Assembly (NCBI RefSeq): GCF_000145035.1
Contig: NC_014388.1
Span: forward strand, 238,359 to 302,358
From: Butyrivibrio proteoclasticus B316
Lineage (GTDB): Bacteria; Bacillota; Clostridia; Lachnospirales; Lachnospiraceae
DNA length: 64,000 nt
Direction of reading: 5' to 3'
Below, in pieces: positions 1 through 64,000 of the stretch. The notes under the pieces are model-generated. The model was not told the origin of the DNA. It worked only from the letters and a program-made list of their open reading frames with translations, and did not search any database. Each line of letters starts with the position of its first letter. The stretch's first letter is position 1. Made by a program: the position numbers and the translations under genes.

Positions 1-491
1 AATACTCCATCCGGCACTATATGCACCCTTGAACCATGGCAAAGTCTGACTCCGCGATATAAACCGGAGCCTGTATACCAGCGGCTGTTAACGTACATAC
101 TGGTATTACAGTTTACGGTTATTCTATTCTCTTTTCCAAATGTCACATAATCTGTGAGATCAACATAAAAAGGCGCATAGCCATAGTGCTGGCTTCCAAC
201 CTTGTAGCCATTTATATCCACTGTAACATTCATCATGGCTCCATCAAATTTAAGACCAACACACTCATTTTCCCATTCCGTAGGAATCATCAGATACTTG
301 GTATAATTTGTCAGACCTCCAACAAAATATCCGCTATCTGACCTTGCCGGCGCATCTGGCCTAACCTGCGTTCCGATCATTCCATCATGCGGAAGATTAA
401 CCTCCTGCCCCTTATCCTCTTGCAGTGCACCAAGAGAATCAACAAATCCATTTCTAAAAGTCCATTTTTCATCAATGCATTGTTTATTCAT
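1..491 (-). CDS. Glycoside hydrolase family 2 protein, N-terminal part (cut by window edge)
   Basis: The first 163 codons of a glycosidase that runs off the left edge. Residues 1-150 form the sugar-binding jelly-roll domain of GH2 beta-galactosidase-like enzymes. The hallmark SRWYTGSGLYR lies at residues 136-146, and NLPHDGMIG at 32-40 is the usual early motif. The ATG at 491 directly follows an in-frame TGA and has GGGGG seven bases upstream, so the start is firm. No signal peptide is visible, so a cytoplasmic enzyme acting on imported oligosaccharides is likely. Exact specificity (beta-galactosidase, beta-glucuronidase or other) cannot be told because the catalytic domain lies outside the window. 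Confidence 0.85.
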   Translation of the reverse strand, partial: MNKQCIDEKWTFRNGFVDSLGALQEDKGQEVNLPHDGMIGTQVRPDAPARSDSGYFVGGLTNYTKYLMIPTEWENECVGLKFDGAMMNVTVDINGYKVGSQHYGYAPFYVDLTDYVTFGKENRITVNCNTSMYVNSRWYTGSGLYRGVRLCHGSRVHIVPDGV

Positions 492-687
492 TCATGTACC
501 CCCGATTATATTTCCCATACACGCCTATATCGGCTTGTAGTCTCAATTATACTATTATCCCCATCAAATAAAAATGTATCCTGAAAATATTAAATAAATC
601 TTAAATTCACTTTAACGCTCAACCGAAGTCACATTAACATGCTATCATAAATACTGATGTTTAATTCTATTCCTGGGGGAAAATAGT

Positions 688-1203
688 ATGTCTGAAAATG
701 TCAAAATAGTACCTGCTTCCTGCACTCAATGCGGCGGTACAGTCGAAGTTGATCCACAAACTGATATTGCAACCTGTCCTTTTTGCGGAACTCCGTTCAT
801 CGTTGAAAAAGCTATCAATAATTACAATATCCAGCATGCCAAAATTGAGCACGCGGATAATGTAAATATCGATATGACAGGTTCTGTTAAGTCTGTTCTT
901 GATTTTGTTGGAGAGCAGATGAAAGAAAGCCGCGCTGAAAGAAGAGAAGCTAGAAAAATAGAAGCTGAGAACAGCAAAATGATCACCAGGGGCTTCTTAA
1001 AGATTTTCGGTATTGTATGTATCATGGGAATGATTCTCGCCATTGCAAACTTCATTATCTTCCAGATAAGAGGAGATGACGATTCTTCCTATTCAGAATC
1101 AGAAGAGTATTCTTCAGAAGCATACAGCTCAGATGAAAATGATCTTGAAGACGATGATTTTGAAAAAGCTGATTTTTCCGGAGAGTTTAATCTCTCCTAC
1201 TAG
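688..1203 (+). CDS. Zinc-ribbon, single-pass membrane protein with acidic tail
   Basis: 171 residues. An N-terminal zinc ribbon has two CxxC knuckles (C12/C15 and C30/C33), followed by a charged, probably coiled stretch rich in Glu/Arg (about 70-95), one hydrophobic segment (about 102-126) and a Ser/Glu/Asp-rich tail. GGGGGA stands nine bases before the ATG. The order resembles small Firmicutes proteins that put a zinc ribbon on the inner face of the membrane. No enzymatic motif is seen and no specific role can be assigned. It stands alone, between a divergent GH2 gene and a convergent GGDEF operon. Confidence 0.7.
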   Translation: MSENVKIVPASCTQCGGTVEVDPQTDIATCPFCGTPFIVEKAINNYNIQHAKIEHADNVNIDMTGSVKSVLDFVGEQMKESRAERREARKIEAENSKMITRGFLKIFGIVCIMGMILAIANFIIFQIRGDDDSSYSESEEYSSEAYSSDENDLEDDDFEKADFSGEFNLSY

Positions 1204-1221
1204 GTTCTGCAAACAGACACC

Positions 1222-1264
1222 AAAAAAAGCTGAGTTATGATTTTTTTTATAACCCAGCTTTTTA
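1222..1264. terminator. Bidirectional intrinsic terminator
   Basis: AAAAGCTGAGTTAT pairs with ATAACCCAGCTTTT around a T-rich loop, with A and T tracts on the two flanks. It sits between the convergent zinc-ribbon and GGDEF genes and suits both. Confidence 0.75.
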
Positions 1265-2779
1265 TCATGGTTCATCTTCCGAAAATTCTCTTGTCTTAGC
1301 TCCCATGCTCTTGAGCTCTTTTTTACGATCATACATCATATGATCTGCTCGTTCGAATACATCATGTAACTGCTCATCGGTAGGCAAAAGCGTGGAATAA
1401 CCAATTGAAACAACAACTCCATTTTTTCCGATGTTTTCTTCAACCTGTTTGTTAAAAGCAGCTATTACTTCGCCTCTGGTATCATATCCTTTTCCAATCA
1501 AAAGAACTACAAACTCATCGCCACCGGTTCTGTATACCGAGCCATGGCTGAAAACATCACAGATCAGCGCACTTGCTTCCTGGATCAACAGATCACCTGC
1601 CGCATGTCCCTTGGTGTCATTAACATATTTAAGACCATTTATATCACAGGCAACCAGCGCCAGCTTATCAATAGTACCTTCACGAATCCTACTGTTCAAG
1701 AGAGATTCCGTTTCCATGTAGGCATGTTTATTTCTGACTCCGGTCAAAGAATCCGTGTTTGCCATGCTCTTGAAAACTTTGCTGTTTTCTTTTTCTTCAT
1801 CGAGTTTTTCATTTGCAACTCGTCTGAACAAATAGAATAATACTGCAGAAAACAGAGTAGCTACAACAAGCAGGAACAATATCTGGAAATGATTGGTAGC
1901 AAGACTCTTTTCACTAATCTCCTGGATCTGATCCTGAATAACACTCTCACGAATCATTACTACCAGCTCCCAGCCGGTATCAGGTACAGGTTCATAGCAT
2001 ATAGTATCTACAACGCCATTTATTGTAAAAGTAAGCGTTCCTTTCTTGGATTCAGCAAAATCTTTACGAAATGCTTCCCACTTATCATCCGAAACATTGC
2101 CCTTCGTGGCATCAATAATGTTTTGGGTTCCAATCAATTGACCAAGTTCTGTCTCTGAAAGGTTTCCCCCATTTGTTGAATAAAGAGCAAAATGCGTACT
2201 CTCCTGATCATCAAAAGCAAGGAGATCTACAATATCATTAATATCAATTTGGACAAAGCAGGCTTTAAACTGCTTACCCATTATCTTATTGTCTATCGGA
2301 ATAGCCAGACACAACTCCTTGGACGAACCGTAGATGAAAACAGTACTTATCATCTTCCCTTCCAGTTTCTCTTCAGCCAAAAAAGCGTGCCGACTACCAC
2401 CGGTATATGTTGTATATTGTGTGTAAACTACGTTATCCTCGTCTACCAGTGCAAAACGATTAAGAGACAAGAGCCTCTTCATCCTACCAATAGCCGCTCT
2501 AAGATCTTTCTGCGATTCTATCTGTTCATCATCAATGACGCTTACAGCCTTTTCCATGTAATCAAAATTATTGTTGATCAGATTTGTAATAGTCCTGGCA
2601 CGTCTGTCAGCCATTGATTCCAGATAAAAGGCACTTACTGCAGAAACTGCCTGATTTGTGGATGAAATAGCCTGTTTAGAAGCCCAATAAGTATTGGCGA
2701 TTACCATTACCATGATAAGAACACTTCCTATCGCCGCAGTTACTGAAACTGCCTTTTCAGTAATCCTTCTATTCTTCAT
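1265..2779 (-). CDS. Membrane diguanylate cyclase with extracytoplasmic sensor (GGDEF)
   Basis: 504 residues. TM1 at about 12-32, an extracellular sensor region (about 35-295, CACHE-like in size and position), TM2 at about 298-318, then a GGDEF domain whose active-site GGDEF is at residues 419-423. It is predicted to make cyclic di-GMP from two GTP at the inner membrane face when the outer domain is engaged. No RxxD inhibitory site is seen just before the GGDEF motif. The start overlaps the stop of the upstream sugar-binding protein by four bases (ATGA), so the two are translationally coupled. The binding protein probably presents a ligand to this sensor. Confidence 0.85.
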   Translation of the reverse strand: MKNRRITEKAVSVTAAIGSVLIMVMVIANTYWASKQAISSTNQAVSAVSAFYLESMADRRARTITNLINNNFDYMEKAVSVIDDEQIESQKDLRAAIGRMKRLLSLNRFALVDEDNVVYTQYTTYTGGSRHAFLAEEKLEGKMISTVFIYGSSKELCLAIPIDNKIMGKQFKACFVQIDINDIVDLLAFDDQESTHFALYSTNGGNLSETELGQLIGTQNIIDATKGNVSDDKWEAFRKDFAESKKGTLTFTINGVVDTICYEPVPDTGWELVVMIRESVIQDQIQEISEKSLATNHFQILFLLVVATLFSAVLFYLFRRVANEKLDEEKENSKVFKSMANTDSLTGVRNKHAYMETESLLNSRIREGTIDKLALVACDINGLKYVNDTKGHAAGDLLIQEASALICDVFSHGSVYRTGGDEFVVLLIGKGYDTRGEVIAAFNKQVEENIGKNGVVVSIGYSTLLPTDEQLHDVFERADHMMYDRKKELKSMGAKTREFSEDEP

Positions 2780-3843
2780 TGAGAAGTATCTCCATACAAG
2801 ATTTCCAGCATCGGTGCAGCCTCTTCCTGATAAATAACAGTTGTATTTTCATCAGTTTTATCCGGGAACAAATCTCCCGGCAAATTACCATCTGCAATTT
2901 TCACAGCAACCTGCAGGGTATCAAAGCCAATTGAATAGCAATCCTGCACTCCAAGGCAGTATATAACCCCATCCCTGAGATACCGAAGTGCCTCCTGATC
3001 ATGGTCCATTCCTACAATTACCGCCTTACTTCCAAGCTCAGTAACTGCTCTTGCCGTTCCAACAGGATTACTCATGTTACAACATACAAAGCCATCCAGA
3101 TCGGGATAATCCTTAAGTATTTTTATAGCAAGTTCATGCGCCACATCGATGGAGTCCATATCATACTCTACAGCTACTATTTCCATATTTTTATATTTGG
3201 CTATAGTGTCCTTGGCTCCCTTTGCCCTGTCTTCATGGCATGGTGCTCCATGGCTTCCAACAAGTATAGCAATCTTTCCTTTGTAGCCCAGCTTCTGGCA
3301 CAGAGCTTCTGTTAAATCCGCCCCATCCTGATAATTATGTGTATTTCCAACATAAGCAATTCGCTTGCAATCAGGTGCCGCATCAGAACTTGAGAAAGTC
3401 ATGACTTTTTGTCCGGATGCTACCATTTTATCAAGCACAGGGGAGATTTTTTCCTCATCTGCCACATCTACTCCGATAACATCATAATTTCCTTTCTCAG
3501 CAAGGGCTAACCTTTTAATCTGGTCCTCATAAGAAGCAGCGTTTGGAGCCATATATTCATAAGTAATAACTACGCCCTTTTCAAGATATTTCTTCTGAGC
3601 ATCTTCCATTCCTAGAGCAACAGCATCCCACCAGGGATGAACTATCTTATAAGTAAAGTAAAAATTGTAACTTTTCTTGGCGGGAACATAGTCATCAAGT
3701 TCATGGACAAATTCTACTACGTTTTCGGCGTCTTCCGTATTTTTCTTAGTATCAGTTGAATATCCACTACTTGTGCCTGCAACAGCAAGAGTAAGCACTA
3801 CAATCAGAAATTTATGAAGTTTGTTTTTCATATTTCCGGACAT
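2776..3843 (-). CDS. Periplasmic sugar-binding-type sensor protein coupled to GGDEF gene
   Basis: About 355 residues of the Peripla_BP_4 type (ribose/galactose-binding fold), with no transporter genes beside it. I chose the ATG at 3843 because AGGAGG stands seven bases upstream; an upstream in-frame ATG has no such site. The N-terminus is a signal sequence ending in LAVAGTSSG, which looks like a lipobox in which the expected Cys is Thr (codon ACA). If so the protein is not lipid-anchored and is either released or held by an uncleaved signal. It is translationally coupled to the downstream diguanylate cyclase, which suggests ligand sensing rather than import. Confidence 0.75.
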   Translation of the reverse strand: MSGNMKNKLHKFLIVVLTLAVAGTSSGYSTDTKKNTEDAENVVEFVHELDDYVPAKKSYNFYFTYKIVHPWWDAVALGMEDAQKKYLEKGVVITYEYMAPNAASYEDQIKRLALAEKGNYDVIGVDVADEEKISPVLDKMVASGQKVMTFSSSDAAPDCKRIAYVGNTHNYQDGADLTEALCQKLGYKGKIAILVGSHGAPCHEDRAKGAKDTIAKYKNMEIVAVEYDMDSIDVAHELAIKILKDYPDLDGFVCCNMSNPVGTARAVTELGSKAVIVGMDHDQEALRYLRDGVIYCLGVQDCYSIGFDTLQVAVKIADGNLPGDLFPDKTDENTTVIYQEEAAPMLEILYGDTSQ

Positions 3844-3986
3844 AGTATTCCTCCTTGCAGACATAATCATCATTATGACTAATCATCTACTATAAATAAT
3901 ACTATATTCCGCTAGTTTTTATTCTTAAATATATATTAAAGATTGCTATAACATTCTTTCTCAAATCATTTAAAAGAATAAATTAT

Positions 3987-4139
3987 TTATAAAGAATCCC
4001 TCTTCCTGTCAAGCTTATACTCATAAAACTCACCCGGATTAAAAATAACATCCGCTACCAATTCTTTGTTTTCTTTAAAATCGTAATATAGAGTTTCTTG
4101 TCTGAACAATATAGCTATATTATCTTCGTTTTGATACAA
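3987..4139 (-). pseudogene. Possible small ORF or gene remnant (TTG start)
   Basis: An open stretch of 50 codons reads as plausible protein (for example ENKELVADVIFNPGEFYEY near its end), followed by TAA. It has no ATG; the only start-like codon is TTG at 4139, with no clear ribosome site. It could be the C-terminal remnant of a lost gene or a tiny protein. The rest of the 339-base gap (3844-4182) is AT-rich promoter DNA for the two divergent operons. Confidence 0.25.
4098..4126 (+). promoter_or_regulatory. Candidate promoter for the small protein/ParA operon
   Basis: TTGTCT (4098-4103) and TATCTT (4121-4126) are separated by 17 bases, about 57 bases before the first ATG. The -10 is imperfect. 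Assigned by eye. Confidence 0.3.
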
Positions 4140-4182
4140 TATATTTTGTGGTTATTCAGATTATCAGGGGGAGGAATCAGTA

Positions 4183-4437
4183 ATGGCTAGAAAAAGTAGT
4201 GTTGAACGCGCTATTGAAGCCACAGGCGGTTTCAAAGCAGCGTCCAAGAATATTGTAGTTCAGTATCAAAACATGGACCGCAGAATGGATGATATTCTGC
4301 AGCAAATTAGAAATGACGTGTTATCCAGGGGTGTCAACGAAGCCGACATTGCCAAGGTAGATGTTTACATCAAGCCTGAGGAGCACAAGGTTTTCTATGT
4401 TATTAATGAAGAAATCAATGGCAGCATAGATTTCTAA
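4183..4437 (+). CDS. Small DUF6465-like protein, first gene of ParA-like operon
   Basis: 84 residues, GGGGGAGG before the ATG. The C-terminal half (YIKPEEHKVFYVINEEINGSIDF, described here only by its ends KPEE and INGSIDF) resembles the conserved end of small Lachnospiraceae proteins I know as DUF6465. The N-terminal 25 residues are basic with a short helix. No known function. It is 20 bases upstream of a ParA-type ATPase and probably co-transcribed, so it may be the partner that the ATPase lacks (no ParB follows). Confidence 0.6.
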   Translation: MARKSSVERAIEATGGFKAASKNIVVQYQNMDRRMDDILQQIRNDVLSRGVNEADIAKVDVYIKPEEHKVFYVINEEINGSIDF

Positions 4438-4457
4438 AGGGGAGGGGGAGATATAAT

Positions 4458-5216
4458 ATGCCTACAGTATTTGTTGTTGCCAACCAAAAAGGTGGTATTG
4501 GTAAGAGTACTACCGCCACTAATCTTGCCGGGATCATCGGCAGAAACCATAAGACCCTCCTGATCGACGCAGATCCTCAGGGTAACAGTACCAGCACCTA
4601 CAATGCTCAGATTGAAGATGTTGCTACACTTTACGATGTTATCATCGATTCAGATAAGCTTCCTATTTCCGAAGCAATTCAGCACACCGAAAATGGCGAT
4701 ATAGTTGCATCAGACCCACTTCTTGTCAAAGCGGAGAAAATGCTTGATGGCGAGCTTGAAGGGTTCTACAGACTAAAAGATGCTCTCGATAACCTTGAGG
4801 GTTATGAATACATAGTCATAGATACTGCACCGTCTCTTAACATCATCCTGTACAACTGCCTGATCGCCGCTGACAAGGTTATCATTCCTGTAACTGCTGA
4901 TTCCTACGCTATGCAGGGTATTCAGCAGCTCTATGACACAATAATGTCTGTCAAACGCAGGCAAAACAAGGATCTTTCTATAGCAGGTCTTCTGCTAGTC
5001 AGATATTCAGGACGTTCTAATTTAGAGCGGGAAACAAGAGATAATATCGAGAATATCGCGCAAAAAATGGATACAAAGCTCTTTAAAACAGTCATTCGTG
5101 AATGTGTAAAGACTAAAGAAGCTCAGGAAGCTAAAAAGCTCCTGATAGATTATGCCCCTAAATGCAACACTTGTCTTGATTATTTGGACTTTGTCAAAGA
5201 ACTCAAGATCAAATAA
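4458..5216 (+). CDS. ParA/Soj-family ATPase
   Basis: 252 residues. A deviant Walker A motif KGGIGKST lies near residues 11-18, A' motif DADPQGN near 39-45 and Walker B VIDTAPS near 120. This is the full-length small ParA/Soj/MinD type with no N-terminal DNA-binding extension. A strong purine-rich site (GGGGAGGGGGAG) precedes the ATG. Family members use ATP-dependent dimerisation on DNA or membrane to place plasmids, chromosomes or protein complexes. There is no ParB gene beside it, only the small upstream protein, so an orphan positioning role is as likely as partition. A separate ParA lies at 59718-60545. Confidence 0.85.
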   Translation: MPTVFVVANQKGGIGKSTTATNLAGIIGRNHKTLLIDADPQGNSTSTYNAQIEDVATLYDVIIDSDKLPISEAIQHTENGDIVASDPLLVKAEKMLDGELEGFYRLKDALDNLEGYEYIVIDTAPSLNIILYNCLIAADKVIIPVTADSYAMQGIQQLYDTIMSVKRRQNKDLSIAGLLLVRYSGRSNLERETRDNIENIAQKMDTKLFKTVIRECVKTKEAQEAKKLLIDYAPKCNTCLDYLDFVKELKIK

Positions 5217-5232
5217 AGACATCTACAAGAAA

Positions 5233-5300
5233 GCATGTTGCTTGCAACATGCTCGCGCCGAGCGCGGTTGCATTTATGCAACATTTACCTATCGCGCGAG
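5233..5300. repeat. Nested inverted-repeat element
   Basis: A perfect 9-bp stem with a 2-base loop (GCATGTTGC/GCAACATGC, 5233-5252) is followed by a 7-bp stem (GTTGCAT/ATGCAAC, 5267-5282). CTCGCGC at 5252-5258 can also pair with GCGCGAG at 5294-5300. It is GC-rich against its surroundings and directly follows the ParA stop. It may be a mobile REP-like element or part of a termination region. Confidence 0.5.
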
Positions 5301-5326
5301 TGCGCATCCATAGCGGAGCGTTTTTT

Positions 5327-5364
5327 TATGATATAGGAATTTCGGAGAAATTTCCTATATCATA
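5327..5364. repeat. Long hairpin
   Basis: TATGATATAGGAATTTC pairs with GAAATTTCCTATATCATA, a 17-bp stem with one bulged base. T7 precedes it and A6 follows it on the + strand, so it is not a standard terminator for the + strand. Confidence 0.6.
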
Positions 5365-5368
5365 AAAA

Positions 5369-5402
5369 ACACCTATCTGTGGTAGCAACCACAGATAGGT
5401 GT
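5369..5402 (-). terminator. Intrinsic terminator of the antiporter gene
   Basis: A perfect 15-bp stem (ACACCTATCTGTGGT and its complement) with a 4-base loop. Read on the minus strand it is followed by GTTTTTTATG, a good T tract just downstream of the antiporter stop. Confidence 0.8.
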
Positions 5403-5416
5403 AATTTTTGCTATTT

Positions 5417-6601
5417 TTATGATATTTTTCGTTTCTCATCTGAAGCATAAATTGCTTTCATAATTATAGGTGTAAGTATAGAACTAAGAATTATCAAAAG
5501 AATTACCGCTGTAAAGTATCTACTGTCAATAATATCAGCTTTAAGGCCTCTCTGAGCAACAATAAGAGCAACCTCGCCTCGTGTCATCATTCCAACACCA
5601 ATTTTAAGAGCATCAGATGAATTGTACTTAAGACACTTAGCTACAAGTCCGCATCCAACGACCTTTCCGAGAAGTCCAACAATAACAAACGCTATTGAAA
5701 ATGTTATTATTGTCATATCTACAGATCTGAGATTTGTCTGAAGTCCTACGCTTGCAAAGAACACTGGTCCGAAGATCATGTAGGAATTGATATCCATTTT
5801 TCTGTCGATGTACTCTGAAGTATCCAGGGAGCTCAGGATTATTCCCGCAACATATGCACCTGTAATGTCGGCAACTCCAAAATATTTGTCTGCAACGTAA
5901 GCCATTGCAAAAGCAAGCGCAAGGCCCAGAATCGGTATTCTTCTGGTATGAGGCCATCTCTGCTCTATCTTCTTCATGATCATGAAAACAACTATTCCAA
6001 CTACTATAGAAAGCGCAAAGAATGCAATTGTCTTAATACATACAGCAGCCAGATTGGCATTTGGATCTTTAAGTCCGAGAACTGCAGTAAGTACTACGAT
6101 TCCTATTACATCATCTATGATCGCTGAACTCATGATCGTCGTTCCAACATCTGTAGAAATCTTGCCCAACTCTTTTAATACCTGGACTGTAATACTTACA
6201 GAAGTTGCTGTCAGAATTGTTCCTATAAAAAGAGCCTTTGTAAAATCTGCAGAGCCCGGAGCAGCCATGCCGTAAAAAGCCATATACAAAAGAGTTCCCA
6301 GAACTAAAGGCACTGCAACACCTGTGCAGGCAAGGATTGTTGACTTAAGGCCTGACTTTTTGAGCTTATCAATGTCCGTCTCAAGGCCTGCACTGAACAT
6401 CAAAAGAATTACGCCAATTTCAGCCATTCCTGAGAGAAAGTCTCCGGACTGAACAAGATTGAAAAGAGTCGGCCCTATAAGCAGACCTGCTATTATTTCA
6501 CCAGCAACCTGCGGAGCTTTCAGCTTTCTGGCAATGAGTCCGAAAAATTTGGCAGCTACTAATATAATTACAAGATCTCTTAGAATCTGCAATGTATCCA
6601 T
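5417..6601 (-). CDS. CPA2-family cation:proton antiporter
   Basis: About 394 residues, nearly all membrane: 12 or so hydrophobic segments, the Na+/H+ exchanger fold of the KefB/GerN/NapA group. The SAIIDDVIGI motif near residue 150 carries the paired Asp residues typical of electrogenic members. There is no C-terminal TrkA-N or other regulatory domain. I chose the ATG at 6601 because GGAGG lies ten bases upstream and inside the longer reading frame that starts at 6622. It exchanges Na+ or K+ for protons across the cytoplasmic membrane. It stands alone with its own terminator. Confidence 0.85.
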   Translation of the reverse strand: MDTLQILRDLVIILVAAKFFGLIARKLKAPQVAGEIIAGLLIGPTLFNLVQSGDFLSGMAEIGVILLMFSAGLETDIDKLKKSGLKSTILACTGVAVPLVLGTLLYMAFYGMAAPGSADFTKALFIGTILTATSVSITVQVLKELGKISTDVGTTIMSSAIIDDVIGIVVLTAVLGLKDPNANLAAVCIKTIAFFALSIVVGIVVFMIMKKIEQRWPHTRRIPILGLALAFAMAYVADKYFGVADITGAYVAGIILSSLDTSEYIDRKMDINSYMIFGPVFFASVGLQTNLRSVDMTIITFSIAFVIVGLLGKVVGCGLVAKCLKYNSSDALKIGVGMMTRGEVALIVAQRGLKADIIDSRYFTAVILLIILSSILTPIIMKAIYASDEKRKIS

Positions 6602-6965
6602 ATTGTTTATACCTCCATTCATTAAGCACCAAGCTTCGAGTATGACTCATTTATCTTAATTAGTCAAGGTTTTATACAACATCATAATTAGCGCAAGGCA
6701 TTACATTTTTATACATGAATATGATTACAAATTTTTCAAGATTTTTACACAATTTTAATAAAATAGAGTGATTTATTGCACAATTTAACGCAAATATGAT
6801 GTTAAATGTGATAATAAACTCGTATAATAAACTTAGAATAAAAAAATTAATAGTAGACTATACTATCTTGTAATTCATCGTTTTTTCATAATCAAATCTA
6901 CTATTTAAACTAAATTTTTGTATCAATTATTACGATATATCTGAGTGAAAGTGAGGGAGAAAAAA
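6602..6965. other. AT-rich intergenic region between divergent genes
   Basis: This 364-base gap holds the promoters of the divergent antiporter and surface-protein genes. A TATAAT at 6823-6828 on the + strand is the best -10 box, but no convincing -35 precedes it. I see no open frame or stable hairpin. Confidence 0.4.
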
Positions 6966-9900
6966 ATGAAAAAAAACAATTTATTATCTGCAATCACAAT
7001 AGGTATTTCAGCAATGATGGTGCTGCAATCTCCTGTCTCCGCATATGCAAGCGAAAACCTCGAGAATCTTGACAGCCTTGATAATTCAAATCCTGGCGTT
7101 ACAGAAGAACAGGCGCAGCCTGAAACTCCATATGAGCCGATAACTGAAGATGTACAAAGTGCTGCTGATACTGCTATAGATGCCTGCGTTAGTACTCCCG
7201 CAGCTGAAGATACAGGTTCAGGAGAACAGAGCCAGCCAGCTCAGGAACAGCAGGCTGAAACCAATCAGGTTGTGGCTCAGGAGGAAGTTCAGCAGGCTGC
7301 TGATATTATTCTAAATGGCGATTCTGAGAGTGGAACCCCAAGTGCATCTGAGCAGAAACAGACTCAGGAAGTCAAAGACCTGATAGCAGCTGCTACTGCA
7401 GTTGCAACAGACAGTACTGATGAAGAGGGCAATAAAGTCAATTCAGCAGTAACAAGTTATGATGAAGCTGCAAAAGATATCGCTGATGCCAAGGAAAATC
7501 TTACTAAGGCAGAGGAAGCTAATAAAGAAGCTGACGCAGCACATAAAGAAGCTGTTACTGAAGTTACAAACGCTGCTGCAGAACTTGTTTCTCCTGCAGG
7601 AATCGTAGATACTGCCAACAATATCTCCGGTACAGTTTCAGATGCAAATAAAGATGCTGAGAAACTCGTTGAATCTATAGAAAAAGCTGAATCAGAAGAA
7701 GAAGCTACACAGATCATCGAGAATCTTACAACGCTTATCACTACTGCCGAAAGCACTGTTCAGCTGCAGAAAGAGCATTACGGCACACTTTCTACAGCTT
7801 ACGATAAAGCCATTAAAGAACTTAACGAAGCTCAGGCCACCCTTGCTGAAAAAGAAGAGGCTCTCGGAAATAATATTGATCAGGCTTCCTTAAAGATCGC
7901 AGACGCAGAAGCAGAAGTTGCTGCTGCTCAGCAGAAAGTAGATAACCTTGGAGCTGCACTTGAAGCAGTAGAAAATATGCTCGATAACTCCTCCACACCT
8001 ACTGATGGAGATACTCTTAATAAGAAGCGTGGAAATAACTGGAGCGGCAAATTCACTACAAATGTCGATAACAGCCGAAATATCATGAAGGACGTTGTCG
8101 TTAACTACTACCTTCCACAGGTCGCTAGAAAGAATATCATAACTAATGATCCTTCACATCCATATGTATTCTCCAACCCTGACCCAAAGAATGTAGATTA
8201 CGAGCACAGATATACGACACTCGAATACTATTATGTTGATGACAATGGAAGCATCCAGAAAGATACCAAGTACTTTAACTGGGATTCAATTTCCAAGGCT
8301 GACTTCAATAACCAGAATATTGGTAAAAATGAAGGCGACACCGGAATTGTAATGTATGAAAAGACTCTTGAAGAAGTAAACTCAGTTCAGGACTATGAGA
8401 AAGCTGTAGAACTTGCCAAGTCTTATTACAAAGATAATCCTGATTTCAAGAGAAATGGCTTACCGCTTACACATGGCAATAATTATAAGAGATGCACAGA
8501 GCAAGGCTGGTTCAACGTATACACCTACATGGATGGTGATGAAAAGAAATTCATCGTCCATGGCGAGCTTACCGGACCTCAGACAGGTACCAGTGTCGGT
8601 GTAACACCTGCATTTACTTCGTTTGTAGACGCAAACGGTGTAGAGCATGAGCTGACACTTGTTCCAGCACCATCAGAGGCTAACACTAATGGCCTTTACA
8701 AAGATGCTAACTGCCTGATAATTGGTGATAATGCTACACTTACAAAAGTCCTTAACGGAACTGATGGATATAGCTACGTTCATGACAATGTAGTTGACAA
8801 ATATGGAATCAGCGAAGAGACCGTTAGCAGGCTGCTAGCTGATAATCAGAAACTAAATGATTATATAAGCGATAATACTACCGCAGCCCTTGTTAACAGA
8901 TACGCCAACTACAGAAAAGAAGTAGATGAAGCAAAGAACGCTGCTCAGGTAGCTACTGATCAGGTCGCTGCTCTAAAGACAGCTATGGAGACTGTAGAAG
9001 CTGCCAAGACTAATCCAAACAGGAATCTGACAGCTAAACAGATACTTAAGGTTGACAGTGTAGCTGATTATCTTGGTCTTGAACTTACATCTACACAGGC
9101 AGCAAGTCTTGATCAGATGAACATGACTCAGCTCAAAGAAAAGCTTCAGGAATTAAAAGCTGAGGCTGATAAGAAGGTTGCAGATGCCATCGATGAGATG
9201 ATCATTGTCAGAGGCAAAAAAGATAAGGCAGATCAGATATTAAAGAAGTTATTCCCTACTCCTGATCCTGAACCGGAAGTTGAACCGGAACCAGATCCTG
9301 GAACTGGTGGAACACCAACTACTCCTACCACACCTGATCCCGGAACTGGCGAAGCTCCAACTACTCCTACCACACCTGATCCTGGAACGAGCGAAACTCC
9401 AACTACTCCTACTACACCTGACGGACCTACTACTCCTGCAACAGGCGGTACATCAACAACACCTACTACTGATGCACCTACTACTCCTGCAACAGGCGGT
9501 ACATCAACAGCTCCTACTACACCTGACGGACCTACTACTCCTACTACCGGAGAGGTTGCATCCGCTACAACATATTCAGCTCCTACAGTTGCACCTACAG
9601 ATGCAGGAACAGTAACTCCTACAACTATAGCTGATGCTACTCCAGCTCTTGCAGCTACTCCAGCTCCTGCAGCACCTGCTGTTCAGAGCCTTGTAGATAC
9701 ACCTGATACCCCTATTATTCCAGCGGCTCAGGCTGTTGCAGACGATCAGATTACTCAGCCAGGTGGTGATGACCAGACTTCTCAGCCAGGTGGCGGAGAT
9801 CAGGTAACTCAGCCAGGCGGCGATGAAGTTCAGCCCGCACCTGTACAGATTGAAGATGGTACTACTCCTCTTGCAGCTGGTGCTAACTCAGAAAATCTCC

Positions 9901-10115
9901 AGGCAAATAGTGATGTTCACCCTGATGATTCACTGGCTAATCCTGTAGACATCTTGGATGATGACACAGCTCTTGCATCTACAATTACTGATAGCACCCA
10001 GAAGACAATGAGCTGGTGGTGGCTCCTCATAATTGCTCTTCTTGGAGCAACCGGCAAGAAGATGTACGATGAGCACATGGCCAAAAAGGAAGAGAAGGAC
10101 AATCTGGATAAGTAA
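6966..10115 (+). CDS. Large secreted surface protein with coiled coils, Pro/Thr repeats and C-terminal membrane anchor
   Basis: About 1049 residues from the ATG at 6966, which has GAGGGAGA at good spacing; a GTG 21 bases earlier is less likely. Order: signal peptide ending near VSAYAS (residue 30); Ala/Glu/Lys-rich coiled coil (about 120-330); a more globular, aromatic-rich region (about 340-625) that I do not recognise; a second helical segment (about 630-755); Pro/Thr/Gly repeats (about 765-880); Gln/Gly repeats (about 930-960); then a single hydrophobic segment rich in Trp and Leu and a Lys-rich cytoplasmic tail. There is no LPXTG motif, so it is anchored by its tail. It looks like an adhesin or envelope-spanning stalk. 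Confidence 0.75.
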   Translation: MKKNNLLSAITIGISAMMVLQSPVSAYASENLENLDSLDNSNPGVTEEQAQPETPYEPITEDVQSAADTAIDACVSTPAAEDTGSGEQSQPAQEQQAETNQVVAQEEVQQAADIILNGDSESGTPSASEQKQTQEVKDLIAAATAVATDSTDEEGNKVNSAVTSYDEAAKDIADAKENLTKAEEANKEADAAHKEAVTEVTNAAAELVSPAGIVDTANNISGTVSDANKDAEKLVESIEKAESEEEATQIIENLTTLITTAESTVQLQKEHYGTLSTAYDKAIKELNEAQATLAEKEEALGNNIDQASLKIADAEAEVAAAQQKVDNLGAALEAVENMLDNSSTPTDGDTLNKKRGNNWSGKFTTNVDNSRNIMKDVVVNYYLPQVARKNIITNDPSHPYVFSNPDPKNVDYEHRYTTLEYYYVDDNGSIQKDTKYFNWDSISKADFNNQNIGKNEGDTGIVMYEKTLEEVNSVQDYEKAVELAKSYYKDNPDFKRNGLPLTHGNNYKRCTEQGWFNVYTYMDGDEKKFIVHGELTGPQTGTSVGVTPAFTSFVDANGVEHELTLVPAPSEANTNGLYKDANCLIIGDNATLTKVLNGTDGYSYVHDNVVDKYGISEETVSRLLADNQKLNDYISDNTTAALVNRYANYRKEVDEAKNAAQVATDQVAALKTAMETVEAAKTNPNRNLTAKQILKVDSVADYLGLELTSTQAASLDQMNMTQLKEKLQELKAEADKKVADAIDEMIIVRGKKDKADQILKKLFPTPDPEPEVEPEPDPGTGGTPTTPTTPDPGTGEAPTTPTTPDPGTSETPTTPTTPDGPTTPATGGTSTTPTTDAPTTPATGGTSTAPTTPDGPTTPTTGEVASATTYSAPTVAPTDAGTVTPTTIADATPALAATPAPAAPAVQSLVDTPDTPIIPAAQAVADDQITQPGGDDQTSQPGGGDQVTQPGGDEVQPAPVQIEDGTTPLAAGANSENLQANSDVHPDDSLANPVDILDDDTALASTITDSTQKTMSWWWLLIIALLGATGKKMYDEHMAKKEEKDNLDK
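9291..9416 (+). repeat. Three tandem 42-bp units encoding PDPGTGxTPTTPTT
   Basis: Three consecutive 42-base copies encode 14-residue Pro/Thr/Gly units. Related but shorter units with PTTPATGGTST continue to about 9555. The copies differ at only a few bases, so copy number may vary between strains. They form the extended stalk of the surface protein. Confidence 0.8.
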
Positions 10116-10160
10116 CTGATCCAAGCAATTATGATCGCACAAAATGTGTGTATGCGAAAA

Positions 10161-10190
10161 GTAGCTCTGCTAACTAGCAGAGCTACTCTT
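10161..10190 (+). terminator. Intrinsic terminator of the surface-protein gene
   Basis: A perfect 12-bp stem (GTAGCTCTGCTA and its complement, 10161-10186) with a 2-base gap, followed by TCTTTATTT. Confidence 0.8.
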
Positions 10191-10230
10191 TATTTGCAAA
10201 TTTTTTGCATCCCCTCTAACCTAATTCAGA

Positions 10231-11823
10231 TTATTCCAATCCGAAACCGCATTCACCGATTGAATATGTTGTGCTTCCTGTCCAACCTCTTACTACTTCC
10301 TCATGGGCCGGAATTATAGCACTTCTCTCACCTTCTTCTCCTGAAAGAGCAATTTCAAGAGGCTCACTTCCATTAAGTGAAGCTGTAACTACGCTGTCGT
10401 TTGCATCAACAATAGTGCCTGAGATAGCAGCAGAACCGTCTGCAGCAGTAATAGTAACAACCTTGTGTGAATAGTCAATGAGAAGCGTAGCATCCATAGC
10501 TACAGGAGCCTCTCCTGAAACTAATTCATAAGTACCTTCAAAGCTCTCAGTAACAAGCTCTTCTACCTTAACCTCAAACTCCTGTGACTGTCCAAGGAAA
10601 GTACCTGTAACCTTCTTGGTTCCAACAGTTGTAGAATCAAATCCGTCATAGTTAAGACGACCGTTCCAGATTGACTCCTCAGCGCCATTAGCACGTACAG
10701 CTGTAACAACAAGCTCGCCTGCATCAAACGCATCACCTGTGTAGAATGTGCGAAGCTTGGAAGAATCGATAGCAATACTCTGAGCTCCGGCATAAGGCAT
10801 TCCATAAACGTTGATGTTACGTGTAAATGTACCTCCACCAACACCATAGCTAAGGCTGGCCTCAAGTGTGTAATCACCGTGCTCTGTATCGAAGATAAAT
10901 ACATCAGCGTCTTCTCCGCCTTCTACATTAACTGCACGGGTTACTCCTGCGCTATTAAGTGTACCGGTGATATGAACAACAAAGTTTCTGTCGCCGTTTT
11001 CATCGCGGTTATACCAATATCCGTATACATACTCAACTTTTCCGCTTGCTACTGATGTAGTAGGTCCTGAGAAAGAGCCGTACATTGAACCATCTACTGC
11101 ACAGTACATATCAAGGCATGCAGGATCAACAATAGTTGCAAAGCCTTCTGTGTACTGACCTTCAAAGAAATAAGCAACCTCTCCGTTTGCTTCCTTGGCT
11201 TCCCATGTATCGCGTGGAATAGCTGCAAGTTCTTCGATTGACATGTTAGCAAAAGAGTTATCTGCAAGATTCATAACTACTGCATCTTCCACGTCAGCTG
11301 CGTCTGCAACAACCTCTACTGCAGGAGCAACATTTACAAAAGAAAGACCAAAAACTGCTGCACATGATGCTACTGCAAGAACTCCGCCCTTAAGAAGGTC
11401 TTTTCCAAGGCTAACCTCATCGTCAACCTTAGACTCCTTCATAAAGCAAGCTATTACGCATAAAAGAGCTGCTATAAAAGTTCCTACCATGTAGAAAACG
11501 CAAAGTGTAGGATTACCACCTGCAAAAGTTACATGGTTGATAACGTCAGCGAATACAAAATAAAGCTGAACTACTACAAGATAAAGAGCTACATTGTAAA
11601 TCGCTGCCTGTATAATAGCACCAAAGCGTACAGGCACAAAAAATATTATGATTGAAACTACGGCACCAACAAGAAGTACCATTCCGGGCATAGGGCCCTT
11701 GTGACCAAGAGGTGCTGCCACCTCCTGAGTCATTAAAAAGCAAATACCGGTAATTAACGCCACAATCGCAGCTGCAAGACACAGATAGCTGCCAATGGCC
11801 TTATTTTTCAAGCTTTTCAGCAT
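10231..11823 (-). CDS. Membrane protein with extracellular bacterial Ig-like (Big_3) domain
   Basis: About 530 residues. The ATG at 11823 is preceded by GGAGG; the longer frame from 11838 would include that site. Four hydrophobic segments (about 10-165) are followed by a long extracellular region. Residues about 375-440 match the Big_3 Ig-like pattern (YTGDAFD, then VTGTFLGQSQEFEVKVE). The rest of the extracellular part is beta-rich and unrecognised. It is 24 bases downstream of the membrane-anchored GH3 gene and probably in its operon, so it may bind carbohydrate or hold the enzyme at the surface. Confidence 0.65.
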   Translation of the reverse strand: MLKSLKNKAIGSYLCLAAAIVALITGICFLMTQEVAAPLGHKGPMPGMVLLVGAVVSIIIFFVPVRFGAIIQAAIYNVALYLVVVQLYFVFADVINHVTFAGGNPTLCVFYMVGTFIAALLCVIACFMKESKVDDEVSLGKDLLKGGVLAVASCAAVFGLSFVNVAPAVEVVADAADVEDAVVMNLADNSFANMSIEELAAIPRDTWEAKEANGEVAYFFEGQYTEGFATIVDPACLDMYCAVDGSMYGSFSGPTTSVASGKVEYVYGYWYNRDENGDRNFVVHITGTLNSAGVTRAVNVEGGEDADVFIFDTEHGDYTLEASLSYGVGGGTFTRNINVYGMPYAGAQSIAIDSSKLRTFYTGDAFDAGELVVTAVRANGAEESIWNGRLNYDGFDSTTVGTKKVTGTFLGQSQEFEVKVEELVTESFEGTYELVSGEAPVAMDATLLIDYSHKVVTITAADGSAAISGTIVDANDSVVTASLNGSEPLEIALSGEEGERSAIIPAHEEVVRGWTGSTTYSIGECGFGLE

Positions 11824-11847
11824 TGATTCATCCTCCATTAATTCTGA

Positions 11848-14796
11848 TTAAGCGGCAATCTTTTTGTCTTTTGCAAAAACCTTGGTATATGTATGAAGAA
11901 CATACATAACAACAGCGCCGACTAAAAGTACAACAGCAGTTACATCAAGGACTCTGAGAACAATCTGCCACCATGGTGCTGCGTCAGAAACTACGATCTC
12001 AGCATCACCTGATCCTCCCATTGAGGACTTGAGCATGATGTAGTACATATAACGGTTAGAATCGAGGACCTTCTGAAGAAGATCTCCATCATCTGTATCA
12101 TTTATAAGCTTCTCAATTTCTGTAGGTCTTGCTGTATCAAGACAGAAAATATTGTTACCTGCCATGAGCATTTCAGGAGCTGATGAATAATCTGATGCTG
12201 TAAGAGCGTCATCAATGATATATCCATCATATTTCCACTCATCACGAAGAATGTGCTGAATTCCCTGGCTTGCTGCTGCATACATAACACCGATACGGTT
12301 ATAAGCTGTCATAACACCAAGAGAATCTCCCTCAGCAAGTGATCCCTCAAAAGCTCTCATGTATATTTCACGGATAGCCTGCTCGTTAGCGTATGTAGAA
12401 ATACCCTGTCTTCCTGCTTCCTGTTCATTTAAGAAGAAGTGCTTAACTGTTCCGATAAGTCCCTTTGTACGCATACCATGTGATACGTTCTTGGCTGCAT
12501 AGTAGCTAAGAACACCATCCTCTGAGAAGTACTCAGAAGTACGTCCTGAATAAGGAGAACGAAGTGTATCAGCACCTGGAGCATAAGCGATAGGAATAGA
12601 TGCATAAAGAGCATCTTCACCGTACATCTGTCCAAATCTTGTCTGCACATCATGATCCCATGTAGCGCCAACGATTGGAAGTGTTGCCCAACCTGTACAG
12701 TTACGACGGTCACCATACTTAAACTGACCATTCATTCCCTCAGGTCCGTCAACGATTGTGCAACCAGGCTTGTTAACTGCCTTAACAGCCTTGATACCCT
12801 TAGAATCACCCATGTTGATGAGGAGCTCAGAAAGAGTGAGCTGTGATAAGAAATCATCCCACTTAGGATCATCAAAAGCTACGCCCTTCATATCTATGAA
12901 ATCAATTTTCTCATCGAGCTTAACTCCAAGATTGAAGTCTGAAACATGCTTGGCATCAGCTGCCTTGACATAAGTCTGCATGTTAAGTCCATCATAAAGC
13001 TTATCGTTAACTGTAATTGTCTCAAGTGTTGTAGGATATGTTGCATCCCAATCTGAACGTGAAAGATATGTGATCTTCTCGTCGTCATTTACCCAGTAGT
13101 TAACATCAGCGTCGTCAAATGTATTTGTAACTTCTACATCGCTGTTGTAACGTGATTTGCGATACTTTACTGTATCAACTTCTGTGTTAGGCGCTGTCCA
13201 AACCTTAACAGCTTCAGCATTACCTGAAACTACATTACCTGCTTCATCAGTAAGCTTTCCTTCAACATCTGCTCCGCACTTGGATGCAAGTACGTTATTA
13301 AGAGCATCGTGAGCGCCGTTACCTACAGCAAAATAATAGTCGCCTGCATCAAGGATATAACCCTTAGCACCAAGTCTGTCATAAGATGCCAGGAAATATC
13401 CCGGAACTTCGATATCAACAGTCTGAGATTCACCTGCAGCCACATCAATCTTGTCATAGCCAAGAAGCTGAATAGATGACTTCTCAACGCCATTCATAGC
13501 GTCATACTCTGTATATGGAGACTGTCCATAGAGCTGAACTGTTGCCTTACCATCCATGGCACCTGTGTTGCTTACTGTTACAGTTGCCTTGAATACATCT
13601 GAAGCTTCGTCATACTTAAGATCATCCATGTGATAATCATAAGTTGTATATGAAAGTCCATAACCAAATGGGAAGCAAACTTCATCAGCATAATTCCAGC
13701 CTGACTCTGAAGCCTTAGCTCCAGCAGCTGAATCAGCATTTCCACGACCGAGTACTGTATCCTCATAACGAGTCTCATAGTATCTGTAACCTACGTAGAT
13801 ACCCTCGTTATAGCTTACGAAGTTCTCACCTGCTTCACGTGGAGCCTTTGTGCCGTAGTCATATTTGTGAAGACCAAAGTTCTCTGCTGATGGAGCTGAA
13901 AGAGAATTTGCTGCAAAAGTAGCTGTTGTATGACCTGAAGGGTTAACTTCACCTGTCACTACTCTGATTGCACCTGGCATACCGTAGAATCCAGGGTTAC
14001 CTACCCATAGAACAGCATCAACATCGTATTCCTCAAGCCAGTCCATCTCAAGTGCAAATACTGAGTTTAAGATAACTACTGTTTTGTTAAATTTGCCGGA
14101 ATCCTTGATGCTCTTGAAGATAGCCTTCTCGTTATCATCAAGTTCAAGCATTCTCTTACCCTTGTTGTTTACCATAGCAAGGTCATTACCCTCTGTTGCG
14201 AAACGGGAAAGAGTTACAAACGCAACATCACCGTATGAATCATAAGATTTTTCTACAGCAGATGTAAAAATAGAAGAATCGTACTCGCCAACACTTGATA
14301 CGCTTCTTGCTTCTGCAGCAGGAGCATTAGCATAAGCATCGAGTACTGTCTGGTTGACATTAAATCCTGCGCCCTTAAGAGCATCTACAGGAGTCTGCTG
14401 GTATTCTTTATTTGTTGATGAACCACCTGCAGTACTACGGAATACAGGATCTATGCTTCCGCGTCCAAAAGCAGTTACATTTCTCTCTGAATCTGATAAT
14501 GGAAGAGCATTGTCCTTATTATAGAGAAGAACACTTCCTTCCTCTTCCTCCTGCTCACAGAATTTGTAAGCAGCTTCTATATATTTTGCATAACTGTCGT
14601 CTGTAAGTGCGCCGTCATCTGAGAATTCAGTGCCACCATAAGTAGCTCCGCCGCCTTCAATACCAAGTGCATGGTTGATCTCACCTTCCTGCTGGAAAGC
14701 GATTGCAGTTCCTGTGAATACAAGATTTGTTAACATAACTGCAGAACCTGCAAGTCCAAGCCATAACCTGGACTTGTTAGTGCTTTGTTTTTTCAT
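11848..14796 (-). CDS. Membrane-anchored GH3 beta-glucosidase with permuted domain order
   Basis: About 982 residues. An N-terminal hydrophobic segment is followed by the GH3 C-terminal alpha/beta sandwich (EGSVLLYNKDNALPL near residue 85), then the fibronectin-like domain (about 395-500), then the TIM-barrel domain (about 675-885), which is normally first. Barrel motifs are clear: APGADTLRSPYSGRTSEY, KHFFLNEQE, and YIIDDAL, whose second Asp (about residue 863) aligns with the GH3 nucleophile. A C-terminal hydrophobic helix and basic tail anchor it. Reversed GH3 order is known from Butyrivibrio fibrisolvens and Ruminococcus albus enzymes. The start at 14796 is chosen for its GGGG spacing; an ATG at 14808 is also possible. 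Confidence 0.85.
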   Translation of the reverse strand: MKKQSTNKSRLWLGLAGSAVMLTNLVFTGTAIAFQQEGEINHALGIEGGGATYGGTEFSDDGALTDDSYAKYIEAAYKFCEQEEEEGSVLLYNKDNALPLSDSERNVTAFGRGSIDPVFRSTAGGSSTNKEYQQTPVDALKGAGFNVNQTVLDAYANAPAAEARSVSSVGEYDSSIFTSAVEKSYDSYGDVAFVTLSRFATEGNDLAMVNNKGKRMLELDDNEKAIFKSIKDSGKFNKTVVILNSVFALEMDWLEEYDVDAVLWVGNPGFYGMPGAIRVVTGEVNPSGHTTATFAANSLSAPSAENFGLHKYDYGTKAPREAGENFVSYNEGIYVGYRYYETRYEDTVLGRGNADSAAGAKASESGWNYADEVCFPFGYGLSYTTYDYHMDDLKYDEASDVFKATVTVSNTGAMDGKATVQLYGQSPYTEYDAMNGVEKSSIQLLGYDKIDVAAGESQTVDIEVPGYFLASYDRLGAKGYILDAGDYYFAVGNGAHDALNNVLASKCGADVEGKLTDEAGNVVSGNAEAVKVWTAPNTEVDTVKYRKSRYNSDVEVTNTFDDADVNYWVNDDEKITYLSRSDWDATYPTTLETITVNDKLYDGLNMQTYVKAADAKHVSDFNLGVKLDEKIDFIDMKGVAFDDPKWDDFLSQLTLSELLINMGDSKGIKAVKAVNKPGCTIVDGPEGMNGQFKYGDRRNCTGWATLPIVGATWDHDVQTRFGQMYGEDALYASIPIAYAPGADTLRSPYSGRTSEYFSEDGVLSYYAAKNVSHGMRTKGLIGTVKHFFLNEQEAGRQGISTYANEQAIREIYMRAFEGSLAEGDSLGVMTAYNRIGVMYAAASQGIQHILRDEWKYDGYIIDDALTASDYSSAPEMLMAGNNIFCLDTARPTEIEKLINDTDDGDLLQKVLDSNRYMYYIMLKSSMGGSGDAEIVVSDAAPWWQIVLRVLDVTAVVLLVGAVVMYVLHTYTKVFAKDKKIAA

Positions 14797-14962
14797 CCTT
14801 ATCCCCATCTTTCCATAATATAAGTGTTATTATTTCCCTCCCTCCGCCTGACAGGTTGTGCACCACCTGCATGCGGAAGTATATTTATAAGTACATACTA
14901 TGGAAAAAAAATGAGGCATTCAACAGATTGGCACAATTGAACAAATTCAGGTCATAATTTAC

Positions 14963-15005
14963 ACAAAAAAATAGAGTCGACTCGGATTTTTTTATCCAAA
15001 TCGAC
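14963..15005 (-). terminator. Intrinsic terminator of the LytTR two-component operon
   Basis: On the minus strand GTCGATTTGGAT pairs with ATCCGAGTCGAC (12 bp, two wobble pairs), followed by TCTATTTTTTT, just after the kinase stop. Confidence 0.8.
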
Positions 15006-15019
15006 CCCTGTTTTTATGA

Positions 15020-16312
15020 TCAGGCTTCATTTAGTGTTAAATTTTCACTACAAGGAATGGTAATTAGCAGGTAGAATATTTCATTTTCAACAAATATATG
15101 TGCAATTCCACCATAAATCTCTGCCGTGTTTTGTATACTTTTCACACCATACCCATGATCATGCTCATCTGCCTTGGTTGTAAGGAGATTTCCATCTTTA
15201 AATAACGGTCGGTTGGGTGTATAGTTCTCAACCCTGATAACTGCCATGTTTTTATCCTTATGGATATCCAAAGTGATAACTTTTTTCTCCGGATCTGACA
15301 CCTGTTCCAGGCACTCTATTGCATTATCAAGAGCGTTTCCAAGCATAGAATAAATGTGATAGTGCTTCATACGCTCAAGACAACTTCCATCAGCAGAGCA
15401 CACCAGCTGGATTCCTGCCGCGTTACAGATTGCAGATTTCTGGGTCAGAGTAATATCAACAGCCTTATTACCTGTAAAGTACCTAAGATTCAGTTCTGCC
15501 ATCTCCTCTTCCAATTTGCTGCGTTCCTCATCGGTCGCCTTGGAATACTGCTGTTTAATATCATGATAGCGGATATTGATCTTCTCCATATCCTTCTTGG
15601 CCTGCTCGTATTGATGTTTGTCTGATTCCAACAGTTGCGCCAATATCTGGTTTTCCTGCTCAAGCTGCTTGGTATTAAAGTTAGTATACTCAAGCGCCAG
15701 AATAGCCAGAGCAAAAAGGATACAAAAGGCATTCAGGCATACATAACTGGTCAGATAAGACGCCGATGCCTGGTCAAATCCGTCCTCCAGAAACACACTG
15801 AGGTAAACTGCCGCAACGAGAAATAGTCCTGAATACATTACTATTTTGACATTATCAAATTGAAGCTCTCCCTGTCTGGCAAAGGGCTGTGTATATTTGA
15901 TATAGACTATAAGCGCCACCAGGGCTGAAGTGATCAGCAGAATTGATGTATAAAAGGGATATCCTGAAACATCAAACTTAATGGAAATCGGCACAGCTAT
16001 CATATATGTGAGCTTGCTTGAGATATGTTGTACTGCATAGGCACAAGTCGTATAGAAAATATAGTGAATATAGCTTCCTTCATAACATAGCCAAAACAGC
16101 ACAAACAGAAGTATTGTATATATCAGAAGCCTTACCTTGTTCTCTATATTTACTCTCGTACAGACTTCCGAGATAGCAAAAAAGGCAAATACTCCAATTA
16201 ACAGCCTCGGGTAAAAATTGCTTTTTTTCTTGTTCCAGGGCATAAATAAAAAAGCTGCACACAACATGCCAAGTGGAACCTGCCTTGAAAAAATAAAATC
16301 TATTACTGACAT
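15020..16312 (-). CDS. GHKL sensor histidine kinase (AgrC-like, HPK10 type)
   Basis: About 430 residues. Six hydrophobic segments fill residues 10-210. Then a coiled linker with RYHDIKQQY near 245 (the HPK10 H-box style His), an N-box GNALDNAIECLEQ near 327 and a G-box DHGYGVKSIQNTAEIYGG near 395. It phosphorylates the LytTR regulator encoded just upstream. The start at 16312 lies inside the end of the regulator gene (10-base overlap), so the two are coupled. No peptide precursor gene for an Agr-type signal is visible nearby. Confidence 0.85.
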   Translation of the reverse strand: MSVIDFIFSRQVPLGMLCAAFLFMPWNKKKSNFYPRLLIGVFAFFAISEVCTRVNIENKVRLLIYTILLFVLFWLCYEGSYIHYIFYTTCAYAVQHISSKLTYMIAVPISIKFDVSGYPFYTSILLITSALVALIVYIKYTQPFARQGELQFDNVKIVMYSGLFLVAAVYLSVFLEDGFDQASASYLTSYVCLNAFCILFALAILALEYTNFNTKQLEQENQILAQLLESDKHQYEQAKKDMEKINIRYHDIKQQYSKATDEERSKLEEEMAELNLRYFTGNKAVDITLTQKSAICNAAGIQLVCSADGSCLERMKHYHIYSMLGNALDNAIECLEQVSDPEKKVITLDIHKDKNMAVIRVENYTPNRPLFKDGNLLTTKADEHDHGYGVKSIQNTAEIYGGIAHIFVENEIFYLLITIPCSENLTLNEA

Positions 16313-17067
16313 GGATCTTCCCATCCCTTCTTAGCAAGATATCTGGAGAAGGCATCCATAAAGGATTCCTTAAATGTACGCCCTATAGGTAAAAGTTCAT
16401 CACCTATGAAGACATTCATTCGGCTCACAGCTGTGACACTTCTAATGTTAACCAAAAAGCTGGATGAACAGCGCCAAAAGCCATAAGGTGACAATCTCTC
16501 TACCGCCTCCTGCATTGTTCCCCTGTTCTTGATCATAACTCTTGCTCCTGACGTACTATCTTTGACATTATATAAAAGATAATGTTGTCTGACCTCGATA
16601 TAATCTATATCTGACACACTTACCAGTCGTGAGATCGTTCCGTCCCTTAACACAAATTTAGTTTCAGAATCCTTATTATCACGGCTATGATTCCTACTGA
16701 CAGCAGTAAGCGCTCTCTCCATGTTGAGATTAAAAGCATACGTCTGGACAGGTTTGACCATAAAACCAAGCGCTCCTACACTATAGCCATTTATCGCAAA
16801 CTGCTGCAGATTAGTACAGAAAATAATAACTACTTCATGGTCAGTCTCACGTATCTTCTCGGCCAGTTCCATACCTGACATTCCCGGCATATCGATATCC
16901 AAAAAGAGCATATCAAACCCGGCAGGGCTCTTGTCTAAAAATGCAAGCGCACTCTCATACTCATTCAGCTCATATTCAATTCCATGTACAGATGCATATT
17001 CAGCTATTTCCTGCCCTAATCTTACGCGGGAATCCCTGTCATCATCCACAATACCTATTCGTATCAT
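16303..17067 (-). CDS. LytTR-family response regulator
   Basis: 254 residues: a receiver domain (1-125) with acidic pocket VDDD near 7-10, phospho-acceptor Asp in FLDIDMPG (about 57) and Lys in VKPV; and a LytTR DNA-binding domain (about 150-245). It partners the AgrC-like kinase downstream. LytTR regulators bind pairs of about 9-bp direct repeats with 11-13 bases between them. Its targets are not evident, but the neighbouring surface and GH3 genes are candidates. Confidence 0.9.
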   Translation of the reverse strand: MIRIGIVDDDRDSRVRLGQEIAEYASVHGIEYELNEYESALAFLDKSPAGFDMLFLDIDMPGMSGMELAEKIRETDHEVVIIFCTNLQQFAINGYSVGALGFMVKPVQTYAFNLNMERALTAVSRNHSRDNKDSETKFVLRDGTISRLVSVSDIDYIEVRQHYLLYNVKDSTSGARVMIKNRGTMQEAVERLSPYGFWRCSSSFLVNIRSVTAVSRMNVFIGDELLPIGRTFKESFMDAFSRYLAKKGWEDPCQ

Positions 17068-17213
17068 GAGTAAAAACCTTCCTAAAAATATACAGCAAGA
17101 TTATAACCTATCAGCAGATTAACATCCATATATTATTGTCACCCTTTACAGCATGCTTATCATCCCTGAAAAATCCTGACATTTTAACAATGTCACATTA
17201 AATAACAGAAAAA

Positions 17214-17248
17214 TACCCCATAACCGCATTTTGCCAAGTTATAGGGTA
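17214..17248 (-). terminator. Intrinsic terminator of bioY
   Basis: An 11-bp stem (GTTATAGGGTA region with one G-U pair) and a 13-base loop, followed on the minus strand by TTTTTCTGTTATT. Confidence 0.7.
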
Positions 17249-17291
17249 CCTCTAAAGGTTTATATGCAATTTGTTATTCAATATAAACTTA

Positions 17292-17855
17292 TTATTTGAT
17301 GTACGGTCTTACTCTTCTTGAAATAATAACCGCAACTGCCATCTTGGCAAGATCAGGAATGATAAAAGGAAATACACACCAGGATAAAACTGTGAGAAGT
17401 CCAACAGGTCCTGAACTCTTCATGTAAACATACATAAACCAGCCGGTTCCGAATGCATAGCAAACGATAAGTCCAAGAACAAGTGCAATAATCTCAATAT
17501 GAAGCTTTTTGCCAAACACCTTGGTCATTACCATGTAGATAAGGCCGATAAATATGAAACCGATAATATATCCGCCTGTGCTGCCAAGAAGAATTCCAAG
17601 TCCTCCTGAGAAACCTGCAAAAACAGGAATTCCTATAGCTCCCATAAGTACATATACAAGTGTTGCTATTGTTCCTCTCTCTCCTCCGAGTAAAAGAAGC
17701 ACCGCAAATACTGCTAATGTCTGAAGTGTAAAAGGTACTGTCATAGGAACAGTAATCCATGAACACACAGCTATAAGCGCCACTCCAATCGCGCAATAAA
17801 CAATATCAAGTGTTTTTGTTCCGTTCTGTAATCTCTGTGATTTAACGTTATCCAT
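17292..17855 (-). CDS. bioY: BioY biotin transporter (ECF S component)
   Basis: 187 residues, six hydrophobic segments, with the family pattern from VPMTVPFTLQTLAVF through GGERGT and the YVLMGAIGIPVFAGF loop to the GSTGGYIIGF motif. BioY binds biotin in the membrane and usually works with the shared EcfAA'T energising module, which is not in this window. AGGGAGG precedes the start. Its promoter is overlaid by a palindromic BirA-type operator (17927-17974), so repression by biotinylated BirA is the likely control. Confidence 0.92.
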   Translation of the reverse strand: MDNVKSQRLQNGTKTLDIVYCAIGVALIAVCSWITVPMTVPFTLQTLAVFAVLLLLGGERGTIATLVYVLMGAIGIPVFAGFSGGLGILLGSTGGYIIGFIFIGLIYMVMTKVFGKKLHIEIIALVLGLIVCYAFGTGWFMYVYMKSSGPVGLLTVLSWCVFPFIIPDLAKMAVAVIISRRVRPYIK

Positions 17856-17912
17856 CTCTTATAAGCCTCCCTGCGTAGTCAATCTTTTAAACATACACAT
17901 AACACTTTTGAT

Positions 17913-17941
17913 AGTCTAGCAAAGAGAAAACAGATTGTCAA
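17913..17941 (-). promoter_or_regulatory. bioY promoter
   Basis: On the minus strand a perfect -35 TTGACA (17936-17941) is followed after exactly 17 bases by -10 TAGACT (17913-17918). The -35 box lies inside one arm of the BirA operator. Confidence 0.75.
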
Positions 17942-17974
17942 CCTGTTATCTTCTATAGGTTGACAATCTGTTTT
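17927..17974. promoter_or_regulatory. BirA operator (biotin box) upstream of bioY
   Basis: A perfect 18-bp inverted repeat (arms at 17927-17944 and 17957-17974) with a 12-base centre. The core TTGTCAACC-N14-GGTTGACAA fits the Firmicutes biotin operator pattern (TTGTtAACC-N14/15-GGTTaACAA). The stop codon of birA (17946-17948) lies in the centre and one arm is coding. Binding would occlude the bioY -35 box. Confidence 0.85.
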
Positions 17975-18794
17975 GGACGCTACTTTCATCAGCTTTTTCT
18001 ATCTGACAGACCTTTTCGAGAACCCCGGCAATTAACTCATTCTTGGATATTGTACCCTCGCCCGGCTTAAATAGGCTTGTCACTATATCCTGAAGCTCCA
18101 CAGGAAACTCTTTGATGTCAGGATCAAAATTTATACCTATTCCAACTACGATCCACTGAAGCGTGTCACTATCGAACTCGCTTCCGGATTCAATGAGAAT
18201 TCCGCATATCTTCCTGTCATTTACATACAAATCATTGATTCCCTGAATATATGGGCATATCCCGGTCAGCTCCTTAATAGTCTCACAAACCGAAATACCT
18301 ATATACTGCGTAATAAGAACATTTCTGCTAAAGGGAATTTTATCCGGCATAAGTATCACGCTCATATATATGCCTCCCTCGGGTGAAAAGAAAAGGTGAT
18401 CTCTTCTTCCCCGTCCCCCATCCTGTTTGGTTGCTACAATACATGTACCGTGATCTGCCCCTCTAAAGGCCAGTTCCTTGGCTTTATCATTAGTAGAATC
18501 TATGCTGTCATAAATAAGGAGCTTAGAAGATGCACATATCGAATCGGGATTTATAAACGACTTAATGCCTTCCGCGGAAATAATGTCATTATCTTTCGAG
18601 AGCCTATATCCCTTGTTTGTCACGCTCTCAATACTATATCCCTGAACTTTCAGCTCTTTTATCGCCTTCCATATAGCATTTCTGGATATTCCAAGCCCGC
18701 TTGCCATTTCTGCTCCGGAGACAAAATCTCCCCTGCTATTTTCTAGCATAGCAAGCACCTTATCTATTGTTCTTACGCCTTGTGTCAGCATCAT
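17946..18794 (-). CDS. birA: BirA-type biotin ligase/repressor, shortened and altered at KWPND
   Basis: 282 residues: a winged-helix DNA-binding domain (about 8-70) and a biotin ligase catalytic domain (about 85-275) with GRGRRDHLFFSPEGG and GILIESG. Two departures from active enzymes are visible. The near-invariant KWPND loop reads QGIND, so the lysine (K183 in E. coli) is Gln184. The C-terminal SH3-like domain is absent; the frame stops in the biotin operator. It may still bind DNA and control bioY but be weak or inactive as a ligase. An intact ligase is expected elsewhere in the genome. AGAGGA precedes the start. Confidence 0.85.
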   Translation of the reverse strand: MMLTQGVRTIDKVLAMLENSRGDFVSGAEMASGLGISRNAIWKAIKELKVQGYSIESVTNKGYRLSKDNDIISAEGIKSFINPDSICASSKLLIYDSIDSTNDKAKELAFRGADHGTCIVATKQDGGRGRRDHLFFSPEGGIYMSVILMPDKIPFSRNVLITQYIGISVCETIKELTGICPYIQGINDLYVNDRKICGILIESGSEFDSDTLQWIVVGIGINFDPDIKEFPVELQDIVTSLFKPGEGTISKNELIAGVLEKVCQIEKADESSVQNRLSTYRR

Positions 18795-18822
18795 TCATTC
18801 CTCTGCCAAACAGTAATGGCGA

Positions 18823-19560
18823 TTACAGTACCTTAGACAGGAAATCCTGTAATCTCTTGCTCTGAGGATTCTCGAAGAACTCCTTAGGTGTGTTCTCTTC
18901 AAGGATATTTCCCTCATCCATAAACAGAACCTTAGTTGCAACCTCTCTTGCAAAGCCCATTTCATGGGTAACTACGACCATTGTCATTCCGTCATCTGCA
19001 AGCTGCTTCATAACATCAAGAACTTCACCAACCATTTCAGGATCAAGTGCTGATGTAGGTTCATCAAACAGCATAACTTCAGGATTCATACAAAGAGATC
19101 TGACTATGGCAATTCTCTGCTTCTGTCCTCCGGATAAAGAAATCGGATATACATCAGCCTTGTCCAGAAGATTTACTCTCTCAAGAAGCTTTTTGGCCTT
19201 CTCTTTGGCCTCTGCCTCACTCATTATTCCAAGTTTAACAGGTGCCAGTGTAATGTTCTGCATAATAGTAAGGTTATTAAACAGGTTAAAGTTCTGGAAA
19301 ACCATTCCCATACGCTCTCTGACCTTATTGATATCCACCTTACGCTCAGTAATATCTACTCCATCAAATATAATCTGCCCTGAAGATGGTCTTTCCATCA
19401 AATTAAGGCATCTTAAAAATGTACTTTTCCCAGAACCCGATGGACCAACAATTACTATTTTTTCACCCTGACTGATCTCATAATTTATTCCCTTGAGAAC
19501 TTTAGTCGTAGTTCCATCGGTATTTTTGAACTCTTTACACAGATTCTTAACGGTTATCAC
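18823..19560 (-). CDS. Polar amino-acid ABC transporter ATPase (GlnQ type)
   Basis: About 245 residues from a GTG at 19560 that has AGGAGG ten bases upstream; an ATG at 19590 gives ten extra residues that are unlike the family. Walker [11 protein letters not shown]-loop, signature LSGGQKQR and Walker [12 protein letters not shown] are intact. It hydrolyses ATP to drive import through the adjacent permease, whose gene it overlaps by 14 bases. The family is the PAAT (His/Gln/Cys) uptake group; the substrate is an amino acid but which one cannot be told. Confidence 0.92.
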
Positions 19561-20233
19561 TTCTGCGCATCCTCCTTTCCAGCTTTTCAAGGAATATAGA
19601 GAGCAGTTTGATGATCACGAAATAAATAACAGCTGCTCCTATAAGAGGCATGAATGCGTCATAAGTCCTTGATGCGATCTGATTGGCAACTCGTGTAAGG
19701 TCAGTAAGACTCACATATCCAACAATAGCTGTCTCCTTAATGAGAGTAATAAACTCGTTACCCAGAGGCGGAATAATATTCTTGATAGCCTGTGGAAGAA
19801 TAATGTATCTCATAGTTGTAGCCTTAGATAATCCAAGACTTCTGCCGGCTTCCATCTGTCCCTTGTCGACAGCCAGGATTCCTGCACGGACTATCTCGGA
19901 AACATAAGCTCCTGAATTGATGCCAAAAGACAAAGAAGCTACAAGAATACCATTATTGGATGAAGCCATAATGATAAACCACATAATGAGAAGCTGTAGT
20001 ACGCTAGGTGTTCCTCTAATGACATCTACGTATACGGAAGCTATATAGTTTAGAATAGTAGGCCTTCCATCCTCGGTAGTTGACAACTTCATCAGTGCCA
20101 TCAGGGTACCAATCAAAATACCAAGAATACCTGCAAAGAAGGCTACTTCCAAAGTTATTCCCAGTCCTGAAAGATATAGCTTCCATCTCTCACCCGTTAT
20201 GAATGCTGCAATAAAACGTTCATATAAAGTCAT
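19547..20233 (-). CDS. Polar amino-acid ABC transporter permease
   Basis: About 228 residues with five hydrophobic segments and the His/Glu/Gln permease signature ([10 protein letters not shown] early, [22 protein letters not shown] in the EAA loop). The ATG at 20233 is favoured over a TTG at 20254; GAGGAG lies upstream within the end of the binding-protein gene. It overlaps the ATPase gene at its 3' end and follows the binding-protein gene by ten bases, so the three form one operon. Confidence 0.9.
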
Positions 20234-20243
20234 TTCTAAATAA

Positions 20244-21011
20244 TTACTCCTCAATATACTCTTTTACGAGATTATCATAAGTACCATCAGCCTTCAGTTC
20301 CTGAATTGCTGTATTGATCTTGTTAGCAAGCTCTGTATTTCCCTTAGGAAGTGCGATAGCATAGAACTCAGGCTCAAAATCAAAGTCTGTACCAGGCAGT
20401 ACATTAACCTTATCAGAATACTGTGTTCCAAATACCTCTGCAGGATTCTTGTCTACGATCACGCAGTCGAGTCGTCCGTTGATAAGATCATTAACAGCAT
20501 CTACAGCTTTATTGTACGCCGAAACGTTAACACCTTCAATTTCATCTGCAATAAATTCACCTGTTGTTCCAAGCTGTACACCAATTGTAAGATTCTTAAG
20601 ATCATCTGCATTGGCAATAGCTGAATCCTTAGGAACAATAACAGCCTGAACAGCTTCATAATAAGATTCAGAAAAATCTACTGTCTTCTGTCTCTCTTCT
20701 GTAACAGTCATTCCGGCAATAGCAACATCGATCTTACTACCAATAGAAGAAACAAGAGAATCAAATTCCATATCCTGGATCTGAACATCCATGCCAATCT
20801 TCTCGCCAACTGCCTTGATGAGCGCCATATCGAATCCATCAGGTTCTCCATCATCACCTACATATTCAAAAGGTGGAAATGCAGCGTTTGTTCCAACTAC
20901 AAGTGTTCCGTTTGTGTTATTAGTATCAGCTTTTGCAGCGCTTCCGCAGCCTGCAAGTGATGCAACAGTTAAAAGAGATGCAAGTACAACAGATATAATT
21001 TTCTTTTTCAT
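20244..21011 (-). CDS. Amino-acid-binding lipoprotein (SBP family 3)
   Basis: 255 residues. Signal peptide with lipobox LAGC (Cys near residue 22), then the bilobed family 3 fold: GTNAAFPPFEY at the first strand, GFDMALIKAVGEKIG, and DVAIAGMTVTEER, the usual ligand contacts. It captures a polar amino acid outside the membrane for the downstream permease and ATPase. First gene of the operon, with TCAGGAGGC just before the start. No riboswitch-like structure is seen in the 239-base leader region. Confidence 0.92.
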   Translation of the reverse strand: MKKKIISVVLASLLTVASLAGCGSAAKADTNNTNGTLVVGTNAAFPPFEYVGDDGEPDGFDMALIKAVGEKIGMDVQIQDMEFDSLVSSIGSKIDVAIAGMTVTEERQKTVDFSESYYEAVQAVIVPKDSAIANADDLKNLTIGVQLGTTGEFIADEIEGVNVSAYNKAVDAVNDLINGRLDCVIVDKNPAEVFGTQYSDKVNVLPGTDFDFEPEFYAIALPKGNTELANKINTAIQELKADGTYDNLVKEYIEE

Positions 21012-21250
21012 AATAGCCTCCTGACAAAAATTTTATGCAATTAATGTATATTTATGCAACTTTTATGTATAATATAACAGCGATATTAATATTTATCAAG
21101 TACTAAATTAATTTTTATCTAAAGTGCCCGTCTTTATAAAAGTTTAATAATATAGTTATGCTTTTTTCATCTGAGCTACAAAAATAAAACATAATCATGG
21201 AGTAAACTATTTCGAAAGTGGCGAAATTTAATCCATGAGGAGGTAGCTTC

Positions 21251-21424
21251 ATGAGTGAAAATGCATTTAGAAACTTCAATCCTTGCAAAAGAAAGCATAT
21301 AACTATAGAAACTATTAATTACAACGGCAAATACGTGGATATTTCTGTCATAAGAAAAAGAGCCCTGTCTATAACAGCAGCTCTTGCTGCGCTTGCCTGC
21401 ATTGCAGTGCTGTTTTTGTTTTAA
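21251..21424 (+). CDS. Small single-pass membrane protein (57 aa)
   Basis: 57 residues from an ATG with GAGGAGG nine bases upstream. The first 36 residues are polar and basic; the last 20 form one hydrophobic segment ending in LFLF. No family recognised. Its stop directly abuts the stop of the convergent MocR-type gene, leaving no space for a terminator. Confidence 0.6.
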   Translation: MSENAFRNFNPCKRKHITIETINYNGKYVDISVIRKRALSITAALAALACIAVLFLF

Positions 21425-22504
21425 TTATCCTCTTCTTTTCTGTCTTCTGACTCTGTTTATATGTCTTTCAAAGTCACCGCTTTTAAGCAGCTGTGCAATC
21501 ACATACTGATCAAATATTGGAACCGTGCAGGAATAAAAGCCCAGTTTATCATTGAACTCCTGCACCATTGACTCTGGCAGAACCATGTATCCTATACGCA
21601 TTGACGGTGCTATGGTCCTGGAAAAAGAGTTAAGATATATAACTGCTACATCCGAGGCCATGGAAAAAAGCGGTTCTTCGGCCTTTCTCGATACAGTAAG
21701 CTCCGAATCATAATTATCTTCTATAAGAACACCATTCCTTTGCTTGGCCCATCTTATATATTCAAGTTTCTTGGAAATGCTGGCAGTAACTCCGCTTGGA
21801 TAGCTGTTAAAGGGTGTAACATGAAGTATTTCTGCCCTGGTCTCGTTAAGTTCATCTGATGATATCCCTTCACCTGTCATAGACAGCATATCGCAGGTTA
21901 CTCCCAAAGCCTCATATACATCCCTGATTTTCTTATAAGAAGGGTTTTCAAGTGCATAAACTCTGTCTGTACCTAGAAGCTGCGCTATAAGCCCATACAA
22001 ATACTCTGCTCCTGATCCGATTATAACCTGATCAGGTTTGACCAAAAGCCCTCTGCTCCTCGCAAGATATAGGCATAATTCATTCCTGAGTTCAAGACAA
22101 CCGTGGTTGGGAGATTTGATCAGTATCTTCTCACCATAATCAAGCATTACTCTTCTCATGGTCTTGGTGAGAACAGAAAAAGGAAAATCACTTGTATTTG
22201 GCCCTTCCGTTACAGTCTCAGAAATCTGAACCTTCACCGGCTCTCTTGCTCCAAGAAAATCCTCGTTTCTATAGGTCACAACCACTCCGCTTCGAGGCCT
22301 GCTCTCTACGTACCCTTCATCATTTAAAAGAGTAAGCGCATGCTCAACTGTTATTACACTTATTCCTGTTTCAGCTGCAATTACACGCTTGGAAGGAAGT
22401 TTTGTTCCGTACTCATACACTCCTGCCACAATATCTTTTACCAAAAACCTGTAGAGCTGAATATAAGCAGGCTCCTGCGCATTTTTATCAATATTGTAAT
22501 TCAT
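21425..22504 (-). CDS. MocR-type (GntR-HTH plus aminotransferase-like) regulator, truncated
   Basis: 359 residues: a GntR winged helix (about 10-75) then a fold-type I aminotransferase domain (about 110-359). Full-length MocR/PdxR proteins run to about 450-480 residues; here the frame stops at INRVRRQKRRG, so roughly the last 90-100 residues are missing. The PLP-binding Lys, normally in a TFSKTLxPxxRxGY motif, is Arg296 (SFSRTIAPSMRIGY). A PLP-dependent response is therefore doubtful. It may be decaying or may work as a plain GntR repressor. The upstream end and HTH look intact. Confidence 0.8.
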   Translation of the reverse strand: MNYNIDKNAQEPAYIQLYRFLVKDIVAGVYEYGTKLPSKRVIAAETGISVITVEHALTLLNDEGYVESRPRSGVVVTYRNEDFLGAREPVKVQISETVTEGPNTSDFPFSVLTKTMRRVMLDYGEKILIKSPNHGCLELRNELCLYLARSRGLLVKPDQVIIGSGAEYLYGLIAQLLGTDRVYALENPSYKKIRDVYEALGVTCDMLSMTGEGISSDELNETRAEILHVTPFNSYPSGVTASISKKLEYIRWAKQRNGVLIEDNYDSELTVSRKAEEPLFSMASDVAVIYLNSFSRTIAPSMRIGYMVLPESMVQEFNDKLGFYSCTVPIFDQYVIAQLLKSGDFERHINRVRRQKRRG

Positions 22505-22625
22505 CTGGCCATATCCTTATTTGCGAAAACAATAGTTTCTATAAGTTCAGATTAATCTTATTCCTACACCTTACATATGTAAAGTAATAAAAAAGAAATG
22601 TTATCTGCAAAATACTTTGCCACCT

Positions 22626-22654
22626 TTTGGCCGTAATGATAGAATTGTGATAAT
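22626..22654 (+). promoter_or_regulatory. Candidate promoter for the lipoprotein/radical SAM operon
   Basis: TTTGGC and GATAAT are separated by 17 bases, ending 68 bases before the lipoprotein ATG. The -35 is imperfect. Assigned by eye. Confidence 0.35.
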
Positions 22655-22722
22655 ATTTAGTTACTAAAGTAAGCTCTTTATAAGTTATCAGCTACATCAT
22701 TTATGTATAGGCGGTGTTTAAC

Positions 22723-23184
22723 ATGAAAAAGCTCAAAAAGCAAGTGGTCATAGGTACTACTGCCGGGCTTGCAGGATTATTCCTGACAGCCTGCGGAGCC
22801 TACGGCCCTCCAACATATGTACCATCAGACACCACAGAAGGGGGAGCAACTATGTCAATTAGCACAAGTGAAGGAAGCTTTAATAACTCCAACGTTCAGA
22901 ATTCATCTGCAGAGGCATCTCCGGATCTGGCTGGAAGCTCCAACAATAGCGTTTCTGATGCCGACGCTACTACAGACAATGCTTCAGCTTCAAGCGCATC
23001 TTCCGTTTCCGAGCAGGATTCATCTTCTGAATCTGTATCTTTTACCAAAATAGAAGGTACATCTGATCAGGATGCCAAAAAGGCCATAAGTTCATCTTCT
23101 CTTATAAGCGGTGACTTCGAATACATCAATCCCAAAGACATGCCGGTTCCTACTGTATATGGGCCTCCTGTCACAGATAGATGA
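22723..23184 (+). CDS. Lipoprotein with YGPP motif at both ends; possible radical-SAM substrate
   Basis: About 153 residues. GGCGG precedes the ATG at 22723. Signal peptide with lipobox LTAC (Cys near 24). The mature N-terminus is CGAYGPPTYVP and the extreme C-terminus VPTVYGPPVTDR, so the same Tyr-Gly-Pro-Pro motif sits at both ends. The middle (about 45-125) is a low-complexity Ser/Asn/Ala/Asp linker with no fold visible. A radical SAM/SPASM enzyme gene starts 13 bases downstream. By analogy with the rSAM/lipoprotein pairs described in Bacteroidetes, the lipoprotein may be a post-translationally modified target; this is inference. Confidence 0.65.
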   Translation: MKKLKKQVVIGTTAGLAGLFLTACGAYGPPTYVPSDTTEGGATMSISTSEGSFNNSNVQNSSAEASPDLAGSSNNSVSDADATTDNASASSASSVSEQDSSSESVSFTKIEGTSDQDAKKAISSSSLISGDFEYINPKDMPVPTVYGPPVTDR

Positions 23185-23197
23185 TTGAGGTCTTGGT

Positions 23198-24271
23198 ATG
23201 AACACCAGAAACTATAAAAAATCTCATTTAGATATTCAATATCAAGTACATAAACAGCTCTTTGAACAGCCGATCCTGCATCAGCTGTTCTTTGAGTTTA
23301 CGCTTCGTTGCAATGAACATTGCTGGCACTGCGGATCCCGCTGCGGTGATGTTAAGACCATGGAAATGACCGCTTCCGAGTGGAAACAAATCCTTGATCA
23401 GGTCAAAGAGGATTTTAGCGATCATCTTCCACAAATAAATGTCACTGGCGGAGAACCTCTTTTGTATCCCGGTTTTGAAGAAGTTATGAGTTATGCTCAT
23501 GAGCTTGGCTTTAAATGGGGAATGACTTCCAATGCCATTCTGATCACCCCTGAAGTGGCCAGGATGCTTGCAAGATGCGGTATGAATACTATTTCAGTCA
23601 GTATAGACGGCCTGGAAGAAACCCATGACAGCCTTCGCGGACTTCCGGGAGCCTACAAACGTGCAATGGAAGGCATTCAGAACCTGATAGACATTGGCTC
23701 TTTTGACGCCATAATGGTTACAACTGTAGTTAACCACGAAACCCTCGGCGAACTAGGCGAATTGTTCCAGGTCATGAACGGCCTTGATATCGACCACTGG
23801 CGAATTCTTGGAGTTGAGCCTATCGGAAGAGCTCTTCAATATCCTGAGCGCGCAATGACTATAGCGGATCAGAGGGCTCTATTTGATTTCATACGTGGTA
23901 AAAGAGCTGACAATATGCCTGTCAGCTACGGATGCAGTCACTATCTTGGCCTTGATTATGAACGTGAAGTCAGAGACTGGTACTTTACCTGTATGGCCGG
24001 CACAACAGTTGCCAGTATTACCTGTACCGGGGATGTAACTGGCTGCCTTGATATTGAACGAACTCCGAGCGTAGTTCAGGGAAACATTCATGAGCGCAGG
24101 TTTTCTGATATATGGCGGAACGAATTCAAAGTCTTCAGACGAGATAAAGCCGCTGATAATGATACCTGCAGAGATTGTCAGGACCGCAATTATTGCATGG
24201 GTGGTGCCTGCCATACCTGGGATTTTGAGAACCATACTCAGCGAGTTTGTCTGGCCGAGCTATGGCGCTAA
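23198..24271 (+). CDS. Radical SAM/SPASM peptide-modifying enzyme
   Basis: 357 residues. The CxxxCxxC cluster motif (CNEHCWHC) is near residue 38, followed by TGGEPLLYPGF and SVSIDGLEETHDSLRG, both usual in SPASM enzymes. The C-terminal 100 residues carry Cys residues spaced as in SPASM domains (CTGDVTGC, then CRDCQDRNYCMGGAC), ready for extra iron-sulfur clusters. Relatives make thioether or carbon-carbon bonds in ribosomal peptides or activate enzymes. There is no RRE domain at the N-terminus and no nearby protease or export ABC gene. The lipoprotein immediately upstream is the obvious candidate substrate. Confidence 0.88.
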   Translation: MNTRNYKKSHLDIQYQVHKQLFEQPILHQLFFEFTLRCNEHCWHCGSRCGDVKTMEMTASEWKQILDQVKEDFSDHLPQINVTGGEPLLYPGFEEVMSYAHELGFKWGMTSNAILITPEVARMLARCGMNTISVSIDGLEETHDSLRGLPGAYKRAMEGIQNLIDIGSFDAIMVTTVVNHETLGELGELFQVMNGLDIDHWRILGVEPIGRALQYPERAMTIADQRALFDFIRGKRADNMPVSYGCSHYLGLDYEREVRDWYFTCMAGTTVASITCTGDVTGCLDIERTPSVVQGNIHERRFSDIWRNEFKVFRRDKAADNDTCRDCQDRNYCMGGACHTWDFENHTQRVCLAELWR

Positions 24272-24315
24272 TTATTTATTACATATATGTTATATAACAA
24301 CCTGGAGGTTTTTCT

Positions 24316-25044
24316 ATGATAATTGCTCAATATTTTATAGAATTCATCTTCTACAGTTTCCTTGGGTGGATATGGGAATCCATCTATTGTACTGTCAAAG
24401 AAAAGAAATGGGCTGACAGAGGTTTCTTATTCGGTCCGATATGTCCGATCTACGGCTCCTGTGTAGTTGTTACTTCGATAGTTTTCAGCTTGATCCCCGC
24501 TCTTTCTGACCCCTCTTTTCCAATTTGGGGAACCTTTATCATATGTTACCTGGGTAGTGCTGTTGCTGAATTTGGAACCTCCTGGGTTCTGGAGAAAAGA
24601 TTCCACGCCAGATGGTGGGATTACAGTCATATGCCCCTCAACATTCAGGGAAGAATCTGCGTTCCTATCAGCTGTGCCTTTGGAATTGCCGGCGTTCTGA
24701 TCGTTAAATATCTGATTCCATTTGTTACAGATACAAGAAGCTTTTTTAACCCCTATGTCACAATATTCTTTTCACTTATTCTTGCTATGATATTTGGTGC
24801 AGATTTTGCACTTACAGAAGCCAGCCTTTCAGCTCTTCTCAAAAATGTAGAAGAAATACACCAGGAATTTAATGAAAGAGCTCAAGGCAACTACGAAAAA
24901 ATTGCCTATTACTCCGCAAGGCTGTCTCTTAATCAAAAGCGTATTCTTGGAAATATGAAAAAATATATTCCTGAAAAGAGACTATCTATTGAACTTGCAG
25001 AGAGTAAACGCAAGCTCATAGAACATATGAAATCTCGGCTATAA
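24316..25044 (+). CDS. CmpB-like putative ABC-transporter-type membrane protein
   Basis: 242 residues, with GGAGG seven bases before the ATG. Residues 1-170 hold about five hydrophobic segments with the family pattern FIFYSFLGWIWES, GFLFGPICPIYG and WWDYSH...NIQGRIC seen in Pfam 'putative ABC-transporter type IV' proteins. The last 70 residues are a charged helix. Molecular role in the family is not established. It is 44 bases downstream of the radical SAM gene and shares its terminator, so it may belong to the same operon. Confidence 0.75.
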   Translation: MIIAQYFIEFIFYSFLGWIWESIYCTVKEKKWADRGFLFGPICPIYGSCVVVTSIVFSLIPALSDPSFPIWGTFIICYLGSAVAEFGTSWVLEKRFHARWWDYSHMPLNIQGRICVPISCAFGIAGVLIVKYLIPFVTDTRSFFNPYVTIFFSLILAMIFGADFALTEASLSALLKNVEEIHQEFNERAQGNYEKIAYYSARLSLNQKRILGNMKKYIPEKRLSIELAESKRKLIEHMKSRL

Positions 25045-25066
25045 CAACCTTATAGCCGAGATTTTC
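25034..25066. terminator. Bidirectional intrinsic terminator
   Basis: CTCGGCTATAA pairs with TTATAGCCGAG around a 5-base loop (25034-25060), followed by ATTTTCTC on the + strand. The left arm overlaps the last codons of the CmpB-like gene; the convergent DUF3048 gene ends at 25073. Confidence 0.75.
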
Positions 25067-25072
25067 TCATAA

Positions 25073-26059
25073 TTATCCAAAAATCAACTTATCCCATGTA
25101 TCTGATGGTACAAGTCCAATGTATGTTTTTCCTCTGTTAACGGCAATTTCATTGCCTGCAGCGTCATAGTAATGAGTAATTCCCGTCTCGCTCCCTTTAG
25201 ACCAGTTAATAGGAACTGCCTTACCATTAGTCAGGTAGTATCCGCTTCCGCTTCCAACCACGTTATAGGTCAGATAACCATTCTTATCAAGCTGTTTGAA
25301 GGATGTATTCTGAAGTATTACATTCTTAAATGTCAGTGGCTGTGCATCCTCTGCATCAAAATGCTGAGCATCGTATTCATAGTAGTCATAGGTCCTTGAT
25401 CCCGGATTGAACAAAAGCTTACTCTTATTGTGAACAAAGATTCCGCTCAAATCTACTATATTTACAACTGCATCTCCCGCAAGATCTGTATCTGCCGGAG
25501 TAAAAAGAAAATGCGTTGCTCTCTCAGGTGCCATTGTATATGACGTAGAAATTCCGCTTTTGGCAAATCTTCCGGCAAGCTCCTGCCCAAATACATATTC
25601 AGTAAACTCAGTAGGCTTTCCATTCTTAACCCTGGTAAAACCACCGCTTAAATGCGTAGCATAAGGCTGTTTGAGATAACTCTTTATATAAAAAGGTCCT
25701 CCATCATGGATCAAAACAGCATTATATTCTCCAGTAAGCACCACATTAGTTGTACGTGTACTTCTGATGCTTCCTGTCTGCTGCAAATTCGCCCAATCCT
25801 TGTATAAACACATAAGTCTTGTAACTCTACCATTTGCAGTGCTGTTCATCATCTCATAAACAATATCTGCTTCAGCAGTACCATAGTGTGCTAGAGCCTT
25901 CTTTTCATTATCAACCATTATGGCTACAGGCCTCTGCATTGCGAGCTCATCACCGATTTCAAGCCCTGTCAGCTCATTTGTAGCTGCATAAACATTGGTA
26001 GACAGCATCATAGCGCTGATCATACCTGTGACTAACCCCAAAACTCTTCTAATTTTCAT
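25073..26059 (-). CDS. Secreted DUF3048-family protein (YerB-like)
   Basis: 328 residues. Signal peptide ending near NVYAAT (residue 26), then the DUF3048 pattern: RPVAIMVDNEKKALAHYG, ADIVYEMMNSTANGRVTR and GSIRSTRTTNV, with IHDGGP further on. The usual family member is a lipoprotein; here no lipobox Cys is seen, so it is secreted or signal-anchored. Function is unknown. Its own promoter lies in the 26.1-26.4 kb gap. Confidence 0.8.
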   Translation of the reverse strand: MKIRRVLGLVTGMISAMMLSTNVYAATNELTGLEIGDELAMQRPVAIMVDNEKKALAHYGTAEADIVYEMMNSTANGRVTRLMCLYKDWANLQQTGSIRSTRTTNVVLTGEYNAVLIHDGGPFYIKSYLKQPYATHLSGGFTRVKNGKPTEFTEYVFGQELAGRFAKSGISTSYTMAPERATHFLFTPADTDLAGDAVVNIVDLSGIFVHNKSKLLFNPGSRTYDYYEYDAQHFDAEDAQPLTFKNVILQNTSFKQLDKNGYLTYNVVGSGSGYYLTNGKAVPINWSKGSETGITHYYDAAGNEIAVNRGKTYIGLVPSDTWDKLIFG

Positions 26060-26398
26060 ACTTGTCTCCTTAACGTAAAATCAATTAATTTATTCTATCA
26101 TCTAAAATAACATTTCGCACTTCAGATTTATTCCTTCAATGCGACAATTCTCTTTGGAAACTCATAGCGTAGCGCGAGTTTCTGTATCGACATCACATAT
26201 TTAAAAAAAAATTTTCTTACTACTTTCCTTCTGAAAACACTGCAATTTCAGCAGTGGCAAGGGGTGTACTTTATTTCATATTATGTGCGCAAAAATGAAT
26301 TTTTGTTTTTTTGATAATGATATTTACAAACAGTTTCCTGTCTGTTATATTGCTCAATGTCGTTTATAAAGTTTTTATAAAAATTGGAGAAAGAAAAA
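26060..26398. other. Intergenic region with a promoter and an inverted repeat
   Basis: This 339-base gap between divergent genes holds a GAAACTC/GAGTTTC inverted repeat (26157-26182) with a GC-rich loop and, further right, a good + strand promoter. I see no reading frame in it. Confidence 0.4.
26323..26351 (+). promoter_or_regulatory. Promoter of the small lipoprotein gene
   Basis: -35 TTTACA (26323-26328) and -10 TATATT (26346-26351), exactly 17 bases apart, about 48 bases before the ATG. Confidence 0.55.
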
Positions 26399-26719
26399 AT
26401 GAAAAACTATAAATTGTTTATTGTTACACTTATTGGTTGCGCTATGTTAACTGGTTGCGGAAATGTAAATGTACAATCAGCTATTAATTCTGAGATAGAA
26501 AGAGATATAGTAGTTGAATTTACAGAGGATGTTGATATTACTTCAGATATTATTGCAGAGGTAGAAGCTATCACAGCAAGCAGTTATAAAAATCGCCCTT
26601 ACGAAAGATGCTTCCGTTTTGAAGCTAATGAGGCTTCATATGAAGCAATCACAGATGTATGCAAGACGCTTAATGATCTTCCATATATTAACGAAGCACA
26701 CACTGAATGGCATAAATAA
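26399..26719 (+). CDS. Small lipoprotein (106 aa)
   Basis: About 106 residues from the ATG at 26399, which has GGAGA nine bases upstream. Signal peptide with lipobox LTGC (Cys near 20), then an acidic mature protein with two central Cys-free helices and a single later Cys pair spread out (CFRF, VCKT). I do not recognise a family. It is monocistronic, with its own promoter and terminator. Confidence 0.65.
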   Translation: MKNYKLFIVTLIGCAMLTGCGNVNVQSAINSEIERDIVVEFTEDVDITSDIIAEVEAITASSYKNRPYERCFRFEANEASYEAITDVCKTLNDLPYINEAHTEWHK

Positions 26720-26733
26720 TCATCTGTCACTAC

Positions 26734-26765
26734 AAAATCCGGGTCAACAGCCCGGATTTTTTTAT
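26734..26765 (+). terminator. Intrinsic terminator of the small lipoprotein gene
   Basis: AAAATCCGGG pairs with CCCGGATTTT around a 7-base loop (26734-26760), followed by TTTT. Confidence 0.85.
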
Positions 26766-26905
26766 TAATACATTAAATTTGTGCCACATTTTGAGCCTTT
26801 ATACTGTTTATTGATATATAATAACTATTACTGTTCGTAATACTATTATGATACAGACATCTTCTTTATGATGCCTGCGTCTTATTATTAAGAGGAGAAA
26901 AGTGT

Positions 26906-29272
26906 ATGGGACAAATAGAAGAGTTGGAAAATGAGCTCAGTAGTATTCAGGCTCAGGTCAATAACATCCAGGCCAGCTTAAATAAGACCCGAAGCATGGT
27001 AAGTCTTATCAAGCAAAGCCAGAGTTCTCACGTGGCACAACTGCAAACGCAGTCGCGTTATATGCAACAAAAACAACAACCGCAGCAGGCTCAGCCACAA
27101 TCTCAGTTTAATCCGCAGTATCAGCAGGTTAATCCACAGCCGCAGATACAACAGACACCGTATCAGCAGGTGCCAACAACACCGCAGTACAGACAAGTAC
27201 AGCCGCAGGCTCAGGCACAGCCTCAGTACCAAAATGTACATCCGCAGTATCAACAGGCTAATCAGCCATATAACCAGACTCAGCCGAGGCCTGCACAGGC
27301 AACACAATATCAGCAGCCTGTTTACAGAACTGTTCAACCGCAGCAGTCTAATAACAGACAGGTTGTAGTACAGCCCGGAGCATATAATCACGCCGGCAGC
27401 AAGCCAAATACTTCAGAAAGTGCTGAATCCTGGATTGGTAAACATCTTATGAGCATTATGGCAAGTGTTCTTATTTTTGTCGCTCTTATCCTGTTTGCCA
27501 GCCTCATCATTCCTTATCTAAGTGATGGAATCAAGATTACTTTGATGTTTACCGTAAGCCTTGGGCTTTCAGCCTTTGCATATTTCATGCACAGGAAAAA
27601 ACCCGACAATACTTTCTATACTGCACTTTTAGCTTGTGGAATCGGGTGTAGTTACATCTCTATTCTCGTTACCAGAATATCCTTTGAAGCTATTGGCGAT
27701 ATAGGAATGTATGTGCTTATGCTCGTATGGGGTATTGCAGTTCTTTTCCTTGCAAGAAAAGAGAATTGGCTGTTCCAGATCATCAGCAACGCCGGTTTTG
27801 TCATTTCTTCTATTATGGCATTCGGAATTGATAGTGAAAAACTCATCCTCCCCCTTCTGGCATATTTGATCATTATGGGTGGTGCTCATCAGTTTATTTT
27901 CTGGAAAAATAGTCTGCAACGTAAGCTTCAGTTTGGCGTTAACCTCGCCATTTTGGCTCAATATACAGCTGTACTAAGAGTTCATTTTGATGGCGGAGCA
28001 GCATATATAATAGCATTTGTTATTATGAGTATTCTTGCTTTGGCTGCATTTTTGTACTTTACATTTGGAGACTTTATCTGTGAAAAGGCTTCAAGTCCAT
28101 ATTTTGCTTTAGCCGGTGCCGCTACTCTGGCAATAACTTATTATGGACTTATGAATGGTTTAGGTGCTCCTGACATGGCAAGAGTTTGTGGTTTGCTTGT
28201 TATAGGTGTACTTGCAGAAGTTGCAATGATAATGACCGACCGTAAGAATCCTGATAATGAAGACGCATTGTTCAGTTTGATATGGATCAGTATATGGTTT
28301 TCGATCGTAGCAATAATTGCCTTTAACTATGTCGAAACATATTATAATACAGGCATTGTTTATCTGCTGCTTGCACCACTTGCTCTTTGGGGAATCAAAT
28401 CCGGCAACAAATGCTACAAATGGCAGGCATTTGCTTTAGCTGCTGTTTTTGCCCTTATTGAAATGTGGGGCGGAATGACCTTGATATTCAGTATCATGGC
28501 CTTTGCTTATACAGTTCTTGTATTTGTAATCGAAGCCTTTATTTTGAACAATACCAAAGAGCTCAAGCTATCCTACTATATATTTACCATGGTCAACCTT
28601 CTCATTATGATGAACGCTATTTGTGGAAAATATGAGATTGCTGACGATTACAGACTGGTTCTGATGTCAGTTCCTGCAGGCCTTCTGAATGCAGCCATGA
28701 TGTTAATACACTTTGACAGGGACAATAGTGGAGAGAGCGATTTGAGCATATTAAAGCTCCTCAACGCCTTTAATATCATTGGGATGATTACCGGCCTTTA
28801 TGATATGCTTTCATCAGATAACGCTATCGCAATTGGAATCAGCCTTGTATTCACAGTTACTCTTGCAAGCATTAATCTTAAGCATCATATGGAGGGCAAG
28901 GGCGAAGAGAAGCTTTATGCAGGAATCAAATATGGAATTATACTTATTACTGCGCTATTCTGCTATGATGCAAAGGGTTACATTGCGAGCGTCGTGATCC
29001 TTGCATACGCTATAGTTTGTATCATCATAGGATTCAGCAAAAGATTTGGGGCCAAGGAACTCCGTGTTTACGGACTTATCCTGTCTATGATCTGTGTTGT
29101 TAAATTCATTATGATCGATACAACCTATGAGAACACACTTGGACATGCACTCAGCTTCCTTATCAGCGGTATTCTCTGCTTTGCAATAAGTGCTATCTAC
29201 AATCACTTTGCCAAACAGGATTTAACCGAAGATAATAACACAGCAGATCGCTCAAGCAGTGGTCAGCTGTAA
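26906..29272 (+). CDS. DUF2339-like polytopic membrane protein with Gln/Pro-rich N-terminus
   Basis: 788 residues. A short coiled coil (1-45), a Gln/Pro/Tyr-rich low-complexity linker (about 50-165), then a hydrophobic body of some 20 membrane segments from about 180 to 770. The opening motif AESWIGKHLMSIMASVLIFVAL is like the start of the DUF2339 body. A GAGGAGA site precedes the ATG. Members are predicted inner-membrane proteins of unknown role. The linker is similar in composition to that of the partition protein at 58.9 kb. Confidence 0.7.
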   Translation: MGQIEELENELSSIQAQVNNIQASLNKTRSMVSLIKQSQSSHVAQLQTQSRYMQQKQQPQQAQPQSQFNPQYQQVNPQPQIQQTPYQQVPTTPQYRQVQPQAQAQPQYQNVHPQYQQANQPYNQTQPRPAQATQYQQPVYRTVQPQQSNNRQVVVQPGAYNHAGSKPNTSESAESWIGKHLMSIMASVLIFVALILFASLIIPYLSDGIKITLMFTVSLGLSAFAYFMHRKKPDNTFYTALLACGIGCSYISILVTRISFEAIGDIGMYVLMLVWGIAVLFLARKENWLFQIISNAGFVISSIMAFGIDSEKLILPLLAYLIIMGGAHQFIFWKNSLQRKLQFGVNLAILAQYTAVLRVHFDGGAAYIIAFVIMSILALAAFLYFTFGDFICEKASSPYFALAGAATLAITYYGLMNGLGAPDMARVCGLLVIGVLAEVAMIMTDRKNPDNEDALFSLIWISIWFSIVAIIAFNYVETYYNTGIVYLLLAPLALWGIKSGNKCYKWQAFALAAVFALIEMWGGMTLIFSIMAFAYTVLVFVIEAFILNNTKELKLSYYIFTMVNLLIMMNAICGKYEIADDYRLVLMSVPAGLLNAAMMLIHFDRDNSGESDLSILKLLNAFNIIGMITGLYDMLSSDNAIAIGISLVFTVTLASINLKHHMEGKGEEKLYAGIKYGIILITALFCYDAKGYIASVVILAYAIVCIIIGFSKRFGAKELRVYGLILSMICVVKFIMIDTTYENTLGHALSFLISGILCFAISAIYNHFAKQDLTEDNNTADRSSSGQL

Positions 29273-29277
29273 ACAGC

Positions 29278-29388
29278 TTATGCGCAGGAGCCTTCCTCCT
29301 TTAAGTATTTATGCACATCAATTGCCATTTCAATTGCAAATACTATTGAGAGTATGGCTAAATGGAAATGATCGATAATTCTTTTCAT
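29278..29388 (-). CDS. Small membrane-type protein (36 aa)
   Basis: 36 codons from an ATG with a strong GGAGGAAG site seven bases upstream (AGGAGG around 29396-29401). The sequence starts MKRIIDHFHLA, is hydrophobic in the middle and ends in a charged KEEGSCA. It may be a tiny membrane protein. Its stop is only five bases from the stop of the convergent DUF2339-like gene. Confidence 0.5.
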   Translation of the reverse strand: MKRIIDHFHLAILSIVFAIEMAIDVHKYLKEEGSCA

Positions 29389-29502
29389 GAATACTTCCTC
29401 CTGCAGATCTTTGATATATATTTATACGAATCAAATGATCTGCAGGCAGGAAATAAATATAGAATTCAGTTTTTTCTGAATCAGACTTCTTATGATTTTT
29501 CT

Positions 29503-30141
29503 TTAAACAGTTGAGTACCCAAATCCGTTACAAATAGCATCAACAGGAACTCCTGACTTGCAAAGCGGGCAATTATCATGACTGTAGCTTGCATACTCAG
29601 GAAAATCTCTCTTAGTGAAAAGAGCTCTGATAGGAGTATTCTCAATCTGAGTAGCAATAGAGAATACGGCTGATATCCCAACAGCCTCTCCTTTGTAGAA
29701 TCTTACAGAATCAAGCGCAGCCTGAAGAGTTCCTCCTGTAGTGACAGAGTCAATGAGAATCAGCACTTTTTTACCATCAATCATGTGCTTATTATTCTCT
29801 CTGAACATCATCTGACTGTTAACATTAGTTTCCGGTTCAGTAATGTACATTGTCTTATGTGAATTCATGGAGATAATGCCGGCCTGTGTCAGCTTATCAG
29901 CCATATATGCCCCTACAACTTCCATGCCATTCAGACACAGAATAGTGTCAATAACATCAGAAGCCAGATACATTTCCGCAAGTGCCTCTCCTGTCGCTCT
30001 TGCTTCCTTCATTCTGGCCTTGGTATCACACAGATCCATGTAGTAGTTTACATGAGAATGTGGTGTTACAAAGTGTCCGGGTGTAATTCTGAGAATAACA
30101 TCACTGTGTCCTGAATACTCAATCTTATTGTAATTCTGCAT
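29503..30141 (-). CDS. Phosphoribosyltransferase-family protein (PyrE-like)
   Basis: 212 residues with a type I PRTase core. The PRPP-binding loop is VLILIDSVTTGGT near residues 126-138, close to the classical LIDDVTTGGT; the second acidic residue is Ser here. The order and length resemble orotate phosphoribosyltransferase, but a CPLC pair near the C-terminus and the altered loop make the substrate uncertain. It stands alone, away from pyrimidine genes, and may be a salvage or regulatory relative. Confidence 0.75.
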   Translation of the reverse strand: MQNYNKIEYSGHSDVILRITPGHFVTPHSHVNYYMDLCDTKARMKEARATGEALAEMYLASDVIDTILCLNGMEVVGAYMADKLTQAGIISMNSHKTMYITEPETNVNSQMMFRENNKHMIDGKKVLILIDSVTTGGTLQAALDSVRFYKGEAVGISAVFSIATQIENTPIRALFTKRDFPEYASYSHDNCPLCKSGVPVDAICNGFGYSTV

Positions 30142-30225
30142 TATCTAACCTCCCCATATTATGTAGGTTAACTGAGCGTCAAATTAATAATATCATTAAA
30201 CCGTTCATATATCTACCGAATATAA

Positions 30226-30268
30226 AAGAGCCATCTGGGAATTTTTTCTAAATTCCTAAATGGCTCTT
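30226..30268 (-). terminator. Terminator hairpin after the 94-aa protein gene
   Basis: AAGAGCCAT pairs with ATGGCTCTT; the stem extends inward with further A-T pairs around a T-rich loop. TTTTATATT follows on the minus strand. Confidence 0.6.
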
Positions 30269-30272
30269 ATAA

Positions 30273-30557
30273 TTATTTTTTATCATCCTCTCGAAGCTTT
30301 TTTATACCTTCAATAGCGGTTTTATATATCATCGCCATATGTCTGGATGCAGGATCATTCATATCACATTTACTCTGCATAAGCTTAAAATGTTGCAAAG
30401 CCTCATCAATAACGGATTTAGAAATAACATATCCGTCACAATACAATGTACCTGTTTCCGGATCATACCTTGACTCTTCAAATCTTGTCTTGGCATAATC
30501 TCCTGCCCCCATACTTGCTGCGAGCTGATTTATTAAGTCTGATCTACTATCTGCCAT
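30273..30557 (-). CDS. Conserved-looking small soluble protein (94 aa)
   Basis: About 94 residues from the ATG at 30557, preceded by AGGAGA; the longer frame from 30575 contains that site. No signal peptide or membrane segment. The N-terminal half has a RYDPETGTLYCDGYVIS stretch and the C-terminal half is helical and charged. I do not recognise a family. It lies between the beta-mannosidase and PRTase genes, all on the same strand but with separate gaps. Confidence 0.55.
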   Translation of the reverse strand: MADSRSDLINQLAASMGAGDYAKTRFEESRYDPETGTLYCDGYVISKSVIDEALQHFKLMQSKCDMNDPASRHMAMIYKTAIEGIKKLREDDKK

Positions 30558-30651
30558 ACGTATCTCTCCTTTCACAGGAAGATTTTATCATAACATCGCA
30601 CGGCGAAACGTAAATTTTTTATAATATTTTGATAGTATTTTTGGCTTGCAG

Positions 30652-33126
30652 TTATAGTCTGATTCCTACAGATCTAACCCTTATTCCTTCAGGTTTTCCG
30701 CCAAGTATACGCACTCTCTTAGTACCGGCATTAAGGTCAAAGTAATTATCTGACAACAAGAGATCATCATTATCATTTCTAATCTCTATGCTCTTAGCAT
30801 AGGCCTCTGCTGAGACTACAATTTCATCGCCTTCAACAGTTACCTTGAGCTCAGGATCAGCAAACTTGAAGTGCTTAGGAGGGCAGAAAAGAACTGTTCC
30901 CTCTGATATAACATCGCCATTTTCAAGAACCTGATAGCTCACATAATTCTCATGAAGATCAGCCTGGTCCATATCTTTTTCTTCAAACCATTTAGTAGAT
31001 AAAGGCTCTACTGTGATGTTTTCTGCACCTTCTTCAATAACAGCTGCTTTTGAATTTCTCAGCTGCCATCTGACCTCAAGTTCATGGCTGTCCATAGTTT
31101 CATTCTGAACATTAAGCCTAATGGACTTTTTGATTGGATCAGCTTCGTCATTAACGCTTACTCTCTGGTCAAGATAGCCTTTCTCCTCGCAGGATATGAG
31201 GATTGGAGCAAAAAACCTCTTGGCATAATACTGAAGAGCCTTCCACCTGCCCTCATAATCAATTGAAGCCCAGGAAGCTACCGGCCAGCAATCGTTGAGC
31301 TGCCAGTATACCGTTCCCATACATCTGCCTCTATTCCTGCGGAAATGTTCAACCCCATATCTGATAGCTTCTGCCTGTAATAGCTGTGAATAATATACCA
31401 GTTCCTCAAGACTTTCAGGATAAAGGAATGTCTGGCTCATATAGTTCATGATCTTACCGTTAGCTGCGTTGTTACGCTGATGCTTCTCCATCACATAGGA
31501 AAAGATATTGCGATCTTCCGGCTCGGTGAAAGTCTCAATCGTCTTGACTGAAGGGAATGACTGGAAACCAAACTCTGACAGATATCTGAAATGGAACTGA
31601 CGATATGCTGTAAATGGCTGATTACCATGCCAAACTTCCCAGTAATGGGCATCTCCTCTGCTCTCATCGTTAGGATCATCAAATCCTCCGCCTGATGAAG
31701 GGCTTGCAGGCCAATAATAAGTCTGTGGATCCAAAGTCTTTAGAAGCTTAGGGAAAAGATATTCGTACATTTTGACATAGTCAGATTTGAGCGTAAACTT
31801 AGCTCCCCAATGCTCCTGTCCCACAAAGAGCTCCATTTCGTTATTGCCGCACCATAGGCCAAGACTCGCATGATGACGGAGTCTCTCAACATTCTGGGAA
31901 ACTTCTTCAATAATATTCTTCTCGAAATCTTCTGTAAGCCTGTATACAGCGCAGGCAAACATAAGATCCTGCCAAACTACAAGTCCAAGTTCATCGCAGA
32001 TATCATAGAAATCATCTTCCGGATAGTATCCGCCGCCCCATACTCTTATGCAGTTAAAATGTGAATCTGCGCAGTGCTGCAAGAGCTGCCTTGTACGTTC
32101 CTTATTAACTCTGCTAAGGATATTGTCCTGTGGAATATAATCAGCACCCATGGCGAATATCTTAATGCCATTTACTACATGACAGAATTCCTCGCCATAT
32201 TCATCCTTTTCTCTGGAGATAGTCATTGTCCTAAGACCTATTCTCTTCTCCCAAACATCAAGGAGTTCACCTTCACTATCCTTAAGTTCAACTCTTACTG
32301 TATAAAGAGGCTGTTTGCCATATCCGTTTGGCCACCACAGCTGAGGATTCTCAATAGCTATGCTATATGGAGCGCCTACATTAGTAGCAATCTCTTTTCC
32401 CTCAGGATCAGTAACAGTAACAGTTGTTATGCATTTATTCAATAAATTACGGTAATCAGTTGCAGACTCAAAGGCACAATGCGCAGCCCTGTACTTATGA
32501 TCCACTGTAAGTGTGACCTTGCCGTCCTCATGATCCTGTATAACATATACATCATATAGTCTTGCCTTTTTCACTCCGACAAGGCTTACCGGTCTCATGA
32601 TGCCTGCATCGGGCAGTCTTGGGCCCCAATCCCATCCAAACATGTAATGAGCCTTACGAAGCTTTGGAAATCCCTTGGAACAGTCCTCAGAGCCAAGAAC
32701 GGGGTCATTTTCGAATTCTTTTTTAATAAAGGCATTAGGAGAGTGGAAAACAATTCTAAGCTCATTTTGGGCCTTTAAACTGTCTTTTACACCATATTCA
32801 AATGTCCTGTGCATATTACATACACTGTCCACCAGATTACCGTTCAGATAAATATCTGCAACGGTATCAAGCATCTCAAATTTGAGCAGGACTTCATCGC
32901 AGTCCATAAGCTCATCACCCTTTGGCAGCGCAAAGTTCATGCGGTACTCATAATCATAGTCCATGAGTCTTAGAGCCTTGTCCTCATTATCTCTGTAATA
33001 TGGATCTTCCATCAATCCATTATCAAGCAGGTCCGTATATACAGTCCCGGGAACAGTTGCCTTATACCACTTATCCTGGTCTGTTCTACGCATTTCCCAA
33101 TTATCATGCAAATACCTTGTAATCAT
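30652..33126 (-). CDS. GH2 beta-mannosidase
   Basis: 824 residues with no signal peptide, so cytoplasmic. Order: sugar-binding jelly roll (about 1-180, with GWDWGPRLPDAGI), Ig-like domain (about 190-300), TIM barrel (about 310-600) and C-terminal beta domains. The acid/base Glu is E430 in LWCGNNEME and the nucleophile Glu is E518 in YLSEFGFQ, both as in GH2 beta-mannosidases. RVWGGGYYPEDDFYD is also typical. It releases mannose from beta-1,4-manno-oligosaccharides; manA at 51.4 kb would feed the product onward after phosphorylation. Confidence 0.9.
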   Translation of the reverse strand: MITRYLHDNWEMRRTDQDKWYKATVPGTVYTDLLDNGLMEDPYYRDNEDKALRLMDYDYEYRMNFALPKGDELMDCDEVLLKFEMLDTVADIYLNGNLVDSVCNMHRTFEYGVKDSLKAQNELRIVFHSPNAFIKKEFENDPVLGSEDCSKGFPKLRKAHYMFGWDWGPRLPDAGIMRPVSLVGVKKARLYDVYVIQDHEDGKVTLTVDHKYRAAHCAFESATDYRNLLNKCITTVTVTDPEGKEIATNVGAPYSIAIENPQLWWPNGYGKQPLYTVRVELKDSEGELLDVWEKRIGLRTMTISREKDEYGEEFCHVVNGIKIFAMGADYIPQDNILSRVNKERTRQLLQHCADSHFNCIRVWGGGYYPEDDFYDICDELGLVVWQDLMFACAVYRLTEDFEKNIIEEVSQNVERLRHHASLGLWCGNNEMELFVGQEHWGAKFTLKSDYVKMYEYLFPKLLKTLDPQTYYWPASPSSGGGFDDPNDESRGDAHYWEVWHGNQPFTAYRQFHFRYLSEFGFQSFPSVKTIETFTEPEDRNIFSYVMEKHQRNNAANGKIMNYMSQTFLYPESLEELVYYSQLLQAEAIRYGVEHFRRNRGRCMGTVYWQLNDCWPVASWASIDYEGRWKALQYYAKRFFAPILISCEEKGYLDQRVSVNDEADPIKKSIRLNVQNETMDSHELEVRWQLRNSKAAVIEEGAENITVEPLSTKWFEEKDMDQADLHENYVSYQVLENGDVISEGTVLFCPPKHFKFADPELKVTVEGDEIVVSAEAYAKSIEIRNDNDDLLLSDNYFDLNAGTKRVRILGGKPEGIRVRSVGIRL

Positions 33127-33320
33127 ATAGTTTCCTTTCTCATTGTGCTCCTGAGAGCATCATGGATCATGGCCTAACATGCCTTTTTCATTATATCTCA
33201 TTTGTAATATAAATCATTCAAATAATCTTCATTTTTTCATAGAAATAAGATAAGATATAGGTGTTGTGGGATTCAGAAAATGGAAACGCGCAATTTTAGA
33301 GTTTTTTAAGGGGATTATTA

Positions 33321-33845
33321 ATGGGAAAAAGATCAATCAGAGAAAATAAGAACATTTACTTCGAGAGCCGCGAGGAAGCAGGACTTACCAGAGCACAGGC
33401 CAGTGAACTCATCGGAACTATCAGCGAGAGCCGACTTGAAAAAATGGAAACCGGCAAGACTGCCATTTATCCTGAGGATGTTGTTGATATGGCCGCAGCC
33501 TACAAGAAGCCCGAGCTTTGTAACTATTATTGCACGCACGAATGCAGGATTGGCCAGGAATCCGTTCCAGAAGTCAAGGCTGCTTCTCTTTCAGAAATAG
33601 TTTTGGGAATGCTTTCTGCACTTAATTCTCTCGATAGACAGAAAGACCGTCTCATCGACATTACAGCTGATGGCGAAATTACTGAGGATGAGCTTCCTGA
33701 TTTTGTCAGGATCCAGGAACAGCTTGATCAGATCGATCTTACTGTAGAATCACTCAAGCTCTGGATGGCCAGCACAATTGCCGAAGGCAAGATAGACAAG
33801 AAGGTTTTAAAGGAAGCGACAGACAAATACCGCATCAAAAAATAA
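33321..33845 (+). CDS. XRE-type helix-turn-helix protein
   Basis: 174 residues. An HTH region (about 10-60; LTRAQASELIGTISESRLEKMETG) is followed by a Cys-containing turn (CNYYCTHEC near 65-73) and a helical C-terminal domain (about 85-165). The Cys trio might bind a metal or sense redox. AAGGGG precedes the ATG. It is monocistronic with a strong terminator. Targets cannot be inferred. Confidence 0.75.
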   Translation: MGKRSIRENKNIYFESREEAGLTRAQASELIGTISESRLEKMETGKTAIYPEDVVDMAAAYKKPELCNYYCTHECRIGQESVPEVKAASLSEIVLGMLSALNSLDRQKDRLIDITADGEITEDELPDFVRIQEQLDQIDLTVESLKLWMASTIAEGKIDKKVLKEATDKYRIKK

Positions 33846-33867
33846 TGATAATGAGCTTTTAGCCAAA

Positions 33868-33904
33868 AAACCTGCCAGGGATCAAATCCCTGGCAGGTTT
33901 ATTA
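33868..33904. terminator. Intrinsic terminator after the XRE gene
   Basis: A perfect 15-bp stem (AAACCTGCCAGGGAT and its complement, 33868-33900) with a 3-base loop, followed by ATTATTAT. The A tract on the other side could serve the convergent CheY-like gene. Confidence 0.85.
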
Positions 33905-33926
33905 TTATATCTTATTATTCAGATAA

Positions 33927-34301
33927 TTACTCATCTGCATTGTCGAACACTTTATTAACCGCAGTGATCACATCGGAAGCTGTAAAAGGTTTGATCACAA
34001 AATCCTTGGCTCCTCTTTTAATTGCCATAACGATCATGTTCTCATACTTCTGATCAGAGCACATGATAACATTTGCCTTGGAATCATACTTGATAACTTC
34101 TGTTAGCGCATCAATTCCATTCATTTTAGGCATATTGATATCCAGGATCATAAGGTCAGGATTCTTTTCCTTATAGAATTCAACAGCCTGAACCCCATCT
34201 GTAGCCTCTCCGATGATCTGGTATTTTTCCGGATCAAGCGCAGATTTCAGCATTTCTCTCATAAAGGTCGTATCATCAGCTATCAGAATTTTTCTTTTCA
34301 T
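33927..34301 (-). CDS. Single-domain response regulator (CheY-like)
   Basis: About 124 residues from the ATG at 34301 (AGGAGG nine bases upstream). A lone receiver domain: acidic pair near 8-9 (IADDTTFMR), phospho-acceptor Asp in LMILDINMPKMNG, Ser/Thr position in IMCSDQ and conserved Lys in VIKPF. It resembles CheY and the chemotaxis/development single-domain regulators. No cognate kinase or chemotaxis gene is adjacent. Confidence 0.85.
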   Translation of the reverse strand: MKRKILIADDTTFMREMLKSALDPEKYQIIGEATDGVQAVEFYKEKNPDLMILDINMPKMNGIDALTEVIKYDSKANVIMCSDQKYENMIVMAIKRGAKDFVIKPFTASDVITAVNKVFDNADE

Positions 34302-34406
34302 AAGTAAGGGCCTCCTTAAGGAATATACTACCAAATATATTATGGCTACAAATACGTTTATTTTTCAAATAAAATATTGATAAAATGTCTCCAAAAATAT
34401 ATTGTG

Positions 34407-35453
34407 TTATTCCCCAATATCCTGTACAGGATATACGACGCCGTCTATTTCAACTTCTGTCACATCATCAATAGAACTAAAAAGCTTTTCGTCAACATAG
34501 TTGAACTTATCAGGTTTCATTCCCTCAACAAGCATCTCAACAAGTGCCTTTACTCTTGGGCCATGAAGCGGATTGCACTCAGCTATGCAGGATATTTTTC
34601 CTTCCTTGGCATAATCAAGCGCCTCTTTATTGACTCCGTCAAAGGAAACTACCATGATCTCGCCGTTTTTGATATTGGGCCCTGCCTTTTTTCCTGCCGC
34701 CTCAATCGCATCAATTGCACCGATCGCCTCATTATCATTCTCACAATAGACAACATTGATATTATCAAAGCGCTTCAAAAGACCTGACATTACCTCTCTG
34801 CCCTTGGTCTCGGTAAAATCTCCGGTAACCTCCGCCATCAGATCCCAGCCGTTTTCTCTGGCTGCATTAGCAAGTCCTCTTGTTCGGCCGATCTGTGCAG
34901 TTGATCCAATTGTCCCCTGAATATTTACAATATGCAGCTCATCAGCTTTCATACCGATGGTCTCTGTATATTTCTGTATCCAGGCCGCCATTTTGCGCCC
35001 TTCCAGCTCAAAATCAGATCCGACCCAGCAGGAATACAGATTTTTATCCGGAACATCTACCCTTCTGTCAACCAGTATTACCGGAATTCCTGCATCCCTT
35101 GCCTCTCCCAGAACAGAATCCCAGCCGCTCTCTGTAACAGGTGCCAGGACAATATAGTCCACTTCCTGCTGTATAAACGTCCTGATAGCAGTGATCTGAT
35201 TAACCTGCTTCTGCTGACCGTTCTTGTAAATGAGGTTATAACCTTCCTCAGGTACAAAGGCGGACTGCATCGATACTGTATTTGCACTTCTCCAGTCAGA
35301 TTCAGCCCCTAACTGAGAAAAACCTATTGTTATAAGGTTCTTTTCTTCGGCTGTCTCTTCACCATTATCCTTCTGAATGCTACTGCTCCCGCAACCGGCT
35401 ATCATTGCCACTGACAGGAGCAGCCCCATCGCTAACTTAGCAAATTTATTCAT
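34407..35453 (-). CDS. Sugar ABC transporter binding lipoprotein (YtfQ-like), last gene of the importer operon
   Basis: 348 residues. Lipobox IAGC (Cys near 21), then a Peripla_BP_4 fold closest in motifs to E. coli YtfQ, the galactofuranose-binding protein: TIGFSQLGAESDWRSAN, GQQKQVNQITAIRTF, LAPVTESGWDSVL and DRRVDV. It is 12 bases after permease 1. Another binding protein of the same type is at the other end of the cluster (39248-40240), so the importer may accept two ligands. Confidence 0.88.
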   Translation of the reverse strand: MNKFAKLAMGLLLSVAMIAGCGSSSIQKDNGEETAEEKNLITIGFSQLGAESDWRSANTVSMQSAFVPEEGYNLIYKNGQQKQVNQITAIRTFIQQEVDYIVLAPVTESGWDSVLGEARDAGIPVILVDRRVDVPDKNLYSCWVGSDFELEGRKMAAWIQKYTETIGMKADELHIVNIQGTIGSTAQIGRTRGLANAARENGWDLMAEVTGDFTETKGREVMSGLLKRFDNINVVYCENDNEAIGAIDAIEAAGKKAGPNIKNGEIMVVSFDGVNKEALDYAKEGKISCIAECNPLHGPRVKALVEMLVEGMKPDKFNYVDEKLFSSIDDVTEVEIDGVVYPVQDIGE

Positions 35454-35465
35454 AAAAAGATTATC

Positions 35466-36506
35466 CTAACCCTTTAATGCTTTTTGCTTCTGAACCATTA
35501 CAACACTCTGGATGATAAGGAAAATACACAACATAGCCGCAATAGTAATTCCAGTCCACCATGCATCATCAAGTCCTGCTGATGCAACAATATTCTGGAT
35601 CGTACACAGCGACAATACTCCGAAAAATGTTCCGATCAGATTACCTACACCACCTGTAAGCATTGTTCCGCCAATAATTGAAGATGCAATCGCATTCATT
35701 TCCATACCCATTGCATGGCTTGCAGATCCTGAACCTACATGAAGGAAATATACATATCCTGCAATTCCGGCCAGAAGACTACAAATAACATGTGACAGGA
35801 ACTTAGTTCTCTTAACATTGATGCCCAGCATAAGTGCGCTCTGTTTGTTGCCGCCTACTGCATAAAAGCTACGTCCAAGCTTGGTCCAGCGAAGCACTAC
35901 AAACAATAATATCACAATTACCAGGGCTACAATCAATCCAATTTCAACATAAGCAGGAATAAATACCCCTTTTCTGCTGTATGATCCAAGGCCCGGAACA
36001 ACTATCTTTGTATCCTTGAGTGCTACAAACTCAGGATTTTCTACGTTAAATGGTGCTGTATTAACGATAGTTGTCATACCTCTTGCAAAAAACATACCGG
36101 CAAGCGATACGATAAATGGCTGAATATCAAGGTATGCAACCAAAAATCCCTGAACCAGTCCGTATAATAGTCCAATACCGAGTGCGATACATACCGAACC
36201 AAGAATGCTTCCATTATGTTTATCAAGGTATACAGCGCAGCACATAGATACAAGCGCCACAACGCCGCCAACCGAGATATCAATACCACCTGATATCATT
36301 ACTATGCTGAGCCCTACTGACGTAATGATAAGAGCCGCATTAGCATTCAGGATGTTAAAAAACATCTGAGGCTTGGTAAAACCGCCTCCCTGGAAAATAA
36401 TTGCTCCTAAATACATTGCAAAGAATATTACTATCGTAATGATCAGAAGGAGATTCGTGTCATTTATCCTTGTAAATATACTGCCTTTTTCACTTGTCTT
36501 TTTCAT
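35466..36506 (-). CDS. Sugar ABC transporter permease (RbsC family, YjfF/YtfT-like)
   Basis: 346 residues with about eight to ten hydrophobic segments and the BPD_transp_2 pattern (SVGLSIVMISGGIDISVGG near the start, GGTMLTGGVGNLIGTFFG near the end). AGGAGG precedes the ATG, which overlaps the previous stop (TAATG). It forms a heterodimer channel with the second permease. Confidence 0.9.
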   Translation of the reverse strand: MKKTSEKGSIFTRINDTNLLLIITIVIFFAMYLGAIIFQGGGFTKPQMFFNILNANAALIITSVGLSIVMISGGIDISVGGVVALVSMCCAVYLDKHNGSILGSVCIALGIGLLYGLVQGFLVAYLDIQPFIVSLAGMFFARGMTTIVNTAPFNVENPEFVALKDTKIVVPGLGSYSRKGVFIPAYVEIGLIVALVIVILLFVVLRWTKLGRSFYAVGGNKQSALMLGINVKRTKFLSHVICSLLAGIAGYVYFLHVGSGSASHAMGMEMNAIASSIIGGTMLTGGVGNLIGTFFGVLSLCTIQNIVASAGLDDAWWTGITIAAMLCIFLIIQSVVMVQKQKALKG

Positions 36507-37576
36507 TATGCAGCCTCCTTTCTTGCCGGAGACAGCTTCTTAACTAACTTACTGCATCCTTCTCTTACTGTTGGTGCAGAGAAAACAACCAGAATGATTA
36601 CGACAACCGCCTTGTATGCTGCAAGAGCATCTGACTGAACATCAAACTTATAAAGAGTTGTTGTAAGGAACTGGATAACATATGCACCCAGAATTGATGC
36701 CCACATATTAAACTTACCGCCTGAAAGAGCATTTCCGCCAAGTGCTACAGCAAGGATCGCGTCCATCTCTATATCTTTGGCTATTACAGAATAGTTGATG
36801 GTTGAAAGTCTGCTGACCTTGATAAGTGCTGCAACCGCTACGCATAAGCCAAGGATTACAAAAGACAGAATCTTGATAGCAGTAGGATTGATTCCGTTAA
36901 GCCTGGCAGATTTCTCGTTAATACCAACAGCCTGTGTATATAGCCCAAGGTTTGTAAACTTGAGAATAAGCGCCATAACTATGATACATGCAATCACTAT
37001 GAACACGGTTGTAGGAATCGGTATTCCCGGGATAACGCCTCCAAAATAAGCAAACTTAGGATCCGGAACTATTGGAAGCTGATTGTGATTGATCCACGCA
37101 CCTATTGAACGACCGGCTGTAAAGAGGATCAGCGTTGCGATCATAGGCTGTATTTTGAACACAGCAACTAAAGTTCCGTTAAAGAGTCCGCATGCCATTC
37201 CAACAAGACAGGCAACCAGAAAAGCAAGGATTATTGGTGCCTGAATTGTCTCAGGATGAGCTTCCTTACCGCATAAGATTCTCAACATAGCTGATCCTGC
37301 GATAGCAATTGTCGCTCCTACAGAAATGTCCTGTCCGCCTGAAGCAGCAGTAACCAGCGTCATACCGATTGCAAGAATACCAAGCTCAGAACCAAAGTCC
37401 AGGATTGTTATAAGGCTTCCTGATAACATAGGATTGCCTGCATTATTTGTTACAAGTGTAATTTTAAAGAAAGAAGGATCGTTTATCAGGTTTATAAGCG
37501 TAAGAATCAGTAGCGCAATTATTGGAATAAAGAGCTGATTGCTCACGATCCTTTTTAGCATATTTTGATTTTTCAT
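36506..37576 (-). CDS. Sugar ABC transporter permease (RbsC family, YtfT-like)
   Basis: 356 residues, same family as the next gene: LVTAASGGQDISVGATIAIAG near 85-105 and GGNALSGGKFNMWASILGA near 285-305. Coupled to the ATPase gene by an ATGA overlap and to the other permease by TAATG. GGGGAG stands seven bases before the ATG. The presence of two different permeases plus a double ATPase is the YtfQRT-YjfF layout. Confidence 0.9.
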   Translation of the reverse strand: MKNQNMLKRIVSNQLFIPIIALLILTLINLINDPSFFKITLVTNNAGNPMLSGSLITILDFGSELGILAIGMTLVTAASGGQDISVGATIAIAGSAMLRILCGKEAHPETIQAPIILAFLVACLVGMACGLFNGTLVAVFKIQPMIATLILFTAGRSIGAWINHNQLPIVPDPKFAYFGGVIPGIPIPTTVFIVIACIIVMALILKFTNLGLYTQAVGINEKSARLNGINPTAIKILSFVILGLCVAVAALIKVSRLSTINYSVIAKDIEMDAILAVALGGNALSGGKFNMWASILGAYVIQFLTTTLYKFDVQSDALAAYKAVVVIILVVFSAPTVREGCSKLVKKLSPARKEAA

Positions 37577-39087
37577 ACGTTACTCTCCCCTGCTATAGTG
37601 CTCATAATCTTGCTCTGGGTCAGATCTTCTCCCGATAGTTCCCCAACTACCTTTCTGTCTCTCATGACCACTAATCTTGAGCACGTTCTTAGCATTTCGT
37701 CGGTCTCAGAAGAAATGAAGGTTACGCTCATTCCCTCTTTTGCAAGCTCTAATACAAGCTTCTGAATATCTACCTTGGTTCCTACGTCGATTCCTCTAGT
37801 AGGCTCATCAAGTATCAGGTACTCAGGATGCATCAAAAGCCACCTTGCAAGAATTACTTTCTGCTGATTACCACCTGAAAGTGATTTTATAGGTGTATCT
37901 GCTGATGCAGTCTTAATGTTGAGCTTCTTGATGTATTCATCTGCAAACTGGTTAGCCTGGCGCTTACTAAATGGTTTAAAGAAACCTGTCAGAACCTGAT
38001 ATGCCAAAATGATGTTATCTCTTACGGAAAGGTCTCCGACGATTCCATCGACCTTTCTATCCTCAGGAAGATAAGCTATTCCTTTTTTCATGGCATCGAT
38101 TGGCTTGCTTATCTTCACATTCTTGCCATGAACTTTAACCGTTCCGTTTATAACTCGGTCTGCGCCAAATATTGCTCTTACGCACTCACTTCTTCCGGAT
38201 CCCAGAAGTCCTGTAAAGCCATTAACTTCACCTTTTTTAATATAAAAATCAAATGGCTTTATTCCGGCGTTACTCTGAAGCTGTTCTGCTTCAAATACCT
38301 TTTCGTCCTTGTCAGCTCCTTCATATGAGCCTTCTTCACCCTTTATATCTGACAGATCATCCATTTCCTTGCCCAGCATCTTGGCAACCAGCTTAACACG
38401 TGGAAGATCCTTGATTTCATATTCACCAACAAGCTGTCCGTCGCGCAGAACCGTGATCTTATCGCATACTTCATATACCTGATCCAGGAAATGTGTTACG
38501 AAGATGATTCCTACTCCCATCTCCTTAAGATCACGCATAAGTCCGAACAGCTTCTCTACTTCCTGCTCATCGAGCGATGAAGTAGGTTCGTCCAATATCA
38601 GGACTTTACAATCCATATCAACAGCTCTGGCTATCGCTACCATCTGCTGAACTGCGATTGAGCAGTTTGCAAGCTGCTGAGTAGCTTTAGCCGGAATATC
38701 CAGCTTCTTTAATAGGAGTTCTGCCTCCTTATTTATCATTTTCCAGTTGGTAAAAGAGCCTTCTCCTCTACCAATAAACATATTTTCAGCCACAGTCAGA
38801 TTAGGGCAAAGGGTAATTTCCTGATAAACAGTACTAATACCCAGCTTCTGCGCATCCTGTGGTGAATGTATCTGAACTTCCCCTTGGCCCTGAAGGTTTA
38901 TTGTACCTGCATCCTTGGAGTACACACCTGTCAGAACCTTAATAAGCGTTGACTTTCCAGCACCGTTTTCTCCCATAAGAGCATGTATCTCGCCCTTATT
39001 CAGGGAAAAATCTACATTCTGAAGAGCCTTAACACCTGGAAATTCTTTGCATATCCCCCGCATTTCCAGTACTCTTGATTCTTCCAT
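37573..39087 (-). CDS. Sugar ABC transporter ATPase, double ABC domain (YtfR-like)
   Basis: 504 residues. The first ABC domain has Walker A GENGAGKST, signature and Walker B VLILDEPTSSL; the second has a degenerate Walker A (GLLGSGRSE) and LSGGNQQKV followed by LILDEPTRGID, as in RbsA/MglA/YtfR. It powers sugar uptake. First of the transporter core genes after the spaced binding-protein gene; the long hairpin at 39122-39157 lies between them. Confidence 0.93.
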   Translation of the reverse strand: MEESRVLEMRGICKEFPGVKALQNVDFSLNKGEIHALMGENGAGKSTLIKVLTGVYSKDAGTINLQGQGEVQIHSPQDAQKLGISTVYQEITLCPNLTVAENMFIGRGEGSFTNWKMINKEAELLLKKLDIPAKATQQLANCSIAVQQMVAIARAVDMDCKVLILDEPTSSLDEQEVEKLFGLMRDLKEMGVGIIFVTHFLDQVYEVCDKITVLRDGQLVGEYEIKDLPRVKLVAKMLGKEMDDLSDIKGEEGSYEGADKDEKVFEAEQLQSNAGIKPFDFYIKKGEVNGFTGLLGSGRSECVRAIFGADRVINGTVKVHGKNVKISKPIDAMKKGIAYLPEDRKVDGIVGDLSVRDNIILAYQVLTGFFKPFSKRQANQFADEYIKKLNIKTASADTPIKSLSGGNQQKVILARWLLMHPEYLILDEPTRGIDVGTKVDIQKLVLELAKEGMSVTFISSETDEMLRTCSRLVVMRDRKVVGELSGEDLTQSKIMSTIAGESNV

Positions 39088-39121
39088 AATCCAGTCCCTT
39101 TACTTCCCTATTCACTAAATA

Positions 39122-39157
39122 GCGGTGCGGTTCTCCTCTAAGAGGGTGCCGCACCGC
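39122..39157. repeat. Stable hairpin between binding-protein and ATPase genes
   Basis: GCGGTGCGG pairs with CCGCACCGC (9 bp) with an inner CCTC/GAGG pair. No T tract follows, so it is more likely an RNA-stabilising or partial-termination structure that raises binding-protein mRNA over the membrane genes. Confidence 0.55.
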
Positions 39158-39247
39158 GCTGATTTGTTATATAACTTATATTTTTTATATGCCCCGTGAT
39201 ATACGGATTGCTCCATAACTTCGTTATTCTCGCAATCCTACGTACAC

Positions 39248-40240
39248 TTAGATGCCATATGTATCTACGTCGTCCTGTGTGATTGTTGATGCATCAAAGC
39301 CCTTCTCATCCATGATGATTGTCTTCTGAGCAAGTGTTCCGCCGCTCTCAAGAGTCTTGATGATGTCATCAATGTAGCTAGCCTGGAAAGGATTGCACTG
39401 TCCATCATAGTTCCAGTTCTGTGCAAGGAGCTCTTCAAGTGCCCACTTATTGCAGTCAAAGCCCATAACTACAACGTCTTTACCAACACCATGTGAAATA
39501 CCAGCTGCATCAAGAGCTGCAACAGCGCCCTTAGCCATATCATCGTTCTCAGCATAGATTACGTTGAATGGTGTGCCTGCATCGATAACTGACTGAACGA
39601 TCTGCTGTGCCTTCTCTGCGTTCCACTCAGCTGTCTGCTGCTTAACGATGTTCCAGTTAGCTTCTGCTGCTACCTTAGTATCAAGGGCACCACTACGTCC
39701 CTGCTGAGCTGCACTACCCATAACACCCTGGATATGGATCACGTTGTACTCAGAAAGGTTCTGGCCTGCAAGCCAATCAACTGCTGTCTGGCCTTCTTTA
39801 GCCATATCAGAAACGATTGAAGCCTCATAGAGACTTGCGTCTGCATCAATTGTACGGTCGAAAAGAATTACCTTAATGCCTGCTGACTGAGCATCCTTGA
39901 GGACTGAATCCCAGCCTGCTGTATCAGCTGCAGAAAGAAGAAGGTAATCAACTTCATCCTGGATAAACTTCTGAGCGTACTGAATCTGCTCGTCATTCTT
40001 TAAGCTGTAAGCAAATGATGCCTCGTATCCGTTTGCTTCTGTGAACTTAGCTTTAAGATCTGCGTCATTAGCTGTACGATAGCCAGACTCGTTAGGGTCG
40101 TTGTTGATAATACCAACTTTGATAAGTCCGCCTGATGCGCTTCCGCCATCTGACTTAGCTGCTGGCGCAGCACTTCCACAAGCTACAAGGCTAAGTGTCA
40201 TTGCTGATGCCATGAGAATTGACAACACTTTCTTCATCAT
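39248..40240 (-). CDS. Sugar ABC transporter binding lipoprotein (YtfQ-like), promoter-proximal
   Basis: 330 residues, AGGAGG before the ATG. Lipobox VACG (Cys near 21), then a low-complexity Ser/Gly/Ala linker and a Peripla_BP_4 fold with NESGYRTANDADLKA, IQDEVDYLLLSAADTAGWDSVL and DRTIDAD, parallel to YtfQ. It is first in the importer operon and separated from the ATPase gene by a hairpin. Beta-strand and hinge motifs are intact. Confidence 0.9.
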   Translation of the reverse strand: MMKKVLSILMASAMTLSLVACGSAAPAAKSDGGSASGGLIKVGIINNDPNESGYRTANDADLKAKFTEANGYEASFAYSLKNDEQIQYAQKFIQDEVDYLLLSAADTAGWDSVLKDAQSAGIKVILFDRTIDADASLYEASIVSDMAKEGQTAVDWLAGQNLSEYNVIHIQGVMGSAAQQGRSGALDTKVAAEANWNIVKQQTAEWNAEKAQQIVQSVIDAGTPFNVIYAENDDMAKGAVAALDAAGISHGVGKDVVVMGFDCNKWALEELLAQNWNYDGQCNPFQASYIDDIIKTLESGGTLAQKTIIMDEKGFDASTITQDDVDTYGI

Positions 40241-40330
40241 AACAAAAATCCTCCTAAAAACTTAATCTGTTGCTAAGGCCTATTCCTTAGTTAGATTAAT
40301 TGTAGCTTTCAGGAGGAAAAAAGACATGGA

Positions 40331-40336
40331 ATTATA
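40331..40336 (-). promoter_or_regulatory. Candidate -10 box of the importer operon
   Basis: TATAAT on the minus strand, about 91 bases before the binding-protein ATG. No recognisable -35 box precedes it, which fits a promoter that needs an activator such as the AraC-type regulator at 41.7 kb. Confidence 0.35.
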
Positions 40337-40378
40337 AATTAAAAAGAGTTGATTTTTTTATTCTTTTTTAATAGCGTT

Positions 40379-41707
40379 TCATTTTTTTACTTTTTCGGTT
40401 AAGATTTTCGGCAAATGAATAGTTACATCAGTGCCGGAGTTCAGATTACTATCTATGCTAAGGCCATACTCATCGCCAAAATTCAGCCTTATTCGTTCAT
40501 TTACGTTGTATAGACCATATATAACGCTCTTATCTGTAGAATCCTGCAAAAGGCTCTCTCTGACCTCTTTAAGCCTTGTTTCATCCATACCGGCACCATT
40601 ATCCCTGACATTTATGGTAATTCCATCAGCCGTCTCGACACCGGTAATTGTTATCTTGCCGCCGCCTCTTCGATTTTTAATGCCATGATATAGCGCATTT
40701 TCAACGATAGGCTGGATTGTTATCTTAGGTATGCTGTAGTTATAAATATCTTTTGCCACATTTATCTCATAAGTAAGTATATCCTGATACCTTATCTGCT
40801 GGATTTCCAGATAACTTTTCACATGTTGAAGTTCTTCCCTTATAGAAACTATCTCTTTTCCCTTATTAAGAGAAGCTCTGAAAAATTCAGACAAGCTTCC
40901 AACCATGCTCACAACCTGTTTCTGATTGCCGGACTCAGCAGACCACACGATCGCATCGAGCGTATTATACAGAAAGTGCGGATTTATCTGCGCCTGCAAC
41001 AGCTCAAATTCCGCTTTCCTGAGCTGCTTCTGCTCCTCTTTTACCTGCTCCTCGATAGGACGCGTGATCCAAAGCGGCATCCATAGAGATATCAGGACTA
41101 TGCATGCCAACAGGAATGCAAAGATAACAAACGATATTTCAAGTGCCCTGCTGAAAAATGCCCTGTTCTCAGCCTGTGTCACCTGAAGCTGTTTATTTTC
41201 ATAGTAAATATACTCATTAATTGTTTCCTGCAAAAGACCTGTGACGATCTGAACATCATTCTCCCAAATCAGCATATTTGCTTCATATCTGTCCTCATAT
41301 TCCAGATTTTCCTTGATCCTGTCTGTATATGTCTCCAGATTGTTCAGATATTTTTCTGCACTTGCAAGCCTTTTCTGATTATCATGGTTATCCGTATAAT
41401 CCTTGAGTCCATCAACAACGCCCTTTGCATCGCTCAAAAGGGTGGGAAGATTGGAATTCTCCCAGGTAACATTTCCAACTATCAAAAGATATGTCTCGTA
41501 ATCAAAATCCTCTTTAAAATCCAGACTGAACTCACTAGCTGCTACCACGGAACTGAGCATATCCTTATATCTCTCATTAGTCATCCAAAAACTGTGAAAA
41601 GCATAGATCATAAAGATCAGATTTGGTATGAGCAAGATCATATAAGAAATACGAATCTTATTAGCCAGCTTGTAGTCATGCTTTTTTGCCTTTTTGCCGA
41701 ATATCAC
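40379..41707 (-). CDS. Sensor histidine kinase (YesM/LytS family)
   Basis: 442 residues from a GTG at 41707 that has GGAGG seven bases upstream. TM1 about 25-45, extracellular helical sensor (about 50-185), TM2 about 190-215, HAMP-like linker, His in QINPHFLYNTLD, N-box PIVENALYHGIKN and G1 box DNGAGM. The four-base overlap with the regulator gene shows coupling. It probably senses an extracellular sugar and signals to the AraC-type regulator. No CACHE or double-domain is evident. Confidence 0.9.
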   Translation of the reverse strand: MIFGKKAKKHDYKLANKIRISYMILLIPNLIFMIYAFHSFWMTNERYKDMLSSVVAASEFSLDFKEDFDYETYLLIVGNVTWENSNLPTLLSDAKGVVDGLKDYTDNHDNQKRLASAEKYLNNLETYTDRIKENLEYEDRYEANMLIWENDVQIVTGLLQETINEYIYYENKQLQVTQAENRAFFSRALEISFVIFAFLLACIVLISLWMPLWITRPIEEQVKEEQKQLRKAEFELLQAQINPHFLYNTLDAIVWSAESGNQKQVVSMVGSLSEFFRASLNKGKEIVSIREELQHVKSYLEIQQIRYQDILTYEINVAKDIYNYSIPKITIQPIVENALYHGIKNRRGGGKITITGVETADGITINVRDNGAGMDETRLKEVRESLLQDSTDKSVIYGLYNVNERIRLNFGDEYGLSIDSNLNSGTDVTIHLPKILTEKVKK

Positions 41708-43326
41708 CTTGCTGCCTCCATCTGCATGCCACTTCTATACTGTGTTGTAGTTACGCCCTGTGTTTTTTTGAACAAATACGAAAAATAATGTGGATCCTTA
41801 TAACCTACTAAAAGAGCTATCTCATTGCTCTTCTTGGATGTTGTACACAAAAGCCTTTTGGCCTGTTCCATCCTGTAGTCAGTAAGATATTTGATAAATG
41901 GCTGGCCTGTTTCCTGCTTAAACACTGCACTCAGATGATTAGGCGAAAAATTTACATGAGCGGCCAATGAATTAAGAGACAGCTCATCTTCTGAGTAATG
42001 CTCATCTATATAGGCCAGTGAATCTTTTACCATGTCATGATATTTGCCGGAATAGTTATTATCTCTGATCCCTATAGCGGTTTTGATAGTTTCAACCAGA
42101 TATTCTCTGGTCCTGTCCTCATCAGCCAGTATTTCCGGCGTCGGAATTGCCATGGCTCTGTCCATCTTGTCCCTGTCTACTCCAAGGTCGCTTTCAACGA
42201 AATCAGATACACAAAAATACAGATCCATTGCGATATATTGCCGCAGCATAGTCGACTTTATCGCATTTTTGCCCATTCCGTTAAAGAATTCTTCCAGGAA
42301 CACCTCAGTTTCAGACTCATCTCCGCGCCTTAGAAACTCTTTTATATGCCTTCTGTCGATATGCTTAGGATCTATTTCTGACAAGATCAGGTTTTCATTG
42401 ACAGGATGAAGCTCTTTTTCCGATCCCCACAAAAAGCCGTTATCAGATGTCAGATAAATATGTGCATAAGCTCTGCTGGCCCAGTTGAACGAATCCGGTA
42501 TCTCAGTTATCCTGCCTGCGCACTGCCCGATTCCGCCAAAATAACGCATGTTATTATATTCATTCAGGAATTCCTCGATCTTTTTTACGCACCTCTTAAT
42601 TGCTTCAGTAATCTTTGCTTCCGATTCCCCTCTGAACAAAAGAGCTATGCCCTCAACATTCAGATCAAAAAATATCGCTCCTTCTGTTCCTGCTATTTCA
42701 CGGATCTTATTCTCCGCCTCAAGGACACTGCCTGAATATTCAAATGCATCATGCCTTTTTGACCACAGGTTAAGCATAACGACATTATAATAAGGACCGG
42801 AGATATCAATTCCAAGCCTTTTCGCTCCTTCTAAAAGCTCAGGAAAGCTCTTTCCTCCGGTCAGGAGATTTCTGAAAAACTCAAGCTTATCAAGCTCCGT
42901 TCTCTCCTGCATTTCAGCCTCGTAACGGAGTGCGACTTCTCTTTCCTGCCTCTTTTCCTCAACCTTCTCTGCAAGCGCATCCACCTCTTTGAGCAGATTG
43001 TCACCGCTTATAGGTTTAGACAGGTAGCAAGAGACGCCAATTCTAATGGCCTCTCTTGCATACTGAAAATCTTCATATCCTGTTAATAAAATTATCTCAA
43101 TCCATGGATATTCTGCCTTGATCAGACGGCTGAGCTGTAAACCGTCCATAAATGGCATTTTGATATCGGTTATCACAATATCCGGCTGCTCTTTCTGTAT
43201 CAGTGAATAAGCAATCTCCCCATCAGATGCCTCTCCACAGAAATCATAGCCGTGTGCTTCCCAATTAATGTTATTCTTGATCCCCTCTCTGACGACAAAC
43301 TCGTCCTCAACCAAAAACACCTTCAT
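41704..43326 (-). CDS. AraC-family response regulator (YesN type)
   Basis: About 540 residues: receiver (about 1-120) with EDE near 8, Asp in DIVITDIKMPFMDG and Lys in LSKPI; a middle region of about 250 residues (helical, YesN-like); and a C-terminal AraC/XylS HTH domain (about 440-535) with LNSLAAHVNFSPNHLSAVFKQETGQPF and the second helix pattern NEIALLVGYKDPHYFSYLFKK. GGGAAG precedes the ATG. The pair lies immediately upstream of the importer operon and probably activates it. Confidence 0.92.
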   Translation of the reverse strand: MKVFLVEDEFVVREGIKNNINWEAHGYDFCGEASDGEIAYSLIQKEQPDIVITDIKMPFMDGLQLSRLIKAEYPWIEIILLTGYEDFQYAREAIRIGVSCYLSKPISGDNLLKEVDALAEKVEEKRQEREVALRYEAEMQERTELDKLEFFRNLLTGGKSFPELLEGAKRLGIDISGPYYNVVMLNLWSKRHDAFEYSGSVLEAENKIREIAGTEGAIFFDLNVEGIALLFRGESEAKITEAIKRCVKKIEEFLNEYNNMRYFGGIGQCAGRITEIPDSFNWASRAYAHIYLTSDNGFLWGSEKELHPVNENLILSEIDPKHIDRRHIKEFLRRGDESETEVFLEEFFNGMGKNAIKSTMLRQYIAMDLYFCVSDFVESDLGVDRDKMDRAMAIPTPEILADEDRTREYLVETIKTAIGIRDNNYSGKYHDMVKDSLAYIDEHYSEDELSLNSLAAHVNFSPNHLSAVFKQETGQPFIKYLTDYRMEQAKRLLCTTSKKSNEIALLVGYKDPHYFSYLFKKTQGVTTTQYRSGMQMEAAR

Positions 43327-43403
43327 CATAACTCTTCCCAATACTCCCATACCTTAGATCGTAATGAATACTCCCAATACCCACCACAATCTTTATGCCT
43401 TAC

Positions 43404-46400
43404 TTAGTTGCTTGCTACATATTCGTAGTCATGTTCATCCGTGCGAAGAGCGCTTACGATCAGCCTTCTATCCTCTTTTGACGTGCATGTCGCAAGAGTG
43501 ATCACATGGTCTGATTCTGTAGCTTCTATGCCGGTTTGACGGTATGAACCACCCTCTATATCCTGAAGCATTTCCCACATGCCCTCAGGATCCTTGCCGT
43601 AAACCCAAAAAACGTCATGACTGTCAGGTACTTCTTCATAAGCAAATATCTGATATCTGTAAACCCCATCTTTGGTAAAGATCTGAAAATACTGATGTTC
43701 ATCATAGTATGACGCATCTGTCTTGTAGAATCTCAGCTTACCAAACATTGTCATATCACGCATATTGTGCCCATAAATCAAGCTGTGAGGATCAGAGAAA
43801 TCCGGTGTGGACTCACCATCAAGAAAAATAGCCCCTGCTCTTGCCTTCTCACCATCATAAGAAGTATTCAGATACTTAGTATTGTCCCCTGAGTACATTA
43901 TCGGATAGCTGATATCCTCATTTTCAAAATAAATCCAGCCTATAACATCAGGATACTCTTCTGTAAGAGTCTCCATTTCTACACTGGCCTCATTCCACCA
44001 GACATTATTATCGCTCTTGACTTCTTCAGTCATAACTGAAGACTCTTTAATCTTCTGTGTCTCCTGCACATAAGTCTTACTGGCATCCCCATATGCCTGC
44101 TCAGATTTATGATACTCGATTGATGTAAAAATGAGAACCCCTGCAGCAATTAAAATTACAGCGCCGCTTAATCCAAGAGCAACCTCACGCTTTTTTTCAT
44201 TGACTTTTTTGATCAAAAACTTTACTACAGTGACAATTACAAGCCCAATAAGGAGGAAAACTCTGGTAATTTTCCGGATATTCTTGTTCTGCGAAAACTT
44301 TACCTTCCCCTCTTTGGCGCGCGCATATAAATTGCAGCTAAAGACCACAACTCCGCCGATAAGAACCAGTACCCACAGCCAAACTGGAGGAAGTGTATCC
44401 CTGGTACCAGGCGCACGTGAACTTCCGCCCCCTTCACCATCCTCATCATCTGCATCTCTGCCATTCGCATCCACAAAGCCCGCATAAAGAGTCAGATCCT
44501 TGGTTACAGGTGTATCAAAATTGTAAAGAGTCTTAGCAGTCTTATCAGAATACCATCCCTTGAAGGTATAGCCTTCCTTAACCGGATCAGCCGGTCTGGC
44601 TACCTTATCTCCCTCTGCAACCTTGACTGTAGTTGAAGGACTTATACCACTGAAGGTTACAGTGAAGGTCTTTCCATAATATGCGTTCAGCGTCATATTT
44701 GCAGTTACTGGAGTGTTAAAATCATACGCCGTAGGTTTGGTTGTAGAAGTTGAAGTTCCTTTGTACCAATAAAGAGCAGTAACGCCATCCTTTGTAGGCA
44801 TACTTTCAGGGGCAGCTACTTTTTCGCCTGATTTAACATCTACAGTCCACTTATTTGTTCCGTCGTTAAAAGTTACCGTATATGTTATGTCTGGTTTGTA
44901 TGCTACCGCATAAGTGGAGAATTTCTTAGTATAGATATAGATTTTCCCTGCATCTTTATCAATTCGATATGTACCATCATCTCCAGAAGTACTATTACTT
45001 AATTCAATAGCATTTCCTTCATGGTATCTATATACCTTTATATCACCTTTCTTATCAAAGTTATAAGCAACTTCAACTACAACATTACTGTCTAACTCCG
45101 TTATAGTTGTGCCTGTTTTATCGTCATTTTTATGTGACTTTACGTTTACATCAAAATAATCTGCTGTGTATGATGCGGTTGTGGTATTTACGCTTGAACC
45201 AGTGGAAGTCTGCGATGATGAAGATTGCGTGTTCTTTGGTAAAAGACTAGAAATCGCACTTTTACCTGTAGATGTAGAACTCGCAAATCTCAATTGTACC
45301 TCAACTTTATCATAAACTCCTCCTAGCTCAGGTTTATGTGCTTCACTTATCAAACTATCATCACTTGTCAGTTTTAAGTTCTTGATATTAGAGCTAAGGC
45401 TAAGAGAATTGGAATTACCAGTCTTTGTTACAGGAGTAATTATCTCAGTTGCAGTTGCATCTCCAAAAGACATAGAAAATCCAACTTCATCAGTTACATC
45501 TGTCCACGCAAATCTGACAGCTGGCAAAATATCTTCCATTGTCTTAGATTCATCAGGTACACTAACACTTTGATACGGCTTACTGTCAGTAGATGTACCA
45601 ACATAGTATTTGAAGTTCGAGTGTTGCCCCTGTTCCAGCAAAAGAGAAGGCACTCCAATTCCATTATTTACGTTAAATTGAGCATCATAATCACTCTTAG
45701 CTGAAACTATACCTACAGATAGTAATTTATCATTCTTATCAAGGGAAACATACGCTGTATTTCCAGAAATATCCCCAATATTACAATTAGCACCTATGGC
45801 AAAACAATTATAGTCATTGGTCAAATCAGGTTTTGCCATGATATGTAAAGTATTACTATCTGTAAAACTATAGTACATATGATCAAACAAATACTGATAG
45901 GCACCGTATCCTACGCTGCTTATCTCGGAGGATTTATTACTAAAAATCCTCCAACCATTTCCACCACTTGTAGTCTGGAGCATGTTTTTTCCTGATTTAT
46001 CCGTACCCACAAGGTCGAACAGAACTTTTTCCGGTGTTCCACCCTCATTTACTATCGTATAAGCAATTGTCCCGTTGCTTATATAGCATTGATTGATAGA
46101 ACCACAAGGATCAGTCCATGTTCTTGAGTCAGTTTTGGGCGTAATAACCTGTACACCCAGGCTAGTTTTCCCATCATAAACGCATCTATACCAATGCCCA
46201 GCCTTTTCAAATGCCTGTCCAGATTTCTCTGAGTAATAATACTGTCTTGTGTTGGCAAGCGGAATATCAGACCAATTACCATCGGCTCCATTAGTACTAT
46301 CAGTCGACTCTTGCCATTGATACAGCACTTCTCCTTCAGACGTTACCGGCATAAGTAGTTCAAATTTATTACTACTAAGCGTAACAGCTGTTGGAAAATT

Positions 46401-48287
46401 TTTATTTTTAGGATCTGCACCTGTTTTACTTTCATTCTCTAGTAAAACTGTATATAGCTTTCCATCATAAGTAACTTTAATTACTTTATCATCAATACCA
46501 ACGAAGGGTCTTTTTACTACCAAACACCATTCGCCTGAATCCTCATCAATCACGTAAGAACCATTCTCCGGGTCAGGCTTCCTCTTAGTATCAGCAGTAT
46601 CAACCTTTAGCCTTTTTGATAATAAATAATCATCATCATTTGGATTAACGCTTACGTTACTGATATCTCCAGCATTACCAAATTTCAAGTCAAATAAATA
46701 TTCTAGATTTATTGCTTGAACTAATTCAGTTTCTGTAAATTTGATTATTTCTTCAAGCGATGCCGTAAACACCACCTTATACGCCGAGAATCCATCCGTC
46801 TCCGCTGCCAGCACCTTAACGTCCTCAATCTCGACAACCTCAGCCTCAAGCTTTTCAGCCTTCAGAACAGAGTTCTCATCGAAAATAGTTACGACACGCT
46901 CTTTTTCGCGTTCGCCACCAAGAGCCACAGGAACTACTTCCTCCGGTTCTCTATCGTCCTTGGACTCATCGATAATATGATATACCTCTGCTTCGAGGTT
47001 CTCGTCTTCTACTTCTGCAGCCTCAAAAGATACAACTACGCGTCCCTTTTCTGTATCAGGCTGGACTTCATTTCCCTCTTTATCTTTAACTGTTATGTCG
47101 AATGTATACTCTTTTACAACATTCTCAGTTTCTACCTGCTCATCAACAACCTCTTTTACTTTCTGCTCGTCTTCTTCTGCAAGTTTCTTGGCTGTTACCC
47201 TTGCATCCTCAGGAAATACTCCCTTATCAGCTCTTACACGAATCTTAACATCGTCAACAACCGTTTCTTTATCGAATGCGTAGTAATCATCTGTAACTGT
47301 TACTGTGATGATTGGAAGTTCATCTTCCACATAATATGTGTCTGGTATCAGCAGAACCGGTGTAAAAAGATATATCTCACCCTCTTCATCTGCGCTAAAC
47401 TCCTCAACACCATAGTTATATTCAGGTTCCAAAATCCATTCAACGTCAGATATAAGTTCTACGCTCGCTTCTTCATCTGTAGTCTTGCTATCCTTAATAT
47501 CAGCTGCATAGGCAACTGCAGCATTTCTAAATGTGTGTGTGAGCCACGAAATCAAGCCTCCCTCAGTAGCTTCATCAGTAGCCTCCTCTGAGTTTCCATC
47601 TGAATGCTCTTCAGAACCACTCTCGATAGGAGAACTAATTTCCTCATCATTTCCGCCATTGTCAGTATTTGAGTCTGAACTATCTTCGACATTTTCCGGT
47701 TCTGGGACAACTTCATCATACAAAGTGCTTATTTCATCGTCATTGTCTTCATTTAGTCCATCTTCATCACTGCTTAAATCTCCGGCCTCTTCAGAAATAG
47801 TTCCATCTTCATCAAAGAAAATGATCTTTTCGCCATCCTCTGAATCAGATGAAGAGGCAGCATCACCTTCATCTGAGCTACTGCTGGAGCCCTCATCAGC
47901 TTCAAGCTCTTCTCTTCTGATTCGCTCTCTTTCCTGTGCGAGCCCTCTCTCAATTCGCTCATCATGCTCATAATCTGGTTCTACAGTAACTTCCAGAGTA
48001 TCAGGGAGTTCCAGATCTTCTAATTTGCCCCCCACACGAATCTTTTGATTGGAAATATCTTCAGGCAGTTCAGTAAAATCAGTTATTTTGAAATAGCTGA
48101 TTCCTTCTTCGCCATAAATCTCATCATTGATTTTATCCTGCTCAGCATTCGTCGTGCCTTCAGTGCCAGCCTCACTGGCCGCGCTGGAAGCATCACTTGC
48201 CCCGCTGCTCGCAGCAAAAGAAGTTACTCCAATGTTGGAAAAAAACAGGATTCCTGCAATTAGAACAGATACAACTCGCCTTTTCAT
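43404..48287 (-). CDS. Giant surface protein with Listeria-Bacteroides repeats fused to a class-B-like sortase
   Basis: About 1627 residues from the ATG at 48287 (GGAG seven bases upstream). Order: signal peptide (1-27); an acidic Ser/Glu/Asp-rich region (about 30-250); extracellular beta-rich region (about 260-1000) with one Ig-like segment near 620-700; Listeria-Bacteroides repeats (about 1140-1270, FNDGTNKW and the GYTFKGWYSD type); two membrane segments (about 1285-1405, with a basic loop); and a C-terminal sortase domain (about 1420-1627). The sortase has His1507 in IYGHNMRD, Cys1601 in TLATC and Arg1607/1608 in EDRR. A transpeptidase fused to a large outer region is unusual. Confidence 0.75.
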   Translation of the reverse strand: MKRRVVSVLIAGILFFSNIGVTSFAASSGASDASSAASEAGTEGTTNAEQDKINDEIYGEEGISYFKITDFTELPEDISNQKIRVGGKLEDLELPDTLEVTVEPDYEHDERIERGLAQERERIRREELEADEGSSSSSDEGDAASSSDSEDGEKIIFFDEDGTISEEAGDLSSDEDGLNEDNDDEISTLYDEVVPEPENVEDSSDSNTDNGGNDEEISSPIESGSEEHSDGNSEEATDEATEGGLISWLTHTFRNAAVAYAADIKDSKTTDEEASVELISDVEWILEPEYNYGVEEFSADEEGEIYLFTPVLLIPDTYYVEDELPIITVTVTDDYYAFDKETVVDDVKIRVRADKGVFPEDARVTAKKLAEEDEQKVKEVVDEQVETENVVKEYTFDITVKDKEGNEVQPDTEKGRVVVSFEAAEVEDENLEAEVYHIIDESKDDREPEEVVPVALGGEREKERVVTIFDENSVLKAEKLEAEVVEIEDVKVLAAETDGFSAYKVVFTASLEEIIKFTETELVQAINLEYLFDLKFGNAGDISNVSVNPNDDDYLLSKRLKVDTADTKRKPDPENGSYVIDEDSGEWCLVVKRPFVGIDDKVIKVTYDGKLYTVLLENESKTGADPKNKNFPTAVTLSSNKFELLMPVTSEGEVLYQWQESTDSTNGADGNWSDIPLANTRQYYYSEKSGQAFEKAGHWYRCVYDGKTSLGVQVITPKTDSRTWTDPCGSINQCYISNGTIAYTIVNEGGTPEKVLFDLVGTDKSGKNMLQTTSGGNGWRIFSNKSSEISSVGYGAYQYLFDHMYYSFTDSNTLHIMAKPDLTNDYNCFAIGANCNIGDISGNTAYVSLDKNDKLLSVGIVSAKSDYDAQFNVNNGIGVPSLLLEQGQHSNFKYYVGTSTDSKPYQSVSVPDESKTMEDILPAVRFAWTDVTDEVGFSMSFGDATATEIITPVTKTGNSNSLSLSSNIKNLKLTSDDSLISEAHKPELGGVYDKVEVQLRFASSTSTGKSAISSLLPKNTQSSSSQTSTGSSVNTTTASYTADYFDVNVKSHKNDDKTGTTITELDSNVVVEVAYNFDKKGDIKVYRYHEGNAIELSNSTSGDDGTYRIDKDAGKIYIYTKKFSTYAVAYKPDITYTVTFNDGTNKWTVDVKSGEKVAAPESMPTKDGVTALYWYKGTSTSTTKPTAYDFNTPVTANMTLNAYYGKTFTVTFSGISPSTTVKVAEGDKVARPADPVKEGYTFKGWYSDKTAKTLYNFDTPVTKDLTLYAGFVDANGRDADDEDGEGGGSSRAPGTRDTLPPVWLWVLVLIGGVVVFSCNLYARAKEGKVKFSQNKNIRKITRVFLLIGLVIVTVVKFLIKKVNEKKREVALGLSGAVILIAAGVLIFTSIEYHKSEQAYGDASKTYVQETQKIKESSVMTEEVKSDNNVWWNEASVEMETLTEEYPDVIGWIYFENEDISYPIMYSGDNTKYLNTSYDGEKARAGAIFLDGESTPDFSDPHSLIYGHNMRDMTMFGKLRFYKTDASYYDEHQYFQIFTKDGVYRYQIFAYEEVPDSHDVFWVYGKDPEGMWEMLQDIEGGSYRQTGIEATESDHVITLATCTSKEDRRLIVSALRTDEHDYEYVASN

Positions 48288-48519
48288 ACCACATCTCCAC
48301 AATAAGAAAATAAACTATCCCTCATATTATTTTATTACAATATCGAATTAATTTGTCGAAATTTTATTATTTTTTTAGAAAATCTTAGTACGATATTTTG
48401 AGCATATCCCCCGCAAAACTGCACTTCTTAGATTTTAGACTTTATTTAGATAAGTTTTCATCTGTATGTGGTAAACTCATCTTGTATAGGGATGTTTTTT
48501 CCCAGCTCGGAGAGTGTAC

Positions 48520-49704
48520 ATGAAAAAAATTGTTGCAGCTCTTTTGACAATTATATTAATACTTGCCTGCACTTATGCCGTAATTAAGCCACATTCAACT
48601 TCTACTACAGAAGTTACCGACTCCGCAGAGCAGCTTGTTGTCGTCGATACTCATTCACAGGATGGCGAAACGACCGTAGGTATTTCCATGCCTGATAAGC
48701 TTTTGGAGAGGTGGAATAAGGATGGGGCTTATTTGCGTACCCAATTTGAAAGAAACGGCTGTAAAGTCATGCTGCGATACGCCAATAACCTCATTGATAC
48801 GCAAATAGATGACATTCTCTACATGATCCAGGAAGGAGCAGACCTCCTTGTCATTGCTGCTGTAGACGGATCTGCCCTGACAGACGTTTTGGAAATTGCA
48901 AGATCTGCAAATGTAAAGATCATTGCCTATGACAGACTTATTATGGATTCTGATGTAGTTGATTACTATGTTTCTTTTGACAATTACAAGGTTGGCGTCT
49001 TGCAGGCCAAGTACATAATCAGGATATTAGACCTCGATCATTCTGACGCAGCAAGGCACATAGAATTTGTCACGGGCGACCCTGTCGATAATAACGCTCG
49101 TTATTTCTATAATGGTGCAATGGACACCATTAAGCCCTACCTTGATTCCGGAAAACTCATACCATTGTCCGGTCAGGTCAATTTCTACGAAACCTCTACA
49201 GCCCAATGGTCTACAGATATTGCTCAGCAGCGCCTTCAGATTATTCTAAACTCCTATTATCCTGAAGGAATCCAGCTTGATGCCGTTCTGTGCGCCAATG
49301 ACTCCACAGCTCTCGGCGCAACCAGAGCCCTTGAATCTGACTACACATCCAAAAATCCTGTCGCTGTAACAGGACAGGACGCAGATATTGCCAATATTTA
49401 TAATATCTTAAATGGAACTCAGGGCATGACTGTGTTCAAAGCCCTCACTGAGGAATCTGTTGTAACAGTTACTCTCGCTCTTGCCATTTTAGATGGTCAG
49501 ACACCTTCCGAAAGCCTTATTACAAACTCTGACTGGAGCTTTAAATGCACTTACAACACAACTGACTATTTCAATGGGCAGGAGATTGTTCCCTCATACC
49601 TTCTGGAACCCATTGTTGTAACAGCTGATAACATTGAATCTCGGCTTTTTGACACCGGCTATTACAAACGTAACTCAGCCGGTCTTATCTATGCTGCCAA
49701 ATAA
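48520..49704 (+). CDS. Sugar-binding-type lipoprotein (XylF/ChvE-like), orphan
   Basis: About 394 residues from the ATG at 48520 (GGAG nine bases upstream). Lipobox LILAC (Cys near 19). Peripla_BP fold with VGISMPDKLLERWNKDG, IAAVDGSALTDVLEIAR and YDRLIMDSD, as in xylose/multiple-sugar binding proteins. No transporter genes follow. It converges with, and overlaps by 30 bases, a GGDEF gene whose own outer domain is also a binding-protein fold. Confidence 0.85.
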   Translation: MKKIVAALLTIILILACTYAVIKPHSTSTTEVTDSAEQLVVVDTHSQDGETTVGISMPDKLLERWNKDGAYLRTQFERNGCKVMLRYANNLIDTQIDDILYMIQEGADLLVIAAVDGSALTDVLEIARSANVKIIAYDRLIMDSDVVDYYVSFDNYKVGVLQAKYIIRILDLDHSDAARHIEFVTGDPVDNNARYFYNGAMDTIKPYLDSGKLIPLSGQVNFYETSTAQWSTDIAQQRLQIILNSYYPEGIQLDAVLCANDSTALGATRALESDYTSKNPVAVTGQDADIANIYNILNGTQGMTVFKALTEESVVTVTLALAILDGQTPSESLITNSDWSFKCTYNTTDYFNGQEIVPSYLLEPIVVTADNIESRLFDTGYYKRNSAGLIYAAK

Positions 49705-51318
49705 CGTATATCCGTTTCGTCCTCTGTCTTTGGTAACATAAAGCGCCTTATCTGCATATTCCATTAACTTATCAGGCTCACTCACGTCTTCAGGATACAA
49801 AGCGCATCCCACACTGACTGTAATCTGTAATATACATGCAGATGTAGCAAATTCAGGCTTCATCACATCAATAATGCTCTCACACAGCCTTACTGCGCTC
49901 TGACTGGTTGGTTCCTGGAAAATAGCGCAGAACTCATCTCCACCCAGCCTTGCAAAAATGGTACCGTCACCTGTCAGACTCTGTAGTCTCCCGGCCACCA
50001 TCCTGATCACTTCATCACCCACCTTATGACCATAGGTATCGTTAATATCCTTGAAATGATCCACATCAAGCATTATAAATCCATATGGAGTCTTATTTGC
50101 CTCGAACTGAGATAACAGTTCCATAACCTTAAGTCTGTTTGGAAGCTGAGTCAGAAAATCTGTTCTTGCTACCCTTGATCTTCGTTTATTTGAGTAATAC
50201 AGGTGCGCAATTATCACTATCATAAGAAACGCAATTATCATCACAAGATTGCTCAAAAGCTTGTTTTCACGATAAAATTTTGCAAAGCTCTCTTTTTCAT
50301 TTACAATTACCGAACCCTGCGGAAGCTGCCTGAATTTAATGTTGTACTTGTCCATCGCTTTCTGCTCAAAATAAGGCGTTGTGATCATTTCTGTATTAAG
50401 CGGAATATCATCCGGATCCTCGCCCATGAGTATCTCTTTGGCCGCTGTTCCGGCTATAAAACCGGAGTCATAATACGAATAGGATATTCCCCCGAGCACT
50501 CCATGCCCCACATTTGACGAAGACAGCCTGAATATCGGAACATTTTCAGTATTTGCACTTAAAAAATCTGCTGCGTTTGATAATGGATAATTATTTTTGT
50601 CGCCATCAACGGCAAAATCCAGAAAGAGAATAATATCATCAGCCCCTAACGCATTTAAAGCCCTTTTAAGGCCCTTTTGAGTATAATATGAGGTATTTAT
50701 TATCTTGCACTTTAAATCGCCGTGTTTGTCCTTAAATTTCATGAATTCCACATAATCTCCCTGACCGGTTACTGTGGAATCTGTTATCACAACCAGATTG
50801 TTTCTATTTGGGAAAAGAGCTATCATAAGCTGATAGTTACTCTCAAAATCCTGCTTTTCAGCTATTCCTGTTGCATTTTTCATTGCAGCTGCTGTTGTAG
50901 CCTCTGTAACGTTATTTACTCCCATAAACACCATCGGAATATCCGGAAATAGCTTACTTCTGTTGTTTACAGCATATCTAAGTGCTGGATCATCTGCAAT
51001 TGCGATAAGATCAAATTTCCTGACAAGGAAAATCTTGTATCTAAGGTACTTGTCAAAATTGCTGATGTCTGTAGCTCCATAGAACTGCTGAGCCTCCATA
51101 AAGTCATAGTTGATCTGGACATTCAGTCCTTCTACTCCATCCTGAAAGCCCTTAATTGTGTCGGGAACACCATCCGTAGAAAAGCCATAAGAAGAGATAA
51201 AGAGAATGTGAAATTGCCGCTCTAAAGAATCCTCTGCATTTACCTTAAATGAAGAGGGTATAACGAAGAATACAGCCATGTATGCAATTATCAGCATTAT
51301 TCCAAATGTACGTTTCAT
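49675..51318 (-). CDS. Diguanylate cyclase with periplasmic-binding-protein-like sensor
   Basis: 547 residues. Signal/TM1 at about 8-28; an outer domain (about 30-355) of the ABC_sub_bind type (VPDTIKGFQDGVEGLN, VFMGVNNVTEATTAA); TM2 at about 362-382; GGDEF domain (about 395-545) with GGDEF at residues 459-463. No RxxD inhibitory site immediately before the motif. It probably makes cyclic di-GMP in response to an extracellular ligand. The 3' ends of this gene and the sugar-binding lipoprotein gene overlap by 30 bases. Confidence 0.88.
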   Translation of the reverse strand: MKRTFGIMLIIAYMAVFFVIPSSFKVNAEDSLERQFHILFISSYGFSTDGVPDTIKGFQDGVEGLNVQINYDFMEAQQFYGATDISNFDKYLRYKIFLVRKFDLIAIADDPALRYAVNNRSKLFPDIPMVFMGVNNVTEATTAAAMKNATGIAEKQDFESNYQLMIALFPNRNNLVVITDSTVTGQGDYVEFMKFKDKHGDLKCKIINTSYYTQKGLKRALNALGADDIILFLDFAVDGDKNNYPLSNAADFLSANTENVPIFRLSSSNVGHGVLGGISYSYYDSGFIAGTAAKEILMGEDPDDIPLNTEMITTPYFEQKAMDKYNIKFRQLPQGSVIVNEKESFAKFYRENKLLSNLVMIIAFLMIVIIAHLYYSNKRRSRVARTDFLTQLPNRLKVMELLSQFEANKTPYGFIMLDVDHFKDINDTYGHKVGDEVIRMVAGRLQSLTGDGTIFARLGGDEFCAIFQEPTSQSAVRLCESIIDVMKPEFATSACILQITVSVGCALYPEDVSEPDKLMEYADKALYVTKDRGRNGYTLFGSIDKTG

Positions 51319-51393
51319 AGTACAATTTTATACCTTTTGCAATACACCAACAATTACTGCAATTCTTAAATTATACTTAACATTGCTAAAAAA

Positions 51394-51432
51394 AGTGCAC
51401 TCAGATATCCATTAAAGGTATCTGCATGCACT
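51394..51432 (-). terminator. Intrinsic terminator of manA
   Basis: A stem of AGTGCA/TGCACT extended by CAGATA/TATCTG, followed on the minus strand by TTTTTTTAGC. Confidence 0.8.
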
Positions 51433-51437
51433 ATAAT

Positions 51438-52376
51438 TTATGGTACCATAGTCTTTACAATTTTAATATCACCAGTTATTTTTACTTCACCTGTGGATGC
51501 TTCGATGAATAAGGAATCTCCTTTTCTTACTACAAAACTCTCATCAGCTGATGTTACTGTGCCTTCTCCGTCTGTAACAAGAATATTGGTAAAAGATTTA
51601 TCATCAACATCAAATGTATACTCTTTTAAAGCACTTATTTCTGCGCTGTCCACGCAGAAAAATTCGCAGCTGACCATATGCTCATCAGGAGATTTGTACT
51701 TCTCCGGTCTTTCAAGCCTTGTTACATCTATAGACTGCTGAATATGGAGCTGCCTCGGCTTACCATCTGCTCCAACTCGGCCAAAATCATATATCCTATA
51801 GGTTACATTTGAGCTCTGCTGAATTTCAGCTATAACAAGACCTGCTCCAATTGAATGAAGTGTTCCCGGAGAAATAAATACAACGTCTCCCGGCTTAACG
51901 TACTCTTTATGTAGAACCTCAGTCAAAGTATTATCTTTAATTCTCTGCTCAAATTCTTCTTTCGAAATCTCTTTTTCAAATCCCTGATATAAGTATGCGC
52001 CTTCCTCTGCCTCGAGAATATACCACATCTCAGTTTTTCCATACTGATTCTCATGCTCAAGAGCGTAAGCATCGTCAGGATGAACCTGAATAGAAAGAGC
52101 CTTTTTTGCATCTATTAACTTGATCAAAATAGGAAAATCTTTATATTTCTGACAGTCAGTTCCAAGAATTTCAGCGCCCTTTGCAGCAATAACCTCTGGA
52201 ATAGTCTTTCCTTCATAAATACCATTTGTTATTATTGATAATCCATCCTTGTGTGCAGATAGAACCCATGCTTCTGAACATATCTCTCCGTCATAATCAA
52301 CGTTATAATTATCCACTAACTTATGTCCACCCCATAAATAATCCTTACAGGCTGGTTTTAATTTGTAAATTGACAT
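51438..52376 (-). CDS. manA: Class I mannose-6-phosphate isomerase
   Basis: 312 residues with the cupin metal site: QVHPDD (about 97-102), KTEMW (Glu near 114) and PGTLHSIGAG (His near 171). The N-terminus YLWGGHKL is typical of Firmicutes ManA. It interconverts mannose-6-phosphate and fructose-6-phosphate. It would place mannose from the GH2 beta-mannosidase into glycolysis, or supply mannose sugars for the envelope. Monocistronic. Confidence 0.92.
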   Translation of the reverse strand: MSIYKLKPACKDYLWGGHKLVDNYNVDYDGEICSEAWVLSAHKDGLSIITNGIYEGKTIPEVIAAKGAEILGTDCQKYKDFPILIKLIDAKKALSIQVHPDDAYALEHENQYGKTEMWYILEAEEGAYLYQGFEKEISKEEFEQRIKDNTLTEVLHKEYVKPGDVVFISPGTLHSIGAGLVIAEIQQSSNVTYRIYDFGRVGADGKPRQLHIQQSIDVTRLERPEKYKSPDEHMVSCEFFCVDSAEISALKEYTFDVDDKSFTNILVTDGEGTVTSADESFVVRKGDSLFIEASTGEVKITGDIKIVKTMVP

Positions 52377-52562
52377 ATCATTACCTCTCTTTTAACTTAT
52401 GGAATTATAGTTGACCTGCAGATATTAATCAATAATTTCCTATATTTAATCCGTATTTGTTATACAATGTTATTGTTATCTAATTAGCGTTTATGGCTTA
52501 TAATTCCAATTCATGGTATACTTTTGACTCGTATCGCTTATTTACTTAGAAAAGGATTATTT

Positions 52563-53915
52563 ATGAACACAAAAGAAAACAAAATGGGTGTAATGCCCGT
52601 CAAACAGCTCATTGTATCAATGTCACTTCCAATGATGGTCTCCATGCTTGTGCAGGCGCTTTATAACGTTGTTGACAGCGTTTTCGTAGCTAAGATCAGT
52701 GAAGATGCGCTCACTGCAGTTACTCTCGCCTTTCCTATGCAGAATCTCATGATTGCTCTTGCTTCCGGTACAGGTGTTGGTGTTAACGCTCTGTTATCAA
52801 GATCCCTTGGGGAAAAGAAATTTGAGAATTCAGATGCAGCTGCTAATACAGGTCTTTTACTTACATTTTTTAACTTTTTAGCTTTTCTTCTTATCGGTCT
52901 TTTTGCTGCACCTGCTTTTATCGCAACTCAGACAGATAATGAGGTTATTCGCATATATGGAGGACAATACTTAACTATTATCTGTTGTCTCTCCTTTGGT
53001 GTATTTTTCCAGGTTATGTTTGAAAGACTCCTGCAGTCTACCGGCAAAACCTTTTATAGCATGATTTCTCAGTCTACTGGTGCAATTATCAATATAATTT
53101 TTGATCCGCTCTTCATCTTTGGCATAGGACCATTCCCGGCTCTCGGTGTCGCAGGCGCCGCATATGCTACTATTCTTGGTCAGCTTGCAGGTGCATCTAT
53201 CGGACTGTTTTGCAATCTCAAGTTTAATACCGATATTCATATTAGTTTTAAGAAGATTTTGGCTCCAAAGGCCCGTATTATCAAAGAAATATACTTTGTC
53301 GGTGTACCATCGATACTCATGATGTCAATTGGTTCTGTAATGACTTATCTTATGAATCTTATCCTTGGGTCATTCAGTTCTACCGCAACTGCCGTTTTTG
53401 GTGTTTATTTCAAGCTTCAAAGCTTCTTCTTTCTTCCTGTATTTGGCCTTAATAACGGTCTTATACCTGTTTTGGCATACAACTACGGAGCACGCAATAA
53501 AGACAGGATCAAGGAAGCTCTTCGTTTTGCCCTTATGCTTGCCGTTACGATCATGGTTGTTGGTACTATATGCTTTTTAACTATCCCCGACTTGCTTCTT
53601 ACATTGTTCAACGCCTCAGAAGATATGGTCAAAATAGGAACTCCTGCCCTCAGGATCATAAGTCTTTCATTCCCTGTAGCAGGTGTCTGCATTGCAATGG
53701 GTTCAATTTTCCAGGCTTTTTCCAGAAGCTTTTACTCTTTAATAGTTTCTGTCGGACGTCAGCTTGTCGTACTCATACCTGCAGCATTTTTACTTGCTCA
53801 GACTGGTGTACTTTCCAATGTTTGGTGGGCATTCCCTATTGCAGAGGTTGCATCTTTGATACTTTCAACTATCTTCTTCAAAAAACTCTACAGAGAGACT
53901 GTATCTTCTATGTAA
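52563..53915 (+). CDS. MATE-family efflux transporter
   Basis: About 450 residues from the ATG at 52563 (AAAGGA seven bases upstream), which I prefer to a start 39 bases earlier. Twelve hydrophobic segments in two halves with the MATE patterns: VQALYNVVDSVFVAKI near 30, GTGVGVNALLSRSLG near 66-80 and GLNNGLIPVLAYNYGA in the second half. It exports drugs or metabolites in exchange for Na+ or H+; substrate unknown. Confidence 0.88.
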   Translation: MNTKENKMGVMPVKQLIVSMSLPMMVSMLVQALYNVVDSVFVAKISEDALTAVTLAFPMQNLMIALASGTGVGVNALLSRSLGEKKFENSDAAANTGLLLTFFNFLAFLLIGLFAAPAFIATQTDNEVIRIYGGQYLTIICCLSFGVFFQVMFERLLQSTGKTFYSMISQSTGAIINIIFDPLFIFGIGPFPALGVAGAAYATILGQLAGASIGLFCNLKFNTDIHISFKKILAPKARIIKEIYFVGVPSILMMSIGSVMTYLMNLILGSFSSTATAVFGVYFKLQSFFFLPVFGLNNGLIPVLAYNYGARNKDRIKEALRFALMLAVTIMVVGTICFLTIPDLLLTLFNASEDMVKIGTPALRIISLSFPVAGVCIAMGSIFQAFSRSFYSLIVSVGRQLVVLIPAAFLLAQTGVLSNVWWAFPIAEVASLILSTIFFKKLYRETVSSM

Positions 53916-54079
53916 TGTTTTTAAAATGTCTTGATTTCTAAGGTTTTTAAGAATTATGCACTAAAAACCGCTATAATTTTTGGCACTTTTTCGCTTTTAT
54001 ATACTTGTATGGTGCATAAATTGGGTGTAGAATTTTACTTGGTAGTAAAAAATACTCAATTTGAGGGAGGTATTAAACC

Positions 54080-54364
54080 ATGAATAAGACAGAACTTGTT
54101 GATGCTATTGCAAAGGAAACTGGTCTTTCCAAGAAGGATTCAGAGAAGGCAGTTAAGGCTTTCACAGAGGCTGTTTCTAAAGAGCTTAAGAAGAAAGGCA
54201 AAGTTCAGCTTGTAGGCTTCGGTACTTTCGAGACTGCTAAGAGAGCAGCTAGAACAGGTAAGAATCCTCAGACTGGCGCAGCTATTAAGATTCCTGCAGC
54301 TACAGTTCCTAAGTTCAAAGCTGGTAAGGCTCTCAAGGATGCTGTAAACGGAAAGAAGAAATAA
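54080..54364 (+). CDS. hup: HU-family DNA-binding protein
   Basis: 94 residues, GGGAGG before the ATG. All family marks are present: MNKTELVDAIA start, the VQLVGFGTFE strand, RAARTGKNPQTGAAIKIPA DNA-binding arm with the Pro near its tip, and a basic KDAVNGKKK end. It bends and packages DNA; on a secondary replicon it may also help iteron-origin opening. Strong own terminator. Codon choice is that of a highly expressed gene. Confidence 0.95.
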   Translation: MNKTELVDAIAKETGLSKKDSEKAVKAFTEAVSKELKKKGKVQLVGFGTFETAKRAARTGKNPQTGAAIKIPAATVPKFKAGKALKDAVNGKKK

Positions 54365-54385
54365 TTGATTTAATCATAACCAAAC

Positions 54386-54434
54386 AAAGTGGCGTCGTTC
54401 AGATGTTTGTTCATCTGCCGGCGCCACTTTTTTA
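54386..54434 (+). terminator. Intrinsic terminator of the HU gene
   Basis: AAAGTGGCG pairs with CGCCACTTT with an inner CAGATG/CATCTG hairpin (54386-54430), followed by TTTT. Confidence 0.85.
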
Positions 54435-54456
54435 TTTTCCTCAAACAACTCTCTTT

Positions 54457-54500
54457 CTATTTCTCTATTTCTCTATTTCTCTATTTCTCTATTTCCCTAT
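54457..54500. repeat. Tandem 8-bp repeat
   Basis: Four perfect copies of CTATTTCT followed by one copy with a single change and a half copy. It lies between the HU terminator and the hybrid sensor gene, 131 bases before that ATG. Slippage could change promoter spacing. Confidence 0.85.
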
Positions 54501-54630
54501 CTTTTTATCTTTTTTCATTAATTTTCTTATTTCTTTCTTATAAATTTATTAATTAACTAATTTCCGTTGCTTTAAATTGTATAATATAGTCAGTTGCGAT
54601 TTAATGCCACAGATTTTTTGAGGAATTTTT

Positions 54631-57600
54631 ATGAGTAAGAGACGACTCTTTTCTCTTTTTCTAATATCGCTGTTAACTATATCTCTTTTCCCCACTACCA
54701 TTGCGTCTGCAAGCAGTACAGACAGTTCTTCTGCCAAAATGGGCGGAGGTTATGCTGTTACCAAGCAAATTGCCAATACCAATTATTATCCCTTGCTTCT
54801 AGATGATCTTGGAGACTACAGCATTGATGCTAACTGTATTCTCTGCGACCAGAAGGGCTACATATGGATTGGCACCTATAGCGGAGTTATTCGCTATGAC
54901 GGCCTGAATATCACTATATTTGATGCAACAAAAGGCTTTTCAAGCGCACGAACTATGTATGAAGATCATTCCGGCAAAATCTGGATTGGTACAAACGGTG
55001 ACGGAGTTGTTGTTTATAATGGCGATAACGATATTAAACGGTACGGTTACAAGAAAGGCCTTACTGCTACTTCTATTCGCTCTTTTTCTGAAGATCAATA
55101 TAACAACATCTATATAGGCACCACTGACGGCGTATATTATTCTGACGAAAGCTATAACTTTAAAATGATTAAAGATTCCAGAATACAGCACGATCGTATT
55201 TTGCGGCTTACAACTGATAAAGACAAAACTGTTTATGGATATACTAAAAATGGGAATATTTTCAAAATTGACAATGGTGTCATTTCATCTTTTTACACTG
55301 AAGATAAAATCTCTGAAACCCCTATTACAACAATATACGCTGATGAAAATGCGTCAGGAAAAGTATATATTGCCACAAACGATGGTAATGTTTATTATGG
55401 TGATTTTGGGTTACCCACCAAACAAATGAAGCAAATTAACGCCGCGAGCATAGGCTCTGTAAGATGGATCAACTACGCCTGCGGTCGTATTTGGCTCGCC
55501 TCAGCCAATAAAATCGGATATATCCAGAACGATAATTCTGTATTTGCTCTCACATATCTTCCAATCACTCTTGGTATAGAAATGGTTATCCCGGATTATC
55601 AGGGAAATATCTGGGTTGCATCATCCAGACAGGGACTAATGAAAATAGTCACCAGCAATTTTGTAAACATTAATACCAGAGCGGGTCTCGACAACATCCT
55701 CTCCAGTTCTAATTGCATTATTGATAACTATCTGTATATAGGCAGTGACACAGGTATCCGCATTGTTAACTTATCGACTTATACAGAAGTTCAGGATGAC
55801 AAGCTGACTGAACCAATTAAGAATAGCCGTGTACGATGCCTTAAAAGAGATTCTAAGCGGAATTTATGGATAGCCACTTATAACGAAGATTTAGGCCTTG
55901 TTCGCTATTCCAAGGAAGGTAAGATCAAGAATTTTACTGTAAAAGACGGTCTTCCAAGCCCAGAAATCCGAAATATTTACGAAACTACTGACGGCCAAAT
56001 ACTGGTCGGAACCAGCCACGGTTTAGCGGTTATTAATGGCGATAGAATAGTCAAAGTATATAGTGAAAAAGACGGCCTTTTTGATACCGTTATATTGACT
56101 GTAAGTGAAGGTTTTGATGGTGAGTATTACATAGGAACTGACGGCGGCGGTATTTTCGTGATAAAAGATGGAAAAGTAACCTACATTGGCATCAAAGAGG
56201 GCTTGACCAGTACAGTTGTGCCCAGGATCAAAAGGGATGCCAAAAATCAGGTCAATTGGATTTTCACTTCAAATTCTGTAGCCTATATCAAAGATGGCGT
56301 GATCACAAATATAACAGAATATCCCTTCTCCGGAAGCTTTGATGTATTTAACGGCAGCAACAACACTCTTTGGCTTTTGTCTGCCTATGGATTATGCCGT
56401 CTTCATACTGATGAAGTCCTTTCCAATAACATCATAGAATATCGTTTGTATACCGTAGATAACGGTCTTACAAGCACCCCTACCAGAAATGCATATAATG
56501 ATCTTTCTCCTGACGGAAATCTTTTTATTTCATCGGCAGATGGTGTTAACAGAGTCAATATCAGAAAATATTCAGATATAGATATCAATGTTAAAACTGA
56601 TATTCAGGCTCTTTACAGTGATGATCAGCCAATATTTCCTGATTCAAACGGCGTATATACTATTCCGCCTTCTTCTAATCGTGTAAAAATAGTACCAGCA
56701 ATTCTTGATTATACCCTTAATAATCCTGTAGTTCACGTTTCACTTGAGGGTGCTAACGACGATGGTATAACAAATCTTCGAAGCTATATGACATCCCTGG
56801 AATATACTGATCTTCCATACGGAAATTACACTGCTCATATCCAAGTTCTTAGCAGCGATACTCTTGAAGTATTACAGGATGATTCCTATAAGATCATCAA
56901 GAAGCCTAGATTCTTTGAACGTATTAGTGTAAAAATAGGTTCATTTGTTTTAGTTGGACTATTTATTGCATGGATTGTATGGGCTTTTCTAAGATCAACC
57001 ATTATCAGAAAGCAGTACAAAGAAATAGCCATAGCCAAAGATGAAGCAGAAAGAGCAAATACTGCAAAATCAAGGTTTCTTGCCAATATGTCCCATGAAA
57101 TTCGTACTCCTATCAATACAATCATGGGTATGGATGAGCTTCTTTTACGAGAAGCCCATGATAATGTTCCTGATTCTTACTATACTGCTGTGATAAATTA
57201 CGGTGTAGATATCAAAAATGCTGCAGAATCGCTTCTGGGGCTTATTAACGATGTTTTAGATATATCTAAGATTGAATCTGGCAAAATGCACCTCGTTGAG
57301 CAGGAATACGATACCGTAGAATGTCTTCGCGGTATCATTACCATGATCAGGGTTAAGAGCAGTGAAAAAGATCTCTCTTTTGACACAAACATCGATGAAT
57401 CTATTCCTAAACGTTTATACGGTGATATTGGCAAGATCAAGCAGATTGTGCTTAACCTTCTGACTAATGCTGTAAAATACACCGAAAAAGGCGGATTCAC
57501 ACTCACTGTTACCGTCACTTCCAAAAACGCTGACAAATGCTCACTCCGCTTCTCGGTAAAAGACACTGGAATCGGCGTCAAAGCTGAGAATATGGAAAAG

Positions 57601-58860
57601 CTCTTTTCCGCCTATGAACGACTTGACGAAGAAAAAAACAGCGGCATTCAGGGAACCGGCCTTGGTCTTGATATTTCCAGGCGTTTTGCAGAGCTTATGA
57701 ATGGTCGCCTTTGGTGTGAGAGCACCTACGGAGAGGGCTCAGACTTTATCCTGACTTTGGATCAGGTAATTGTTGATTCTGAGCCTATAGGCGCTTTTAT
57801 TGAGCATGATGGTAACGCTGAGGTTGGACCTTATGTTCCGACATTTATAGCAGAAAAAGCCAAGATTTTGGTCGTTGACGACAATCCTATGAATCTTGTT
57901 GTCGCAAAAGGCCTTCTCGATGCTACAAAAGCTCAGATTACGACTGCAGACAGCGGAGAAAAATGTCTTGAACTGCTCCAGAAAGAATCCTTCCACATCA
58001 TTCTCCTTGATCATATGATGCCTGGAATGGATGGTATCGAGACTTTAGCCAGAATAAGGGAGCTAAATCCCCACCAGATAGTCTTTGCCCTTACTGCCAA
58101 CGTCGAACCAAGTGGTACGAACTTCTATGTCTCAAAAGGCTTTAATGGCTATCTGTCCAAGCCTATAGATTACAAAAAGTTAGAGCAGACACTATACGAG
58201 TATCTGCCCAAAGACATAATAGAAATCTACAATGCAGAGGATAATAAAAAGGTTGAAGAGCCTCTTCCTTCCCCTGCGGAAGACTTCTCCTGGCTCAAGG
58301 ATGTTGATAATATTTCCGTAGATGAAGGTATACAGGCCTCTGGAGGATTTCCTCTATTCATTACCAGCCTTAAGATGTTCCATGATACTATTGATTACAA
58401 TGCTGATGTTCTCGAAAAAGCCTTTACCGATGCCGATTATTCTCTATACACAATAAAAGTACATGCACTTAAATCATCAGCCAGAATAATTGGTGCAAGC
58501 AAATTATCCAAGCTTGCAGAAGAGCTTGAAATGGCTGGCAAGAGCAATAATATCGAGCTTATTAAAGAAAAGCATCAGAGGCTCATAAATGATTATCTTT
58601 CCTTTAAGGATAGCCTTTCAAAGCTTAGTGATGATCCTAAGTCAAATAGCGATTTAGAGCCTATATCCAGCCAGGATCTTAATGATGCTTACGAATCTCT
58701 TAGGGAGACAATTGAGCAAATGGACTACGACTCCGCTGAGATGATTATTGAAGGTCTTGAAAACTATAAGCTGGCTAACGAAGATGCAGAGCTTGTAAAA
58801 GAGCTCAAAAAAAGTCTTTCCATGTTCGATTGGGACGAAATGGAAAGACTACTACAATAA
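54631..58860 (+). CDS. Hybrid two-component sensor (beta-propeller/Y_Y_Y, HisKA, HATPase, REC, HPt)
   Basis: 1409 residues. Signal peptide (1-27); two-component propeller repeats (about 50-640, e.g. KGYIWIGTYSGVIRYDG); Y_Y_Y-like Ig domain (about 655-745); TM at about 765-790; HisKA with His822 in NMSHEIRTPIN; HATPase (about 920-1040) with NLLTNAVKYTEKG; receiver with Asp1127 in LLDHMMPGMDG; and a C-terminal HPt domain with His1278 in KVHALKSSARI. It resembles the polysaccharide-sensing hybrid systems of Bacteroidetes but ends in an HPt, without the AraC domain, so a separate regulator is needed. GAGGAA precedes the ATG. Confidence 0.9.
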   Translation: MSKRRLFSLFLISLLTISLFPTTIASASSTDSSSAKMGGGYAVTKQIANTNYYPLLLDDLGDYSIDANCILCDQKGYIWIGTYSGVIRYDGLNITIFDATKGFSSARTMYEDHSGKIWIGTNGDGVVVYNGDNDIKRYGYKKGLTATSIRSFSEDQYNNIYIGTTDGVYYSDESYNFKMIKDSRIQHDRILRLTTDKDKTVYGYTKNGNIFKIDNGVISSFYTEDKISETPITTIYADENASGKVYIATNDGNVYYGDFGLPTKQMKQINAASIGSVRWINYACGRIWLASANKIGYIQNDNSVFALTYLPITLGIEMVIPDYQGNIWVASSRQGLMKIVTSNFVNINTRAGLDNILSSSNCIIDNYLYIGSDTGIRIVNLSTYTEVQDDKLTEPIKNSRVRCLKRDSKRNLWIATYNEDLGLVRYSKEGKIKNFTVKDGLPSPEIRNIYETTDGQILVGTSHGLAVINGDRIVKVYSEKDGLFDTVILTVSEGFDGEYYIGTDGGGIFVIKDGKVTYIGIKEGLTSTVVPRIKRDAKNQVNWIFTSNSVAYIKDGVITNITEYPFSGSFDVFNGSNNTLWLLSAYGLCRLHTDEVLSNNIIEYRLYTVDNGLTSTPTRNAYNDLSPDGNLFISSADGVNRVNIRKYSDIDINVKTDIQALYSDDQPIFPDSNGVYTIPPSSNRVKIVPAILDYTLNNPVVHVSLEGANDDGITNLRSYMTSLEYTDLPYGNYTAHIQVLSSDTLEVLQDDSYKIIKKPRFFERISVKIGSFVLVGLFIAWIVWAFLRSTIIRKQYKEIAIAKDEAERANTAKSRFLANMSHEIRTPINTIMGMDELLLREAHDNVPDSYYTAVINYGVDIKNAAESLLGLINDVLDISKIESGKMHLVEQEYDTVECLRGIITMIRVKSSEKDLSFDTNIDESIPKRLYGDIGKIKQIVLNLLTNAVKYTEKGGFTLTVTVTSKNADKCSLRFSVKDTGIGVKAENMEKLFSAYERLDEEKNSGIQGTGLGLDISRRFAELMNGRLWCESTYGEGSDFILTLDQVIVDSEPIGAFIEHDGNAEVGPYVPTFIAEKAKILVVDDNPMNLVVAKGLLDATKAQITTADSGEKCLELLQKESFHIILLDHMMPGMDGIETLARIRELNPHQIVFALTANVEPSGTNFYVSKGFNGYLSKPIDYKKLEQTLYEYLPKDIIEIYNAEDNKKVEEPLPSPAEDFSWLKDVDNISVDEGIQASGGFPLFITSLKMFHDTIDYNADVLEKAFTDADYSLYTIKVHALKSSARIIGASKLSKLAEELEMAGKSNNIELIKEKHQRLINDYLSFKDSLSKLSDDPKSNSDLEPISSQDLNDAYESLRETIEQMDYDSAEMIIEGLENYKLANEDAELVKELKKSLSMFDWDEMERLLQ

Positions 58861-59718
58861 TTATCTTCTAGCTTTAAGCGCTTCTTCAAGCTGTTTGTGC
58901 TGCTGATATATATCCATATTTCTAACCATATCCTGTTCGATCAGGCTTCTGATATACTTAGTTGCAGACATATTAGAGGCTTTGGCCATATGCTCCACAT
59001 AATCCCTATATCCTCTGATATCAAGCAGCAAGAACTTCTCTTTTTCATATCTGCTCTTATCCTGCTTGGTAGCTTTAGCTGGCTTAGGCTCATTATATGA
59101 TGGCATCACAGGCTGCTGCATAACAGGTTGCTGATAACTATTAGGCATCTGATATTGTTGAACCGGAATACTCTGTGGCTGAATCTGTTGATATGTCTGC
59201 GGCTGATACTGTGGTGTCTGAACATTCTGCATCTGCATATTCTGCACATAAGGCTGTACTGAAGGCTCCGGTATATACTGCTGAACCGGAACTGCTTCCG
59301 GAATTGTCTGATATTCAGGCATTATCTGCTGGGCTTTTGCTTCCGCAGCGTTATTTACCATTGCAATCTTCTCTCCAAGCTGTTCAGCTATTACAGGTAC
59401 TTCATCTCTGTCTATATGTACCTCTTCCTGAACTATATTTGTCTCAGAAACCTCTGTATTCGTTTTTTCTTCCTCAATAACAGGTTGAACTACCTTTTCG
59501 ATATTTTTATTTGATTCTGCAGCCTTTTCTGGCTCTGATGGCGTAATTTCCTGCTCTTTCTCCGGTATCTCAGAAACTTCTTCTACTTTTTTTACTTTTT
59601 CAATCTTAGATTTAGTTTCATTTTTCTCAGCACCTTTATTAAGAGGTGTCATACCCGCAAACAAACCAGTTGAAGCTCTGTTTGCTCCGCCTTTTAATCT
59701 GTCAGCCTTACTTGCCAT
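58861..59718 (-). CDS. Plasmid partition adaptor with C-terminal ribbon-helix-helix (ParB-like)
   Basis: About 285 residues, start ATG 59718 overlapping the ParA stop (TGATG), with GAGGAGG six bases upstream. The N-terminal half is a basic, then acidic, Glu/Lys/Val-rich and Gln/Pro-rich flexible region. The C-terminal 50 residues (KFLLLDIRGYRDYVEHMAK, then NMSATKYIRSLIEQD) have the beta-helix-helix pattern of ribbon-helix-helix centromere-binding proteins. It presumably binds repeats in the adjacent AT-rich region and tethers the replicon to ParA. It is not homologous to classic HTH-type ParB. Confidence 0.7.
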   Translation of the reverse strand: MASKADRLKGGANRASTGLFAGMTPLNKGAEKNETKSKIEKVKKVEEVSEIPEKEQEITPSEPEKAAESNKNIEKVVQPVIEEEKTNTEVSETNIVQEEVHIDRDEVPVIAEQLGEKIAMVNNAAEAKAQQIMPEYQTIPEAVPVQQYIPEPSVQPYVQNMQMQNVQTPQYQPQTYQQIQPQSIPVQQYQMPNSYQQPVMQQPVMPSYNEPKPAKATKQDKSRYEKEKFLLLDIRGYRDYVEHMAKASNMSATKYIRSLIEQDMVRNMDIYQQHKQLEEALKARR

Positions 59719-60545
59719 CACTTATCCTCCTCTAAGAATTCATCAATAAAGTCATCATAATCTCTTGCAGCTGAAGATCCACCAGCATACTCAAATAGAT
59801 CCATCTTCATTGTCTGTGCTTCCTCAACCGATACATTAAGTCTTATTCTGGACTTATATACCTTAGTGTTAAGGAGCTGAGCTTTCTCCTCTATGTCTCC
59901 AATCCAAATCTTGGCATTTGCCGTGTTTCTCACTTTGGTGACAAGGATTCCGTCAACTCTAAGCTTATCATTTGTATAGTCATGAATCTGATCAATGAAT
60001 TTGTATAGTCTGGATAATCCCTGTAATGAATATGCTCCTGGTTCCAATGGAATTATTACTTCATCTGCAACCGTAAGAATATTCATAAGAACAACTCCAA
60101 GCGCAGGGCTGCAATCAAATACACAGAAATCATACTCTTTATCCAGATCTTCAAATGCTTCCTTGATAAGTCTCTCTCTTCCAAGACCAGCAAAAGACAT
60201 ATCAGCAGAAGCCAAATCTATACCGCCAACTATTAAATCAAGGTTCTCAGATATTGGTATTATAGCTTCATTGATATTCTTCCTCTTAGCCATAACCTCA
60301 AACAGTTTGGCTGGTACATTCTCATAAAAGTAGTCCTGTTGCTCTTCTGTAAGTTTCTCAATATCTTCCGGATCAGGATCAATTTCATTTAAATCTATTC
60401 CTGCAGACATTGACAGGTTTTCCTGTGGATCTGCATCAACTACTAGAACTTTATATCCTCTTTTGGCAAGGCCAACTGCCATCGCATAGCTGGATGTAGT
60501 CTTGGCTACTCCCCCTTTTTGGTTGCTAAATGCTATTGTACGCAT
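59718..60545 (-). CDS. parA: ParA-family plasmid partition ATPase
   Basis: About 275 residues from the ATG at 60545, with GGAGGAG directly upstream. Deviant Walker A QKGGVAKTT (residues about 9-17), A' VDADPQENL and Walker B FDCSPALG. It is coupled to the adaptor gene. As ParA type Ib it lacks an N-terminal HTH, so operon repression should come from the adaptor protein. It drives segregation of the replicon whose origin lies to its right. Confidence 0.92.
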   Translation of the reverse strand: MRTIAFSNQKGGVAKTTSSYAMAVGLAKRGYKVLVVDADPQENLSMSAGIDLNEIDPDPEDIEKLTEEQQDYFYENVPAKLFEVMAKRKNINEAIIPISENLDLIVGGIDLASADMSFAGLGRERLIKEAFEDLDKEYDFCVFDCSPALGVVLMNILTVADEVIIPLEPGAYSLQGLSRLYKFIDQIHDYTNDKLRVDGILVTKVRNTANAKIWIGDIEEKAQLLNTKVYKSRIRLNVSVEEAQTMKMDLFEYAGGSSAARDYDDFIDEFLEEDK

Positions 60546-60744
60546 AACTCCTCCCACTTATATATAGCTTATATATCTCTCTTTAATATCCTTAGTAATT
60601 ATATTCTATTTATTATTTACTTTCAATAATAAATATCATTAATATAATTCATTTATCATCTTTAAGTTAAATATTACATATCTAATATTTATGTTATAAT
60701 TGATATATAAATTATAAATATTTGTTTAATGTATATCATATATT

Positions 60745-61867
60745 TGTTATATATCAATCATTATTGTCAGGAACATTTAATCCAAATATATTATATAACA
60801 TAGATAATTAATATGCATCATATATCATAATTGAATTTATATGCTATCATTTTATATATATTATATATGTTATTTTTATTATTGCTCATATATCATTTTT
60901 AAGTTTCAGCTCGCTGTATTATATTTATTATTTACCTAATATATTATATATTTGTTATATACCATATGGTGATAATTATGCTGTTATTTATGTTATATAT
61001 ATGCCTGTTTTGAAACTTGTTTTAGTTATATATGATATATATATATTTATTATACTCCATTGCTTAAAAGCATATAATACTTGTTCTCTATTCGTACATA
61101 TTTATATATTATATATAACCTTCTCAATATTCTATATTTAAATTGTTTTTTAAAAGTCCCTATTTTTGCTGATCTATTTAATATATCATCATTACATTTT
61201 TACTAATTATATATAACATATATAGTATCGCTTTGAGTTTTGATATTATGCGAGCCAGTACATTCTGTATTTGTTTATTCTTAGGCGCTGGTTATAGAGA
61301 GACGAATTCATATATATGTTATATACACCCTATATATTTTTATTTTTGCATTATATAGCTCTTATTATTATTTAAGATCATATTTCTTAATATCTTATAT
61401 TTATTATACATGTTATATATATTATATCTGCAAAATATTATTTATAATCGTTATATTCAATATATCTTATTAGAGATATATTAAAAGCATGATAATATAT
61501 CTCTAATATATCTTATATAACATATATTTCTCATGGCTCAATTATATATCTAGCATATTATATATATCATATATATTTATTATTATATATGTAATATGTT
61601 TTATGTATTATATTTATGTAATATATTATATCGGTATTAAATTTCACATATACATTATTAACATTATTCATTATAATTGCATTATTTATTAAATATAATA
61701 TCTTTATTGCATATATGTATAATATTATATTTATATTAATTAATATATAGAGTTATTATATTGAATACATTATAAATAAATGATATAATACTCATATATT
61801 AAATATGTAATATTATATATATTTAAAATATAAAGCAAATATTCATATATTATAAATATGTTATATA
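60745..61867. repeat. Dispersed TGTTATATA repeats, candidate centromere
   Basis: Exact copies on the + strand begin at 60745, 60953, 60991, 61317, 61411 and 61859; on the minus strand (TATATAACA) at 60792, 61210 and 61513. Several extend to ATATATGTTATATA, nearly palindromic. Only nine bases are exact, so the wider repeat unit is unclear and the A/T bias inflates chance matches. Confidence 0.45.
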
Positions 61868-61877
61868 TGTTTTGTAA

Positions 61878-62009
61878 TTTATTCTAGAAAGTTCATCTAT
61901 ACATAATACCAAAGACCAGGACTTTGTAACCAGAAGATCTAAAATCGTCAAGCCTCTGGATACAAATAAAAATAATAGTAGTCAAGAATATAAAAAGAAG
62001 AAAAAATAA
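61878..62009 (+). pseudogene. Possible gene remnant
   Basis: 43 codons without a start (an in-frame TAA precedes) read as charged protein, with KDQDFVTRRSKIVKPLDTN in the middle and a Lys-rich end. Base composition is less AT-biased than the flanks. It may be the tail of a former gene. No family recognised. Confidence 0.25.
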
Positions 62010-62481
62010 TTAATATAGATCAAGAATTGCAGCATATTTAACCATTAGTCGTTTGTTTGTAATTTAAAGAGTAAAAACAGGGAAATGGTTACATAACAAT
62101 AATAAAAATAGAATTATTATATTGTAAACAATTTATAAAAATCGTCAAAAATAAGAATGCAAGAATGAATTAAGAAATAATTCAAAGAAAAAGCCTCATA
62201 TAATAAGCACTTAAATGATAGCATAAGATATTATTGCTATTAAATAATTAATGATTGCAAAATTTATCTCAAAATCAAAAAACAGCAAATAAATTTAAAG
62301 ATAATTATGTTTTAAAATATTACAGTATTTATGCATATATTCTGTAAGAATTAATTCATATTATAATATTATGCGTTATTATATAATAAATTAAAATATT
62401 ATAAAGAAAATATAAACCATTTAGGTCAATAAAAATACATATAAATACAATCAGCCATTATTATAAACATAAAAAGAGGAA

Positions 62482-62523
62482 CAATAGATATTGTATTTTA
62501 TTAAAATATCTATTGCTTTTTTA
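62482..62523 (+). terminator. Terminator-like hairpin in the AT-rich region
   Basis: CAATAGATATT pairs with AATATCTATTG (11 bp, 62482-62515), followed by CTTTTTTT. No gene ends here, so it may end a non-coding transcript. Confidence 0.5.
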
Positions 62524-62871
62524 ATATTAAAGTAATTAATTTTCTTTTTATTAATCGGAAGTACATGTATATATTATTATTAAAATTAATTTCGTATATC
62601 ATATGTAATATATTAGTGTTCCATTGTAAACATACATAGAAATAATATAAATAAATCTTAAAATTCGTAAAACAATCATCATTATTTCAAAATAATACAT
62701 TTCTGCAAGAAAAATTTCATTGCAATCCCTAGATTCTTCAAATCTAAAAAACTCAATTCAAAAAATAATACATTTGTTTTGATAAATAACTTACAATTGT
62801 CAAATATAAGAAAACTAGAAAGAGAAAAAGAGCAATAAATTTAAGACATTTAGATGACAAAAAAGATATTG

Positions 62872-62916
62872 CAACCAGATCAGTGTTTTATAAACAACAA
62901 ATCTGGTTGTTTATTT
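62872..62916 (+). terminator. Second terminator-like hairpin
   Basis: CAACCAGAT pairs with ATCTGGTTG (9 bp) around a 20-base loop, followed by TTTATTT. As above, no gene ends here. Confidence 0.4.
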
Positions 62917-62994
62917 AAAAATATATAACTACAATTGCTTATTAATTAATACATGTATCAAAAGCTGATAAATACTGCGTTTATAGTTTTTTTA

Positions 62995-63980
62995 GGTGAA
63001 CTAAAAGGGATGATAAAGATAATAAAAAGGGATGGAAAAGTGGTCAAAATAGGGGTGAAAGGTTAACAAAAAGGGCATGAATAATGCTGGATGTAAAGTT
63101 ATAGTTTTAGGTACCAAAAGAGACCAATTAAGGCTTAAAGGGTGACTAAAAAGGGAATAAATAATTAAAAGTGAACAAAAAGGGAATAGATGGTGTAATA
63201 AAAGGGAATGGATAAAGATAAATATCTTTTAAGTTTCAGTAGTCTGGGGAGGCCAGGAGGAAAGAAGTACAGTAGTAGGAGCATTATTCAGGTATAATGC
63301 TCCTACTCTTTATATATATGAAAGAAATAATATGAAGTATTAAGTATATTAGTCAATAATAAGCACAAACAATAATAAATAATGAATTATGATCAGAACA
63401 TTAAGTTGATGTAAAAAGAGAGAGGAAGATAAATAACTGATTAAGGTGACTATAAAGGGAATGGTGACATAAAAGGGCGCAACCAATTATTTTGAAAAGA
63501 GGAAGCAGAGAAACCGCTTAAAATCGCGGAAATTTAAGCTGCATTATTTAAAAGGTGTACAAAAAGGGAATATATAGGTGAACTAAAAGGGAACGAAAAG
63601 ACATAATAAGATAGAAATGTCTCAAAAAATAATTTTTGTGGTAAAAAGGTATAAAAAGGGTGCTAAAAGTGAATAAAAAGGGATTATAAATAACTAAAAC
63701 GGTCAAACCAAATAAGTCAAAAGAGAAATAAAGGGGCGTTTAATATTTGAAAGGTGCACAAAAAGGGAATAAATTATATAGACTAGATAAGTCAACACAA
63801 TTTTGTATATAATATTTGACAAACCCACAAAATATAGGCAAAATAAGGTTGTAAGTGACAAAAAAGGGAATATAATATTGAATAAGTAAATAAAAAGGGA
63901 ATGTTATTTTTTCTGTTACTTAATAAAAGTGAACTAAAAAGGAATCGATTAGTGTTGTTAAGGGTGCATAAAAAGGGAAC
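62995..63980. other. Iteron array, probable replication origin (oriV)
   Basis: At least 14 direct copies of the consensus GTGaaCaAAAAGGGAAT on the + strand. Clear copies begin at 62995, 63061, 63141, 63171, 63192, 63445, 63463, 63554, 63577, 63669, 63753, 63855, 63886, 63929 and 63963, with several weaker ones. Spacing is irregular (about 18 to 240 bases). All copies point the same way. Direct repeats of about 17-22 bases beside an AT-rich region and a partition operon are the layout of iteron plasmids. An initiator gene (Rep) is expected beyond the right edge. Confidence 0.75.
63274..63316 (+). terminator. Hairpin with perfect 14-bp stem inside the iteron field
   Basis: AGTAGGAGCATTAT and its complement with a 6-base loop (63274-63307), followed by CTTTATATA. 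It ends a locally GC-richer stretch (from about 63235) that breaks the iteron array, and may be the terminator of a short RNA. Confidence 0.6.
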
Positions 63981-64000
63981 TAGCATATTGTGGGGGACTT

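Follow-up and report, generated by a model that had tools for sequence, protein, structure and literature searches.

A single reading frame of the rumen bacterium Butyrivibrio proteoclasticus B316 joins a long surface protein to a class-B-like sortase, and its sequence makes it very probable that the gene encodes a sortase substrate in one chain with its own sortase. Sortases are regarded as separate enzymes that locate their substrates in the membrane, and to our knowledge the class B sortases are stand-alone enzymes. We lean towards the view that the sortase is dedicated to the surface protein that carries it, cuts its own internal sorting signal, and anchors the ectodomain. More tentatively, such proteins may be natural self-anchoring polyproteins that arose on two or more occasions; one clade would then set the ratio of substrate to enzyme by a -1 frameshift at the junction, as some viruses do for structural protein and enzyme.

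Layout of the fused gene and its sortase domain

The window, that is the whole stretch of DNA analysed, is the final 64 kb of chromid BPc2 of B316. The fused gene, comprising surface protein, internal sorting signal and class-B-like sortase, occupies 43404..48287 on the minus strand, as do all features given below. The frame is open without interruption from 43404 to 48302. The product has 1,627 aa counted from the ATG at 48287, and a TTG at 48302 is an alternative start. Sequence and hydropathy identify a signal peptide (48213..48287) with its hydrophobic segment at residues 5–23. An acidic low-complexity region follows (residues 30–280, 47448..48200), in which 78 Asp/Glu and 15 Lys/Arg were counted among 251 residues. 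Next comes a conserved β-rich domain defined by sequence matches (residues 279–470, 46878..47453). Among the matches listed, parts of this domain match the substrate of the split loci described below, the fusion of genome G064, and other large surface proteins of the genus. Listeria-Bacteroides (Flg_new) repeats lie at about residues 1135–1271 (44475..44885) and were identified by Pfam in two stretches with 80.1 bits. The initial annotation had described one frame running from a signal peptide through an acidic region and Listeria-Bacteroides repeats to a sortase, and the open frame, Pfam and hydropathy all agree with it.

The ectodomain is about 1,260 residues long. A model of 1,006 aa was obtained with a mean pLDDT of 71.7. 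Its PDB matches were mainly Ig-like chains with TM values ≤0.29 among the best 50, and we claim no fold or ligand for it. A scan for promoters and terminators gave signals at chance level, and a search of a plasmid collection yielded no match. The fused gene is probably Bpr_II321, the sole BPc2 gene in the list of the genome paper, where it is named merely as a Listeria/Bacteroides-repeat surface protein (PMC2914790). The word "sortase" appears twice in the main text of that paper, in connection with another strain's amylase and with the two sortases of a pilus island (PMC2914790).

The sortase catalytic domain spans residues 1440–1613 (43449..43970) as judged by Pfam, PDB relatives and the model. 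The catalytic residues were placed by alignment at H1507 (43767-43769), C1601 (43485-43487) and R1608 (43464-43466). The His, Cys and Arg are invariant in 15/15 rows of the sortase alignment, and the catalytic motifs are kept in 18/18 fused genes of both lineages described below (SIG345 being judged from its sortase piece). The best PDB sequence relatives of the domain are class B sortases. Foldseek with a model of residues 1290–1627 returned class B sortases in all of the top 19 rows, SrtB structures first, with a best E of 6e-14. The model has a mean pLDDT of 68.5, with 55–90 in the catalytic blocks and 81–90 across model residues 231–330. Sequence and model together indicate a complete, class-B-like sortase, as had been proposed. 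The profile search suggested with that proposal was divided in its outcome. Pfam Sortase passed with 42.6 bits (cut-off 26.6), while the TIGR03064 class B sortase model reached 140.5 bits, below its cut-off of 153.75. The domain is therefore named class-B-like and is not assigned as a class B sortase.

Other unusual sortase architectures were observed. In five Lachnospiraceae proteins of 423–460 aa a signal peptidase I-like region appears joined to a class-B-like sortase (L078:7437-8747, L081:7323-8705, L084:7503-8774, L085:7383-8735, L189:4680-5975); of the five, L078 was examined with Pfam, for Peptidase_S26 (23.5 bits, cut-off 22.9) and for Sortase. A 582-aa protein has two tandem sortase catalytic domains, seen as two Pfam Sortase stretches (L142:7726-9474). 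Two sortases have Pro/Gln-rich N-terminal extensions of several hundred residues that are presumably cytoplasmic (L144:6999-8933, L145:6003-8183).

The internal sorting signal and its conservation in the genus

Between ectodomain and sortase the B316 protein has the layout of a cell-wall sorting signal. The motif RAPGTRD (residues 1291–1297, 44397..44417), which is of the APKTGD type in some relatives, is followed by TLPP, a first hydrophobic segment (TM1, residues 1302–1320, 44328..44384), a basic loop (residues 1321–1339, 44271..44327) and the sortase. TM1 corresponds to the hydrophobic part of a sorting signal and the basic loop occupies the place of its charged tail. The signal is internal rather than C-terminal, with the sortase behind it. 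The initial annotation had found no sorting signal in the frame, and this internal one corrects it. Relative to the LPXTG-like pattern, T-R replaces T-G at the scissile pair of APGTRD.

Hydropathy gives three segments past the ectodomain (1302–1320, 1340–1358 and 1369–1387) in place of the two first reported. The second lies at 44214..44270, and the third, at 44127..44183, is the sortase's own membrane anchor. By parity, three segments would put the sortase inside the cell unless one of them fails to cross. Three segments are found in 11/14 genus genes and two in NC2007a, G064 and G098. The fusions of the second lineage also have two, although the two windows overlap in G115. For two-segment fusions the predicted topology puts the sortase outside, where a sortase must be. 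The middle segment of the three is flanked at either end by basic residues and may rest in the membrane surface without crossing. Stand-alone Butyrivibrio sortases (e.g. L038, L035) also have more than one segment before the enzyme.

A profile of the junction plus sortase was run on 79 genomes of the genus and identified at least 14 fused genes in at least 13 genomes. Carriers include VCB2006, INlla14, NC2007, FCS014, UBA3740, RGIG2449, RGIG1500, RUI266 and SIG345, and NC2007 holds two fused genes. Beyond the genus, samples of 397 genomes from the family, 391 from the class and 398 from the phylum were covered, the family matches considered being those listed. The ectodomains belong to a single family in the 11/14 genes aligned; G064 has its first and last parts in common with B316, and the G098 and SIG345 ectodomains were left out of the full comparison. 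The fusion had been expected in close relatives if genuine, and there it was found. An error of assembly or sequencing that joined two genes, the other doubt raised at the outset, has a negligible probability and was rejected. Co-linear full-length homologues occur in other genomes, and 12/14 fused genes are complete within one contig (G002 ends at a contig edge and SIG345 extends over two contigs). The B316 assembly itself has 4 contigs and 4,404,886 bases, matching the published replicons; contigs of 3,554,804, 302,358 and 361,399 bases are equal to replicons in Table 1 of the genome paper (PMC2914790).

The motif and TM1 lie ahead of the sortase in 14/14 genus fused genes. Variants in relatives include RAPKTGD, RAPHTGD and RAPKTSD. 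The canonical xPxTG is present in 4/14 genes and the Thr is kept in 11/14, Met replacing it in the other 3/14; the Pro is lost in RGIG2449. The sequence of the B316 signal is degenerate. Among B316, VCB2006 and RGIG2449 the dN/dS was 0.036–0.044 for the sortase and 0.12–0.19 for the signal plus TM1; against INlla14 the values were 0.061 and 0.28. These values are rough, as dS ranged from 0.75 to 2.2 and was saturated in some regions. Compared with the 0.009 of the split pair given below, the sorting signal is relaxed where fused. The catalytic domain shows no such relaxation, a contrast that hints at further substrates for the enzyme. Internal starts that could free the sortase from the in-frame fusions were sought, and none is common to all; 7/13 in-frame fusions have in-frame internal starts with SD-like letters.

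Separate substrates in B316 have the same kind of signal. On the megaplasmid pCY360 a substrate ending APKTGD-TM-YTRKKIS lies directly upstream of a sortase gene (L043:11970-17183), and a second, small VPETGD protein is also on the megaplasmid. On the chromosome at ~925 kb a giant protein ends in VRTGD 48 nt upstream of a sortase gene (L040:3-8183). From its size we infer that this protein is Bpr_I0752, described in the genome paper as membrane-anchored via a C-terminal helix (PMC2914790). Since these substrates share motif type and layout with the fused frame, the frame can be read as a substrate gene run into a sortase gene.

Within the window, 0/166 other ORFs of at least 60 aa end in a C-terminal sorting signal by a simple pattern test, in line with the initial remark that no substrate lies nearby. 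As a control, the test recovered the expected signals in eight other loci with one evident false positive (L042). A scan of the whole B316 genome, proposed at the outset, did yield candidate substrates. The HMM scans had little power: with E up to 10, the controls gave hits in 13 and 14 of 14 genomes, so the list is partial and those named are candidates. One possible trans substrate, L059 (G000:C1:2533055-2533120, minus strand), is a 2,701-aa frame ending ARRAKTEDATNTIP-TM-RRKEEEQ, with a sorting-signal match of 12.3 bits, below the cut-off, and lies far from any Pfam sortase match. A 1,298-aa frame with GSDTGD and a 950-aa frame with a TM-KKKK tail are further candidates, both outside sortase islands.

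The split clade and a second fusion lineage

In two genomes, G019 (MC2021) and G065, orthologous substrate and sortase genes overlap. The substrates have 1,080 aa (G019) and 1,115 aa (G065), and their C-terminus reads RAPQTGDNLP-TM-KRFKRGDFKKKR-stop, so that xPxTG is canonical in 2/2. The split substrate matches the B316 ectodomain piecewise (E 2e-7). As judged by eye from protein ends, the neighbours of the split loci, sugar-binding and chemotaxis-receptor-like proteins, recur beside the fused genes of INlla14 and VCB2006. Because of the shared neighbours and the likeness of the substrates, one and the same locus seems to exist in a split and a fused state.

The substrate stop lies behind TTC-A10-GATAAG, and the sortase is in the -1 frame, which is open from before the A10. 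No other A/T run in either split locus (19.9 kb each) reaches a length of nine. The 28 identical nt at this junction form the longest identical run between the two genomes, the next being 24, in a region that is 74% identical. No ATG, GTG or TTG is common to both genomes ahead of the middle of TM3, and the first that is shared is an ATG in the middle of that membrane segment. A slippery run, a downstream frame without a start and a conserved site, features of a programmed -1 frameshift, were thus all found, the conservation in two genomes. Differences in the -1 frame from the stop to the shared ATG fall 8/3/21 by codon position. The dN/dS of the split pair is 0.086 for the whole -1 frame, 0.009 for the 48-codon sorting signal and 0.166 for the whole substrate. 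The pattern indicates that the -1 frame is conserved as protein upstream of any shared start. Folding downstream of the A10 gave z-scores of +0.54 and -1.58, so no stimulatory RNA structure was seen there, and Rfam had no match at gathering scores at the site.

The split sortase appears to be reached through a -1 shift at the conserved A10, by programmed frameshift or slippage. Such a shift could take place on the ribosome, during transcription or as a phase switch, and would yield much free substrate and little fusion. Phase variation, in which replication slippage alters the A10 length and the population switches between separate and fused forms, is an unlikely though real contender. A homopolymer does sit at the junction, and in Bifidobacterium breve a G-tract joins two ORFs and switches sortase-dependent pilus genes (PMC9187656). 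Against it, the exact A10, the same stop and the 28 identical nt are kept in both genomes, although just two are known. It is quite improbable that these are ordinary separate genes with the sortase starting at the shared internal ATG (AIMVAV). By eye a GGAG lies 5 nt upstream of this ATG in both genomes, but such a start would halve the membrane anchor, and the frame upstream of it is kept as protein (8/3/21) and aligns with TM2 of the fusions.

A sortase tree of 48 rows groups the split pair (100/100) and the fused clade (94/90) as sisters. The sortase of G237 is sister to both (92/89), and 219 nt upstream of its gene is a separate gene for a RAAKTLD-type substrate. The branching suggests the order separate pair, then split clade, then fusions. 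One stand-alone sortase (L079:7605-8561) is placed within the fused clade, where it has a long branch; this position is unsure, and the protein has either lost its fusion or is misplaced by the tree.

The G115 fusion is placed elsewhere in the tree, apart from the genus fusions. It is a 1,639-aa protein with a thioester domain and SpaA repeats, arranged as KAVPQTGDDNF-TM-basic-TM-sortase. A relative with 66% identity over the whole length was found in G533, of a different family, while the other 3 genomes of the genus of G115 gave no full-length relative. Two IMG/VR contigs carry further thioester-adhesin/sortase fusions, and VPQTGD is intact in 4/4 fusions of this lineage. CD1107-like mobile-element proteins adjoin the fusion in both loci checked, G115 and G533, and a TraG-like protein near the G533 fusion scored 23.9 bits, below the 25.8 cut-off. 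Substrate and sortase thus seem to have fused a second time, independently, in a thioester/SpaA adhesin lineage that looks mobile and self-sufficient. The two IMG/VR contigs (L215, L216) are listed as viral, and by eye the proteins just upstream of their fusions look like the CD1107-like mobile-element protein of G115.

Self-cleavage, tethering and relation to known systems

The preferred mechanism would proceed as follows. The ectodomain would be exported, and the internal signal (RAPxTxD, TM1 and basic loop) would hold it in the membrane like any sortase substrate. The chain would pass back through the membrane and display the sortase outside on a ~50-residue linker able to reach the signal. 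In the ancestral design this sortase would cut the signal of its own chain (in cis) or that of another copy (in trans), transferring the ectodomain to the cell wall and remaining as a membrane enzyme. Surface protein and anchoring enzyme would then be made one to one. There is precedent for the steps: self-cutting has been described for engineered SrtA-LPETG-protein fusions (PMC2901362), and SPKTG is cleaved by C. difficile SrtB in a substrate with extra repeats placed behind the signal (PMC5569036). We consider self-cleavage in the family an evenly balanced proposition and are more doubtful of it in B316 itself. Since the B316 motif has T-R instead of T-G, the ectodomain there may stay tethered, or cutting may be weak; it may also be lost, or replaced by substrates in trans.

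The rival to self-cleavage is a tethered enzyme whose ectodomain is never cut, with TM1 merely an anchor. The ectodomain would place the sortase in the wall or at the plant fibre, or bring substrates that are anchored in trans. We consider this somewhat doubtful. It fits the decay of the signal in B316 and relatives alongside strongly constrained catalysis. It also fits the sorting-signal-like proteins of B316 outside sortase islands, which include ARRAKTED (C1:2533055), a motif resembling the fused one, and GSDTGD (C1:1127453); these candidates put more weight on tethering and less on self-cleavage. It is opposed by the canonical signal in 4/14 and the Thr in 11/14 genus fusions, by the canonical signal in 4/4 fusions of the second lineage, and by the ectodomain corresponding to a stand-alone substrate whose signal is canonical. 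The initial annotation had suggested a self-anchored pilus or scaffold assembly enzyme, or an outer part that recruits substrates. Self-anchoring survives from this proposal, as the ectodomain looks like the enzyme's own substrate. Pilus polymerization was rejected and scaffold assembly is not supported, because the pilus island of B316 is at another location and has two sortases to itself, and the pattern test found no further sorting-signal protein in the window.

Class B sortases such as S. aureus SrtB, Listeria Lmo2181 and C. difficile SrtB (motif SPKTG/PPKTG, PMC5569036) resemble the B316 domain in fold, sequence, His-Cys-Arg and xPxTG-type signal, but here the enzyme forms the C-terminal region of the protein presumed to be its substrate. 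Sortase-anchored proteins, for example C. difficile CD3392 (PMC5569036), likewise have a signal peptide, a long ectodomain, and a motif with hydrophobic segment and charged tail. Here the signal is internal with the sortase behind it, and the motif is degenerate in B316. Adjacent substrate-sortase pairs, found on pCY360, on the chromosome at 925 kb, and elsewhere (L179, L185, L188, L091, L088), also place a surface-protein gene, with products of 416 to about 3,400 residues, ahead of a same-strand sortase gene, but as two genes and not one chain. Engineered BISOP fusions (PMC2901362; Mao 2004 as cited there) likewise hold sortase, motif and cargo in one chain and free the cargo. They are described as man-made SrtA fusions with the enzyme on the N-terminal side, synthesized in cell-free extract for purification. 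In the B. breve pilus genes a homopolymer also decides whether two ORFs are read as one (PMC9187656), but that tract is internal to the first gene of each pilus cluster, whose two ORFs it joins, whereas here a substrate is joined to its sortase. Our literature search, in which subscription journals were thinly covered, found no natural sortase-substrate fusion and no frameshifted sortase, which is not proof of absence.

The listing of Bpr_II321, probably the fused gene, merely as a repeat-bearing surface protein (PMC2914790) is a warning for annotation. One locus family offers a series of a separate pair, an overlapping pair joined by a shift, and an in-frame fusion, to which an independent and maybe mobile fusion is added. 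With this series, natural proteins can be used to test cis-acting sortase chemistry, the stoichiometry of substrate and enzyme, and self-contained surface display; the fusions are also candidate self-anchoring modules for such display.
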